25,564 nucleotides of DNA from a virus. Positions 1 through 25,564 of the stretch are shown in pieces. The position numbers and the translations under genes are program-made. Positions within the stretch are counted from its first letter, which is position 1. Every line of letters starts with the position of its first letter. The stretch is from positions 1-25,564 of IMG/VR virus record IMGVR_UViG_3300010883_018296; one strand, written 5' to 3'. The notes beneath the pieces are model-generated. The model searched no databases, was not told where the DNA came from, and worked only from the letters and a program-made list of their open reading frames with translations.

Positions 1-89
1 AAGGATTTTTGTAATGCCATCATCACTGTTCCGACTGCTTGGTCCGAAAGTGTGAATTCGTTAAGATCTGTTGTTGTGTTTGTTGTCAT
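1..89 (-). CDS. N-terminal fragment of a phage hypothetical protein
   Basis: The first 29 codons of a minus-strand gene are present; the rest lies beyond the left edge. The ATG at 89-87 follows an AAGGAG ribosome binding site about 6 bases upstream, and the gene begins 14 bases after the RmlB-like stop, so it continues the same operon. The fragment starts MTTNTTTDLNEFTLSDQAVG and ends in VMMALQKS. I recall similar N-termini in small conserved proteins of T4-like marine phages, but cannot confirm this here. No function is assigned. Confidence 0.7.
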   Translation of the reverse strand, partial: MTTNTTTDLNEFTLSDQAVGTVMMALQKS

Positions 90-103
90 GGTTTGTTCTC
101 CTT

Positions 104-1069
104 TTACCATTTAAAATTTTGTTTATAATACTCTACTAATTTTGGAATTTCTTCATCAAAACTTTTTTTGTTATTCCACCCTAATGCTCTCAATTTTTCA
201 TCATTGAGAGCATAGCGAACATCTTGACCCTCTCTTACGTATGCTAAGTCAACATGTTCTACCCAATTATATTCGTTATTGAAGAAATTGTTAATCACTT
301 TTTTAACTGTGTCTTTATTTTTTTGTTGTAAGTTGCCAGCAACATTATATATTTCGTTTATTTGGCCTCTTTCTATAATTGTCACAACTGCTTCTGCTGT
401 GTCGTCTGCGTGTAACCAATTCCTAACTGGTTCCCCTGCATTGTGAAGTCTAATCTTCTTGCCCCTCTGTAGATGTTTTACAGATAGAGGTATAAGTTTT
501 TCTGGGTATTGTCCTTCTCCATAATTGTTTGTTGGGCGAAGAATGTTATATTGAATGCCGTATGTTCTTGCCCAAGCCAAGATCAGCATGTCTGCTGCTG
601 CTTTGGATGCTGAATATGGATTGCTGGGGCTTAGATGATCGGTCTCCGAGAAAGCCCCTTCGTCAATATCCCCATACACTTCATCAGTACTAAAGTGAAA
701 GAAAATCGGTTGGTTTACAATGTTGCTTGGCTTTCGTCGAATTAAATCTAAAAGATTTTTAACTCCATCAACATTTGTCCGCAAGAAATCTGTACTGTCA
801 ATAATACTATTTCCAACGTGTGATTCCGCTGCCACATTGATAACGTAATCGCAATCCGGTAAGAACTTCATATCACAAATATCTTGATTGACAAAAGTAA
901 AGTTTTCCTGCGTCATTGTATTGTAACTTCGAAACTCATAAAGAAAGTCTTCACTTGCAGCATAGGTCAAAGAATCTACGCCATAAACTCTCCAACCTCT
1001 CTCTAAACACTTGCGTGTAACATAGTTGCCTATTAATCCCAGGCAACCCGTAATTACCACTAACTTCAT
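104..1069 (-). CDS. rmlB: dTDP-glucose 4,6-dehydratase-like protein (RmlB family)
   Basis: This short-chain dehydrogenase probably converts an NDP-glucose, by family dTDP-glucose, to the 4-keto-6-deoxy sugar. It has an N-terminal NAD-binding glycine motif (GCLGLIG, residues 8-14), the RmlB signature AESHV (81-85), the catalytic T128-D129-E130 of STDEVYG, and Y152-xxx-K156. Near the end, REGQDVRYALN matches the RmlB pattern RPGHDxRYA. At 321 residues it is slightly shorter than usual RmlB (about 350). The ATG overlaps the cupin stop (TAATG) and follows AAGGGGG. Downstream enzymes for such a keto sugar are in the same operon: the DegT aminotransferase and the acetyltransferase. The substrate nucleotide is inferred; UDP-sugar dehydratases are the main alternative. 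Confidence 0.82.
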   Translation of the reverse strand: MKLVVITGCLGLIGNYVTRKCLERGWRVYGVDSLTYAASEDFLYEFRSYNTMTQENFTFVNQDICDMKFLPDCDYVINVAAESHVGNSIIDSTDFLRTNVDGVKNLLDLIRRKPSNIVNQPIFFHFSTDEVYGDIDEGAFSETDHLSPSNPYSASKAAADMLILAWARTYGIQYNILRPTNNYGEGQYPEKLIPLSVKHLQRGKKIRLHNAGEPVRNWLHADDTAEAVVTIIERGQINEIYNVAGNLQQKNKDTVKKVINNFFNNEYNWVEHVDLAYVREGQDVRYALNDEKLRALGWNNKKSFDEEIPKLVEYYKQNFKW

Positions 1070-1458
1070 TAATCCCCCTTGACGATTCGGTGTGAGTCGG
1101 AATCAAAATGTTCCGTTGAAAATTCGAACAATTCGGAATCTTCTAAAGCAATCATTTGGTGTCTAAGCCCTTGATAAATATAAAAGTTTTGTCCAGGCTC
1201 TAGTGTAATCTGCTCTGCTAAGTCGATATCATCATACTCAGAGAATTTAACTAACAGTTTCCCAGATTGCAAATAAAATACTTCGTCCTTTATCTTATGT
1301 TTATGCCAAGAACATCGCTTCCCTTTCTCAAAGAAAAGTAATTTACCACAGTACTCTTTCTTATTTACAATCCAGAGTTCATGACCCCATCCTTTCTTTA
1401 CAAACTTCATTTCTGGGGTTCTGTTTGCTGTCGGGTTATTGTTTAAAGAAATCGGCAT
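1069..1458 (-). CDS. Cupin-fold sugar isomerase/epimerase-like protein
   Basis: A 129-residue single-domain cupin. The sequence fits the cupin motif 1 spacing: G46-x5-H52-x-H54-x4-E59-x6-G, expected to bind a divalent metal. The second motif, around PGQNFYIYQGLRHQM, supplies another histidine. The region before motif 1 (GWGHELWIV) resembles small cupins related to the C-terminal domain of type II phosphomannose isomerase, common in capsule clusters. A sugar or nucleotide-sugar isomerase/epimerase role is likely; mannose-6-phosphate isomerase is only a possibility. I chose the ATG at 1458 because it follows AAGGGGG at good spacing; a GTG one codon earlier is also open. The start overlaps the HAD gene by 23 bases, suggesting coupled translation. 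Confidence 0.75.
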   Translation of the reverse strand: MPISLNNNPTANRTPEMKFVKKGWGHELWIVNKKEYCGKLLFFEKGKRCSWHKHKIKDEVFYLQSGKLLVKFSEYDDIDLAEQITLEPGQNFYIYQGLRHQMIALEDSELFEFSTEHFDSDSHRIVKGD

Positions 1459-1759
1459 CACTGACCCCCTTATCGTCTATGTATACATCTCCTGCTGGTT
1501 TCCCAAGCACTAAAAGATGATACTTGGCTCCCCATGAGTCTAATTGTTCTGCGGTCATGCTGTAAAACTCCTGTATTGCTCTGAGCGGATTGTTGTTGTA
1601 TCTTCCCATGCCTCTCGCTGTTTGATAGATTATAACGTGACCTAGGTCATATAATTCATTAATTTTTTCAATCCGCTCTTTGTTTGGTACTGATTCTGAA
1701 TAGTTGTTGTTCATTGCCTTGTCACATATTGTGCCATCAATGTCTACGACATACTTCAT
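1436..1759 (-). CDS. Small HAD-family phosphatase of glycan clusters
   Basis: A 107-residue HAD-superfamily protein without a large cap. Motif I is D6-I-D8-G-T (nucleophile and general acid), motif II is T47 in YQTARG, motif III is K87 in LGKP, and motif IV is D95-D96 in YIDDKG. It should remove phosphate from a small phosphorylated metabolite. Such short HADs occur in capsule and O-antigen clusters next to nucleotidyltransferases. Here it directly follows an RfaE2-like nucleotidyltransferase (ATGA overlap) and may act on a sugar bisphosphate such as heptose-1,7-bisphosphate, as GmhB does. It is much shorter than GmhB (about 190 residues), so that role is inference. An alternative is a sugar-acid or phosphonate phosphatase. 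Confidence 0.75.
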   Translation of the reverse strand: MKYVVDIDGTICDKAMNNNYSESVPNKERIEKINELYDLGHVIIYQTARGMGRYNNNPLRAIQEFYSMTAEQLDSWGAKYHLLVLGKPAGDVYIDDKGVSDADFFKQ

Positions 1760-2148
1760 TTTGTTGCCTCTAATATATTTGTTGTCGAATAGTTTCCAAT
1801 TCTGTCAAAGTACAGCAATTTCTTTGCTATTTCAGCGCCAACTACTGGCTTTCCTTTCCAATCAGAACCCACTATCATTATATCGATATCGTGTAACTTC
1901 AAGTTTTCCTTCAACTCCTCGTCTGTATCAAATGATACCACTTTATCAACTACTTGTAAAGACTCTAAAAAATATTTTCTATCTTCCATGCAATTGTATG
2001 GCCTTGAGTCTCCCTTTGCTTCCTTCACTCTTCTATCTGTATCGATACCAACAATTAAAAAATCTCCACTGCTTTTAGCATATGTCAATAATTCGACATG
2101 TCCTCTGTGTAGGATGTCAAAACAACCATTAACCCAAACGTTTCTCAT
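1756..2148 (-). CDS. RfaE2/TagD-like sugar-phosphate nucleotidyltransferase
   Basis: A 130-residue member of the cytidylyltransferase superfamily. The N-terminus NGCFDILHRGH (residues 7-17) carries the nucleotide-binding HxGH motif (H14-R-G-H17). GSDWKGKP and a C-terminal YSTTNIL match the RfaE domain II (heptose-1-phosphate adenylyltransferase) pattern. It likely joins a sugar 1-phosphate to AMP or CMP. I start at the ATG (2148) rather than a TTG at 2175, because the TTG would overlap the previous gene and add residues outside the domain. The ribosome binding site is weak, so translation may depend on the SDR stop 8 bases upstream. Pairing with the separate PfkB kinase (3357-4112) suggests a split HldE, as inference. 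Glycerol-3-phosphate cytidylyltransferase is the alternative. Confidence 0.8.
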   Translation of the reverse strand: MRNVWVNGCFDILHRGHVELLTYAKSSGDFLIVGIDTDRRVKEAKGDSRPYNCMEDRKYFLESLQVVDKVVSFDTDEELKENLKLHDIDIMIVGSDWKGKPVVGAEIAKKLLYFDRIGNYSTTNILEATK

Positions 2149-2156
2149 CTCACAGC

Positions 2157-3083
2157 CTAATAGTTTGCATGCCAAGGGTGATCAATAATTGAATACATTT
2201 CAATAAGTTGCTTAATACCGATATCTAAATCGTATTCACAATTATAACCAGTATTATATATTTTCTGACTGCTTACCGTATAATCTCTTTTGTCTGGATC
2301 TGTCGTAAACTCAGCTTTTATTATTTCTACTGGTAGATGACTTTGAATCTTCTGGGCTAATTGTAATTTATTCATATTAATCGCATCGTTGCCAACATTA
2401 AAAGTATCGTTCTTGAAAACACTCCAGTTATCAATGGCAAATTTAAAAGATCTGCATATATCCCATATATGCACATAATTTCTCATGAACTCACATTCAT
2501 AAAGAACCAGAACACGGTCTTTTATTGCTTTCAGCACGAAGTTGTTGACCAAAAGGTCTGTTCTAGGGCGTGTAGAAGGCCCGTAGACGGTCGCAAGACG
2601 ATAAGTACAGCAGTTCTCTGTGTTTCGGTAAACCGTCTCTGCATCGACCTTTGTGGTCCCGTAGAGGGATATGGGATTTAAAGGAAATTCTTCTGTAACA
2701 ACACTGCCTTCCGCATTAGTCCCATAACCTGAGTTGGTGCATGGGTATATGACCATTTGCTGTGACGACTTATTCTCCGCTATCCACTTGTTCGCCTCAT
2801 AGTTTATTTCTATGGCATCTTTAGGCATTCTATCGCAGAGAGGAAATCCCACTAGTGCTGCTAATGGAATTATAACGTCACATTTAGACATATACTGCTT
2901 CATAAGATTTGTATCTCGTACATCTCCTTTTATAAAATGAAAGTTATCTCTACCAACGTATCTTATAAGCGAAGTCTTGTCGTACATTAGATTGTCTATC
3001 ACAAAAACTTCATGCTCTGGTAATAAATGTTCTATCAGTTCACTTCCGATATATCCAGCGCCTCCGGTGATTAAAACTCTCAT
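2157..3083 (-). CDS. NAD-dependent sugar epimerase/dehydratase (extended SDR)
   Basis: A 308-residue extended short-chain dehydrogenase. Its Rossmann glycine motif is GGAGYIG (residues 7-13). The active-site segment PCTNSGYG (114-121) and Y141-GTT-K145 supply the Ser/Thr, Tyr and Lys. The substrate, a nucleotide sugar, cannot be read from sequence. I start at the ATG at 3083, which overlaps the previous stop (TAATG) and follows GGAAGG; an upstream extension to 3128 would put 15 residues before the fold. The position just before the RfaE2-like nucleotidyltransferase and HAD suggests it acts on the same sugar, in the place where HldD (ADP-heptose epimerase) would act. UDP-glucose 4-epimerase-like enzymes are equally possible. 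Confidence 0.8.
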   Translation of the reverse strand: MRVLITGGAGYIGSELIEHLLPEHEVFVIDNLMYDKTSLIRYVGRDNFHFIKGDVRDTNLMKQYMSKCDVIIPLAALVGFPLCDRMPKDAIEINYEANKWIAENKSSQQMVIYPCTNSGYGTNAEGSVVTEEFPLNPISLYGTTKVDAETVYRNTENCCTYRLATVYGPSTRPRTDLLVNNFVLKAIKDRVLVLYECEFMRNYVHIWDICRSFKFAIDNWSVFKNDTFNVGNDAINMNKLQLAQKIQSHLPVEIIKAEFTTDPDKRDYTVSSQKIYNTGYNCEYDLDIGIKQLIEMYSIIDHPWHANY

Positions 3084-3376
3084 TATCTTTTTACCTTCCC
3101 GATAATCATGTCTTTCAACATTATCCAATCACATATTTTTGCCAAAAGTGGTTTGCTCCAGGCAGCAGGTTTGTTTTTCTCGAAAAAAACATGTCCGGCC
3201 CAGGCGAAAGGGTATACTACAAATGGTGCCAACAACAAAGATAAAAGAGAATTGTTGTAACACCATACAATAAATAAGACAGTAGAGATTTGCCCTAATG
3301 CATGTAATCTTCTGTTCCACTTGTTTTGGTGTAGCGTTAGATAATATTCGTAATATTTATTCAGATTTTTGAACAA
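3083..3376 (-). CDS. DUF962/Mpo1-like membrane protein
   Basis: A 97-residue protein of the DUF962 (Mpo1-like) family. H16 lies in LTLHQN, N21 and H25 in NRRLHALG, and the segment AWAGHVFFEKNKPAAW (58-73) carries H62 and the family's EKNKPA signature. One or two hydrophobic stretches (about 29-38 and 44-60) predict membrane association. The yeast member Mpo1 is an iron-dependent dioxygenase in fatty-acid alpha-oxidation; the function of bacterial members is mostly unknown. The start is TTG, supported by AAGGAG six bases upstream, and it overlaps the kinase gene by 20 bases. Finding it inside a sugar-nucleotide operon of an apparent phage is unusual; a lipid or lipid-linked glycan role is speculation. 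Confidence 0.78.
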   Translation of the reverse strand: MFKNLNKYYEYYLTLHQNKWNRRLHALGQISTVLFIVWCYNNSLLSLLLAPFVVYPFAWAGHVFFEKNKPAAWSKPLLAKICDWIMLKDMIIGKVKR

Positions 3377-4112
3377 CGTTAACTCCTTTTTGCTGCACCA
3401 CTATTGTAGCACATTCATTGGCAAATATTAATGCGTCATCGACATTTTTTGTATGAAGGTACCTTGAAACAAACCCTGCGAGGAAAGTATCACCTGCACC
3501 AACTAAGTCTTTTATTTCTACTTCGTTAACAGTATAAGTTTTATTTTTATACTTACAACCTTTCGAACCCAGAGTGACAATCAAACTATCTTCATAAACA
3601 TACATTCTTTCTTGTATTTCTTTTTTAGTATTGTTATACTCTGGTTCGTTTATTTTGATCCACTTGCAATCCTCTGACCATCGGCCAAGTTTCTTTTTTG
3701 TATCCATAAACGTCAGTGGGTGGTAATAACAAATTTTTTCTATGTCAGTCTCTGACAAGAAGCCTTTATTGTAATCAGAGATAACAATCGCATCATACTG
3801 GCTAAGATATTTTTTAGTCAGCACTTTCTTGTCTACTCTCTTTATCCCGGCCTCATCAGAATCAATTCTTATAAAGATATGATTAGTCTGAGTATCCACA
3901 TATCTTGTTTTCTCAATCTCTTCTGCGTTGTGTACTATGTCACAATCAACACCTAAAGCCTTTAAATTATTAAAGACGTTAAGCGCCATTCCTCCGTTTC
4001 TTTTTTCCCGAGTTTTTACGAAAACAGGGACCGGGGCTTCGGGGGCTAATCGATTACACTTGCCGTAGACATAGACGTCTTCGCACACATCGCCTATCAC
4101 CAAGACTTTCAT
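3357..4112 (-). CDS. HldE-like PfkB-family sugar kinase (heptose kinase type)
   Basis: A 251-residue ribokinase/PfkB-family kinase. RLAPEAPVPV (residues 21-30) is close to the RISPEAPVPV signature of RfaE/HldE domain I, the D-glycero-beta-D-manno-heptose-7-phosphate kinase. The substrate-binding GG follows at 40-41, SDYNKG at 112-117, and the catalytic GAGD at 205-208 (base D208). HldE kinase domains usually have about 310-320 residues, so this is a compact version lacking the fused adenylyltransferase domain. A separate RfaE2-like protein is encoded three genes downstream. The ATG at 4112 overlaps the previous stop (TAATG); the open frame extends to a TTG at 4130, which has no better support. 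Heptose specificity is inferred from the signature only. Confidence 0.8.
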   Translation of the reverse strand: MKVLVIGDVCEDVYVYGKCNRLAPEAPVPVFVKTREKRNGGMALNVFNNLKALGVDCDIVHNAEEIEKTRYVDTQTNHIFIRIDSDEAGIKRVDKKVLTKKYLSQYDAIVISDYNKGFLSETDIEKICYYHPLTFMDTKKKLGRWSEDCKWIKINEPEYNNTKKEIQERMYVYEDSLIVTLGSKGCKYKNKTYTVNEVEIKDLVGAGDTFLAGFVSRYLHTKNVDDALIFANECATIVVQQKGVNVVQKSE

Positions 4113-4516
4113 TACCAGCTGATTTCCCAATCCTCAAAGTCTGCGGCTAAACAATCGATTTTATAGTCTTTCCGACCACCGACCACTTCTTGGATTTTAT
4201 TCTTTGCCGTATTTCTAATTCCGTTTAGGCCATGGGTCAACTCAAGATTATTACCATCTTTTATACCTTTACGATAATTTGACTCGTTATGCCAGATGTG
4301 GAGATTCATTTGTGAGAGCACAACTATTGCCCTGATTGTTTCGGCTGATACCTTTCCGTTTTGCTCATCTAGGCATAATTGTATGTCGTGTACAATATCT
4401 TGTATTTCTTGAGAATATTCCTCTTTGTGTTCTGATATAAACACCTCTTTTAGTTGCGCTATCGACAATCGATCAACCAATTCTGATAAAGTTGGCAGGT
4501 ATTTTCTATTTTTCAT
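4112..4516 (-). CDS. Conserved protein of unknown function in glycan cluster
   Basis: A 134-residue, soluble, mostly alpha-helical-looking protein. I do not recognise a characterised domain. Visible motifs are LPTLSELVDRLSI near the N-terminus, HIWHNESNYRKG in the middle, and HGLNGIRNTAKNK and DCLAADFEDW towards the C-terminus. The clustered H, N and W residues look like conserved binding positions and slightly resemble DUF4254-type proteins, but this is uncertain. The ATG overlaps the upstream epimerase gene by 11 bases, and the stop overlaps the kinase start (TAATG), so it is translationally linked to sugar-nucleotide enzymes. A role in sugar transfer or sugar-nucleotide metabolism is inferred from position only. 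Confidence 0.75.
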   Translation of the reverse strand: MKNRKYLPTLSELVDRLSIAQLKEVFISEHKEEYSQEIQDIVHDIQLCLDEQNGKVSAETIRAIVVLSQMNLHIWHNESNYRKGIKDGNNLELTHGLNGIRNTAKNKIQEVVGGRKDYKIDCLAADFEDWEISW

Positions 4517-5507
4517 TATCTAGTCTCCTTTTAATATCCTCGTAAACACACCTGAGACCCTCTGAGAGCGTGGTTTGGGCCTCCCAGCCTATCTCAGCCT
4601 TGATTTTTGAACAATCGCACCATTGGCCCCATATTAGCGTTTCTTTCGTGGTGTCATATTCAACTTCAATGTTTTTTTCAGATATATCAATAACTAAGTT
4701 TGCTATATCTTCAATTGTTACTCTAGATTGTTGTCCTACATTATACGGGCCTACGATCTGTTTGTTAACTAAATTTTCTACCATTGCTTTCGTTCCTGCA
4801 ACAGCATCATCAATATAGCAGTAGGAGCGGGTCTCCTTGCCTGTTCCCCAAACGCTAAAAGGTATAGCGGGGTGATTAATTGCTCTATTGGAGAAAACAG
4901 GTATTACTGAACCTGTCTCTAATTTGTAATCTTGATTTTTTCCATATATTCCAATGTATCTTGCAATTGCGACATTAAGTTCTGGGTTCTCGACACATGC
5001 TGCTAATATTTGTTTTTCTGCTATTAGTTTTGCCCACCCATATGTTAGTTCTGGATTCGCTGGGTATGCATGGTCTTCCTTTATTAATGGAGAGTCTGCT
5101 ACTCCTTGCAGTTCTATCGGGTAAACATGTGCAGAAGATGCATAAAAATAATACTTAATTTTATTTTTAATAACCGCATTTAAAACATTTGAGTCAATCT
5201 GCATGTTTGTGTCCATAACTTCGTATGGGTTGGATGTGTAAAACCCAATACCTCCAACCTTTGATGCAAGGTGGATCACAATATCAACGTTCTTGATTGT
5301 ATTTTCACAAAACTGTTTGTTTCTCAGGTCTTCTGTGTGCAATTCTGCTTTGTCAAGCGAGTTCCCTAGGTATTCAATCTTGCCTCTTTCAAGGTTGTCG
5401 ATTAAAACCAAATCCGACCCCTCGTTAATAAGATTTTCTACTAAGTTAGAGCCAATAAAACCAGCGGCTCCTGTTACTAACACTCTTTTATTTTTCCAGA
5501 AACTCAT
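4506..5507 (-). CDS. GDP-mannose 3,5-epimerase-like extended SDR
   Basis: A 333-residue NAD-dependent epimerase/dehydratase with the glycine motif GAAGFIG (13-19) and Y156-GWA-K160. The stretches HLASKVGGIGFYTSNP and NMQIDSNVLNA and the segment SSAHVYP resemble GDP-mannose 3,5-epimerase and the GDP-fucose synthase group. In GDP-mannose 3,5-epimerase the residue here written H127 is the catalytic Cys of SSAC; its replacement makes the exact reaction doubtful. The N-terminus MSFWKNKRVLVTG is nearly parallel to that of the preceding gene (MSYWENKKVLITG), suggesting an old tandem duplication. The ATG overlaps the fucose-synthase-like stop by 4 bases (ATGA). Best call: an epimerase/reductase on a GDP-hexose or related nucleotide sugar. 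Confidence 0.78.
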   Translation of the reverse strand: MSFWKNKRVLVTGAAGFIGSNLVENLINEGSDLVLIDNLERGKIEYLGNSLDKAELHTEDLRNKQFCENTIKNVDIVIHLASKVGGIGFYTSNPYEVMDTNMQIDSNVLNAVIKNKIKYYFYASSAHVYPIELQGVADSPLIKEDHAYPANPELTYGWAKLIAEKQILAACVENPELNVAIARYIGIYGKNQDYKLETGSVIPVFSNRAINHPAIPFSVWGTGKETRSYCYIDDAVAGTKAMVENLVNKQIVGPYNVGQQSRVTIEDIANLVIDISEKNIEVEYDTTKETLIWGQWCDCSKIKAEIGWEAQTTLSEGLRCVYEDIKRRLDNEK

Positions 5508-6460
5508 TCACCCTCTGTTCTATTATTGTTATACCAATTGATTGTTTTCTGTAGCCCTTCTTTTAAGGTCGTCGAAGGGACATAGCCAAGAGCGTTCTCG
5601 AATTTAGACATGTCATAGAATCTTCTAGGCTGTCCATCTGGTTTTGATGTATCCCAGACAATCTCTCCATTAAACTCAGTTAGTTGCCCAATTGTCTCGA
5701 CTAATTCTTTTACAGTTGTTTCGACACCTGTACCTAGATTGAAAGGGCCAGACTCATTAACTCTTTCTGCCATGTCAATAATTGCTTGTGCAGTATCTTG
5801 AGAATATAAGAACTCTCTGGAGGCTGTTCCAGTTCCCCAAACAACAACTTGTTTGTCACCTCGTTCTTTGGCCTCGATAAACTTTCTGATCAATGCTGGT
5901 ACCACATGAGACGTTTCTAGGTTAAAATTGTCATGAGGACCATATAAGTTGGCGGGCAAGAGAACAACAGAGTTAAACCCATATTGTTCCCTGTATGTCC
6001 AAGACTGGATTATGAGATTCTTTTTTGCCATAGAATAACCAATTGAGTTCTCATCGGGTAAGTCTCTCCAAAAATCCTCTTCTGAATAAGGGACTTCTAG
6101 AAGTTTTGGATAACCGCAACCTGCTGCTAATGCCACAACCTTCTCGCAACCTATACGATGGGCATGTTCTAAAACTAATGTGCCCATCATAATATTTTGG
6201 TAGAAAAAATCTCCTGGGGCTGCCTTGTTTGCTCCGATCCCGCCCACTTTGCCAGCCAAGTGTAACACTACGTCTGGTTTGTGTGTATTAAAGTAATTCT
6301 CAACTTGTATTTCTTTTGTTAGATCACAATCTTTTCGGTTGGGTACCAAAAGTTCTATGTTTTCTGTTTCTTGTTTTTTCTTGAATAGTTCAACTAGGTT
6401 ATTGCCCACGAATCCGTGGCCACCCGTTATGAGTACTTTTTTATTTTCCCAATACGACAT
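5504..6460 (-). CDS. fcl: GDP-L-fucose synthase-like epimerase/reductase
   Basis: A 318-residue SDR resembling GDP-4-keto-6-deoxymannose 3,5-epimerase-4-reductase, the last step to GDP-L-fucose. It shows GGHGFVG (13-19), the family segment HLAGKVGGIGANKAAP (67-82), C115 in GCGYP, Y142-SMA-K146, the LLPANLYGPHDNFN run, and H185 in TSHVVPAL. These match the Cys, Tyr, Lys and His of the family's active site. The usual S-S-C context is A-G-C here. The ATG follows AAGGAG and lies one base after the previous stop. A GT11 fucosyltransferase-like gene lies four genes upstream in the operon, consistent with fucose transfer. A GDP-mannose 4,6-dehydratase, needed to feed it, is not visible. Confidence 0.8.
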   Translation of the reverse strand: MSYWENKKVLITGGHGFVGNNLVELFKKKQETENIELLVPNRKDCDLTKEIQVENYFNTHKPDVVLHLAGKVGGIGANKAAPGDFFYQNIMMGTLVLEHAHRIGCEKVVALAAGCGYPKLLEVPYSEEDFWRDLPDENSIGYSMAKKNLIIQSWTYREQYGFNSVVLLPANLYGPHDNFNLETSHVVPALIRKFIEAKERGDKQVVVWGTGTASREFLYSQDTAQAIIDMAERVNESGPFNLGTGVETTVKELVETIGQLTEFNGEIVWDTSKPDGQPRRFYDMSKFENALGYVPSTTLKEGLQKTINWYNNNRTEGE

Positions 6461-6461
6461 T

Positions 6462-7463
6462 CTATCTCCTTGTCTCTTTTATCATTCTCTTGAGCAACGC
6501 TTCAGTTGTATAATTATTATACGCTTTTTTGAATGCATTTTCAACTATATGTTCATATTTTTCCCAGTTCGTCGTTGTTTCGTGAATTAAATCTGGTAAT
6601 TCTTCGTTTGAATCAAAGTATATGAACTCTTTGTCCGGTTCATACCAATATTCAATCGCATTCCATGGGTCGCGTTTAACTAACATCAACATTTTAAATA
6701 AACCTGCTTCTGTTATTCGTGGTTTAACTTGGCAGGCTATTTGTTCTTCAATATTCGAAAATGCCTTATTGTCTTCCCAGCCATCGTATTGCTTTATACT
6801 GTCAAGATGTTTCTTGTGAAGATATAATTGGTTATAAATTGGGATAACCTTTGTTTGACTTAAGATTTTCCATTTTTCAAAAGTGTGCACATTCTTTCTA
6901 TTAACTGGTACGTTATCGTGCATCTTAAATACTTCTTCTTCAGATACTGATTCATTGGGGTGCCAGTGTTGATACCCTAAAGTGAAGAAATTATATTTAA
7001 ACCCCTTCATCGCGTTAACAGCATCTACGTGGTCGCGACCGCAAATAGATCCATAAAACACAGTATCATATATTTTTTCACTTGAAATCACGTTTTTTTC
7101 TTCTATCGGAAAGAGTACTCTCTTGAATTTTTCTTTTCCATCAAAATATTTTTTATTAGCCCAGTCGGCGGTATATGGGCAAATAGAGTATATGTCAGTA
7201 AATGCGTTGTCTAAATCAAACGAACGCATTCCTATTCTCTGAGGCTGATTGAAAGAACAAGGAAGTTCTCCATTGAAATAAATCCTCTTATCTAAGTTTA
7301 ACTCTGCTAGTGCTGCACGTAATTCTTCGTTCCACATGGCTTGATACCCGATACTTAAAACTGTATCTTTTATATCGTTATAATTGTTCATATGCTCTTC
7401 AAAATTAAAATAAGTGACAATACAATCACTGTAATTTCCTGACATATCTATTAATAATTTCAT
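6462..7463 (-). CDS. GT-B glycosyltransferase (group 1 / CgeB-like C-terminus)
   Basis: A 333-residue protein whose C-terminal third fits the CgeB-like 'glycosyl transferases group 1' pattern. CQVKPRITEAGLFKMLMLVKR is followed by an acidic stretch (PDKEFIYFDSNEELPDLI) and a helical tail (KKAYNNYTTEALLKRM); in this family these regions bind the nucleotide-sugar donor and close the fold. The N-terminal half is not recognisable. It probably transfers a sugar to the growing glycan in the cytoplasm; donor and acceptor are unknown. The ATG at 7463 follows AGAGGG at good spacing. The 49-base gap upstream is filled by a tiny open frame (7460-7516). Confidence 0.65.
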   Translation of the reverse strand: MKLLIDMSGNYSDCIVTYFNFEEHMNNYNDIKDTVLSIGYQAMWNEELRAALAELNLDKRIYFNGELPCSFNQPQRIGMRSFDLDNAFTDIYSICPYTADWANKKYFDGKEKFKRVLFPIEEKNVISSEKIYDTVFYGSICGRDHVDAVNAMKGFKYNFFTLGYQHWHPNESVSEEEVFKMHDNVPVNRKNVHTFEKWKILSQTKVIPIYNQLYLHKKHLDSIKQYDGWEDNKAFSNIEEQIACQVKPRITEAGLFKMLMLVKRDPWNAIEYWYEPDKEFIYFDSNEELPDLIHETTTNWEKYEHIVENAFKKAYNNYTTEALLKRMIKETRR

Positions 7464-7516
7464 TTTTCCCTCTGTTGTTCTGCGATCAGTTCTAGTTCGT
7501 ACACATCTTGTATCAC
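7460..7516 (-). other. Possible 18-residue coupling ORF between two genes
   Basis: A GTG-initiated frame of 18 codons plus TGA (translation MIQDVYELELIAEQQREK) spans the gap between the FkbM-type gene and the next glycosyltransferase. Its GTG overlaps the upstream TGA (GTGA), and its own TGA overlaps the downstream ATG (ATGA). No good ribosome binding site precedes it. It could carry terminating ribosomes across the gap or be a chance frame; the perfect double overlap is the only evidence. Confidence 0.25.
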
Positions 7517-8214
7517 TTGCACCACATCATTCCGTAGTTTACTCTCCTGGCGTGATCTACGAACACATCCATTTCTTTTTTGATTAGTTCCCATTCAAAA
7601 TATTTTCTTGGTTGCGTAAGATATGGGTCACCACTTCTATTAAAAGTGCATCTTTCAAAAATGTCACCCTCATCAAAAAACCCAATAATTCCAAACTCCT
7701 GATATCCAATACTTTGTAAATGCTCTACTGTTTGTTTTAAGTCATCATATGCTTCTTCATGCCATTCGAAACAGATCATACCAGATTTCTTGCTTAATCC
7801 CTGTAGGACTTCTTTCTCGTAACCCTCAACATCAACCTTTATTAAACAAGGATCTCCATAGTCTTCTATCATCTTATCCAATGTTATTGTTTTTACTTTT
7901 CTAGGAGGAAGCCATCGACCACATTTTGCGTCTTCAATATACTTACTCCCCTTTGCAAATCTTGAATTTTTTACGTAATCCTTCGAAGCGGTCGAGATTC
8001 CTGTCTGCCATGGATCAACGTAAAAATCTATCTTTAAGTCTGCAACGTTAGAAGCGGCACGGTTTAACAAAGTTAACCTAGGATGACTTGCATTTACTTC
8101 GATAAGAAGAGATGAGTTTGCCTCAACAGCAACAACTTCACATTCATCGTGCCTCAGAAGAATCGCTGTTGTGAACTCTCCTGTGTTAAAACCTATATCA
8201 AAAACTAATTTCAT
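7513..8214 (-). CDS. FkbM-family SAM-dependent methyltransferase
   Basis: A 233-residue methyltransferase. The SAM-binding motif is FDIGFNTGEFT (residues 5-15), followed by the acidic motif VAVEANSS. The FkbM signature TLDKMIEDYG...LIKVDVEGYEKEVLQGL, in the middle, marks the family. These enzymes O-methylate sugars and are frequent in glycan clusters. The ATG overlaps the fucosyltransferase stop by 4 bases (ATGA). Together with the second methyltransferase gene in this operon it suggests that the finished glycan is methylated. The acceptor is unknown. Confidence 0.85.
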   Translation of the reverse strand: MKLVFDIGFNTGEFTTAILLRHDECEVVAVEANSSLLIEVNASHPRLTLLNRAASNVADLKIDFYVDPWQTGISTASKDYVKNSRFAKGSKYIEDAKCGRWLPPRKVKTITLDKMIEDYGDPCLIKVDVEGYEKEVLQGLSKKSGMICFEWHEEAYDDLKQTVEHLQSIGYQEFGIIGFFDEGDIFERCTFNRSGDPYLTQPRKYFEWELIKKEMDVFVDHARRVNYGMMWCK

Positions 8215-9098
8215 ACTAATGTCCAGTCTGTGGGATAAAATCCCGGTCTGTAAGTCATATCGAGTCTATCTGGGTGATAGTGCATTGGAGCGATCACCTT
8301 TTTGTCTTTGTTTGGGTTAAGATACGCTGCCCACCAACCAAAACTACTTACATGACTTATTATATTATAATCACAAGAAATTATTAAGGAAAAATCTTCA
8401 ATTGTACCCCTTCCTTCTGAAAAAATAAAATGATCTCCAACAAAGTTTCTCTTGCACCACTCTATATCGTTGCTGTTGTCTCCATCACCCCTCTTACCTC
8501 CTGTAAAGATTAAGTATTTTACTTTTTCTCCAGACAACTGTTGTGTTGCCTTCTTATAATATTTGTAATAAAGACTATCTTCTTCTAAAGATTCGCCACC
8601 GTAGGAGTTGTTTACTTCAACCTGTTTCGTATCTGTGTTGTCGGTGTTATCGCCTCTTCGAAGATGCAGGGAAACTATTTTATATCCTGGATGTAGTTTT
8701 TTTAGCCGGTTTATCTCCTCTCTTGCTGCGTCCATAAACTCTTTCTTGGGAGTAAGTTCTTTCTTGATCTGTTCCTCGTGGCCTTTGAAGTAAAAGGTGC
8801 TTTGAAAAAAGCCTGATATATTTGTGTCGTCCGGTATCTCGTAGAACCAACTATCATATTGCATGTAGTTCTGTTCTTCGTATTGATGCTTAAAAGTGGT
8901 TATATCCTCAGAGGTTAATATTTTTGCTTCTACACTAAGGTCTCCCAGCAAACACACTTGCCCATGCCACGCTCTTGATTGGGGATCAGGGATTTTTACT
9001 TCATATCCTCTTTCCAAACTCAGTGCACGGAGTGCTGCATACTGAAAAAGTTGGTTTCCTAAACGTCCAAGTTCTCCTAATTGATAGAAAGTAATCAT
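8211..9098 (-). CDS. GT11 alpha-1,2-fucosyltransferase-like protein
   Basis: A 295-residue GT11-family glycosyltransferase. The N-terminal GRLGNQLFQYAA (residues 11-22) and the donor-binding HLRRGD (145-150) are hallmark motifs. The third motif, SHVSSFGWWAAYLN, near the C-terminus completes the family pattern. GT11 members use GDP-L-fucose and usually make alpha-1,2 linkages. A GDP-L-fucose-synthase-like gene is in the same operon, which supports this donor. The length is typical of bacterial GT11 proteins. The ATG at 9098 lies one base after the preceding stop. Confidence 0.9.
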   Translation of the reverse strand: MITFYQLGELGRLGNQLFQYAALRALSLERGYEVKIPDPQSRAWHGQVCLLGDLSVEAKILTSEDITTFKHQYEEQNYMQYDSWFYEIPDDTNISGFFQSTFYFKGHEEQIKKELTPKKEFMDAAREEINRLKKLHPGYKIVSLHLRRGDNTDNTDTKQVEVNNSYGGESLEEDSLYYKYYKKATQQLSGEKVKYLIFTGGKRGDGDNSNDIEWCKRNFVGDHFIFSEGRGTIEDFSLIISCDYNIISHVSSFGWWAAYLNPNKDKKVIAPMHYHPDRLDMTYRPGFYPTDWTLV

Positions 9099-9099
9099 A

Positions 9100-9846
9100 T
9101 TAGTCTATCTCCGGCATATTAAAATCTATAGATGGTAACTTTAATGCGTACCGCATGTTTACGAAATACACGTCTGTATCATTTATGGCAGGTATATTAA
9201 AATCATTTGCCACCATAAAATGAAAGAAATCGTTTGCATCTGAAGTGTTCTCATAATGATCTCCCACACTCCATTCGCATTTAAGAAGTACAACTTTTTC
9301 AAGATACTTCCCTAGACTTTTTATTACTTCAAAGTCTTTTCCCTGTGTGTCTGTTTTCACAAATTGTATCAAACCCAAGTCTTGTAATCCTAAATTATCT
9401 AAAATGTATTCTAGCGAATAAGTGTCAACTTCAATTTCTTTTTTTAGTTTTGCTGGTAACTTGTCAGTAGGTTTTAAAAGACTTGAACACCCCGTATTTA
9501 TATCATCTGTACAATAAAAAGTTTGTTTCCTAGGGTTCAAACCTACGTCATCAATCGCTCCCTGCACTAAAAATAAATCTTCAGGATTATATTTTTTAAT
9601 TTCCTTTCCGGACTGCATTATAGAGTTGTTCTTTGTCTTTAAATAAGAAAACGGCTGCTTTGGAGCGTCTCTTCCGTCTGACAAAGAAAGAAGATTATCT
9701 GGGCTTGGTTCTACGGCTATTATAAAGGTGTCCTTTTCCGTCATCAACCAGTGAGCCTTGGGTGGAGCGTCGATTCCCAAACCAACATCAATTCGGATAT
9801 TTCTTCTGTCTATCTTATTTTTGTCAATACCTGAGAAATCTAACAT
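9100..9846 (-). CDS. FkbM-like SAM-dependent methyltransferase
   Basis: A 248-residue protein with a divergent FkbM-type layout. RIDVGLGIDAP (18-28) stands at the SAM-binding position, AVEPSPDNL is the next acidic motif, and VDTYSLEYILDNL followed by FVKTDTQGKDFEVIKSLG is the FkbM core. It is more divergent than the other methyltransferase of this operon. It probably methylates a sugar or sugar nucleotide. The ATG overlaps the aminotransferase stop (TAATG) and follows AAGGTG. A methyltransferase fold with another acceptor cannot be excluded. Confidence 0.7.
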   Translation of the reverse strand: MLDFSGIDKNKIDRRNIRIDVGLGIDAPPKAHWLMTEKDTFIIAVEPSPDNLLSLSDGRDAPKQPFSYLKTKNNSIMQSGKEIKKYNPEDLFLVQGAIDDVGLNPRKQTFYCTDDINTGCSSLLKPTDKLPAKLKKEIEVDTYSLEYILDNLGLQDLGLIQFVKTDTQGKDFEVIKSLGKYLEKVVLLKCEWSVGDHYENTSDANDFFHFMVANDFNIPAINDTDVYFVNMRYALKLPSIDFNMPEID

Positions 9847-10463
9847 TACAACACCTTAATATCTTTAAATATCTCAAATTCTGTGAGGTCTCTGTAAGGA
9901 GGGTCTTCCGGTAGGTCTTGAACAACCTCCGGGTAGTTCTGCATGAGCATGAGTCCTCTCGCTGCTTGCTCCGGAGTCATATACATGTTCCAACCCTCTT
10001 CATCAATCATATCTTGGTGATATTGAAGTTCGGATCTTCCCTCATATCTTGCTTTTCGAAAAAACTCCACTGCTTCCTCGCTATCGGTCAGAATCATTCC
10101 GCCCTTACCAATCTTCAAATGTTTCTTAATGTGGAACGATAGGCACATGTGAGAGCCTGGAATGTACATGTTTGATGTCAACCTCTTGGCTGCGTCGTAA
10201 ATTGGGAAAGGTTTCAATTGATATATTCCTTTCCACGACATATCTTCAAACACAAGGTTTGCTCCGGCTTGCATTATCGACTGTGGTGGTGACAAATAAG
10301 TTCTTTTAGGAATTATAACTTCTTTACCTTGCACTTTCTCATATCTACAAGCAAGGAAGATAGCGTTTGTACAACTATTCACTGATACTGCGTATGGTGC
10401 ACCTGTGTAGTGTGCTACTTCCTCCTCGAACATCTTTACTATCTTGTAAGGATTGTGTAGCAC
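9846..10463 (-). CDS. Short DegT/DnrJ/EryC1-type PLP aminotransferase
   Basis: A 205-residue protein resembling only the large domain of the DegT/DnrJ/EryC1/StrS sugar aminotransferases, which normally have about 370 residues. SVNSCTNAI (27-35) fits the PLP phosphate loop, D90 in YDAA the PLP ring contact, and SFHIKK (109-114) the Schiff-base lysine region followed by GKGG. The C-terminal small domain is missing, yet the frame ends cleanly and the next gene starts on its stop (TAATG), so it looks like a compact protein rather than a fresh break. The start is GTG, preceded by GGAGAG and overlapping the acetyltransferase stop (TAGTG). Predicted role: adding an amino group to a keto sugar. Activity without the small domain is uncertain. 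Confidence 0.75.
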   Translation of the reverse strand: MLHNPYKIVKMFEEEVAHYTGAPYAVSVNSCTNAIFLACRYEKVQGKEVIIPKRTYLSPPQSIMQAGANLVFEDMSWKGIYQLKPFPIYDAAKRLTSNMYIPGSHMCLSFHIKKHLKIGKGGMILTDSEEAVEFFRKARYEGRSELQYHQDMIDEEGWNMYMTPEQAARGLMLMQNYPEVVQDLPEDPPYRDLTEFEIFKDIKVL

Positions 10464-10846
10464 TAGTCTCTCTCCAGAATATAATATTTTTTTTCAAAAC
10501 CGCAGGACTCAAACAGTCTAATACTCGCCTCGTTTCCAAGTTTAACTTTAGCAATACTTTCGGGGTGAAGTTTCATAATCTGGTTTATCATGAACTTACC
10601 AACCCCTTTTCCTTGATATTCTGGGTCAACAGCCACTCTTATATCGCCGTCTATTTGTCCAACAAAACCAACTGGATTGTCAGCTTGCAAGCAAATATAA
10701 TAGTGTTTTCCGTTCTTTAACATAAACCTAAAATGGCTCCACCTGGATATCTGGTCCTGTTGAATAAACCCTTCTTTGACGGTTTGCTCGTTGCGAAGTA
10801 CTCGAATGAATTCCCAGTACCTAATCTTGTTTTCAACAAGTTTCAC
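10463..10846 (-). CDS. GNAT-family N-acetyltransferase (PseH-like)
   Basis: A 127-residue GNAT acetyltransferase. Motif A, VAVDPEYQGKGVGKFM (71-86), has the Q/RxxGxG acetyl-CoA loop. The N-terminal WEFIRVLRNE and HFRFML patterns resemble sugar acetyltransferases such as PseH. It directly precedes the aminotransferase gene, so it likely N-acetylates the amino sugar made by that enzyme. The start is GTG with only a distant AAGGA; a shorter ATG start would remove the N-terminal part of the fold. Its stop and the next start share bases (TAGTG). The acceptor sugar is inference. Confidence 0.8.
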   Translation of the reverse strand: MKLVENKIRYWEFIRVLRNEQTVKEGFIQQDQISRWSHFRFMLKNGKHYYICLQADNPVGFVGQIDGDIRVAVDPEYQGKGVGKFMINQIMKLHPESIAKVKLGNEASIRLFESCGFEKKYYILERD

Positions 10847-10847
10847 G

Positions 10848-11630
10848 TTAATTACAGTCCTTATAGAGATCTGGGTGTCCAGAGTAATTCCAGTAGGCTC
10901 TCAAATAATCTCTTTCTATACCCAATTCAAAGTGCCAGTGTAGAGTGGTTCCAATGTCAATATAAGTATTATTATCGTTAAAGTCAAAAAGTTTGTGAAT
11001 CAAAATCTCGCTTAAACTGCTTGCCGAAAACAGGAAAATATGGTCTTTCACATCGTTATTAGAAATCCAATTCTTTATCTCTTCTTCTAAATGATGGTCA
11101 TTAACAATACAATTCTTACCTACTCTAAAGTCTTTTGTTACCTCAAAAGGCAGTTTATCAAATTTAGCATCTTTACTACAAATTAATACCATTTTTTTCT
11201 TTTTAAATTGTGGTAACATTTGAGTTAAAAAAAGTGGGTAATTTGAATTAACAAGTAAGTTTGGACTAGTCCAATGTTCTTGATCTCCAGGGCGCATATT
11301 TTCAAGCATTGGAATATCACTCTGAATCAGACAAGTACAGTCACCGCATCCTGCACCTACAAAATAATTGTCTTTCTTGAACTTGAAAGATTCGATTAGA
11401 GCATCTTTGACAAACCCGTGCTCTTCAGGAATAAATTCTTTGTGGTCATCTTCTGAATACCCGAATCCATAAACAGTTTCGCCAACTTGTACTTGTTCAC
11501 TTGCTAAAACCAGTTTTTCGTTTCTCATAATGCAAGTTTCTCCGTCAGAAAACCTAGTAAAAGCAAAGTGTTCGCCTTTTTTAATTTTACCTAGGAGATG
11601 AAAGAAATCTTCTTTAAAACCTTTACTCAT
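10848..11630 (-). CDS. GT-D-like (DUF1792-type) glycosyltransferase
   Basis: A 260-residue protein resembling the DUF1792/GT-D glycosyltransferases. The N-terminal FAFTRFSDGE (22-31) carries the D29-x-E31 pair that marks this fold, and YIDIGTTLHWHFELG near the end matches the family's C-terminal pattern. GT-D enzymes extend glycans on serine-rich bacterial proteins, and relatives occur in capsule clusters. Its central region, with C-G-D-C in VGAGCGDCTC, is unusual. The ATG at 11630 is preceded by GAGAAAG; it overlaps the WecB gene by 8 bases. The donor sugar is unknown; confidence in the fold rests on two motifs. Confidence 0.6.
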   Translation of the reverse strand: MSKGFKEDFFHLLGKIKKGEHFAFTRFSDGETCIMRNEKLVLASEQVQVGETVYGFGYSEDDHKEFIPEEHGFVKDALIESFKFKKDNYFVGAGCGDCTCLIQSDIPMLENMRPGDQEHWTSPNLLVNSNYPLFLTQMLPQFKKKKMVLICSKDAKFDKLPFEVTKDFRVGKNCIVNDHHLEEEIKNWISNNDVKDHIFLFSASSLSEILIHKLFDFNDNNTYIDIGTTLHWHFELGIERDYLRAYWNYSGHPDLYKDCN

Positions 11631-12645
11631 CTTTCTCAAAATTTGTTAATATACTAGCAATGGCTGTTGAAGTATGGCCGTTACCGTAAGGACATGTCCA
11701 GTCTTCTGAAATTCTATGTGTCTTCTCTACTTCATTGACAATCCCATATAAATCATCAGGATCTAAACAGAGGGTCGAGAAACTACCGACGCCTGCCATT
11801 CTTTCTGTTTTTTTACGACACACAACGCTCTTCTTTCTCAAGAACGACGATTCTTCCTGCAAGCCTCCAGAATCTGTTATAAGAAATCTACAATTTGCAA
11901 CTTCAGAAATAAATTGATCGTATTCCAGAGGTTTCTCAACTCTCACATTCTTTAATAAATCTAAATGTTTTTGCACATTTGGGTTTGGATGTGCATAATA
12001 CACAAACTCAAGTTCATCGAATGCTTTTGCAATTCTATTAAGTTGTTCAAACCATTCTGGAATTATGTCGTGGTTTTCTCTTCTGTGCATTGTAATAAGA
12101 ACTTTGTTATTGTACCCAATTTCTAAGTTTCTCTTTCTCAAATTATCTAAAACTGTGTTTCCAACAATATAAACAGTTCCTTGTACATTCTCACTTCTTA
12201 AGTTGTGTGCATCCAAATTTGTTGGACACAAGTGAATCGAAGCGAGTCTTGACACTGCCTGTCTGTTAAATTCTTCTGGGTATGGGTTTAGATTATCATA
12301 AGTTCTAAGACCCGCCTCTAGGTGTATTACGGGGATTTTTCTATGAAACGCTGCTAATGCAGATGCGAAAGCAGAGGTTGTATCCCCCTGAACCAACACA
12401 TGATCATAGTCATTTTCCCACACACCATCTGTATTCATGATTGACTGAACAATACTGTCGAGTCGGTTTTCTCCGTCTTGAATATTTGCAATATAATCCA
12501 CCCTGTTCGTTGCACCAGATGGAAGAAGATCCAAGTGCTGTCCTGTAAAGAAGACTTTGAAAGCCATATTCTTGTCTTCGAATTCATCCATTAGAGGAAG
12601 AATCTTAATGTATTCTGGTCTTGTACCATAACATAATAAAATCAT
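11623..12645 (-). CDS. wecB: UDP-N-acetylglucosamine 2-epimerase (WecB family)
   Basis: A 340-residue non-hydrolysing-type UDP-GlcNAc 2-epimerase, making UDP-ManNAc. The motifs run in order: GTRPEYIK (7-14), VQGDTTSA with D88, HLEAGLRT with E110, YPEEFNR with E124/E125, MHRREN with H187, and LITDSGGLQEE near residue 260. These match the Asp, Glu and His residues known from E. coli WecB, and the length is close to the usual 360-380. The ATG overlaps the preceding stop (ATGA). UDP-ManNAc could feed one of the glycosyltransferases nearby, or be oxidised by a host enzyme; no WecC-like dehydrogenase is in the window. Confidence 0.92.
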   Translation of the reverse strand: MILLCYGTRPEYIKILPLMDEFEDKNMAFKVFFTGQHLDLLPSGATNRVDYIANIQDGENRLDSIVQSIMNTDGVWENDYDHVLVQGDTTSAFASALAAFHRKIPVIHLEAGLRTYDNLNPYPEEFNRQAVSRLASIHLCPTNLDAHNLRSENVQGTVYIVGNTVLDNLRKRNLEIGYNNKVLITMHRRENHDIIPEWFEQLNRIAKAFDELEFVYYAHPNPNVQKHLDLLKNVRVEKPLEYDQFISEVANCRFLITDSGGLQEESSFLRKKSVVCRKKTERMAGVGSFSTLCLDPDDLYGIVNEVEKTHRISEDWTCPYGNGHTSTAIASILTNFEKDE

Positions 12646-14252
12646 AATTTTACACCTTTAACTGTTTTCCACCCATTCTTAATCGCGTTCTGGACAACCA
12701 TGTCTCTCTCCGTAAAAAATTGTTGATGGGAAGTTTCATTATTATTTGAAGTAGCCTTGCTATCAATACCCAGTTCGTTACCTAAAACAGATCCGTGAAG
12801 AGACGGCTCGCTTGGTGGGTGCGGTGGGCAATAAGTTTTGACTCCTCCATGTTTTTGAGCCATAAAAGAAAATTGAATATCTTCTCCGTTATCCCAAGTA
12901 GGGGGTTTTTCTTTCCAAAGATATTGTAACCACTCTCTTTTAAAAAACCATGCGTGGCCAACCAAGTCGACTTCCGCTATTTCTTGGTTTTGAGTTGGCC
13001 AACCACATCGATCATGCTTGACATACACGTTATCTTTTAAAATAATTCCTGCGGAACCTAAGATACCCTCATGGGTTTTCATTGTCTCCAAACAGTTTTC
13101 AAACCATTTGTCTCCTGGGATGGTATCATCATCAAATATTGCAACATATTCTGTATCTGCTAACAAGGCTCCGGCGAATCTTCCATAAAATTTCCAATTG
13201 TGGTTGTTATCAAATATCTTATCGACGTCTAATTTTTCTCTATCAAACTTTTCGTTATCCTCATGTGCATTGACCCATGTCCAGATTTCTTTAGGGCGAA
13301 TCGTTTGCTTGTTTATAGCAGATATTTGCATCGGCATATTATCTGGCCTTCTGTACATATTTAAAATAACTGTGATGTCTGCAACGTTTCTGTAATTCTC
13401 ATCGACGCCATCTATCTCTTTAAGAAAAAGGCTTTCAGCGGCTGCTTGTTGTTTCTTGACTTGCTCTAAAAGATCCTTTCCCTTCAATTTAAACCATGGT
13501 TCGTATGCTGCACTAATATTTTGGTTTCCAACCATAGAGCAGCCTACGATCCTCGCCTCAACTGCAAGTCGACTAAATGTCTCGTATACTTGTGGTAAAA
13601 AGATTAGAGAGGAATATTCAGATAATTTTTTAATAAAAGATTCATAGTTGGGGTCCGACATCAATTCATAACCAAGGTTCATGTCTTTACAATATGTTTC
13701 AGCCTGTCTCTGGCCCTTTACCATATTTGTAGACTGTATAATAACCCTATCTTTAGTTTTACCTAAAGATGCCTGAGTTACACAATCCTCTAACACATTC
13801 ATATGTTCTTGTGACCAAAATGTACTTCCGAATGATATAATATTATCTATTTTAAGGTTCTTCTCAACTACTTCGCCATGCTTTGTACTTTGACAAAAAA
13901 CCTTAACCGCGTTCTTATAGAAAGAACGATTAATAACAACATTCTTTGGTGCTATAAGATCTGTAAAGGGGGACGGATCTCTTGTTTTTAAGTACTTGTG
14001 GTCGTGCTCAACAATAAAATATTTTGTATTTTGTAAATACTTTCTTACCATTGGAGACAAAGACACAAAATTAGAAACTATAAAAATAGAATCAATATTT
14101 TGTTTAATTGTGTCCGTGGTTACTGTTGAAGCCTTTAAAAACTCTGTTTCGTAGTTTTCATCTAAAAGAGAAAGCAGGTGGGCATCAACTAGTTCTCCCC
14201 CGCCTGCTATCTCATCTACTGAGAAATCTGCTATCCAAAGTATTTTTTTCAT
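12642..14252 (-). CDS. Two-domain glycosyltransferase (GT-B-like plus GT-A)
   Basis: A 536-residue fusion. Residues about 1-270 look like a GT4-type GT-B protein: MKKILWIADFSVDEIAGGGE at the start and, near 220-238, PQVYETFSRLAVEARIV with the donor-binding Glu. Residues about 290-520 are a GT2-like GT-A domain: DITVILNMYRRPDNMPMQI, then the metal-binding D374-D-D376 in IFDDDTIP, and WDNGEDIQFSF as the acceptor-side acidic motif. A protein with both folds could add two sugars in sequence. The C-terminal tail, rich in polar residues (TSNNNETSHQQ), is unassigned. The ATG overlaps the preceding stop (TAATG). Confidence 0.82.
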   Translation of the reverse strand: MKKILWIADFSVDEIAGGGELVDAHLLSLLDENYETEFLKASTVTTDTIKQNIDSIFIVSNFVSLSPMVRKYLQNTKYFIVEHDHKYLKTRDPSPFTDLIAPKNVVINRSFYKNAVKVFCQSTKHGEVVEKNLKIDNIISFGSTFWSQEHMNVLEDCVTQASLGKTKDRVIIQSTNMVKGQRQAETYCKDMNLGYELMSDPNYESFIKKLSEYSSLIFLPQVYETFSRLAVEARIVGCSMVGNQNISAAYEPWFKLKGKDLLEQVKKQQAAAESLFLKEIDGVDENYRNVADITVILNMYRRPDNMPMQISAINKQTIRPKEIWTWVNAHEDNEKFDREKLDVDKIFDNNHNWKFYGRFAGALLADTEYVAIFDDDTIPGDKWFENCLETMKTHEGILGSAGIILKDNVYVKHDRCGWPTQNQEIAEVDLVGHAWFFKREWLQYLWKEKPPTWDNGEDIQFSFMAQKHGGVKTYCPPHPPSEPSLHGSVLGNELGIDSKATSNNNETSHQQFFTERDMVVQNAIKNGWKTVKGVKL

Positions 14253-15493
14253 TAATCAAAAACCACAACGTCATCTTTGACTTCCTCACCTAAATCCAGG
14301 CCGAGGGCATTGATAAATTTTGCATACATTTTTTCATCTGCCCAGTTTTCTAATACGTGCTTTTTCAACGCGGTTGCCATTCTCTTCTTCTTGCCGTAAT
14401 CTGTTAAGAACTCACTAAGAGCCTTACGGTAAGAATTCTTTTCAGCAAAAGCCCAGGCTGATTCCGGTATTAAAACGCCCGGATACACCGCTTCAGGTTG
14501 AATCGTCTGAAGTTTGTGACTAACTGGTGTGAATTTAGGCTTTAATTTACCATCCTTCATCGGCACACTAAGAAAATCTAAATACCCGCTCCAATTAGTT
14601 GCAATTACCGGTAGCCCGTTGTAAACCGCTTCGAACACGGGAAGGCCGAAGCCTTCGCCATGAGCGAGAGTGATCAATCCTTTAATTTTCTTGTGAGTAT
14701 AAAGAGAAGTCATTTCTCCCTCAGACATATCTCCGTGAACCAGATATACTTTGCACTTTCTTTCACCTAGACTTTCAAGTAAGGTGCTCATGCGGGCTCG
14801 TGTGAAATTTTTATCCATTGTTGAATTTTTGACCTGATTGGTCTTAACAACCAAACCAACAGTAGGATTGTCTTTGAATTCTTGTACGAACCATGCGATG
14901 GTGGCTTCTAAGTTTTTGCGAGGACACCATTGAGCAACAACTAGGAAATTAAAAGCAGTGTCAAGCTCTAGATCAATTGCCTCTGGTTCTATTACCTTAA
15001 CTGGGTAATTGACTGAATCCACGGGAGCAAAAACCTCTAAAGTGCCTGCATCTTCCCCTGTATCACTGTTCTTTTGTGTGTAAGTTGTATTAACGATGCT
15101 TCTCTTAGTGTGTTCAGAGGTTGTAATAACCTTGTGCATCTTGTTAATCTGTTGTACCCATTCGTGAGAAATACAATTAGTTTCTGCACCTGCTGTGTAC
15201 CCTACATTATAAGGAGCAATATTCTCAAACTCTGCCGGGATGGTAACTTGTAGTGACACATCAAAAGAACCACCCATGTTGACGTGCATCTGTGTCTTCT
15301 GGATTAAGTGATCGATCCAACGTTTCTCTTCCGTATCCTCAGTAAGCATACCGGTTGAGCCCCACGGGATATTAAATGCAAAAATGTCTAATTCATCTTC
15401 CCTACTACATAAAGATCTTAATGCAAACCTGGCTTGTTCGCCATACCCTGATCTGCTTAAAAGCGGTGCTTTAATAATAATCTTCTTTCTCAT
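14252..15493 (-). CDS. GT4-family glycosyltransferase
   Basis: A 413-residue GT-B glycosyltransferase. The N-terminal LLSRSGYGEQARF fits the glycine-rich acceptor loop of GT4 enzymes. The C-terminal donor domain contains VVAQWCPRKNLEATI and HGEGFGLPVFEAVYNGLPVIAT, with the E-x7-E-type nucleotide-sugar motif. It should retain anomeric configuration and use a nucleotide sugar donor at the inner membrane or in the cytoplasm. GGAGGA precedes the ATG, and the start overlaps the previous stop (TAATG). Donor and acceptor cannot be deduced. It is a distant paralogue of the next gene upstream in the operon. Confidence 0.88.
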   Translation of the reverse strand: MRKKIIIKAPLLSRSGYGEQARFALRSLCSREDELDIFAFNIPWGSTGMLTEDTEEKRWIDHLIQKTQMHVNMGGSFDVSLQVTIPAEFENIAPYNVGYTAGAETNCISHEWVQQINKMHKVITTSEHTKRSIVNTTYTQKNSDTGEDAGTLEVFAPVDSVNYPVKVIEPEAIDLELDTAFNFLVVAQWCPRKNLEATIAWFVQEFKDNPTVGLVVKTNQVKNSTMDKNFTRARMSTLLESLGERKCKVYLVHGDMSEGEMTSLYTHKKIKGLITLAHGEGFGLPVFEAVYNGLPVIATNWSGYLDFLSVPMKDGKLKPKFTPVSHKLQTIQPEAVYPGVLIPESAWAFAEKNSYRKALSEFLTDYGKKKRMATALKKHVLENWADEKMYAKFINALGLDLGEEVKDDVVVFD

Positions 15494-16761
15494 TACATCT
15501 CCTCCATTGTCCAGCGGTCATAGCCTTTTCTGTTGTCCCACGAGCCCAGTCTTTCATGAAGATCGCGAATCACTACATCCCATGTTCGAGTATAGTTTTT
15601 GAAATTATAATTTTTGTCTATATGAGACCGTCCAAGATCTCCCATCTTTTCTCGTTCTTCAGGAGTCATGTCCATCATTTTCTTGAGTGCATCAATAAAA
15701 TCTCTTTTTGCGATTCTGTCCTCGTAAATCCATGGAACGTCTTGTGAACCAATGATAGATCTACTAGAGGGCTCGATTCCGAGGCCGAACCAGTTTTCTC
15801 CATCAGTAACCTGTTCTGGTAATCCCCCTGTCATATTAACAATGATTGGTGTTCCACAAGCAAGTGATTCTAAGGTTGCCAAACCGAAACCTTCAGCATC
15901 AGAAATATTAATTGTACAATCAGCAATATTGTAGATGTCTGCCATGACCTCTAGAGGATACTTCTGTACCGAAAGTAAAACATTTTGATGCAGGGGGTCC
16001 GCAAGGCCAAGGTGATTCACAATTGCGTGCAAATCTTGACCGTGTGGGTCTCCAGGGTCTGTATGCATTATAAGCATTGCCTTATCATGCCCTACTTCTT
16101 GTAAGAAGTCATTAAACCACCACAAAAGAGTACCCGATTGTTTTCTTTTTGCGTTTCTGTTATTCCAAAAGAAAATAAATTTATCTTTAGCAGTGGGGGG
16201 AAGGGCTTCTTTTTTATACTGTTCAATTTCTTCATGTGATTTTTTTCTAAACACACCCTCTGGCACTGCATGCGGTAAATATACACATTCTACATCTGGG
16301 GAAACATTACGTACACAGTCATCAGTTACCTTTGATATTGTCGCAATCAAATCGTTTGAATCATAAAAACTTTTATTAAATGTTGGGTATGGGTGATTAT
16401 CCCAAACATGGTAATATATCATAGGTACATTACATCGAATCTCGTTATCAATGTCCCAGAGCCATGGGTAAAAACGAGGGTCTGTCATAAACCAAAGGAC
16501 GTCTGGTTTCCACTGTTCACATATCCCTTTCACAGTGTGTTGAGTTCCATATCCGTCAACAGGGAATATAATCCAGTCTTCACCATACTTGTCTGAAACC
16601 TGGGGTTTATAATCATTGTGTGCGATTGCACCTCCGAAAGACCTAACTTCGTAATTCCCCGTATTCAACAAACCTTCTATCATATATCTGGTCTGAGTTC
16701 CTACTCCACTCGGGGACATGGGGTGATCACTCAGAGTCAACACTTTAATTTTCTTAGACAA
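15493..16761 (-). CDS. GT4-family glycosyltransferase, TTG start
   Basis: A 422-residue GT-B glycosyltransferase. LSDHPMSPSGVGTQTRYM at the N-terminus is the acceptor-side loop, and DAEGFGLATLESLACGTPIIV in the C-terminal half is the donor-binding GT4 motif with its two glutamates. The protein must start at a TTG at 16761: AAGAGG lies just upstream, and the first ATG (at residue 15) would cut off the first beta strand. It is the first gene of the glycan island in transcription order, ten bases downstream of the nuclease stop. An RNA polymerase entering from the nuclease/PhoH genes would read into it; no promoter of its own is evident. Confidence 0.88.
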   Translation of the reverse strand: MSKKIKVLTLSDHPMSPSGVGTQTRYMIEGLLNTGNYEVRSFGGAIAHNDYKPQVSDKYGEDWIIFPVDGYGTQHTVKGICEQWKPDVLWFMTDPRFYPWLWDIDNEIRCNVPMIYYHVWDNHPYPTFNKSFYDSNDLIATISKVTDDCVRNVSPDVECVYLPHAVPEGVFRKKSHEEIEQYKKEALPPTAKDKFIFFWNNRNAKRKQSGTLLWWFNDFLQEVGHDKAMLIMHTDPGDPHGQDLHAIVNHLGLADPLHQNVLLSVQKYPLEVMADIYNIADCTINISDAEGFGLATLESLACGTPIIVNMTGGLPEQVTDGENWFGLGIEPSSRSIIGSQDVPWIYEDRIAKRDFIDALKKMMDMTPEEREKMGDLGRSHIDKNYNFKNYTRTWDVVIRDLHERLGSWDNRKGYDRWTMEEM

Positions 16762-16770
16762 TTTAACCTC

Positions 16771-17538
16771 TTATTTTTTTTTACAGTGCTCTGTATCATC
16801 AAATTCACAGTACGTACAGGACAATCTGTTTTTTATATATCTTTTACTTTTAACATTATACATAAACTTTTTTAAAAAATTAAGGGATTCTCTAATTTTT
16901 TCTTTATTACTCTCAATTTCGTAAAAGTCTATGTTGTTTTTTGATCGTGTTTTTCTCTTAAGTATACCGAAGTGAGTCTTTATTTTACTAGGGTGGATTG
17001 CGTGCTTCTGAGAATAGTAATATTTGTAATATAGTAACTGGTATTTCAAAAGTGTATCTTTCTTCTGCCAATCACTCCAACCTTTCGTAGATGTTTTCCA
17101 ATCTAATATATGAATCTCGTCGCCAACCTTGACAACCATGTCAATATAACCTTTAAATTGTAAATCGTCGTCAATTATAAAAATATCTTCGTATAACTTT
17201 TCTTCCACTGATAAGACAGTGTACTCTCCAAAATACTTTGACATTTCTTCTTTTAATTGGCTTAAAATGGTTTTGCCTTCGTCGCGCATAGACGCAGCAA
17301 TTTTTTTGTCATAGTCTGCTTCTAAGAGTTCAAGTTCAACAATCAATTGTAATTCAAATAGTTCTTGCAATTCCTCTGTCTTGAGATCAGCAACCTTTTC
17401 ACAAGCCGCATGAATTGCTTTCCCAAATGCTGTATACAGGTTTCCCTCAAATAGGCTAAGACCATCAATATACATAAGTTTATGATAAAAGGGGCACTTA
17501 CCCCAATTTTTAATTTCCGAATAAGATATGTGAGACAT
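16771..17538 (-). CDS. RecB/Cas4-like PD-(D/E)XK nuclease with Fe-S cysteines
   Basis: A 255-residue nuclease of the PD-(D/E)XK (RecB/Cas4/PDDEXK_1) group. It has H43 in GKAIHAACEK, E112/E113, D133 in GYIDMV, D146-W-K148 in HILDWKTST, and Q167 in the following helix. C15, C241, C244 and C252 are spaced as the four ligands of a Cas4/AddB-type 4Fe-4S cluster. It probably degrades or trims DNA ends during replication or recombination; nothing in the window suggests CRISPR adaptation. The ATG lies 2 bases after the previous stop. The gene ends in a run of nine A (coding strand) just before its TAA. Confidence 0.85.
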   Translation of the reverse strand: MSHISYSEIKNWGKCPFYHKLMYIDGLSLFEGNLYTAFGKAIHAACEKVADLKTEELQELFELQLIVELELLEADYDKKIAASMRDEGKTILSQLKEEMSKYFGEYTVLSVEEKLYEDIFIIDDDLQFKGYIDMVVKVGDEIHILDWKTSTKGWSDWQKKDTLLKYQLLYYKYYYSQKHAIHPSKIKTHFGILKRKTRSKNNIDFYEIESNKEKIRESLNFLKKFMYNVKSKRYIKNRLSCTYCEFDDTEHCKKK

Positions 17539-17540
17539 TT

Positions 17541-17894
17541 TTACTTTTTTGTTTTTGTTTTACGAGCTTTACTTACTTGCTTACCCGTCTCTACTTTATC
17601 AGAATTATTAGTATTTGTCAAGTTATTTGTTTTTTTAATTTCAAAAATCCAAGTAGCAGTTTGATCACTTTCTTGATTGTCTATTCTTTTAGGTCCCTCG
17701 ATGACTCCGCCAACAACTTCGTTTTTAGATAGTTTGGCTTGTACCATTTCTTTGACCTGAAACACTTTTATCATATGAAGATCTTCATAACCAATTGTTC
17801 GGCCTGAGTATTGGTATTTAAATATTGGAGTGGCTTTTTCTAAAGTAATCGTACACTCTACTGTTTTAGCACTCTTTTTAATATTAACTTGCAT
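17541..17894 (-). CDS. Hypothetical protein with basic tail
   Basis: A 117-residue protein I do not recognise. The first about 85 residues are beta-rich in appearance; the last 30 are lysine- and threonine-rich (SKARKTKTKK), a typical disordered nucleic-acid-contacting tail. It sits between a metallopeptidase-like gene (11-base overlap at its start) and the nuclease (2-base gap), in the block with PhoH. A DNA-related accessory role is possible from the basic tail and neighbour but remains speculative. Confidence 0.7.
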   Translation of the reverse strand: MQVNIKKSAKTVECTITLEKATPIFKYQYSGRTIGYEDLHMIKVFQVKEMVQAKLSKNEVVGGVIEGPKRIDNQESDQTATWIFEIKKTNNLTNTNNSDKVETGKQVSKARKTKTKK

Positions 17895-18564
17895 ATTCTA
17901 TCATCTCCTTGATATTATTATACAATACTGGACTGGTTTGTTTAAAGTTTTTTTGGTCTCCTAGAAAATATTCTTCAAAACCTTTTGCAAAGTACTCTCT
18001 TAATGACGTAATTGCATAAGGGCTTGTAAATAAATCGTAAGTTAGTGTCAATAACACCGGATAACCAACAACTGTATATAGAAACATATCAAAATCCTCA
18101 TCGTATTCAGGATCTAAAAAATACTTCGTAGGAATATCATAGTTCCTCTCAGCAAGCATATGGAAAAGTTGTTTACGTTTTTCTATGAATTCGTTTTCTA
18201 GAGACATATTACTATAAACAACATCTTGATAATACTCCTCTGCACAATGAGCCATCTCATGAACGATGTCATCTATCATGTCTTCATTCGAAGATTGGGC
18301 ACTTGTAACATATATTGTGTTATCTTTATAAAGAGCGTTTATTTGCCTCTCTTCAAATTCTTGCAGATGTCCAACAACCATCATTTCTAAGTCTCTTATA
18401 ACAGTCTTGGGGACAATCTTTTCTATTGCCTTCATTACTCTTATAATATTAACATTATCTGGTAGCGGATCTTTAACGTATACCGGGATGCTTCCGTAAA
18501 ATGTATAGTTCTTGCGTGGTTTACGTGTGCTTTCTATAATATACTCTTTTATATTCTTTCTCAT
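17884..18564 (-). CDS. Zinc metalloprotease-like protein (HExxH, lethal-factor-like)
   Basis: A 226-residue protein with H102-E-M-A-H106, the HExxH zinc motif. REYFAKGFEEYF (189-200) lies about 85 residues later and resembles the EFFAEAF segment of anthrax-lethal-factor-like gluzincins, making E190 the likely third zinc ligand. There is no signal peptide, so it acts in the cytoplasm or on the virion. The surroundings (PhoH, nuclease) suggest a role during infection or morphogenesis, not toxin secretion. The ATG overlaps the previous stop (ATGA). Function beyond peptidase is unknown; whether the site is active needs biochemical evidence. Confidence 0.7.
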   Translation of the reverse strand: MRKNIKEYIIESTRKPRKNYTFYGSIPVYVKDPLPDNVNIIRVMKAIEKIVPKTVIRDLEMMVVGHLQEFEERQINALYKDNTIYVTSAQSSNEDMIDDIVHEMAHCAEEYYQDVVYSNMSLENEFIEKRKQLFHMLAERNYDIPTKYFLDPEYDEDFDMFLYTVVGYPVLLTLTYDLFTSPYAITSLREYFAKGFEEYFLGDQKNFKQTSPVLYNNIKEMIEYAS

Positions 18565-18836
18565 TTTTTAAATTCTAAGATTGACTGTCCGACCTCGACG
18601 TCATTCAAGGCTTGTTCGTAGCCTCGGATAAAGTTTTCCTCGGCTACTGCCAACAAGAATTCTGGGAAGTCTCTGGCTACCTGCTCTATAATCATTTCCA
18701 CAGTAACATTGCCATCCTCGGGATCAGTGTTCGTCCCTACGTAGTCTACTAACCACTCTTTTAAAGCAGTATCTTTGTCGACTGCTTTTTTAAGTTCTTT
18801 GTTTTCTACATCTTTATCATCAAATTCAATTTCCAT
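18561..18836 (-). CDS. Small acidic phage hypothetical protein
   Basis: A 91-residue acidic protein with an apparently helical C-terminal half: FLLAVAEENFIRGYEQALNDVE. I recall this type next to PhoH in T4-like marine phages, but I assign no domain. The ATG follows GAGG at good spacing, nine bases after the PhoH stop, and the stop overlaps the metalloprotease start (ATGA). Probably cytoplasmic; no function is assigned. Confidence 0.75.
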   Translation of the reverse strand: MEIEFDDKDVENKELKKAVDKDTALKEWLVDYVGTNTDPEDGNVTVEMIIEQVARDFPEFLLAVAEENFIRGYEQALNDVEVGQSILEFKK

Positions 18837-18845
18837 TTTTTTACC

Positions 18846-20159
18846 TCATAAGATTTCTGCTGATATTGTTGCAACTTTAGAACGTTCTCCTTTCTTTAAA
18901 GTTATATGACCAGAAATTGTCTGGTCCTTGAACTTCTCCACCACATATGTAAGACCATTAGTCGTCTCATCCACATATACATTGTCGATTTGTTCTATAT
19001 CTCCAGTAAAGACAATTTTTGTTCCTTCTCCAACTCTAGTAAGTATAGTCTTTATTTCATGTTTTGTTAACTGTTGTGCTTCATCAATTATTATAAAGGC
19101 ATTAGCAATCGATCTTCCACGTATATATGTTAAGGCTTCAATCTCAATAAGACCATCATCCATATATAAATCCATATTTCTTTTGTCGCCCATTAAAAAT
19201 TCTAAATTATCTTTTATTGGTGATAGCCAAGGCAGCATTTTCTCTTCTAAAGTTCCAGGAAGGAAACCAATATCTTTTCCCATGGGCTGCACTGGGCGTG
19301 AGACAATAACTCTCTTATAAGGTGTCCCTTCTCGTGTAGATTCAAGTGTTTGCTCTAAACCTGCTGCTATAGCACAAAGAGTTTTTCCGGAACCTGCTCG
19401 TCCAATTAACGTAACAACTGGTATTGTCTTATCCATCAACAACTCAATAGCAAAAGATTGCTCTTTGTTCCGTGCTCGTATGCCCCAGACGCTATCATGC
19501 TTAACTAACTTCTTTAATGGTGTATTATAATTGTAAAATCTGCAAAGGGCTGTCTTCTTTTCGTTGGCGTTTGAAACGAGCATAACCATTTCATTTGTCA
19601 ACAGCTCAATTTCGTTTTTATCAGCGTATACTTCTTCACCGGCATAAAATTGTTCTATAGTTTCATCATCAACAAGATAACTTTCAAAACCATTGAAGAG
19701 GTGATCTCTATTTTTTACAATCTGACCCTCTGTATAATCTTCACATAGTATACCAACCGAATCACATTTTATTCTCATGTTTATATCCCTGGATACTAAA
19801 ATTACTTTACTATCTGGGTATTCTTTTTGTGTTGCTATCGCCACACTTATTATTTCGTTATCTGCGTCTGAACGATTGAAACTTTCATTTAGTAGATCAA
19901 GTTGCCCCATTCTTACTCTTAGCATTCCTTTGTGCTCTCCTAAAGATACTCCTTCCTTCAAATTTCCAATAGTCCTGAGTTCATCTAGGGTTCGGATTGT
20001 TTCTCTAGCGTTTCTCCCAACGCTATCTTGTCGTTTCTTTTTTCCATCTATTTCTTCTAATACTTTGAAAGGAACTATAATATCATTTTCACCGTAATAA
20101 AAAAAAGATCCAGCATCAGTCAAACATACGCTAGTGTCTAAAACATATATATTCGTCAT
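18846..20159 (-). CDS. phoH: PIN-PhoH protein: RNase-like domain plus PhoH ATPase
   Basis: A 437-residue protein with an N-terminal PIN domain and a C-terminal PhoH ATPase. PIN acidic residues are D8, E35, D98/D100 and D125. The ATPase has Walker A GRAGSGKT (253-260) and Walker B FIIIDEAQ (355-362). This PIN-PhoH architecture, as in bacterial PhoH2/YlaK proteins, is linked to RNA unwinding and cleavage; PhoH is frequent in marine phages, where its role is unsettled. I start at the ATG at 20159 after AGGT; the preceding GTG is one codon longer. It follows the lipoprotein gene by 13 bases and heads the nuclease-containing transcription unit. A toxin function is not supported. Confidence 0.9.
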   Translation of the reverse strand: MTNIYVLDTSVCLTDAGSFFYYGENDIIVPFKVLEEIDGKKKRQDSVGRNARETIRTLDELRTIGNLKEGVSLGEHKGMLRVRMGQLDLLNESFNRSDADNEIISVAIATQKEYPDSKVILVSRDINMRIKCDSVGILCEDYTEGQIVKNRDHLFNGFESYLVDDETIEQFYAGEEVYADKNEIELLTNEMVMLVSNANEKKTALCRFYNYNTPLKKLVKHDSVWGIRARNKEQSFAIELLMDKTIPVVTLIGRAGSGKTLCAIAAGLEQTLESTREGTPYKRVIVSRPVQPMGKDIGFLPGTLEEKMLPWLSPIKDNLEFLMGDKRNMDLYMDDGLIEIEALTYIRGRSIANAFIIIDEAQQLTKHEIKTILTRVGEGTKIVFTGDIEQIDNVYVDETTNGLTYVVEKFKDQTISGHITLKKGERSKVATISAEIL

Positions 20160-20172
20160 CACTTACCTATAA

Positions 20173-20475
20173 TTAAGGTGTTACCACAATTTCTGGACTT
20201 ATAATGACGATATCTTCTCTTTCGTCATTGTCGCCAAGCATATAAGTATCAATGGTAAAGACTCTCTCTATATCGTCACTATCGACGTCAAAAAAGATAA
20301 GATTATCATTTCTAAAAATATTTTTTTCACTATTTTTGTAAATTGAATCCAAAGAAGTCTTTACGGTGTTTATAGAATAAGAAGCATTTGATTTTACTGT
20401 ATTTTTATCCAATGAACTGATGCATCCGACTAATGTGAATATCGCTAGAATAATTGCTATTGTTGTCTTCTTCAT
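20173..20475 (-). CDS. Small exported lipoprotein
   Basis: A 100-residue protein with a signal peptide (KK, then hydrophobic IAIILAIFTLVG) and a textbook lipobox L15-V16-G17-C18. After cleavage about 82 residues remain, with an acidic C-terminal half. It would be anchored to a bacterial membrane. Its position divergent from an exported protease is suggestive. A spanin or superinfection-exclusion role is conceivable, but no family is recognisable. A TATAAATA promoter core lies 59 bases upstream of the ATG, and a 15-base palindrome lies between. Confidence 0.75.
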   Translation of the reverse strand: MKKTTIAIILAIFTLVGCISSLDKNTVKSNASYSINTVKTSLDSIYKNSEKNIFRNDNLIFFDVDSDDIERVFTIDTYMLGDNDEREDIVIISPEIVVTP

Positions 20476-20512
20476 TTACTTATTGCCCCATGGGTTACGA
20501 AGTATATAGTTT

Positions 20513-20527
20513 TTTAATCAGATTAAA
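20513..20527. repeat. 15-base perfect palindrome in divergent promoter region
   Basis: TTTAATC-A-GATTAAA is a perfect odd palindrome with 7-base arms centred on 20520. It lies between the divergent lipoprotein and protease genes, just where a transcript from the minus-strand TATAAATA element would begin (about 20528). This is a good place for an operator, but the short AT-rich arms could also arise by chance. Confidence 0.45.
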
Positions 20528-20533
20528 TCTAGT

Positions 20534-20541
20534 TATTTATA
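20534..20541 (-). promoter_or_regulatory. Candidate T4-type late promoter (TATAAATA)
   Basis: The minus strand reads TATAAATA from 20541 to 20534, identical to the core of T4-type late promoters, which need no -35 box. It would start a transcript near 20528, about 50 bases before the lipoprotein ATG, and could continue into PhoH and the genes beyond. One other copy occurs in the window (9495-9502), but inside a gene. Confidence 0.5.
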
Positions 20542-20552
20542 GGGGCAACAAT

Positions 20553-21332
20553 ATGAAATACATGAAAACACGATCTATACTAACAAGTTTATTAATTTTA
20601 GCGACACTACTTTCTCTGTCTTGTGCAACAGTTAGTTGTGGAGATTCTAAAACAAGTTCTATAACTATGGTGAAAGAAAACCAAGTTCAACTTCCTAGAA
20701 AATCATTTTTAAAAACATACAGGAACGTTAATTTTAAAATCTGCAATCCTGAAAAGCCTGAAGAATGCGAAAACAGGACCATGAGATCGACCGGTTCTGG
20801 CTTTGTCATTAGCAACATCGCAGAAGGTGGGTTTATGATGACAGCGGCTCATGTTTGTAACGTCGCAGATATGGTAGAATACGTTGCTAATAAAGATCCC
20901 AATGTAACATATATTAGTGATACTACCGTTGTAGAGGATGTTGCTGGCAATAGATATGAAGCAATTGTTCTTGAGATGGATGAACCTGCTGACTTATGTG
21001 TCACTTTTGTGCACGGTATAACAAACCCACCAGTAAAGATTTCATATTTTGCGCCAATTCCAGGTGACACTGTGCATAATCTTGCAGCGCCTGTTGGCTT
21101 TTTTGGAGTCGGAATGATTCCAACACTTCATGGTTCATTTAACGGACATTATGGTAGGTACGCTGCGTATAGTGTACCGGCAGTAGGTGGTAGTAGCGGA
21201 AGCCCTTTGTTTAACGTAGCAGGCGAAGTTATCGGCATGATTCACTCAGTACATACTAGGTTTCAGTTTCTTACCTTCTCCCCTACACATAGTGAAATTT
21301 ACAAAATGGCTTCGAAGTACATAAATTTATAG
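20553..21332 (+). CDS. Exported trypsin-like serine protease
   Basis: A 259-residue chymotrypsin-fold (S1-type) protease. The N-terminus has basic residues, a hydrophobic core (about 9-22) and LSLSCATVSC, giving either a signal peptidase I site or a lipid-anchored Cys. The catalytic triad is readable: H100 in TAAHVC, D147 in ADLCV and S215 in GGSSGSPLF. C64 and C72 may form a disulfide. The ATG at 20553 follows AGGGG; a longer frame from 20454 is rejected because it overlaps the divergent gene and lacks a signal peptide. Expected to work in the periplasm or outside, for example on a host envelope protein or on virion or lysis proteins. HtrA-like PDZ domains are absent. Confidence 0.82.
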   Translation: MKYMKTRSILTSLLILATLLSLSCATVSCGDSKTSSITMVKENQVQLPRKSFLKTYRNVNFKICNPEKPEECENRTMRSTGSGFVISNIAEGGFMMTAAHVCNVADMVEYVANKDPNVTYISDTTVVEDVAGNRYEAIVLEMDEPADLCVTFVHGITNPPVKISYFAPIPGDTVHNLAAPVGFFGVGMIPTLHGSFNGHYGRYAAYSVPAVGGSSGSPLFNVAGEVIGMIHSVHTRFQFLTFSPTHSEIYKMASKYINL

Positions 21333-21401
21333 ACAAACAAGCGCGACGGCCAAGCAAAAAGACACTAATACATTTTCTAACACTGGGTGTGATTTGAGCA
21401 T
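21327..21401 (-). CDS. 24-residue hydrophobic membrane peptide
   Basis: A minus-strand ATG at 21401 has GAGGAG exactly six bases upstream. It encodes 24 residues (MLKSHPVLENVLVSFCLAVA then LVCL), the last 14 of which are long and hydrophobic enough for one membrane helix. Its stop overlaps the end of the convergent protease gene by 6 bases. It lies 31 bases after the zinc-ribbon gene stop and would be the last gene of that unit. Possible roles: holin-like or regulator of a membrane protein; unproven. Confidence 0.5.
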   Translation of the reverse strand: MLKSHPVLENVLVSFCLAVALVCL

Positions 21402-21432
21402 GATTTTCTCCTCATTCAGCCAGTATATAGTA

Positions 21433-21630
21433 CTAATCAGAAACTTTATCTTTATTTTTATTTTCTTCTTTATACCAATCAGATTCTTTTAATCTAAAAG
21501 AGTCTTCTTCTAAAACCGGAAATAAAGCGCACTTGTTCTTACTACCTGTTGGGCATTGTGGCTTTGCTTTCGTTTTTTTTTGAGATCTCTCTAATATACA
21601 GTCGCATTGTTTGCAATAATATAAAGACAT
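21433..21630 (-). CDS. Small zinc-ribbon-like protein
   Basis: A 65-residue protein with CKQC-x-C (residues 6-11) and two more cysteines (C26, C34), a pattern that could hold one zinc ion. The C-terminus is highly charged (KEENKNKDKVSD). No catalytic motif is present. The ATG has no ribosome binding site and lies 8 bases after the ClpP-like stop, so translation may be coupled. Possible function: nucleic-acid or protein binding; unknown. Confidence 0.65.
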   Translation of the reverse strand: MSLYYCKQCDCILERSQKKTKAKPQCPTGSKNKCALFPVLEEDSFRLKESDWYKEENKNKDKVSD

Positions 21631-21638
21631 TAATATAA

Positions 21639-22319
21639 TTAAATAATTTCGTCAACTAAGCCGTATTCAAGACATGTCTCTGCGTCGAACCATAGATCGT
21701 GCTTCAAGATTTCGTTTATCTTCTTTTTCGGAATCTTTGTGTGATCAGCATACACATCTTTAATAAGTCTCATAAACTGATCATTATTGTCCATAGCATC
21801 TTTCATTTCTTCATACTTGCCCCACATTCCTGAAGAAAGTTGATGAATCAACATAAAAGAATTCTTTCTAATTTGTCTATGGTGTCCTACTACACTTATA
21901 AGAGTGGCAGCGGAGGCTGCACATCCTTCCACAATTGTTGTGACAGGTGCTTCACTACTCTCAATATAATCCATCGCTGAGAAACCTGCGAATACGCTTC
22001 CACCGTAACTGTTAATGTGCAGTTTAAGTGGGGCACACTCAGACATCGTTAGCAAACTCGCCTGATTAATAAGGTTGTTGCTTATCTCATATAGATTTTT
22101 GTTTAGTTCTAAAATTTTAGGTCTTGTGACCTCTGAATAAAAGTATATCGAGTTATTTTTAACCTCGACTTTATTATTATCGTCTTTTCCTGATGACTGT
22201 GGAGATGAAAACATTGCAAATAAACTTGCTAAATCACTTCCAGGACTGCCTTTCTTTGTGGCTGCTGCCTCTGGGGAATTGTTTGAATCGTTTTCACTAA
22301 GCCAAAATATATCTTTCAT
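21639..22319 (-). CDS. ClpP-like serine protease
   Basis: A 226-residue ClpP/S14-type protease. The catalytic triad is visible: S136 in GCAASAATL, H159 in MLIHQ and D208 in KHDLWF, followed by the ClpP ending EYGLVDEI. HINSYGGSVFAG (101-112) is the substrate-side ClpP motif. The N-terminal about 50 residues are Ser/Asn/Gly-rich and not part of the fold. Phage ClpP-like proteins are commonly thought to act in capsid maturation or host protein turnover; no ClpX or ClpA is present here, so a partner would come from the host or elsewhere in the phage. The gene follows a two-helix membrane protein by one base. Confidence 0.9.
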   Translation of the reverse strand: MKDIFWLSENDSNNSPEAAATKKGSPGSDLASLFAMFSSPQSSGKDDNNKVEVKNNSIYFYSEVTRPKILELNKNLYEISNNLINQASLLTMSECAPLKLHINSYGGSVFAGFSAMDYIESSEAPVTTIVEGCAASAATLISVVGHHRQIRKNSFMLIHQLSSGMWGKYEEMKDAMDNNDQFMRLIKDVYADHTKIPKKKINEILKHDLWFDAETCLEYGLVDEII

Positions 22320-22320
22320 G

Positions 22321-22590
22321 TTAAAGTACTCCGTAATGTAATAACATAACTAAGTATGTGGTACCGCAAAGAACATACGCTATAGCATAAAATAATGATC
22401 TCCTGTCATTTTCTTCGGGCCATCGTGACCTCCAGACATTAAATTTTAAAAGAGCCATTAAGTAACAAGCAATTATTGTTACATTAAAGAATTCTTGAAT
22501 GATGCTCACTACTAATATTATTGATAATAAGACAGACCAAATCGCATCTTCCATTTTGCTTATTTGATCTTTTTTTTCCTTATCTTCCAT
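22321..22590 (-). CDS. Small two- or three-helix membrane protein
   Basis: An 89-residue protein with a charged N-terminus (MEDKEKKDQISKMED) and hydrophobic stretches about 17-32, 36-48 and 66-86, separated by a charged loop (WRSRWPEENDRR). No signal sequence is present. It starts with an ATG preceded by a weak AAGAG. A holin-like role cannot be excluded, but neither length nor charge pattern proves it. It is the first gene of the ClpP-containing minus-strand unit. Confidence 0.7.
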   Translation of the reverse strand: MEDKEKKDQISKMEDAIWSVLLSIILVVSIIQEFFNVTIIACYLMALLKFNVWRSRWPEENDRRSLFYAIAYVLCGTTYLVMLLHYGVL

Positions 22591-22642
22591 ATTTTACTCT
22601 TATTATATTATTATTTAAACATGTCCTCATAGTATCATATAT

Positions 22643-22672
22643 TTGAGTTGTAGTTAAGTTTTTTGTGATAAT
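22643..22672 (+). promoter_or_regulatory. Candidate sigma70 promoter (TTGAGT-N18-GATAAT)
   Basis: TTGAGT at 22643-22648 and GATAAT at 22667-22672 are separated by 18 bases, with TGT directly before the -10 box. A transcript would begin near 22679, about 53 bases before the ATG at 22732. A closer extended -10 element competes with it. Confidence 0.35.
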
Positions 22673-22716
22673 CGTGGTATAAGTGTCTTCTTTTTGTTTA
22701 ATTATTTTGTGTTAAG

Positions 22717-22725
22717 TGTTATAAT
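22717..22725 (+). promoter_or_regulatory. Extended -10 element next to start codon
   Basis: TGTTATAAT at 22717-22725 is a perfect extended -10 box. A start 6-8 bases further would fall on 22731-22733, right at the ATG of the next gene (22732), giving a leaderless transcript. No ribosome binding site precedes that ATG, which agrees with this reading. No clear -35 box is present. The AT-rich region makes a chance match possible. Confidence 0.4.
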
Positions 22726-22731
22726 AATATT

Positions 22732-23751
22732 ATGCAAATACATATTTTAAAACTTTGCGTAGCGTTACTAGCCCCTGAGTCGACCGGACTGGATCCTCAC
22801 GGAAGAGCACTGCACCTTCCTTTAGTTGAGGGTTTCAATGTCTCGCACTCTGCGTGTATTGCTACTGCTAAACAAGCACGAAGGCTAGACGTGGATCCTT
22901 TCGTAATGGCTGCGTTAACCTATCGTATTAACAAATTCTCTCCTAAGTTAGCAGCAAAATCTAAAATACAAAAAAATATAAGAGAACAGTATGGCTGTGA
23001 GAAGAATGGCCAGTTTATTAAAAGTTCTTGTAGTTCTTTTATGTTAGACCCTCAATATTTCAGATCTTTACTAAATCAGACTGTTGAAGAGAGCACAAGA
23101 TCCGCAGATAGGCTTCCAGACTACAGAAAGGCCCTTTGTAGGTTCTTAACGCCTTGGAGTAATACCTGCACTAGGGAAAGTAGAAAAGAGGCTAAAATCA
23201 TCGAAAACATGGCTTTTAGGTTTGCAAACGTATATGGAAGAAGTCGACCAGACTTTACCTACTACTCTCCTTTCAAAATCGGACCTACTGAAGAAGAGAT
23301 TATAAGAGATGGAAGAAGAAGAGAAAGACAATTAGATAGACAGTATCGATCTGTAGATCCTTATCTTAACCATATGTTAGGTGACCTAGGTTATAGGCGT
23401 AATAGAAATGGAAGGGGACCGTTACATACACAAAGAACTGAAAGGGATCTAATGTTCTTATATAATGTTTTTGGTAACGATGTTCCTGTAGAAGCAGTAA
23501 ATAACGGAAGTAATACAGTTAATTACTTTGTTCATATATCTGATCATAACACAATGAAACAAGTTCTCTGGTATATTAATGGTCAAACTTCAAGAATATA
23601 TGAAGAAGAATATTATGCTGGAAACCTCCGTGAATTACATAATGGGGTTTTTGAAATTGTTTTTAAATCTAGAAGATATGAATTCAAATCGATTACAATA
23701 AAAGTGATACCAACTAATAGTAGTTATCAAGTTATGATATTCAGAAGATAG
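22732..23751 (+). CDS. Unknown, possibly exported protein with SLT-like N-terminal region
   Basis: A 339-residue protein of uncertain family. A short hydrophobic N-terminus (MQIHILKLCVALLAP) and several cysteines (C42, C89, C100 and two more near 140-150) suggest export and disulfides. Residues 47-71 (LDVDPFVMAALTYRINKFSP) resemble the start of a soluble lytic transglycosylase domain, but the catalytic Glu position appears to be I66, so peptidoglycan cleavage is doubtful. The middle is arginine-rich; the last about 90 residues look beta-rich. No ribosome binding site precedes the ATG and an in-frame stop lies just upstream, so the start is fixed. Confidence 0.65.
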   Translation: MQIHILKLCVALLAPESTGLDPHGRALHLPLVEGFNVSHSACIATAKQARRLDVDPFVMAALTYRINKFSPKLAAKSKIQKNIREQYGCEKNGQFIKSSCSSFMLDPQYFRSLLNQTVEESTRSADRLPDYRKALCRFLTPWSNTCTRESRKEAKIIENMAFRFANVYGRSRPDFTYYSPFKIGPTEEEIIRDGRRRERQLDRQYRSVDPYLNHMLGDLGYRRNRNGRGPLHTQRTERDLMFLYNVFGNDVPVEAVNNGSNTVNYFVHISDHNTMKQVLWYINGQTSRIYEEEYYAGNLRELHNGVFEIVFKSRRYEFKSITIKVIPTNSSYQVMIFRR

Positions 23752-23782
23752 CTTTACAAAATCAAAAATATATGATAACATC

Positions 23783-23804
23783 TAATTTATTAAAAAATAA
23801 GTTA
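23783..23804 (+). other. AU-only hairpin before HTH gene
   Basis: A 9-base stem (arms TAATTTATT and AATAAGTTA, one G-U pair) with an AAAA loop lies 8 bases before the ATG at 23813, where a ribosome binding site would be expected and is lacking. It could limit translation, but an all-A/T stem is weak and may be incidental. Confidence 0.25.
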
Positions 23805-23812
23805 TTAATTTT

Positions 23813-24154
23813 ATGAAAGAAAACAATAAAAAACATTATTCACTTAATAGCAAATTAATTAAAGAAAACAAAATTGATTCTAACTTTTTGTTTACTTTTA
23901 ATTCTTTAACTTTAGAAGAGATCATTGGTCTTAAGTTAGAGTCTGCTTGTAACTTAGTTGATGGTAAATTATATGGAATTCCATTATGGAAGTCAATGAA
24001 AAGTATAGTGAACGATTCAATATTGAAATATGCATATGCAGCCTCAAAATCTAAGGCTGACGCCGCTAGGTTTTTAGGAATTACCATATCCCAGTACAAC
24101 TATTTAATAAGAAGATACCAAATTAAAACGTATTTTGAAGATAATGAAGACTAA
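23813..24154 (+). CDS. Fis/NtrC-type helix-turn-helix protein
   Basis: A 113-residue protein. The C-terminal part, YAASKSKADAARFLGITISQ then YNYLIRRYQI (about 75-104), is a Fis/NtrC-type HTH, with AA..LGI in the classic positions. The N-terminal half contains LTLEEIIGLKLES and DGKLYGIPLW, which I recall from small conserved phage proteins but cannot assign. It is likely a DNA-binding regulator or architectural protein. No ribosome binding site is visible. It could regulate the nearby divergent promoters, but nothing in the sequence shows targets. Confidence 0.65.
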   Translation: MKENNKKHYSLNSKLIKENKIDSNFLFTFNSLTLEEIIGLKLESACNLVDGKLYGIPLWKSMKSIVNDSILKYAYAASKSKADAARFLGITISQYNYLIRRYQIKTYFEDNED

Positions 24155-24190
24155 TATATTAATACGAATCGGTATCCTACGGGTGGTATT

Positions 24191-24215
24191 GTCAGAAGGA
24201 GGTTGGACTTTTGAC
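24191..24215 (+). other. Hairpin presenting a Shine-Dalgarno-like loop
   Basis: GTCAGAAG and CTTTTGAC form an 8-base stem (one G-U pair) around the loop GAGGTTGGA. The AAGGAGG at 24196-24202 straddles stem and loop. A U tract after the stem is absent, so it is unlikely to be an intrinsic terminator. It fits an RNA switch or protein-binding site in the leader of the following gene. Confidence 0.4.
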
Positions 24216-24252
24216 ACTTAAAAATAATATAATTTTACGGAGTTATGTATGA
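24211..24252 (+). other. Possible 13-residue leader peptide, TTG start
   Basis: A TTG eight bases after AAGGAGG opens a 13-codon frame (MTLKNNIILRSYV) whose TGA overlaps the ATG of the next gene (ATGA). Both the strong ribosome binding site and the exact overlap argue for use, perhaps to couple translation; the short length and TTG start argue for caution. Confidence 0.3.
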
Positions 24253-24422
24253 GTGAAGATGTGAAGCAGGGAAAGCCTTGGAAGAATAGCCGCCCTTTTG
24301 CAACATATGAAGAGGCAGACGTTCATCGATTAGAAATTCTTTCAGATCCTTCTAAAGAGGTTAAGGTAAAGAAAAGAGAGGGTGGACGTTTTGTTGTAAA
24401 ATCCAGGACTAAGAAAGACTAA
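24249..24422 (+). CDS. Small basic phage protein, paralogue of 25203-25394
   Basis: A 57-residue protein from an ATG that follows GGAG by six bases. It contains FATYEEADVHRLEILSD and ends in GGRFVVKSRTKKD. The small protein at 25203-25394 shares the order F-x-T-Y-x-x-A, then G-x-F-x-V and a basic end, so the two are probably paralogues flanking the phosphomannomutase gene. I recall similar small proteins in T4-like phages. Function unknown; a small alpha/beta fold is likely. Confidence 0.75.
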   Translation: MSEDVKQGKPWKNSRPFATYEEADVHRLEILSDPSKEVKVKKREGGRFVVKSRTKKD

Positions 24423-24424
24423 AA

Positions 24425-25219
24425 ATGAGTTGGAACTTAGATAATCCAGTACCAAGGGACATTGTTTTTATATTTGATGTAGATGGTACCCTAACCCCTG
24501 CCAGAAAAAGTATAACACCAGAATTCTGTAAGTTTTTTGAAGAATGGATCACAGGAAAAGAAGTATATCTCGCTTCTGGTTCAGACATGTCAAAACTAAG
24601 AGAGCAATTACCAGAAGGTATCTTGCATGGAGTTAAAGGTGTGTATGCGAGTTGTGGCAATGAATACTATGTTAAGGATAATATATTCTATAAAAACAAT
24701 TTTGAACCTCCGGGAGAACTAGTTCTGATGTTGAATGATCACATCAATAATAAAAGCGAATATCAGAAAAGGTACGGCAATCATATTGAGCATAGATCGG
24801 GAATGTTAAACTTTTCAGTTGTTGGAAGAAACGCCCCGGACGAAGAAAGACTTAAGTATTATAAATGGGATTTCACCGCTAAAGAGAGAGAAGCATTAGC
24901 ACGTCAAATAGAGAGTATGTTCCCTGATATCGAAGCCACTGTTGGTGGTCAAATAAGCATTGATATATATCCTAAAGGCAAAGACAAATCTCAAATCTTA
25001 AAAGATTTAAATTATAATAGGTATGTTTTTTTCGGAGATAAACAACAACCGGGTGGGAATGACCATTCTCTTGCAATGGCAATTAGTAAGAAAGACCGAT
25101 TTAATACCCACAATGTAAAAGGGTATAAAGATACTTGGAAGACCCTAAAGGGCTTATATCTAGGTAAAATATGTGAAAATGAAAATTGTGGAGGGTGTGG
25201 TTGTGTCGAATATCAATGA
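24425..25219 (+). CDS. Eukaryotic-type phosphomannomutase (HAD superfamily)
   Basis: A 264-residue protein of the eukaryotic-type phosphomannomutase group, which converts mannose-6-phosphate to mannose-1-phosphate. Evidence: FDVDGTLTPAR (17-27) with nucleophile D18 and acid D20; the ASGSD motif; cap-domain HRSGMLNFSVVGRNAPDEER; GGQISIDIYPKGKDK; and FFGDK followed by PGGNDH for magnesium binding. This is unrelated to bacterial ManB/AlgC. The C-terminus carries an extra ENENCGGCGC segment not usual in the family. The ATG is two bases after the preceding stop. Product use is probably GDP-mannose, the precursor of GDP-fucose needed by the GT11 enzyme on the other strand; no GDP-mannose pyrophosphorylase is visible. 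Confidence 0.88.
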   Translation: MSWNLDNPVPRDIVFIFDVDGTLTPARKSITPEFCKFFEEWITGKEVYLASGSDMSKLREQLPEGILHGVKGVYASCGNEYYVKDNIFYKNNFEPPGELVLMLNDHINNKSEYQKRYGNHIEHRSGMLNFSVVGRNAPDEERLKYYKWDFTAKEREALARQIESMFPDIEATVGGQISIDIYPKGKDKSQILKDLNYNRYVFFGDKQQPGGNDHSLAMAISKKDRFNTHNVKGYKDTWKTLKGLYLGKICENENCGGCGCVEYQ

Positions 25220-25394
25220 GAGTGACGTGATGGAAATAGCAAAATTTAAAACTTATCAGCAAGCATTTATAGAAGTTAAACAAATACTTGAAATGTCTGC
25301 TGATATGTCTTCGGAATTTGCAGCACTTCCAAAGATAACAAAAGAAGATGATGGTTGGTTTCTTGTCACTCTATCTGTTAGGAAAAGAAAATAA
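25203..25394 (+). CDS. Small phage protein, paralogue of 24249-24422
   Basis: A 63-residue protein starting at a GTG at 25203, which follows GGAGG eight bases upstream and overlaps the phosphomannomutase end by 17 bases. An ATG at 25230 is a shorter alternative with a poorer site. FKTYQQAFIEVKQIL and GWFLVTLSVRKRK parallel the other small protein. Function unknown. Confidence 0.65.
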   Translation: MSNINESDVMEIAKFKTYQQAFIEVKQILEMSADMSSEFAALPKITKEDDGWFLVTLSVRKRK

Positions 25395-25398
25395 AAGG

Positions 25399-25427
25399 TT
25401 GACATTTATGTATGCTTGGGGTATAAT
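25399..25427 (+). promoter_or_regulatory. Consensus sigma70 promoter for the tRNA genes
   Basis: TTGACA at 25399-25404 and TATAAT at 25422-25427 are separated by 17 bases, the ideal bacterial sigma70 spacing with no mismatch. A transcript would begin near 25434, at most a few bases before the tRNA-Arg 5' end (25436). This is the clearest promoter in the window and suggests expression by unmodified host polymerase. Confidence 0.88.
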
Positions 25428-25435
25428 GTGTTTAT

Positions 25436-25512
<77 letters not shown>

Positions 25513-25515
25513 TAT

Positions 25516-25564
25516 GCCTCTTTAGCTCAGTTGGTAGAGCAGTTGATTTGTAATCAGCAGGTCG
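25516..25564 (+). tRNA. tRNA-Thr (anticodon TGT), cut by window end
   Basis: The first 49 bases of a tRNA three bases after the previous one. Acceptor 5' arm GCCTCTT, D stem GCTC/GAGC, anticodon stem GTTGA/TCAGC (one T-G pair) and loop TTTGTAA give anticodon TGT (threonine, ACA). The T arm and acceptor 3' side lie beyond the edge. It probably shares the promoter of the preceding tRNA. Confidence 0.88.

Follow-up and report, generated by a model that had tools for sequence, protein, structure and literature searches.

A phage-borne member of the PMM1/PMM2 family, predicted to be an alpha-phosphomannomutase for glycan synthesis

Introduction

A viral DNA fragment rich in sugar genes carries near its end an open reading frame that resembles a protein family named after eukaryotes. 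The fragment, called the window below, is the whole analysed stretch of 25,564 nucleotides from IMG/VR record IMGVR_UViG_3300010883_018296. An island of glycosyltransferase and nucleotide-sugar genes occupies 0.1–17 kb of the window, on the strand opposite this reading frame. The locus raises the question of which reaction the encoded protein catalyzes, which sugar it serves, and whether it is of eukaryotic origin. A preliminary description proposed a eukaryotic-type phosphomannomutase (PMM) supplying GDP-mannose/GDP-fucose synthesis.

The Gene and Its Surroundings

The gene is intact (Table 1), and the motif series of the preliminary description was recovered in full: DVDGTLTPAR, which forms residues 18–27, HRSGMLNFSV, GGQIS, and PGGNDH are all present. 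The 57-aa reading frame 2 bp upstream matches nothing in Pfam or PHROG and is probably on the same transcript as the PMM gene. The promoter candidate ahead of the two is a consensus match alone, and 20 sites were found in the 3.2-kb region versus 12.8 expected by chance. The start of the 63-aa reading frame was taken from direct reading; the program's list of reading frames begins this region at GTG 25173. Paralogy between the small proteins on either side of PMM was not upheld, as BLASTP gave no alignment between them even at E ≤ 100. A stretch F-x-T-Y-x-x-A common to both was noticed by eye. The proximity of the gene to tRNAs was borne out. Behind the tRNA-Arg gene lies a second tRNA-like gene (25515–25564; anticodon TGT by eye), cut off by the window end, which is probably a tRNA-Thr.

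Table 1. Features of the window mentioned in the text
Feature	Position	Strand	Details
Cupin	1069..1461	-	Cupin_2, 29.5 bits
rfaE domain II/TagD-like nucleotidyltransferase	1756..2175	-	NCBIfam TIGR02199, 107 bits, below the 181.5 cut-off
rfaE domain I-like sugar kinase	3357..4130	-	TIGR02198, 124 bits, below cut-off
GDP-L-fucose-synthase-like reductase/epimerase	5504..6460	-	NF047922, 289 bits, below the 500-bit cut-off
Glycosyltransferase family 11 (GT11; alpha-1,2-fucosyltransferase family)	8211..9098	-	PF01531, 80 bits, cut-off 23.9
Sigma-70-like promoter candidate	24204..24233	+	TGGACT-18-TATAAT, 10/12
57-aa ORF	24249..24422	+	2 bp upstream of PMM
PMM ORF	24425..25219	+	ATG 24425, stop ends 25219, 264 aa
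63-aa ORF	25203..25394	+	GTG start after GGAGG; 17-bp overlap with the PMM 3' end
Promoter-like site before tRNA genes	25399..25427	+	Perfect TTGACA-17-TATAAT, 12/12
tRNA-Arg (TCT), complete	25436..25512	+	ARAGORN

Family, Fold, and Active Site

The window protein matches the Pfam family PF03332 ("Eukaryotic phosphomannomutase") with 103.3 bits (E = 2.2e-29; Pfam cut-off 22.4). The next Pfam family is Hydrolase_3, with 34.2 bits, and HAD-IIB models match weakly. A phmmer search of the PDB returned 15 PMM1/PMM2-type sequences at 1e-26 to 3e-31 and then only 4bnd, at 1e-8. The AlphaFold model, built from 74 homologues (pLDDT 92, pTM 0.86), contains the C2b cap and the HAD core, and the top 22 rows of its Foldseek comparison with the PDB are all of the PMM1/PMM2 type (TM 0.66–0.80 by query), followed again by 4bnd. 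Fold E-values in this comparison are 1e-23 for PMM versus 1e-9 or weaker for TPP/SPP/Cof-type enzymes. Trehalose- and sucrose-phosphate phosphatases, named earlier as examples of groups that would refute the assignment, were rejected on this distance and on the lack of any TPP or SPP Pfam match. The separation from bacterial ManB/AlgC also stands: the window protein has no PGM_PMM domain match, and those enzymes (PF02878–PF00408), for which the same product is expected, have an unrelated fold. Sequence and model together lead to the prediction that the gene encodes a HAD-IIB (C2b cap) alpha-phosphomannomutase of the human PMM2 family.

With the solved PMM1/PMM2 enzymes (PF03332; PDB 2fue, 2amy, 2i54), the window protein shares the full-length fold, the DxDGT nucleophile/acid pair, all cap arginines, the GGQISxD sugar site, and the GDxxxxGGND metal site. 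It differs in being only about 30–34% identical to them, in belonging to a separate clade whose members occur in phages and bacteria, and in a C-terminal tail, CENENCGGCGC, of its own. This tail (25160–25219) is Cys-rich, unstructured in the AlphaFold model, and seen in no other homologue fetched; at the DNA level, it shares bases with the ribosome-binding site and the start of the reading frame that follows.

Alignment with the solved enzymes identifies D18 as the nucleophile and D20 as the acid/base, with R27, R124, R135, R142, S178, and D180 in the sugar-phosphate site and K188, D205, N212, and D213 in the phosphate/Mg2+ site. The six sugar-site residues correspond to R21, R123, R134, R141, S179, and D181 of PMM2, and the roles of all of them are presumably those established for PMM1/PMM2. 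Every catalytic and phosphosugar-binding residue tested is present. Gaps in truncated rows aside, D18, D20, R124, N129, R135, R142, D180, K188, D205, N212, and D213 are invariant in 148 viral sequences, in the covered bacterial and archaeal sequences (80 in total), and in six eukaryotic ones, while R27 is kept in 147/148, 79/80, and 6/6, respectively. The exception is the sugar-site Ser, which is replaced by Gly in 127 of the 148 viral homologues (e.g., L010, L027, L002, and L003); 21 viral rows, like the window protein, retain it. This replacement suggests a changed specificity in the Gly-type branch, whose substrate may be shifted.

The nearest structure outside the PMM group, the Lactococcus alpha-phosphoglucomutase 4bnd, and its Acinetobacter phage homologues have the same cap class, DxDGT, and GGND. 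However, 4bnd is 22% identical to the window protein over the fold match, and its group forms a separate clade (100/99) with K/C, T/A, and K at positions 27, 129, and 142, where the window has R27, N129, and R142; R135 is also replaced in three of the five members. Membership of the window protein in this group was therefore rejected.

Cellular Relatives

The cellular relatives, 37–47% identical to the window protein, come from Marinimicrobia, Holosporaceae and other alphaproteobacteria, Elusimicrobia, and Hyphomicrobiales, some of them little-known bacteria, and from Asgard archaea (Lokiarchaeota). Identity to the window protein stays at or below 48% throughout the alignment. In alphaproteobacterial homologues, a type II mannose-6-phosphate isomerase (MPI, PF01050, 86–100 bits) is followed by PMM (PF03332, 101–114 bits) in one chain, with both scores above the curated cut-offs; the N-terminal extension is found in 13 cases. 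The PMM domain of these fusions, found in Holosporaceae and other alphaproteobacteria, has the same active site and is about 37–44% identical to the window protein, which in contrast consists of PMM alone, with no PF01050 isomerase in the window. A ManC-type GDP-mannose pyrophosphorylase adjoins the Lokiarchaeal, Rickettsiaceae, and Sutterella copies, and GMD and GDP-fucose synthase adjoin PMM in other cellular loci. The fusion and these neighbours imply that the step catalyzed by the family in those cells is the conversion of mannose-6-phosphate to mannose-1-phosphate.

The Sugar Island

The role in GDP-mannose/GDP-fucose synthesis suggested earlier is plausible, given the GDP-L-fucose-synthase-like reductase and the GT11 gene of the window. 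However, the complete set for this pathway (MPI, ManC, GMD, and GDP-fucose synthase) is not encoded in the 25.6-kb fragment: the window contains neither PF01050 nor PF00483 (ManC/NTP_transferase) and no GMD above cut-off, the best match to the GMD model being a dTDP-glucose-dehydratase-like protein with 51 bits versus 415. The phage may encode MPI, ManC, and GMD outside this fragment. The cupin was considered as a mannose-6-phosphate isomerase and rejected, as it has no PF01050 match. Its homologues, in 35 phage records at 55–68% identity, belong to T4-like cyanophages and adjoin phosphoheptose isomerase and nucleotidyltransferase genes. Some carry the annotation nucleotidyltransferase and others cysteine dioxygenase.

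A run of about 20 window genes, starting at the dTDP-glucose-dehydratase-like gene and ending at PhoH, is collinear with part of a 154.9-kb viral contig (IMGVR_UViG_3300020165_000008), with most genes 35–84% identical. On this contig the sugar island ends with PMM, which is encoded on the strand of PhoH and separated from it by about 340 bp. In a second relative, PMM is found near ClpP and PhoH, and a GMD above cut-off is located elsewhere on the contig. These positions indicate that PMM travels with the sugar island of this lineage, and the earlier statement that it moves with phage genes is upheld. The collinear contig keeps PMM without any match to the window GT11 gene and with only a 27% match to the GDP-fucose-synthase-like gene. 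The conserved core of the island looks like a heptose-type cassette, with an rfaE-like kinase, a nucleotidyltransferase, and a cupin of the kind found beside phosphoheptose isomerase. Consequently, the sugar may not be mannose. In view of this core, the weak reductase match, and the lack of GT11 in the relative, the fucose reading is possible only.

Predicted Function and Alternatives

The preferred reading, with a probability of roughly three in four, is a phage-borne HAD-superfamily alpha-phosphomannomutase that supplies mannose-1-phosphate for NDP-mannose-type sugars of the phage's glycan genes. In the proposed mechanism, Asp18 would be phosphorylated from hexose-1,6-bisphosphate, as in PMM1/PMM2, and phosphate would then be passed between C6 and C1 of mannose-phosphate to give mannose-1-phosphate. 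Mannose-1-phosphate is the likely product and would be a precursor of some NDP-sugar for the glycan genes on the other strand. Mannose as the substrate, mutase over phosphatase activity, and the end product are what we infer from the family and its genomic context.

An unlikely alternative is that the enzyme works by this mechanism on another phosphosugar, derived from either glucose or a heptose made by the island kinase, and feeds the rfaE-like nucleotidyltransferase of the island. In the window and in most phages, the nucleotidyltransferase adjacent to or co-carried with PMM is indeed of the rfaE domain II/glycerol-3-phosphate cytidylyltransferase type, and the conserved island genes are heptose-like. 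A study on T. brucei describes a PMM that substitutes for phosphoglucomutase (PMC3465800), and the prevalence of Gly at the sugar site points the same way for most viral copies. The window protein, however, retains Ser and all other PMM residues, and the bacterial relatives of the Ser type are fused to mannose-6-phosphate isomerase, which argues for mannose there. In addition, heptose-1-phosphate from the kinase would need no mutase.

Phosphatases occur among the HAD-IIB relatives, and human PMM1 is also a hexose-bisphosphatase, an activity seen when it is stimulated by IMP. Together with the weak Hydrolase_3 and HAD-IIB matches, this allows a phosphatase acting on a sugar phosphate or hexose bisphosphate, perhaps starving a host pathway or draining the bisphosphate. 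Such a function is considered very improbable, because the PMM model and PMM structures are far ahead, all 148 viral copies keep the cap arginines responsible for binding the second phosphate, and the fusion and operons place the family between MPI and GMD.

Origin and Distribution

A maximum-likelihood tree rooted on alpha-phosphoglucomutases separates a clade of eukaryotic PMMs (support 100/99) from a clade of phage, bacterial, and Loki copies (99/96). The tree sample includes six eukaryotic sequences, and its bacterial rows were retrieved with patterns derived from phage proteins. The window protein stands among the deep branches of the second clade, with phage, Marinimicrobia, Hyphomicrobiales, and Loki copies; its exact sister is placed only tentatively (93/59). 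Judged by sequence, it belongs to the prokaryotic/viral branch of the family. The term "eukaryotic-type" is thus right for the family (PF03332, PMM1/PMM2) and wrong for the ancestry. Capture of the gene from a eukaryote, suggested by the family name, the motif resemblance, and a list of best solved relatives that is biased because solved PMM structures are nearly all eukaryotic, can practically be set aside, since the gene lies outside the eukaryotic clade and a joint clade with the six eukaryotic sequences was rejected (AU p = 0.019).

Relatives occur in more than 500 IMG/VR contigs, among 600 candidate stretches listed. A single-sequence query of viral contigs gave no match, and the relatives were found with an alignment query. 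The cyanophages S-SSM7 (43%) and P-TIM68 (41%) encode copies annotated as "hypothetical protein", and the window protein matches PHROG 29277, a family of unknown function, over nearly its whole length (218 bits). Unlike the window protein, the PHROG 29277, S-SSM7, and P-TIM68 copies have Gly at the sugar-site Ser and HGND or GQND for GGND. A general coupling of phage PMM to GMD was ruled out: a GMD-like protein of full score was present in only 3 of 51 PMM phage records and in neither of the complete genomes of S-SSM7 and P-TIM68.

Human-gut and Acinetobacter-phage matches were discarded as PMMs, being alpha-phosphoglucomutase-like. The Acinetobacter phage proteins (L004:2523-3741 and L007:3989-4738) are HAD proteins of this type. 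In phage Ab1-TPeters, such a gene directly follows one annotated "heptose kinase/heptose 1-phosphate adenylyltransferase", which is the same pairing of mutase and nucleotidyltransferase in a different subfamily. Two gut scaffolds deposited as "Bacteriophage sp." (MT837373 and MT835687; L005 and L006) carry transport, efflux, and phosphoribosyltransferase-like genes and look like pieces of bacterial chromosome rather than phage.

A Candidate Partner Nucleotidyltransferase

The commonest neighbour of phage PMM, on the same strand and within 600 bp, is a CTP_transf_like protein of about 140 aa (22 of 55 distinct viral loci). Of 80 bacterial and archaeal loci, 27 have a related nucleotidyltransferase next to PMM. 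These 27 loci include MPI in 19 cases, GMD in 14, and ManC in none, versus 1, 1, and 5, respectively, in the 53 loci without it. The order in alphaproteobacterium RUI108 (L255:1252-3821) is [MPI-PMM]-[nucleotidyltransferase]-[GMD], with a 4-bp overlap of the first two genes, and the sole NTP_transferase match in this draft genome, 446 aa long, resembles GlmU. Examples of the partner enzyme are L255 2352-2780 and L068 4999-5415. The fusion and the small HxGH nucleotidyltransferase, often with GMD, also occur in L118, L119, L151, and L089.

In 15 alphaproteobacterial draft genomes searched with TIGR01479, no ManC domain was found, the isomerase part being matched alone, and GMD scored above cut-off in 11 of 21 genomes searched. 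All of these genomes hold PF00483 proteins of other kinds, and in some of them MurU/HddC-like enzymes could substitute for ManC. Because of these proteins and the draft state of the genomes, replacement of ManC by the small nucleotidyltransferase is treated as a lead. Accordingly, it is proposed tentatively, at somewhat less than even odds, that the prokaryotic/viral alpha-PMM and the CTP_transf_like (HxGH) nucleotidyltransferase of about 140 aa form a two-gene cassette converting mannose-1-phosphate to NDP-mannose without ManC. The small enzyme may be an unrecognized mannose-1-phosphate nucleotidyltransferase, standing at the place expected for ManC in bacteria.

In phages, the rfaE/TagD-like nucleotidyltransferase beside PMM is found almost only in the Gly branch (16/43 versus 1/10). 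The nearest such gene of the window (Table 1) scores 74 bits against a profile of the PMM-adjacent phage nucleotidyltransferases and belongs to the same fold family. The S-SSM7 "NAD synthetase" near PMM was also considered as a partner and rejected, its sequence being unlike a nucleotidyltransferase.

Implications

The enzyme class is known, whereas its phage branch has apparently gone unrecognized: no phage phosphomannomutase of the HAD fold was found in the literature, within an incomplete coverage. Viral manA has been found in ocean viromes, with 816 reads versus 3,379 for psbA (PMC4053976), and viral mannose-6-phosphate isomerase has been read as serving mannose breakdown for dNTP supply (PMC4053976, PMC9602691). 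Cyanophage genes for GDP-mannose and GDP-fucose have been described in the same sources. The joint presence of the type II isomerase and PMM in 5 of the 28 PMM-bearing phage records searched fits the opposite direction, sugar-nucleotide synthesis.

A phage PMM points to a route of this kind. A widespread phage family so far called "hypothetical", represented by PHROG 29277 and by hundreds of IMG/VR contigs, thereby acquires a function that can be tested. For this PMM fold, the analysis also corrects the label "eukaryotic". In bacteria, the analysis exposes bifunctional MPI-PMM proteins together with a candidate substitute for ManC, so that MPI-PMM and the small HxGH nucleotidyltransferase, with or without GMD, constitute a candidate ManC-independent route to GDP-mannose.
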